Source of the DNA: Tannerella sp.
GTDB lineage: Bacteria > Bacteroidota > Bacteroidia > Bacteroidales > Tannerellaceae
Direction of reading: 5' to 3'
DNA: 10,618 bases
NCBI GenBank assembly: GCA_031272655.1
Contig: JAISTJ010000174.1
Span: forward strand, 1 to 10,618
The notes under the pieces are model-generated. The model made no database searches. It saw only the letters and a list, made by a program, of their open reading frames with translations, and had not been told where the DNA came from. The number at the start of each line of letters is the position of its first letter. Position 1 is the stretch's first letter. Below, piece after piece: positions 1-10,618 of the stretch. The translations under genes and the position numbers were made by a program.

Positions 1-365
1 TCGTTGTTATAATCTTCAACGCTAATTTTCTTGCCTATATCTTCCTTTGTGATACCGAGTTTTTTCTCTACTCCAAGCTCAACGGGCAATCCGTGAGTGT
101 CCCACCCGGCTTTTCTGTCTACCAGAAATCCTTTCATAGTCTTGTAACGACAGAAAATATCTTTAATTGTACGCGCGATGACATGGTGAATGCCCGGCAT
201 CCCGTTAGCCGACGGCGGGCCTTCATAGAATATATACTTTGGCGCATCCTCACGGACGTTCAGACTTTTGTGGAATACGTCTTGCTCGTTCCATTTTTGC
301 AGGACGTCCCGATTGACCTCTGCAAGGTCAAAACCCTTATATTCAGCGAATTTACTTTTGTTCAT
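1..365 (-). CDS. ileS: Isoleucyl-tRNA synthetase, N-terminal part (truncated by window edge)
   Basis: This cytoplasmic enzyme charges tRNA-Ile with isoleucine in an ATP-dependent reaction. The 121 visible codons, read from an ATG at 365-363, cover the start of the class I catalytic domain. YEGPPSANGMPGIHHV (about residues 47-62) is the region of the HIGH-type ATP-binding signature, here in the GIHHV form that I recall from Bacteroidota enzymes. It is followed by ARTIKDIFCRY and GWDTHGLPVE (residues 87-96), both typical of IleS. The remaining roughly 1,000 residues, including the KMSKS loop and anticodon-binding domain, lie outside the window. The gene diverges from the small membrane-protein gene at 460. 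A TAACTTTG box at 393-400 on the minus strand would give a leader of about 20 nt, which supports the chosen start. The identification is secure; only the fragment is visible. Confidence 0.95.
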   Translation of the reverse strand, partial: MNKSKFAEYKGFDLAEVNRDVLQKWNEQDVFHKSLNVREDAPKYIFYEGPPSANGMPGIHHVIARTIKDIFCRYKTMKGFLVDRKAGWDTHGLPVELGVEKKLGITKEDIGKKISVEDYNN

Positions 366-392
366 AAAAAAAATATCCTTGTAAAAATCGTG

Positions 393-400
393 CAAAGTTA
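393..400 (-). promoter_or_regulatory. Putative -7 box of the ileS promoter
   Basis: The minus strand reads TAACTTTG, matching the Bacteroidota -7 consensus TAnnTTTG, about 28 bp upstream of the ileS ATG. No TTTG -33 element is seen at the expected 19-21 bp spacing, so the call rests on the -7 match and its position. Confidence 0.5.
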
Positions 401-408
401 CAAATTTT

Positions 409-439
409 TTTGTTTGAGTTTGTTTTTTTCTTACTTTTG
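409..439 (+). promoter_or_regulatory. Putative Bacteroidota-type promoter for the small membrane protein and HAD phosphatase genes
   Basis: TTTG at 409-412 and TACTTTTG at 432-439 are separated by 19 bp. This fits the Bacteroidota sigma factor consensus TTTG-N19-21-TAnnTTTG. Transcription would begin near 445, leaving a leader of about 15 nt before the ATG at 460. This is one of the two best promoter matches in the window. Confidence 0.6.
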
Positions 440-459
440 CAACTTTAAAACTTATAAAA

Positions 460-876
460 ATGGAAAATATAGGCGACTGGTTATATGTTGTGATCCTGAT
501 TATTGCAGGCGTCAGCAGTTTGTTTGGCTCATTGGTGAAGAAGAAAAACCCTGCCGAGCAGCAGAGACCCGTGCGTGATATTTTTGAAGAGATACTTATT
601 CCTCAACCTGTTGAAACTGAGGTAGAAACAGTTCCGAAACGGCCTAAAGCTGTGTCTTCCAAACGGTTCAAGTCGTCTAAATCTCCCGTTTTCCCTGAAT
701 ATCAGTCGCTTGAAACAGGCGAAGCATACAGTTCCATAATGCCGAAAGTTTCTGAAAAAGCGCCTGTTGCAGTGGAAGAAGAGTATCAGGTTTTTACAGC
801 CGAAGACTTGCCGAGCGATGTTGATGAATGGCGTAAGGCATTGATTTACAATGAAATATTTAACAGAAAATATTGA
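460..876 (+). CDS. Small N-terminally anchored membrane protein of unknown function
   Basis: I do not recognise a named function. The 138-residue product begins with one hydrophobic segment (about residues 8-26, YVVILIIAGVSSLFGSLV) followed directly by KKK, which suggests an N-out, C-in anchor with the bulk of the protein in the cytoplasm. The middle (about 30-110) is low-complexity, rich in Pro, Glu, Lys and Ser, and probably disordered. The last 17 residues contain WRKALIYNEIFNRKY. From memory, endings of the form RKA-IYSEILNRKY recur in short Bacteroidota membrane proteins, so this tail is probably the conserved functional part. Its TGA stop at 874-876 shares a base with the ATG of the downstream phosphatase gene, indicating one transcript and translational coupling. 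The TAnnTTTG promoter upstream supports the ATG at 460. That it is a real gene is fairly sure; the role is unknown. Confidence 0.8.
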   Translation: MENIGDWLYVVILIIAGVSSLFGSLVKKKNPAEQQRPVRDIFEEILIPQPVETEVETVPKRPKAVSSKRFKSSKSPVFPEYQSLETGEAYSSIMPKVSEKAPVAVEEEYQVFTAEDLPSDVDEWRKALIYNEIFNRKY

Positions 877-1523
877 TGATTAAATTGGTGATTTTTGATT
901 TGGACGGCACGTTGCTCAACACAATAACAGATCTTGCCGTTTGCACTAACTATGCTCTGACGCAAAACGGCTTTCCCGCTCATCCGATTGATGCTTACAA
1001 ATATTTTGTCGGCAACGGAATCAACAAACTTTTTGAACGCGCCCTACCCGAAGGATCCAAAATGACAGATAACATATTGAAAATCAGGACATCATTCCTT
1101 CCTTATTACGATAATCACAATACGGACAATACTTTACCATACGAGGGAATAGAAAAACTGCTTAATTGGCTGCAAAACAGGGGATTAATGCTTGCCGTAG
1201 CGTCCAATAAGTATCATCTTGCTACGGAAAAGCTTATCAGTCAGCTATTTCCTGATACCGATTTTGTAGCTGTTTTCGGTCAGCGCGAGGGTACGCCCGT
1301 AAAACCCGATCCTGCGATAGTGTTTGATATTCTGAAAGTTGCGAACGTAACCGCTTCGGAAGCCCTTTACATCGGCGATTCGGCGGTGGATATGCACACA
1401 GCATCCAATGCCGGAATCCGTTCGGTAGGCGTAACTTGGGGCTTCCGCCCGAGAGAGGAACTGACCGAAGCCGGCGCCGGTTTCATCGTGGATTCGCCTG
1501 ACGAAATAATGAAATTATTCTAA
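876..1523 (+). CDS. HAD-superfamily hydrolase, phosphoglycolate phosphatase type
   Basis: Probable cytoplasmic phosphatase of the Gph/PGP branch, which removes phosphate from 2-phosphoglycolate or similar small phosphoesters. All four HAD motifs are visible in the 215-residue product: DLDGT with nucleophile D8 and acid/base D10, the motif II Ser in AVASNK (S110), the motif III Lys in VKPDP (K143), and the Mg-binding acidic pair in YIGDSAVDM (D168, D172). A helical cap of about 60-70 residues after motif I makes it subclass C1. The ATG at 876 is preferred over an in-frame TTG at 873 because it overlaps the preceding stop as TGATG, typical of coupled translation. The 3' end overlaps the convergent speA gene by 9 bp. 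The fold is certain; the substrate is not, since family members also act on other sugar phosphates or nucleotides. gph is possible but not proven. Confidence 0.9.
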   Translation: MIKLVIFDLDGTLLNTITDLAVCTNYALTQNGFPAHPIDAYKYFVGNGINKLFERALPEGSKMTDNILKIRTSFLPYYDNHNTDNTLPYEGIEKLLNWLQNRGLMLAVASNKYHLATEKLISQLFPDTDFVAVFGQREGTPVKPDPAIVFDILKVANVTASEALYIGDSAVDMHTASNAGIRSVGVTWGFRPREELTEAGAGFIVDSPDEIMKLF

Positions 1524-3407
1524 ATAAGTATAGCCATACAAGCCGGAGCGGTAGTTGGAGAGAAATTCGCGCCCCTCTTCGACGGTTATCTTGCCCTCCT
1601 TCATTGCCGCCGTTACCCACGACTCGACGGTGCGTACCAACTTCTTCGGACTGTATTCAACATATTCGAGCACATCGGCAACCGTCTCGCCATCAACTAT
1701 TTGCTCTATCTGGTAGCCGTCTTTGGTAACGGAGATATGGACGGCGTTGGTGTCGCCGAAGAGGTTATGCAGGTCGCCGAGAATCTCCTGATAGGCGCCC
1801 ACAAGAAAGACGCCGATATAATACGGCTCGCGCTTGTTGAGCGGGTGTGCGGGCAGGTAGTACGAATAGTTGTGCATATTGATAAAGTTATCAATCTTGC
1901 CGTCCGAATCGCAGGTGATGTCCTGCAGCGAGGCTGTGCGCGTGGGCTTTTCGTCAAGCCGCGAGAGCGGAACGATAGGGAAGACCTGGTCGATAGCCCA
2001 CGAATCGGGCAGGGATTGGAAGAGCGAGAAGTTGCAGAAATACTTGTCCGGCAGCATTTTAGAAATCTTACGCAGTTCTTCGGGCGCATGTTTCATGTTC
2101 ATCGCCGTCTGATGAACCTCCCGCGCAATAGACCAGTACAGTTTCTCCACCTGAGCGCGGGTAACGAGGTCTATCAGCCCCAGACTGAACAGGTCGAGCG
2201 ATTCTTCGCGTATCTGCTGCGCGTCGTGCCAGGTCTCAATCAGTCGCGGCTGGTCCATCTCGTCCCACAGTTTATAGAGGTCTTTGACCAACTCATGCGC
2301 GTTCTCCGGAAGGTCTTCATTATCATCCCATTCCGGCAGTGTCGCCGTTTCGAGCACTTCAAAAATCAGCACTGAATGGTGTGCCGTCAGCGAGCGCCCC
2401 GATTCGGTGATGATGTTGGGCTGCGGTATGCCGTGTTTCACGCAGACGTCAACAAGCGTTGATATTGAATCGTTTACATATTCCTGTATGGAATAGTTCA
2501 TGCTGCTCTCGCTTTTCGACGAGCGCGTGCCGTCGTAGTCCACTCCCAGACCGCCGCCTATATCCACAAACTCAACGGCATAGCCCATAGCCCGCAACTG
2601 CACATAAAACTGCGAGGCTTCGCGCAGCGCGTTTTTGATGCGGCGTATCTTCGTAACCTGACTGCCGATATGGAAATGTATCAGTTTAAGGCAGTCTTCC
2701 ATCTTCGTTTTCTTCAGAATATCCAAAGCGTCAAGCAGTTCGCTTGACGTCAAGCCGAACTTGCTGACGTCGCCACCCGATTCTTCCCACTTGCCGCTGC
2801 CCGAACTCGCCAATTTGATGCGGATGCCGATGTTTGGGCGCACCTTCATCTTACGGGCAAGTTCGGCTACTAAACCCAGTTCGTTGAGTTTCTCTACGAC
2901 GATGAAAATCCTTTTGCCCATCTTTTGCGCCAGCAGCGCTAATTGTATGTAGTCTTCGTCTTTGTAGCCGTTGCAGACTATCAGCGAATCGTTGCCGGTA
3001 TTGATAGCCAGCACTGCATGCAGTTCGGGTTTAGAGCCTGCTTCCAGCCCGATATTGAACTTATTGCCATGACTGACAATCTCTTCCACTACCTGTCTCA
3101 TCTGATTGACCTTGATAGGATAGATGATATAGTTCTGCGCCTCGTACTGGTATTCTTTCGCCGCGATGCGGAAGCAGTTGGAAATCTTCTCAATACGGTT
3201 GTCGAGTATGTCGGAAAAGCGCAGCAGCAGCGGCGCAGCGACGTCGCGCAGCGTCAGTTCGTCCATCAGCTCTTTGAGGTCAATTTGAGAGCCTTCTTTT
3301 TTTGGCGTTACCACGATGTGCCCCTTCTCGTTAATTGAAAAATAATCCAGCCCCCAACCGTAAATGTTGTACAGTTCCGCCGAATCTTCAATTCTCCATT
3401 TTCTCAT
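1515..3407 (-). CDS. speA: Biosynthetic arginine decarboxylase
   Basis: PLP-dependent, probably cytoplasmic enzyme that converts arginine to agmatine, the first step of the agmatine route to putrescine and spermidine. The 630-residue length is normal for SpeA. The opening MRKWRIEDSAELYNIYGWG is characteristic. The alanine-racemase-like barrel carries the PLP lysine in YPIKVNQ (K99), HFHIGSQ (244-250), the phosphate-binding GGGLGVDYDG (284-293) and TESGR (334-338). The C-terminal beta domain carries the substrate-site cysteine in DITCDSDG (C499). The protein ends SNYRSGLYGYTYLE, as in Bacteroides SpeA. No agmatine-processing genes are nearby, so it appears monocistronic. It has a TATCTTTG box 30-38 bp upstream of the ATG. 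Its stop lies inside the last codons of the convergent phosphatase gene. By eye its G+C is higher than that of the DUF2400 and phosphatase genes. Identification is very secure. Confidence 0.97.
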   Translation of the reverse strand: MRKWRIEDSAELYNIYGWGLDYFSINEKGHIVVTPKKEGSQIDLKELMDELTLRDVAAPLLLRFSDILDNRIEKISNCFRIAAKEYQYEAQNYIIYPIKVNQMRQVVEEIVSHGNKFNIGLEAGSKPELHAVLAINTGNDSLIVCNGYKDEDYIQLALLAQKMGKRIFIVVEKLNELGLVAELARKMKVRPNIGIRIKLASSGSGKWEESGGDVSKFGLTSSELLDALDILKKTKMEDCLKLIHFHIGSQVTKIRRIKNALREASQFYVQLRAMGYAVEFVDIGGGLGVDYDGTRSSKSESSMNYSIQEYVNDSISTLVDVCVKHGIPQPNIITESGRSLTAHHSVLIFEVLETATLPEWDDNEDLPENAHELVKDLYKLWDEMDQPRLIETWHDAQQIREESLDLFSLGLIDLVTRAQVEKLYWSIAREVHQTAMNMKHAPEELRKISKMLPDKYFCNFSLFQSLPDSWAIDQVFPIVPLSRLDEKPTRTASLQDITCDSDGKIDNFINMHNYSYYLPAHPLNKREPYYIGVFLVGAYQEILGDLHNLFGDTNAVHISVTKDGYQIEQIVDGETVADVLEYVEYSPKKLVRTVESWVTAAMKEGKITVEEGREFLSNYRSGLYGYTYLE

Positions 3408-3437
3408 TTTCTATGTTCAGTATTAATTTTCAGGGCG

Positions 3438-3445
3438 CAAAGATA
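3438..3445 (-). promoter_or_regulatory. Putative -7 box of the speA promoter
   Basis: The minus strand reads TATCTTTG, a full match to TAnnTTTG, about 30 bp upstream of the speA ATG and giving a leader of roughly 25 nt. No TTTG -33 element is visible at the usual spacing. It forms one arm of a 9-bp inverted repeat with the box at 3469-3477. Confidence 0.55.
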
Positions 3446-3468
3446 TATATTAAATGCGAAAAAATGCG

Positions 3469-3476
3469 TATCTTTG
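3469..3476 (+). promoter_or_regulatory. Putative -7 box for the DUF2400 gene
   Basis: TATCTTTG matches TAnnTTTG. It lies 25 bp upstream of the ATG at 3502, with an expected leader of about 20 nt. Because it falls downstream of an in-frame ATG at 3454, it argues that 3502 and not 3454 is the true start. No clear -33 TTTG is present. Confidence 0.55.
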
Positions 3477-3501
3477 CATTTTAAAATTAATTTTTTACTT
3501 G

Positions 3502-4242
3502 ATGGATATAAAAGATTTTTTAGATTTTCATGCCGAAAGGATTAATAATAAGGACTTTATAAAAGATGATCCGGTGCAGTTCCCGCGTCGTTACAATCGG
3601 CTTCAGGATATAGAAATCGTGTCGTTTTTAGTTACTACGATTGCGTGGGGAAACCGGAAAATGATACTGCGCAACTCCGAAAAGATGCTTGAAAAGATGG
3701 GAGTCAGCCCGTATGACTATGTGATGAGCGGCGGTTTTGAGTCGCTCGGAACGGCAAATGTGCATCGTACTTTTTTTGAGTATAACATGGCGTATATGCT
3801 GCGTGGATTCAGGCAATTTTATACTGCTTACGACAGCATGGACGCGTTTATGGCTTCATGCACCGATAAATCGCCTCAAACGCTTGTTGCGGCTTTGCGA
3901 CAGGCGGCTTTGGATGCCAACGGCGGAATACCTGATGTCCGTTGCTACTCGTCCGACTTGAAAAATTCCGCCCTTAAACGGGTTAATCTTGCCCTGCGTT
4001 GGCTTGTGCGCGATGATGGTATTGTGGATCTCGGTGTGTGGAAGTCTTTGAAAAAGAGCCAATTATATATTCCTTTAGATGTTCATGTAGGGGATATTGC
4101 CCGTGAAACAGGCCTGCTTACACGCCGCAGTAACGACTGGCGCGCGGTAGAAGAACTAACCGCCCAACTGCGCCGATTCGACCCCGAAGACCCTATAAAA
4201 TACGACTTCGCCCTCTTCGGCATCGGCGTCGAAAGAAAGTAA
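3502..4242 (+). CDS. DUF2400 / TIGR02757 family protein, possible HhH-GPD-like DNA repair enzyme
   Basis: The 246-residue product matches the TIGR02757 family common in Bacteroidota as I remember it: the start MDIKDFLDFH, then IEIVSFLVTTIAWGNRKMILRN (about 38-59), SALKRVNLALRWLVR (156-170), LDVHVGDIARETGLL (192-206) and the end FDPEDPIKYDFALFGIGVERK. No function is established for the family to my knowledge. The C-terminal pattern of a lysine in a KRVN-LRW helix (K159), then LDVHV with D193, then a DP..P..YDFALFG-G ending, resembles helix-hairpin-helix DNA glycosylases of the OGG/AGOG type, so a base-excision role is a plausible inference. The start at 3502 is chosen because the longer reading frame from 3454 would place its N-terminus over the promoter box, and because family members begin MDIK. 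It is apparently monocistronic and divergent from speA. Confidence 0.88.
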   Translation: MDIKDFLDFHAERINNKDFIKDDPVQFPRRYNRLQDIEIVSFLVTTIAWGNRKMILRNSEKMLEKMGVSPYDYVMSGGFESLGTANVHRTFFEYNMAYMLRGFRQFYTAYDSMDAFMASCTDKSPQTLVAALRQAALDANGGIPDVRCYSSDLKNSALKRVNLALRWLVRDDGIVDLGVWKSLKKSQLYIPLDVHVGDIARETGLLTRRSNDWRAVEELTAQLRRFDPEDPIKYDFALFGIGVERK

Positions 4243-4266
4243 CCGCCCATCTGTAAGTGTGCAGTT

Positions 4267-4397
4267 CGTTACTGTGGAAATACTGTCGTATTTCATTCAT
4301 TGCGATAACAAAAGCCTCTGCAGTCGAACCTCGTCATTGTGAAAATCCTGTCGTATCTCGTCATTACGAGAACGCGGTTCGAAGCAATCTCTGCGTC
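4267..4397 (+). repeat. Two diverged tandem copies of a ~65-bp repeat
   Basis: The segments beginning at 4267 and 4332 align with a period of 65 bp. Over the first 28 positions (4267-4294 against 4332-4359) I count 23 identities, including the shared CTGTCGTAT. Both blocks continue with a CATT-CGA-AAC core and close with CTCTGC followed by AGTC or GTC. The second block is longer in its centre. The cores are related to the translated repeats in leuC. Both copies are degenerate, suggesting an old insertion. Confidence 0.6.
4359..4390 (+). repeat. Degenerate copy of the REP-like palindromic unit found in leuC
   Basis: This 32-bp segment starts CGTCATTACGAG and ends GAAGCAATCT. It matches the ends of the leuC-borne unit (CGTCATTGCGA...GAAGCAATCT) with one substitution in the first arm and a different centre. 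The substitution weakens the ATTGC/GCAAT pairing, so it looks decayed. Confidence 0.7.
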
Positions 4398-4409
4398 ATC
4401 TACCGAAGT

Positions 4410-4862
4410 TTATCCGTTTGTGGCGATTTTGGCGAGGATTTTGCGGATGTCGCCTTCGCCTATTGAAGGAGCGTGCCCCTCGTTTGGAAAGAAGATGGCG
4501 AATTGTCCCGGATAGAGTTTGATGTATGTTGTCGGGTAGTCGTGATAGAACATTATGTCCTTGGAATTGTTGTATGCCTCCGATATAATCATCAGAGAAT
4601 CAGCCGCTTTCCATCCAATGCGCTCTACTCCTACGATGGGCGCGTGAATGTCAATGCACTTTTTATGCGATTCGAGCGTGGCGTCGGCCGGATCCTTGCC
4701 CCTGAAGCGCGAGATCTCGAAATAGAGATGAGTGTCGTCCGTGCGGATTTTCCCGTCCTTTTTGCCGGTGAAATCCGTCTCTTTGATATACTGGAAAGCC
4801 TTCTTGAACAAAGGATGAAGGCTTTCATATTTTCCCGAATTTTCTAACGAATCTATTATCAT
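4410..4862 (-). CDS. YhcH/YjgK/YiaL family protein (DUF386)
   Basis: A 150-residue protein of the YhcH/YjgK/YiaL family, a cupin-like beta-barrel family linked to sugar and sialic-acid catabolism in some bacteria. The biochemical activity is not settled, so no reaction is assigned. Family features visible are the MIIDSLEN opening, ESHKKCIDIHAPIVGVERIGW (64-84, with E64, H66, D71 and H73 as likely metal or substrate ligands), and FFPNEGHAPSI (124-134, with H130), followed by a basic strand RKILAKI. The full length is normal for the family. It lies 41 bp downstream of tldE on the same strand. That gap shows no convincing promoter, so it may be the last gene of the deoC-tldD-tldE transcript. No sialic-acid or other sugar genes accompany it here, so its physiological substrate cannot be inferred from context. 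Confidence 0.9.
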   Translation of the reverse strand: MIIDSLENSGKYESLHPLFKKAFQYIKETDFTGKKDGKIRTDDTHLYFEISRFRGKDPADATLESHKKCIDIHAPIVGVERIGWKAADSLMIISEAYNNSKDIMFYHDYPTTYIKLYPGQFAIFFPNEGHAPSIGEGDIRKILAKIATNG

Positions 4863-4903
4863 TTTTGTATAATTGAAGTTCTTAATTCTTAATTCCCAAA
4901 GAC

Positions 4904-6226
4904 TTAGCTCCCGCTGAAATCAACGTTGTCGAAAAGTAGTGAAGGAATGCGCCAGTTGGCGCTTTGGCGGGCATCGTTGCCTGTTTCCAAGAGGTTGCTC
5001 CACAGTGTGAGCATATTTCCCGTGATGTTCATTTCATTGATCGGTTGGGTGATTTTGCCGTTCTCGATAAGGAAACCCTCGATGCCGTAAGAGAAGTCGC
5101 CGGTGGTGGCATTGCAGTTACCGCCATTGAAGCCGGTTACAAGTATGCCTTTGTCTGTCGAAGCCACCAAGTCGTCGCAGTTCTTGCCGTTGGAAGATGG
5201 CATCGTAAGAATTGAAGGTGAGCTGATTGTTTGCGCCGTTTGCAGTTTGTTGGCGTAGTAAGTGTCTATGAAATAGGTGTTTAGAACGCCATTATCGAAC
5301 ACTTTAATGTGCTGTGTAGCAACGCCTTCATTGTCGAAATAGCGCGCGCCTGAAGATTTGGGCAGATGCGGCTCATCGGTTAGAATCATCCTGTCACTGA
5401 ATACTTTATGCCCTTTTTTGTCAAGCAGGAACGAGTTTTTTTGCTGAATAGCGGCGCCGTTGATAGCGTTGATAACGGGTGAAAGCAACTGCGACGAACA
5501 AGCGAACTCCACAACCATCTGCATCTTTGAAGAGGCTGTTTTTTTCTGTCCAAGTTTGCGAAGCGCCCGCTCCAATGCCCGTTTTCCGACGCCTTCTTTT
5601 ATCAGTTCGTCGAAATAGAGCGATGACTCATACCACCATGAACTTGGACGAGCGTCGCCATCGCCTTTGATGCTCGCTTCGGCATTGACACTGAAAAATG
5701 AAGCGACTGTTTCGCCCTCAAAACCGTTGCTGGCAATCAGGTAACTGAAATTCCTGCCGTCGGAATATGATGAATTTGAGGATATTACGCGCGGATCTTT
5801 ATCCATTATCTCTTCGCAAGCCTTCATAGCGAGCGCTACTTTTTCATCGGGCTGAAGTGTCTGAATTTTAGCGTCATACAGCTGTAAATCGGGCTTGCCA
5901 CCTTTGTAGTAAAGCGATTCGTTCGGCAGCATCCGCGCAGTGTCTTCGGCAAGAAAGCGTGTTGATGCTATGCCGTTCTTGATAAATCTTTCCAATTCGT
6001 TGATATTCAATCTGTTAGTAGAAATAGAACCGTATCGGCCGTCAACGAAAAGATGTATGTTAAGACCATTTTCGGATGCCTGTTGCAGGCTGTCTATCTG
6101 CATGTTACGTACTTCAAAAGATGTATTTGAACTGTTATACAGGCTTATACGCGCTGCCTGACAGCCGTTACGCAACGCCAAATCCATAGCCTGCGAAGCA
6201 AGGTCTTTTTGTGCTTGTGTGAACAT
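4904..6226 (-). CDS. tldE: TldE/PmbA family subunit of the TldD-TldE protease
   Basis: The 440-residue product is the non-catalytic partner of TldD. In Enterobacteria the TldD/TldE heterodimer degrades unfolded or modified peptides and matures microcin B17, and TldE (PmbA) lacks the metal-binding motif. As expected, there is no HExxxH here. The family pattern is visible: an N-terminal domain starting AQKDLASQAMDLALRNG, a segment YGSISTNRLN (residues ~64-73), and a C-terminal barrel with ARYFDNEGVATQHIKVFDNG, YGIEGFLIENGKITQPINEMNITGNML and a terminal LLFDNVDFSGS. The ATG is separated by a single base from the tldD stop, so the two subunits are co-translated in equal amounts. An AGGAGGAG stretch 9 nt before the ATG, inside the tldD coding end, could serve as an unusually good Shine-Dalgarno for this phylum. 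Its natural substrate here is unknown. Confidence 0.93.
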   Translation of the reverse strand: MFTQAQKDLASQAMDLALRNGCQAARISLYNSSNTSFEVRNMQIDSLQQASENGLNIHLFVDGRYGSISTNRLNINELERFIKNGIASTRFLAEDTARMLPNESLYYKGGKPDLQLYDAKIQTLQPDEKVALAMKACEEIMDKDPRVISSNSSYSDGRNFSYLIASNGFEGETVASFFSVNAEASIKGDGDARPSSWWYESSLYFDELIKEGVGKRALERALRKLGQKKTASSKMQMVVEFACSSQLLSPVINAINGAAIQQKNSFLLDKKGHKVFSDRMILTDEPHLPKSSGARYFDNEGVATQHIKVFDNGVLNTYFIDTYYANKLQTAQTISSPSILTMPSSNGKNCDDLVASTDKGILVTGFNGGNCNATTGDFSYGIEGFLIENGKITQPINEMNITGNMLTLWSNLLETGNDARQSANWRIPSLLFDNVDFSGS

Positions 6227-6227
6227 A

Positions 6228-7655
6228 TTAACTTTCTCCTCCTACTGTTAGGTTACTGACTAAGGCTGAGGGCATTCCGAGCGAAACAGGGCATGATTGG
6301 CCGTCTTTGCCGCAAGTCCACGAACCTTCGTCTATTTTGAAATTATTACCGACCATAGTGATGTCTGCCAGCGCTTTAGGTCCGTTGCCGATGATGTTGA
6401 TGTCTTTTAAAGGGCGTGTCAGCTTGCCGTTTTCAATCAGGTAGCCGTTTTTGACGAAAAATGTGAAATCGCCCGCGCCAATCTGCACCTGCCCGTTGGA
6501 AAAATTCGACACATAAACGCCTTGCTTCACCGCTGCGATTATCTCCTGTTCATCAAAGTTTCCGGCCTCCATATAGGTAGCCCTCATGCGAGGAACAGGC
6601 ATGTTGCGGAACGATTCGCGACGTCCGTTGCCGGTAGGCTCAACGCCATAAAACTTAGCGCTGATGCGGTCGTGGAGATAGCTCGTGAGCATCCCTTCGC
6701 GCACAATATAAGTTTTCTGCCCCATTACGCCCTCGTCGTCAATATTGACTGCGCCGCGATTGAACGGGATGATCCCGTCGTCAACGATATTGATGGCTGA
6801 ATCGCACACCTTTTTGTGCAGTTTGTTTGCGAAAATCGAAGTGTTCTTACGGTTGAAGTCAGCTTCAAAAGCATGTCCTATCGCCTCGTGGAGCAGTATG
6901 CCCGAACCGCCTGCGCCCATCACTACAGGCATCTCACCGCCTTTCGGTTTCACAGCGCTGAAAAGAATTGCCGTTTTATCAACCGTTTCGCCGACTAATG
7001 CGTCTATCATGCTGTCCGTCAGGAACTCCGCACCCATGCGAAACGCCCTTGTGGAGCTGTTACTCTCCATTCTGCCGTTGTCGTGCATAATGCACAGGGC
7101 GCCTATCACAACCATCGGCCGGTAGTCGTAATAACTCTGGCCTTCGGAGTTGCAGAAAAGGATGTGGGAGGTGGTGTCGTTGAGCCACGCCGATACTTTG
7201 ACTACGCGGCTGTCGGCTGCAAAAAGTTTGTCGTTAATAGCCTGAATATAAGGCATTTTGCAATTAACGGCAACATCTTCCCATGCGGTTTTGACTTTGT
7301 AAAGGCTGCCGTTAATCGTCGTTTCGGTAATGTTTGCAGGCTCTTTCGAGGCGCTTTCGGTCGCTATCCGCGCTGCTGTGCGGGCTGCCTTGATCATCTC
7401 GTCGGGCGTAATGTTCTCAATATAAGCGTATCCGCTACGGTCGCCCGCAACTGCACGAACGCCCATGCCATAGTCTATATTCGAGTAAACGCGGTTTACT
7501 GCGCCGTCCTGAAGCGTCAGACTGTTTGAAAACGTGTGCTCGAAAAACAGATCGGCATAGTCTGCTCCTTTTTCCATCGCCGCTGCGAGTGTTTTACGGA
7601 GTTGCACCTCCTCGACGCCGAAGTGTCCGAGCGCAAAACTCATTGTTTCAGTCAT
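6228..7655 (-). CDS. tldD: TldD metalloprotease, catalytic subunit
   Basis: Catalytic zinc subunit of the TldD/TldE protease, 475 residues, a normal length. The signature HEAIGH (256-261) in GSGILLHEAIGHAFEADF provides the two zinc histidines and the catalytic glutamate (E257). The third ligand expected for the family, a C-terminal cysteine, is present in WTCGKDGQSCPVS (C448). The terminal TVGGES is also typical. The N-terminal domain (about 1-200) carries the family's ADYADLFFEH and GMGVRAVAGDRSGYAYIEN segments. The protein is thought to form a chamber with TldE that processes unfolded peptides. It starts 2 bp after the deoC stop and ends 1 bp before tldE, so it sits in the middle of a tightly packed operon. 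In Bacteroidota tldD-tldE pairs are common without any RiPP cluster. None is seen here, so a general proteolytic role is more likely than peptide-toxin maturation. Confidence 0.95.
   Translation of the reverse strand: MTETMSFALGHFGVEEVQLRKTLAAAMEKGADYADLFFEHTFSNSLTLQDGAVNRVYSNIDYGMGVRAVAGDRSGYAYIENITPDEMIKAARTAARIATESASKEPANITETTINGSLYKVKTAWEDVAVNCKMPYIQAINDKLFAADSRVVKVSAWLNDTTSHILFCNSEGQSYYDYRPMVVIGALCIMHDNGRMESNSSTRAFRMGAEFLTDSMIDALVGETVDKTAILFSAVKPKGGEMPVVMGAGGSGILLHEAIGHAFEADFNRKNTSIFANKLHKKVCDSAINIVDDGIIPFNRGAVNIDDEGVMGQKTYIVREGMLTSYLHDRISAKFYGVEPTGNGRRESFRNMPVPRMRATYMEAGNFDEQEIIAAVKQGVYVSNFSNGQVQIGAGDFTFFVKNGYLIENGKLTRPLKDINIIGNGPKALADITMVGNNFKIDEGSWTCGKDGQSCPVSLGMPSALVSNLTVGGES
6236..6243 (-). 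promoter_or_regulatory. Possible Shine-Dalgarno for tldE
   Basis: The minus strand reads AGGAGGAG, 9 nt upstream of the tldE ATG, a near-ideal anti-16S match and spacing. It also encodes the conserved VGGE end of TldD, so the match may be partly forced by protein sequence. No other gene in the window shows a comparable site. Confidence 0.4.
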
Positions 7656-7657
7656 AT

Positions 7658-8572
7658 TTAAATTATTTTACTTTCCAATTCACTAAGCAGGCTGCTGGCT
7701 CCAATGCGGAAAAGTTTTTTGTTAAGCCATTCATAACCAAGTATTTCCTTTACTATCGTGTAATACTTAACGGCATCTTCAGTTGTGCGGACGCCACCTG
7801 CCACTTTTATCCCCACTTTTCGTCCTGTCTTGGATGCGTATTCCTTTAATACATTGCACATTACATATACAGCTTCCGGTGTAGCGCCCGGAAACCCCTT
7901 GCCGGTTGATGTCTTGATGAAATCTGCGCCGGAATACAGGGCGAGAATAGCGGCTTTGCGGATATTGGCAACGGTGCCGAGAGCGCCTGTCTCAAGAATC
8001 ACTTTCAGCGTCGCACCCCGACAACTTTCTTTTATCTCGCTCAGCTCGTCGGTCAACGCCTCATAATCTTCTTCAAAAAAATAACCGAGATTCATCACTG
8101 TATCAATCTCTTCCGCGCCTTGCATCACTGCCATAGCCGTTTCTGCAATCTTTACTTCAGCAAACGTCTGAGAAGCCGGAAAGCCGCCTGTTACCGACGC
8201 TATCTTAACATCTTGCACCGTAAGCGCCTGTTTTACAGTGTCTATAAACAACGGATAAACGCAAACTGCCGCTATATTGTGTACATCGGGGCGCGTTCCT
8301 TCATAATCATTGACCTGCTTTTCCACCATCTTCCAGACGCTTTCCTTTGTGTCTGTGGCGTTTAACGTTGTCAAATCAATGCAGTTATGCAGCGTTTTCA
8401 GCGTTTTTTGATTGTTGTTCTCGTTGAAACATTTACTAATCAACGTATTAACCTTTTCCGCAATCTCACTGTCAGGCCTTGTGGGAGCATATTTTTCAAA
8501 TGTTTCTTTGAACCTGTTCATCTCAAAATGCTCATGCCCGCTGTGTTCATGCTCGTCTTCGTAATAATTCAT
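7658..8572 (-). CDS. deoC: Deoxyribose-phosphate aldolase
   Basis: Cytoplasmic class I aldolase that splits 2-deoxyribose 5-phosphate into glyceraldehyde 3-phosphate and acetaldehyde in deoxynucleoside salvage. The 304-residue product is a TIM barrel with the Schiff-base lysine in ADFIKTSTGKG (K220), the second active-site lysine in VGIKVAGGVRT (K256) and the acid in EEIDTVMN (D157). CIDLTTLN (64-71) and FRIGASS (288-294) are further family segments. A longer reading frame opens at a TTG at 8593, but that would overlap the -7 promoter box, so the ATG at 8572-8570 is preferred. This start leaves an unusual His-rich leader, EDEHEHSGHEH (5-15). A second ATG (M18, at 8521) would remove it. deoC is first in the deoC-tldD-tldE operon. 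Identification is secure; the exact start is less so. Confidence 0.94.
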   Translation of the reverse strand: MNYYEDEHEHSGHEHFEMNRFKETFEKYAPTRPDSEIAEKVNTLISKCFNENNNQKTLKTLHNCIDLTTLNATDTKESVWKMVEKQVNDYEGTRPDVHNIAAVCVYPLFIDTVKQALTVQDVKIASVTGGFPASQTFAEVKIAETAMAVMQGAEEIDTVMNLGYFFEEDYEALTDELSEIKESCRGATLKVILETGALGTVANIRKAAILALYSGADFIKTSTGKGFPGATPEAVYVMCNVLKEYASKTGRKVGIKVAGGVRTTEDAVKYYTIVKEILGYEWLNKKLFRIGASSLLSELESKII

Positions 8573-8590
8573 ATTGTTCAAAATTTGCTG

Positions 8591-8623
8591 CAAAGGTACT
8601 GTTTTTTTGATTATCTTTCCAAA
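8591..8623 (-). promoter_or_regulatory. Putative promoter of the deoC-tldD-tldE operon
   Basis: On the minus strand, TTTG (8623-8620) is followed after 21 bp by TACCTTTG (8598-8591), matching the Bacteroidota consensus. Transcription would begin near 8585, leaving a leader of only about 13 nt before the ATG at 8572. This rules out the upstream TTG at 8593 as a start. Confidence 0.6.
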
Positions 8624-8693
8624 ACTGGTGGCCTCAAGTTGCGGCGATATATAGATTTTTCAGAATTTTTTTCATGTTTTAAAGAAAAGCTTT

Positions 8694-8701
8694 TACCTTT
8701 G
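8694..8701 (+). promoter_or_regulatory. Putative -7 box of the leuCD promoter
   Basis: TACCTTTG matches TAnnTTTG. It lies 23 bp upstream of the leuC ATG, with an expected leader of about 18 nt. No -33 TTTG is seen at normal spacing, and the leader is too short to hold an attenuator or riboswitch. Confidence 0.55.
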
Positions 8702-8724
8702 CAGCGGTTTAAATTAAAGAAACA

Positions 8725-10203
8725 ATGAGAGATTTTGGATCTAAAACATTATTCGAGAAGATCTGGTCGAAGCACGTGGTATCGACCATTGAGGACGGAC
8801 CGACACAGTTGTACATCGACCGTCTGTACTGCCACGAGGTAACAAGCCCGCAGGCTTTTGCCGGACTGCGAGAGCGCGGACTCAAGCCGCTGCGTCCGGA
8901 GCGTATCTACTGTATGCCCGACCATAACACGCCGACGCATGACCAGGACAAGCCAATAGCCGACCCCGTCTCGCGCCGCCAGGTGGACGCATTGGAGGCT
9001 AACGCACGCGAGTTCGGACTGACATACTTCGGTATGCTTCACCCAAAGAACGGCGTCATACACGTCGTAGGACCGGAGCGCGGACTGACGCTGCCGGGCA
9101 TGACAATCGTCTGCGGCGACAGCCACACCTCGACGCACGGCGCTATGGGGGCTATCGCTTTCGGCATAGGCACCAGCGAGGTAGAGATGGTACTCGCCTC
9201 ACAGTGTATCCTGCAGTCGAAGCCCAAGACGATGCGTATCAGCGTCGAAGGAACGCTCGGCAAGTGCGTAACAGCCAAAGATTTGGCGCTTTATATTATA
9301 GCGAAAATGACTACCGGCGGCGCTACGGGCTATTTCGTGGAGTATGCAGGCTCGGCGGTGCGCTCGCTGACTATGGAAGGGCGACTGACGCTCTGCAACC
9401 TCTCGATAGAGATGGGCGCTCGTGGCGGCATGATAGCGCCGGACGAGACGACCTTCGAGTACCTGCGCGGACGCGAGTACGCCCCGCAAGGCGAGGCATG
9501 GGACAAAGCAGTGGCATACTGGCGGACGCTGCGCACCGACGACGACGCCGTGTTCGACAAGGAAATAACCTTCCGCGCCGAAGACGTTGAGCCGATGATA
9601 ACCTACGGCACCAATCCCGGCATGGGGATGGGGATTACGGAGGCAATACCTTCCCGTCATTGCGAACGCAGTGAAGCAATCTCAACACGTCATTGCGAAC
9701 GCAGTGAAGCAATCTCATCCTCAGCAGATTGCTTCGTTCCTCGCAATGACGCCCCCCACGACGTCAAATCCCTCGAATACATGGGCTTCCACCCCGGCGA
9801 GCGCCTTCTCGGCAAGCCGATAGACTATGTTTTCCTCGGCAGTTGCACTAACGGTCGTATAGAGGACTTCCGCGCCTTTGCGTCCGTAGTGCGCGGCAAG
9901 AAGAAAGCGCCCGGAGTAACGGCATGGTTAGTACCAGGCTCATGGCTCGTGGACAAGCAGATATGCGACGAGGGCTTGGACAAAATACTTGCTGACGCAG
10001 GTTTTGAACTCCGACAGCCCGGTTGCTCGGCTTGTTTAGCGATGAACGACGACAAGGTACCTGCGGGCAAGTACGCAGTAAGCACATCCAATCGCAACTT
10101 CGAGGGACGTCAGGGACCCGGCGCGCGCACCATCCTCGCCAGCCCCCTCACCGCCGCCGCCGCCGCCCTCACCGCCCATATCACCGACCCACGAACACTA
10201 TAA
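8725..10203 (+). CDS. leuC: 3-isopropylmalate dehydratase large subunit with translated palindromic-repeat insertion
   Basis: Large subunit of the [4Fe-4S] isopropylmalate isomerase, which interconverts 2- and 3-isopropylmalate in leucine synthesis. Aconitase-family motifs are intact: [20 protein letters not shown] (24-43), [11 protein letters not shown] (65-75), [11 protein letters not shown] (130-140), [12 protein letters not shown] (about 292-303), and the cluster cysteines in GSCTNGR (C374) and GCSACLAMN (C434, C437). The product is 492 residues, whereas LeuC proteins are usually about 460-470. The excess falls at about residues 311-342, reading [22 protein letters not shown], then [10 protein letters not shown]. 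This is the in-frame translation of three palindromic repeat units, lying between the GMGITEAIP segment and the conserved [21 protein letters not shown]. All motifs on both sides are preserved and no stop is introduced, so the enzyme may still work. leuD follows after 10 bp. By eye the gene is richer in G+C than the DUF2400 and phosphatase genes. Confidence 0.96.
9655..9683 (+). repeat. REP-like palindromic unit 1 inside leuC
   Basis: This 29-bp unit opens CGTCATTGCGAACGC and closes GAAGCAATCTC. It is partly self-complementary (ATTGC at 9659-9663 with GCAAT at 9676-9680). In the leuC frame it begins on a codon boundary at residue 311 and reads [10 protein letters not shown]. Confidence 0.85.
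9688..9716 (+). repeat. REP-like palindromic unit 2 inside leuC
   Basis: It is identical in all 29 bases to unit 1 and starts exactly 33 bp (11 codons) later, so the reading frame and peptide repeat are kept. The 4-bp spacer between units is AACA. Perfect identity suggests recent duplication or gene conversion. Confidence 0.85.
9726..9751 (-). repeat. REP-like palindromic unit 3, inverted, inside leuC
   Basis: Read on the minus strand this unit is CGTCATTGCGAGG followed by AACGAAGCAATCT, the same ends as units 1 and 2 with a different, shorter centre. With unit 2 it can form a hairpin: 9706-9715 pairs with 9726-9735 (10 bp) and 9688-9698 with 9741-9751 (11 bp), around a 10-nt loop and a small internal loop. 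Confidence 0.85.
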
Positions 10204-10213
10204 TTCAAAACAA

Positions 10214-10618
10214 ATGGAAAAATTTACGACAATGACAAGTACTTGTGTTCCACTGCCGATAGAGAATGTGGACACAGACCAGATTATCCCCGCGCGCTTT
10301 CTGAAAGCCACTGACAAAGAGGGCTTTGGAGATAATCTTTTTCGTGACTGGCGCTACGACAAAGACGGCGCCCCAATACCCGGCTTCGTCCTCAACGACC
10401 CGCGTTACGAGGGCGCCCGCGTCCTTGTAGCCGGTAAGAACTTCGGTAGCGGCAGCAGCCGCGAGCACGCGGCATGGGCTATCGCCGGATACGGCTTCAA
10501 AGCCGTTGTGTCGAGTTTCTTTGCCGACATACACCGCAACAACGAACTCAACAACGGCGTCCTGCCGGTGGTCGTCTCCGAGCCGTTCCTGCAGGAACTT
10601 TTTGCAAGCATCGCCGCC
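10214..10618 (+). CDS. leuD: 3-isopropylmalate dehydratase small subunit, N-terminal part (truncated by window edge)
   Basis: Small subunit of isopropylmalate isomerase. It supplies the swivelling domain that completes the active site formed with LeuC and binds the substrate side chain. The visible 135 codons from the ATG at 10214 contain the family's [14 protein letters not shown] (18-31), [23 protein letters not shown] (64-86, with the GSGSSREHA substrate-binding loop) and [18 protein letters not shown] (103-120). The protein is typically about 200 residues, so roughly a third lies beyond the window. It begins 10 bp after the leuC stop, so the two subunits are made from one message and in comparable amounts. 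The reading frame is open to the window edge with no defect, which argues that the pathway is still maintained despite the insertion in leuC. Confidence 0.95.

Follow-up and report, generated by a model that had tools for sequence, protein, structure and literature searches.

A cluster of palindromic repeats lies in frame within the leuC gene of a Tannerella sp. genome, and, judging from the reading frames, such in-frame repeats occur in at least 14 genes of that genome, leuC included. Very probably, a CGTC-type REP cluster was inserted into a linker of LeuC, the element having spread in this lineage, and in-frame copies have survived in tolerant loops. The observation is a sound one that belongs to a known class of mechanism, with a new host and an unexpected load. 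The window, meaning the whole stretch of DNA that was analysed, is contig JAISTJ010000174.1 (10,618 nt) of assembly GCA_031272655.1. This genome, labelled G000, comprises 2.18 Mb in 225 contigs, is 72.5% complete, and is of a kind of Tannerella sp. metagenome-assembled genome that is presumably of termite-gut origin.

The leuC gene and its product

The gene for the large subunit of 3-isopropylmalate dehydratase, leuC, occupies positions 8725..10203 of the forward strand as a single uninterrupted frame of 492 codons, from an ATG at 8725 to a stop at 10203. Its product scores 700.6 bits against the NCBIfam model PRK05478 (cut-off 510) and 618 against the NCBIfam model TIGR00170 leuC (cut-off 560.25), and both family score and fold agree on its identity as LeuC. 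Three cysteines (C374, C434, and C437) are invariant in an alignment of 40 sequences, the LeuC of G000 among them; we take these to be the cysteines of the Fe-S cluster, with C374 as the first. The small-subunit gene leuD follows at 10214..10618 on the same strand and, by its family match, is intact up to the end of the window. The family scores and invariant cysteines thus uphold the original prediction that the leuC frame is real and its flanking motifs are kept, and leuD is intact, as had been claimed, as far as the window reaches. The claim of an in-frame insertion in a genuine LeuC of a Bacteroidota-type host genome likewise stands. A second leuC that would make this one dispensable was a further consideration, and none of comparable score was seen among the best two of six matches in the 72.5%-complete genome, these two being the window's leuC and an aconitase-like gene, with the other four ranking lower. 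No plasmid match was found.

The repeat cluster within leuC

Residues 310-342 of LeuC are specified by 33 codons (9652..9750, forward strand) that cover one leading S and then the repeats with the spacers between them, as delimited by the sequence, the alignment, and the disorder prediction. Two identical copies of a REP arm, arm A (CGTCATTGCGAACGCAGTGAAGCAATCTC), recognised in the sequence and by the genome pattern search, lie at 9655..9683 and 9688..9716 on the forward strand, each being read as the same 10-residue peptide. They are followed at 9725..9751 by arm B (CGTCATTGCGAGGAACGAAGCAATCTG on the reverse strand), which the sequence and a comparison of loci identify as a slightly different, inverted relative of arm A and whose forward strand reads DCFVPRND. 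The REP-like cluster had been placed at 9655..9751, in frame within leuC, and these coordinates are exact; the description of three repeat units holds for the two direct copies, the third unit being an inverted arm. As the cluster is in frame and contains no stop, the gene still encodes a full-length LeuC. A unit built to be stop-free can be ruled out, since its stop content is ordinary, with four of six frames open as compared with 3.85 in shuffles. The window holds a second, decayed REP cluster (4294..4392), located between convergent open reading frames (ORFs) at 3454-4242 (forward) and 4410-4862 (reverse).

The second copy of arm A and arm B pair into a predicted RNA hairpin (9688-9751; −29.2 kcal/mol, z −6.0) that none of 200 shuffles folds as well as, and arm A occurs together with an inverted arm at several loci of G000. 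A single arm A of leuC forms a 7 bp stem with a 4-base loop, and two other variants have a 5 bp outer stem. The strength of the hairpin lends some weight to an RNA-level role, in which it would tune the expression of leuC and leuD from the leuC message with the peptide as a by-product, and REPs located between genes are thought to work as RNA elements (PMC3733652). Such a role is nevertheless quite unlikely, given that the repeats occur in unrelated genes at unrelated positions, that the window has no Rfam match at gathering scores, and that the insertion is in no other LeuC examined.

The stretch of repeats ends approximately 30 residues N-terminal of C374. This proximity of the loop to the Fe-S cysteine, together with the loss of native linker residues, would suit a leuC in which the insertion is real but which is decaying toward a pseudogene with little or no activity. 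Arguing the other way, the gene has neither a stop nor a frameshift, the three cysteines and flanking motifs are kept, leuD is intact as far as it is seen, and atpG, ddl, and aroC, which are usually essential genes, carry the same kind of repeat. Decay of leuC is accordingly regarded as unlikely, and from its sequence the product is most likely still an active isomerase subunit.

The LeuC linker in relatives

The cluster is situated in the linker that leads from the TNPG motif to the SLEYMGF helix; across the loci compared, this linker was bounded by the TNPG and [S/A]LxYMxF motifs. This linker measures 49 residues in the LeuC of G000 versus 25 residues in 79 of 110 LeuC loci, a set that includes the window's own locus, at least three contigs that were fetched twice, and three loci that could not be scored. 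Other linkers range from 16 to 30 residues, with G000 (49) and G020 (53), a genome of the same genus, as the outliers; a non-repeat linker of similar length had been raised as a possibility for the relatives, and theirs proved shorter, mostly at 25 residues. In an order-wide sample, one LeuC match spans the linker in 62 of 63 genomes (E ≤ 1e-100), the exception being G000. The repeat insertion was seen in no other LeuC among the 110 loci and the 63-genome sample, and a protein-set search with the insert region of LeuC (1471 candidates, 5 hits) returned no other LeuC with the insert.

From the conserved P309 to the SLEYMGF helix there are 15 residues in most relatives; besides the repeat, G000 retains only six (APHDVK). 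Because part of the usual linker is absent, the net gain is 24 residues rather than 33, so that the earlier figure of roughly 30 added residues agrees with the 33 repeat-derived residues (310-342) but overstates the gain in length. The REP event may have replaced about nine native residues, or it may have hit a linker that was already short. A structure model (mean pLDDT 71.2) predicts residues 312-342 to be disordered, the confidence of the model being modest, with low pLDDT also at 19-32 and 122-164. The variation in linker length among relatives and this predicted disorder support the placement of the insert in a variable loop.

The LeuC of G020 has its own, different enlargement of this linker, consisting of 28 residues encoded by G+C-rich palindromic DNA (L036, about 1940-2070 on G020:C274, by alignment). 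There was no sign that this enlargement is a repeat, two patterns drawn from it each matching G020 once, at their own site. Some Prevotella-type LeuC linkers are oddly composed (PPPSEGLGEA, PPAPAKGGG, and LTSDLLPLTSG, among L120, L129, L133, L140, and L145) and are perhaps remnants of old repeats. Three longer LeuC proteins (P0001-P0003, 560-616 residues) were dismissed as repeat carriers because their extra residues are internal duplications of LeuC sequence, perhaps due to assembly errors.

In-frame repeats across the genome

A genome-wide count of the unit and of its in-frame intragenic copies, the check put forward with the original prediction, gave 51 copies at three or fewer mismatches in G000, as compared with none for a reversed-pattern control, and 15 in-frame clusters in 14 genes. 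The copy number relative to the control, combined with the strong fold, indicates that the repeat in leuC did not arise by chance. The loci around the 51 copies, along with L061, which was added through a transposase search and holds one of the 15 in-gene clusters, contain 49 distinct clusters. A long-frame rule, which requires an open frame extending for at least 50 residues before the cluster and at least 25 after it, selects 23 of the 49, and the 15 were those found by family scans to be in frame inside recognisable proteins. The proteins are LeuC, a StlD/DarB ketosynthase, Ddl, two GH106 proteins (L024 and L027), RimM, a zinc alcohol dehydrogenase, AtpG, MnmL, V-ATPase subunit I (AtpI), an arabinofuranosidase, a VTC protein, AroC, and an ABC-F ATPase with two clusters. 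The clusters of RimM, MnmL, L027, and the arabinofuranosidase, and the second cluster of the ABC-F ATPase, lie between two matched domains, and the family match of the zinc alcohol dehydrogenase stops just ahead of its repeat; for repeats between or past matched domains, the evidence is the alignment with orthologues.

Several of the 23 long-frame clusters were left out of the 15, either because no recognisable gene was apparent by eye (L002 and L063), because the repeat lies ahead of or at a signal peptide (L017 and L080), because it lies outside the best matched stretch of a family member (L019 and L025), or because no family was found (L078). Two other clusters fall outside the long-frame rule on account of their short left flanks, namely L021, close to where a P5C dehydrogenase match ends, and L026, which has 37 residues of a DUF3316 ORF ahead of it. 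In L061, a truncated Y1-transposase-like ORF (754-1089, G000:C53) directly precedes the alcohol dehydrogenase gene with its three repeat arms. Repeat-type peptides were also noted, by eye, inside three longer metagenomic proteins (P0123, P0124, and P0125, with PF13148, PF04235, and PF03706).

Alignments with orthologues revealed that the extra residues are absent from the orthologues of nine genes, namely LeuC, AroC, MnmL, Ddl, VTC, AtpG, RimM, StlD, and alcohol dehydrogenase, the orthologues of the eight genes other than LeuC being taken from G009 and/or G035. For a tenth gene, AtpI, the site of the repeat is taken up in relatives by unrelated sequence, variable and 44-45 residues long, which looks more like replacement in a variable stretch than a clean insertion. 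A further AroC sequence, on a contig of a different length, bears this insert with a single R-to-K change inside it and may not be independent.

These observations bear on the suspicion of an assembly artefact, in which the repeat would have misjoined unrelated pieces or been wrongly expanded in leuC. Repeats are a common cause of misjoins, and G000 is an incomplete assembly of many contigs, but both flanks of the cluster are LeuC in one frame with leuD adjoining, the N- and C-terminal parts of LeuC resemble one relative, G035, to much the same degree (85% and 81%), and the 97 bases of the cluster should fit within one read. The same pattern in 13 other genes argues against a single assembly error, as their in-frame repeats would all need to be artefacts, and the insert of AroC is also found on a contig of a different length. 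An artefact is therefore considered highly improbable.

A further cluster, L074 (1093-1195, G000:C12), was located by comparison with G009 at the end of nagK, at its junction with murQ. In G009 the two genes lie side by side as ORFs of 285 codons (nagK) and 280 codons (murQ); in G000 they form one 621-codon frame with the repeat at the junction, the kinase part of this frame having a weak NCBIfam match to NagK. As nagK and murQ are separate in G009, L074 was rejected as a repeat inside a fused gene and counted apart from the 15. The in-frame bridging of these genes implies that the repeat can fuse neighbours besides enlarging loops.

Different reading frames of the repeat are used among the genes, yielding different peptides with lengths from 18 to about 70 residues, and several unrelated proteins share the same few peptides. 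This sharing would be expected if the repeat-derived loop had been domesticated and selection had favoured some new property of LeuC and other enzymes, for instance a binding surface, and the independent enlargement of the same linker in the LeuC of G020 (28 residues, of different sequence) could be taken in the same sense. With the peptides as varied in sequence and length as the varied frames make them, and the loop of LeuC predicted to be disordered, domestication is very unlikely, and the preferred reading remains that the REP element would be a passenger.

Distribution and comparison with congeners

The repeat has a patchy distribution, being present in 25 of 100 genomes (20 of 41 within the genus and 5 of 59 outside it). 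Counted by one common pattern, G022 has 132 copies, and G016 and G000 have 47 each. In seven repeat-holding congeners the long-frame rule selects 12 of 85 clusters (G016 3/26, G022 5/28, G007 0/4, G017 1/7, G015 0/5, G012 3/8, and G021 0/7), versus 23 of 49 in G000 (Fisher p 7e-5). A Pfam scan of ten of the 12 congener long-frame ORFs, leaving out L224 and L234, found no family match (0/10), so that clusters inside recognised proteins number 15 of 49 in G000 versus 0 of 85 in the congeners, with those two unscanned (Fisher p 6e-8). Both Fisher tests take clusters as independent, which is a generous assumption. The congener clusters come from the loci of 30 listed copies each for G016 (of 47) and G022 (of 132) and of six each for the other five genomes; G000 was sampled by a different pattern (three or fewer mismatches to the leuC unit), with L061 as an extra locus. 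One congener ORF, L247, is long, has the repeat near its start, and is possibly a real gene with no Pfam family. In G016 the unit also forms regular arrays with a period of 126 or 147 bases (L174 on G016:C84 and L184 on G016:C179).

The mean number of open frames per cluster is similar in G000 (2.9), G016 (2.5), and G022 (2.5), and stop content thus does not explain the excess in G000; nor does copy number, given the 132 copies of G022. Of the 26 clusters of G000 that have no long frame, 11 were represented by 20 flanking ORFs in a Pfam scan that covered both sides for nine, and at none of these nine was a split gene found. Families were matched on each side for just two of them, L023 and L064, with L064 lying between two Rnf/Nqr subunit genes. 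As a partial check, the absence of split genes is weakly consistent with the purging of frame-breaking insertions.

Relationship to known palindromic repeats

The class of phenomenon is already known, from Rickettsia palindromic elements (RPEs) and from CGTC-tagged REPs, including intragenic ones. Novel here are the host, the extent to which core genes carry the repeat, and the difference from congeners. CGTC-tagged REPs are described (Di Nocera 2013; PMC3733652) from five phyla, including Bacteroidetes, as having a CGTC head, a short palindrome, and an unpaired tail that is mostly CCA, with a predominance of head-to-head dimers; the single unit has an 8-9 bp stem with a 4-5 base loop, and in that description the elements have no dedicated transposase. 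In several species they are found inside genes, where they encode tens of residues, most often in R. conorii, whose CGTC-REPs are RPE-4 and RPE-6 (PMC3733652). Different REPs at about one site in recB (PMC3733652) resemble the two cases in LeuC, those of G000 and G020.

By comparison with this description, the unit of G000 is alike in its CGTC head, short palindrome, and in-gene copies and, at several loci, in its inverted dimers. The CGTC head is unaltered or nearly so in the three units of leuC and in 47 of the 51 genome copies, a result that is partly built in, as the search pattern starts with CGTC. A tail of the CCA kind appears in many copies of G000, which end in GCAATCCAG or GCAATCC; the direct pair inside leuC has TCTCA (GCAATCTCA) at this place instead. 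Single arms of G000 have stems of 5-7 bp versus the 8-9 bp stated for CGTC-REPs, and the high in-gene load of G000 is a further difference. No intact RAYT/Y1 transposase was found by a Y1 search of the 72.5%-complete G000 genome, its single Y1-transposase match being truncated. By its head, the tail of many copies, the inverted dimers, and the lack of a detected transposase, the unit sits close to the CGTC-tagged REPs, but the stem length fits poorly and membership, which is by description, is only likely. GTAG-REPs with RAYT have in common with the unit that they are short palindromes in dimers, but the unit has no GTAG head, and no intact RAYT was found in the incomplete genome.

RPEs are palindromic repeats found in frame in many unrelated, apparently functional protein genes (PMC3733652, PMC10969869), and with the unit of G000 they share this behaviour of in-frame palindromes in many protein genes of one lineage. 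The host phylum differs, and the likeness is one of description, with no claim of common origin. Within these bounds the parallel drawn in the original prediction stands, the in-frame repeats being absent from orthologues in the nine aligned genes. Studies of RPEs were reportedly made by Ogata in 2000 and 2002 and by Claverie in 2003. In searches of mainly open literature, the repeat peptide gave no paper, none of the titles listed for a 10-base core concerned such repeats, and those listed for cases in Bacteroidetes or termites offered nothing new.

Proposed origin and significance of the in-frame repeats

Under the preferred reading, a CGTC-type REP palindrome cluster would have inserted into the linker of variable length that joins the TNPG motif of LeuC to its SLEYMGF helix, such that leuC now encodes a full-length LeuC with a predicted loop of approximately 33 residues that is probably disordered. 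The same element would have spread through the genome of the G000 lineage, with gene-breaking insertions presumably being purged and in-frame ones surviving in tolerant loops and linkers. The outcome is the observed list of at least 14 genes with repeats, predicted to be translated, and one fused gene pair.

A bolder reading, which is offered tentatively and is possible rather than probable, is that translated palindromes in G000 are a second, independent 'Rickettsia-like' case, that is, a genome-wide feature of core proteins that has even fused nagK and murQ. A lineage-specific factor, such as relaxed selection in symbiotic life or an insertion route favouring open frames, might then allow the repeats to remain inside genes here, in contrast to sister species, whose genes are free of repeats even though their repeat numbers are as high or higher.

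As predicted from sequence, repeat-derived protein segments exist in core enzymes outside the classical host, and a repeat-type peptide in a database entry need not be the result of misannotation. The sister species serve as built-in controls, with 15 of 49 clusters in recognised proteins in G000 as against 0 of 85, and they allow a test of the old question of whether translated palindromes are no more than tolerated or play a part in protein evolution, gene fusion included.
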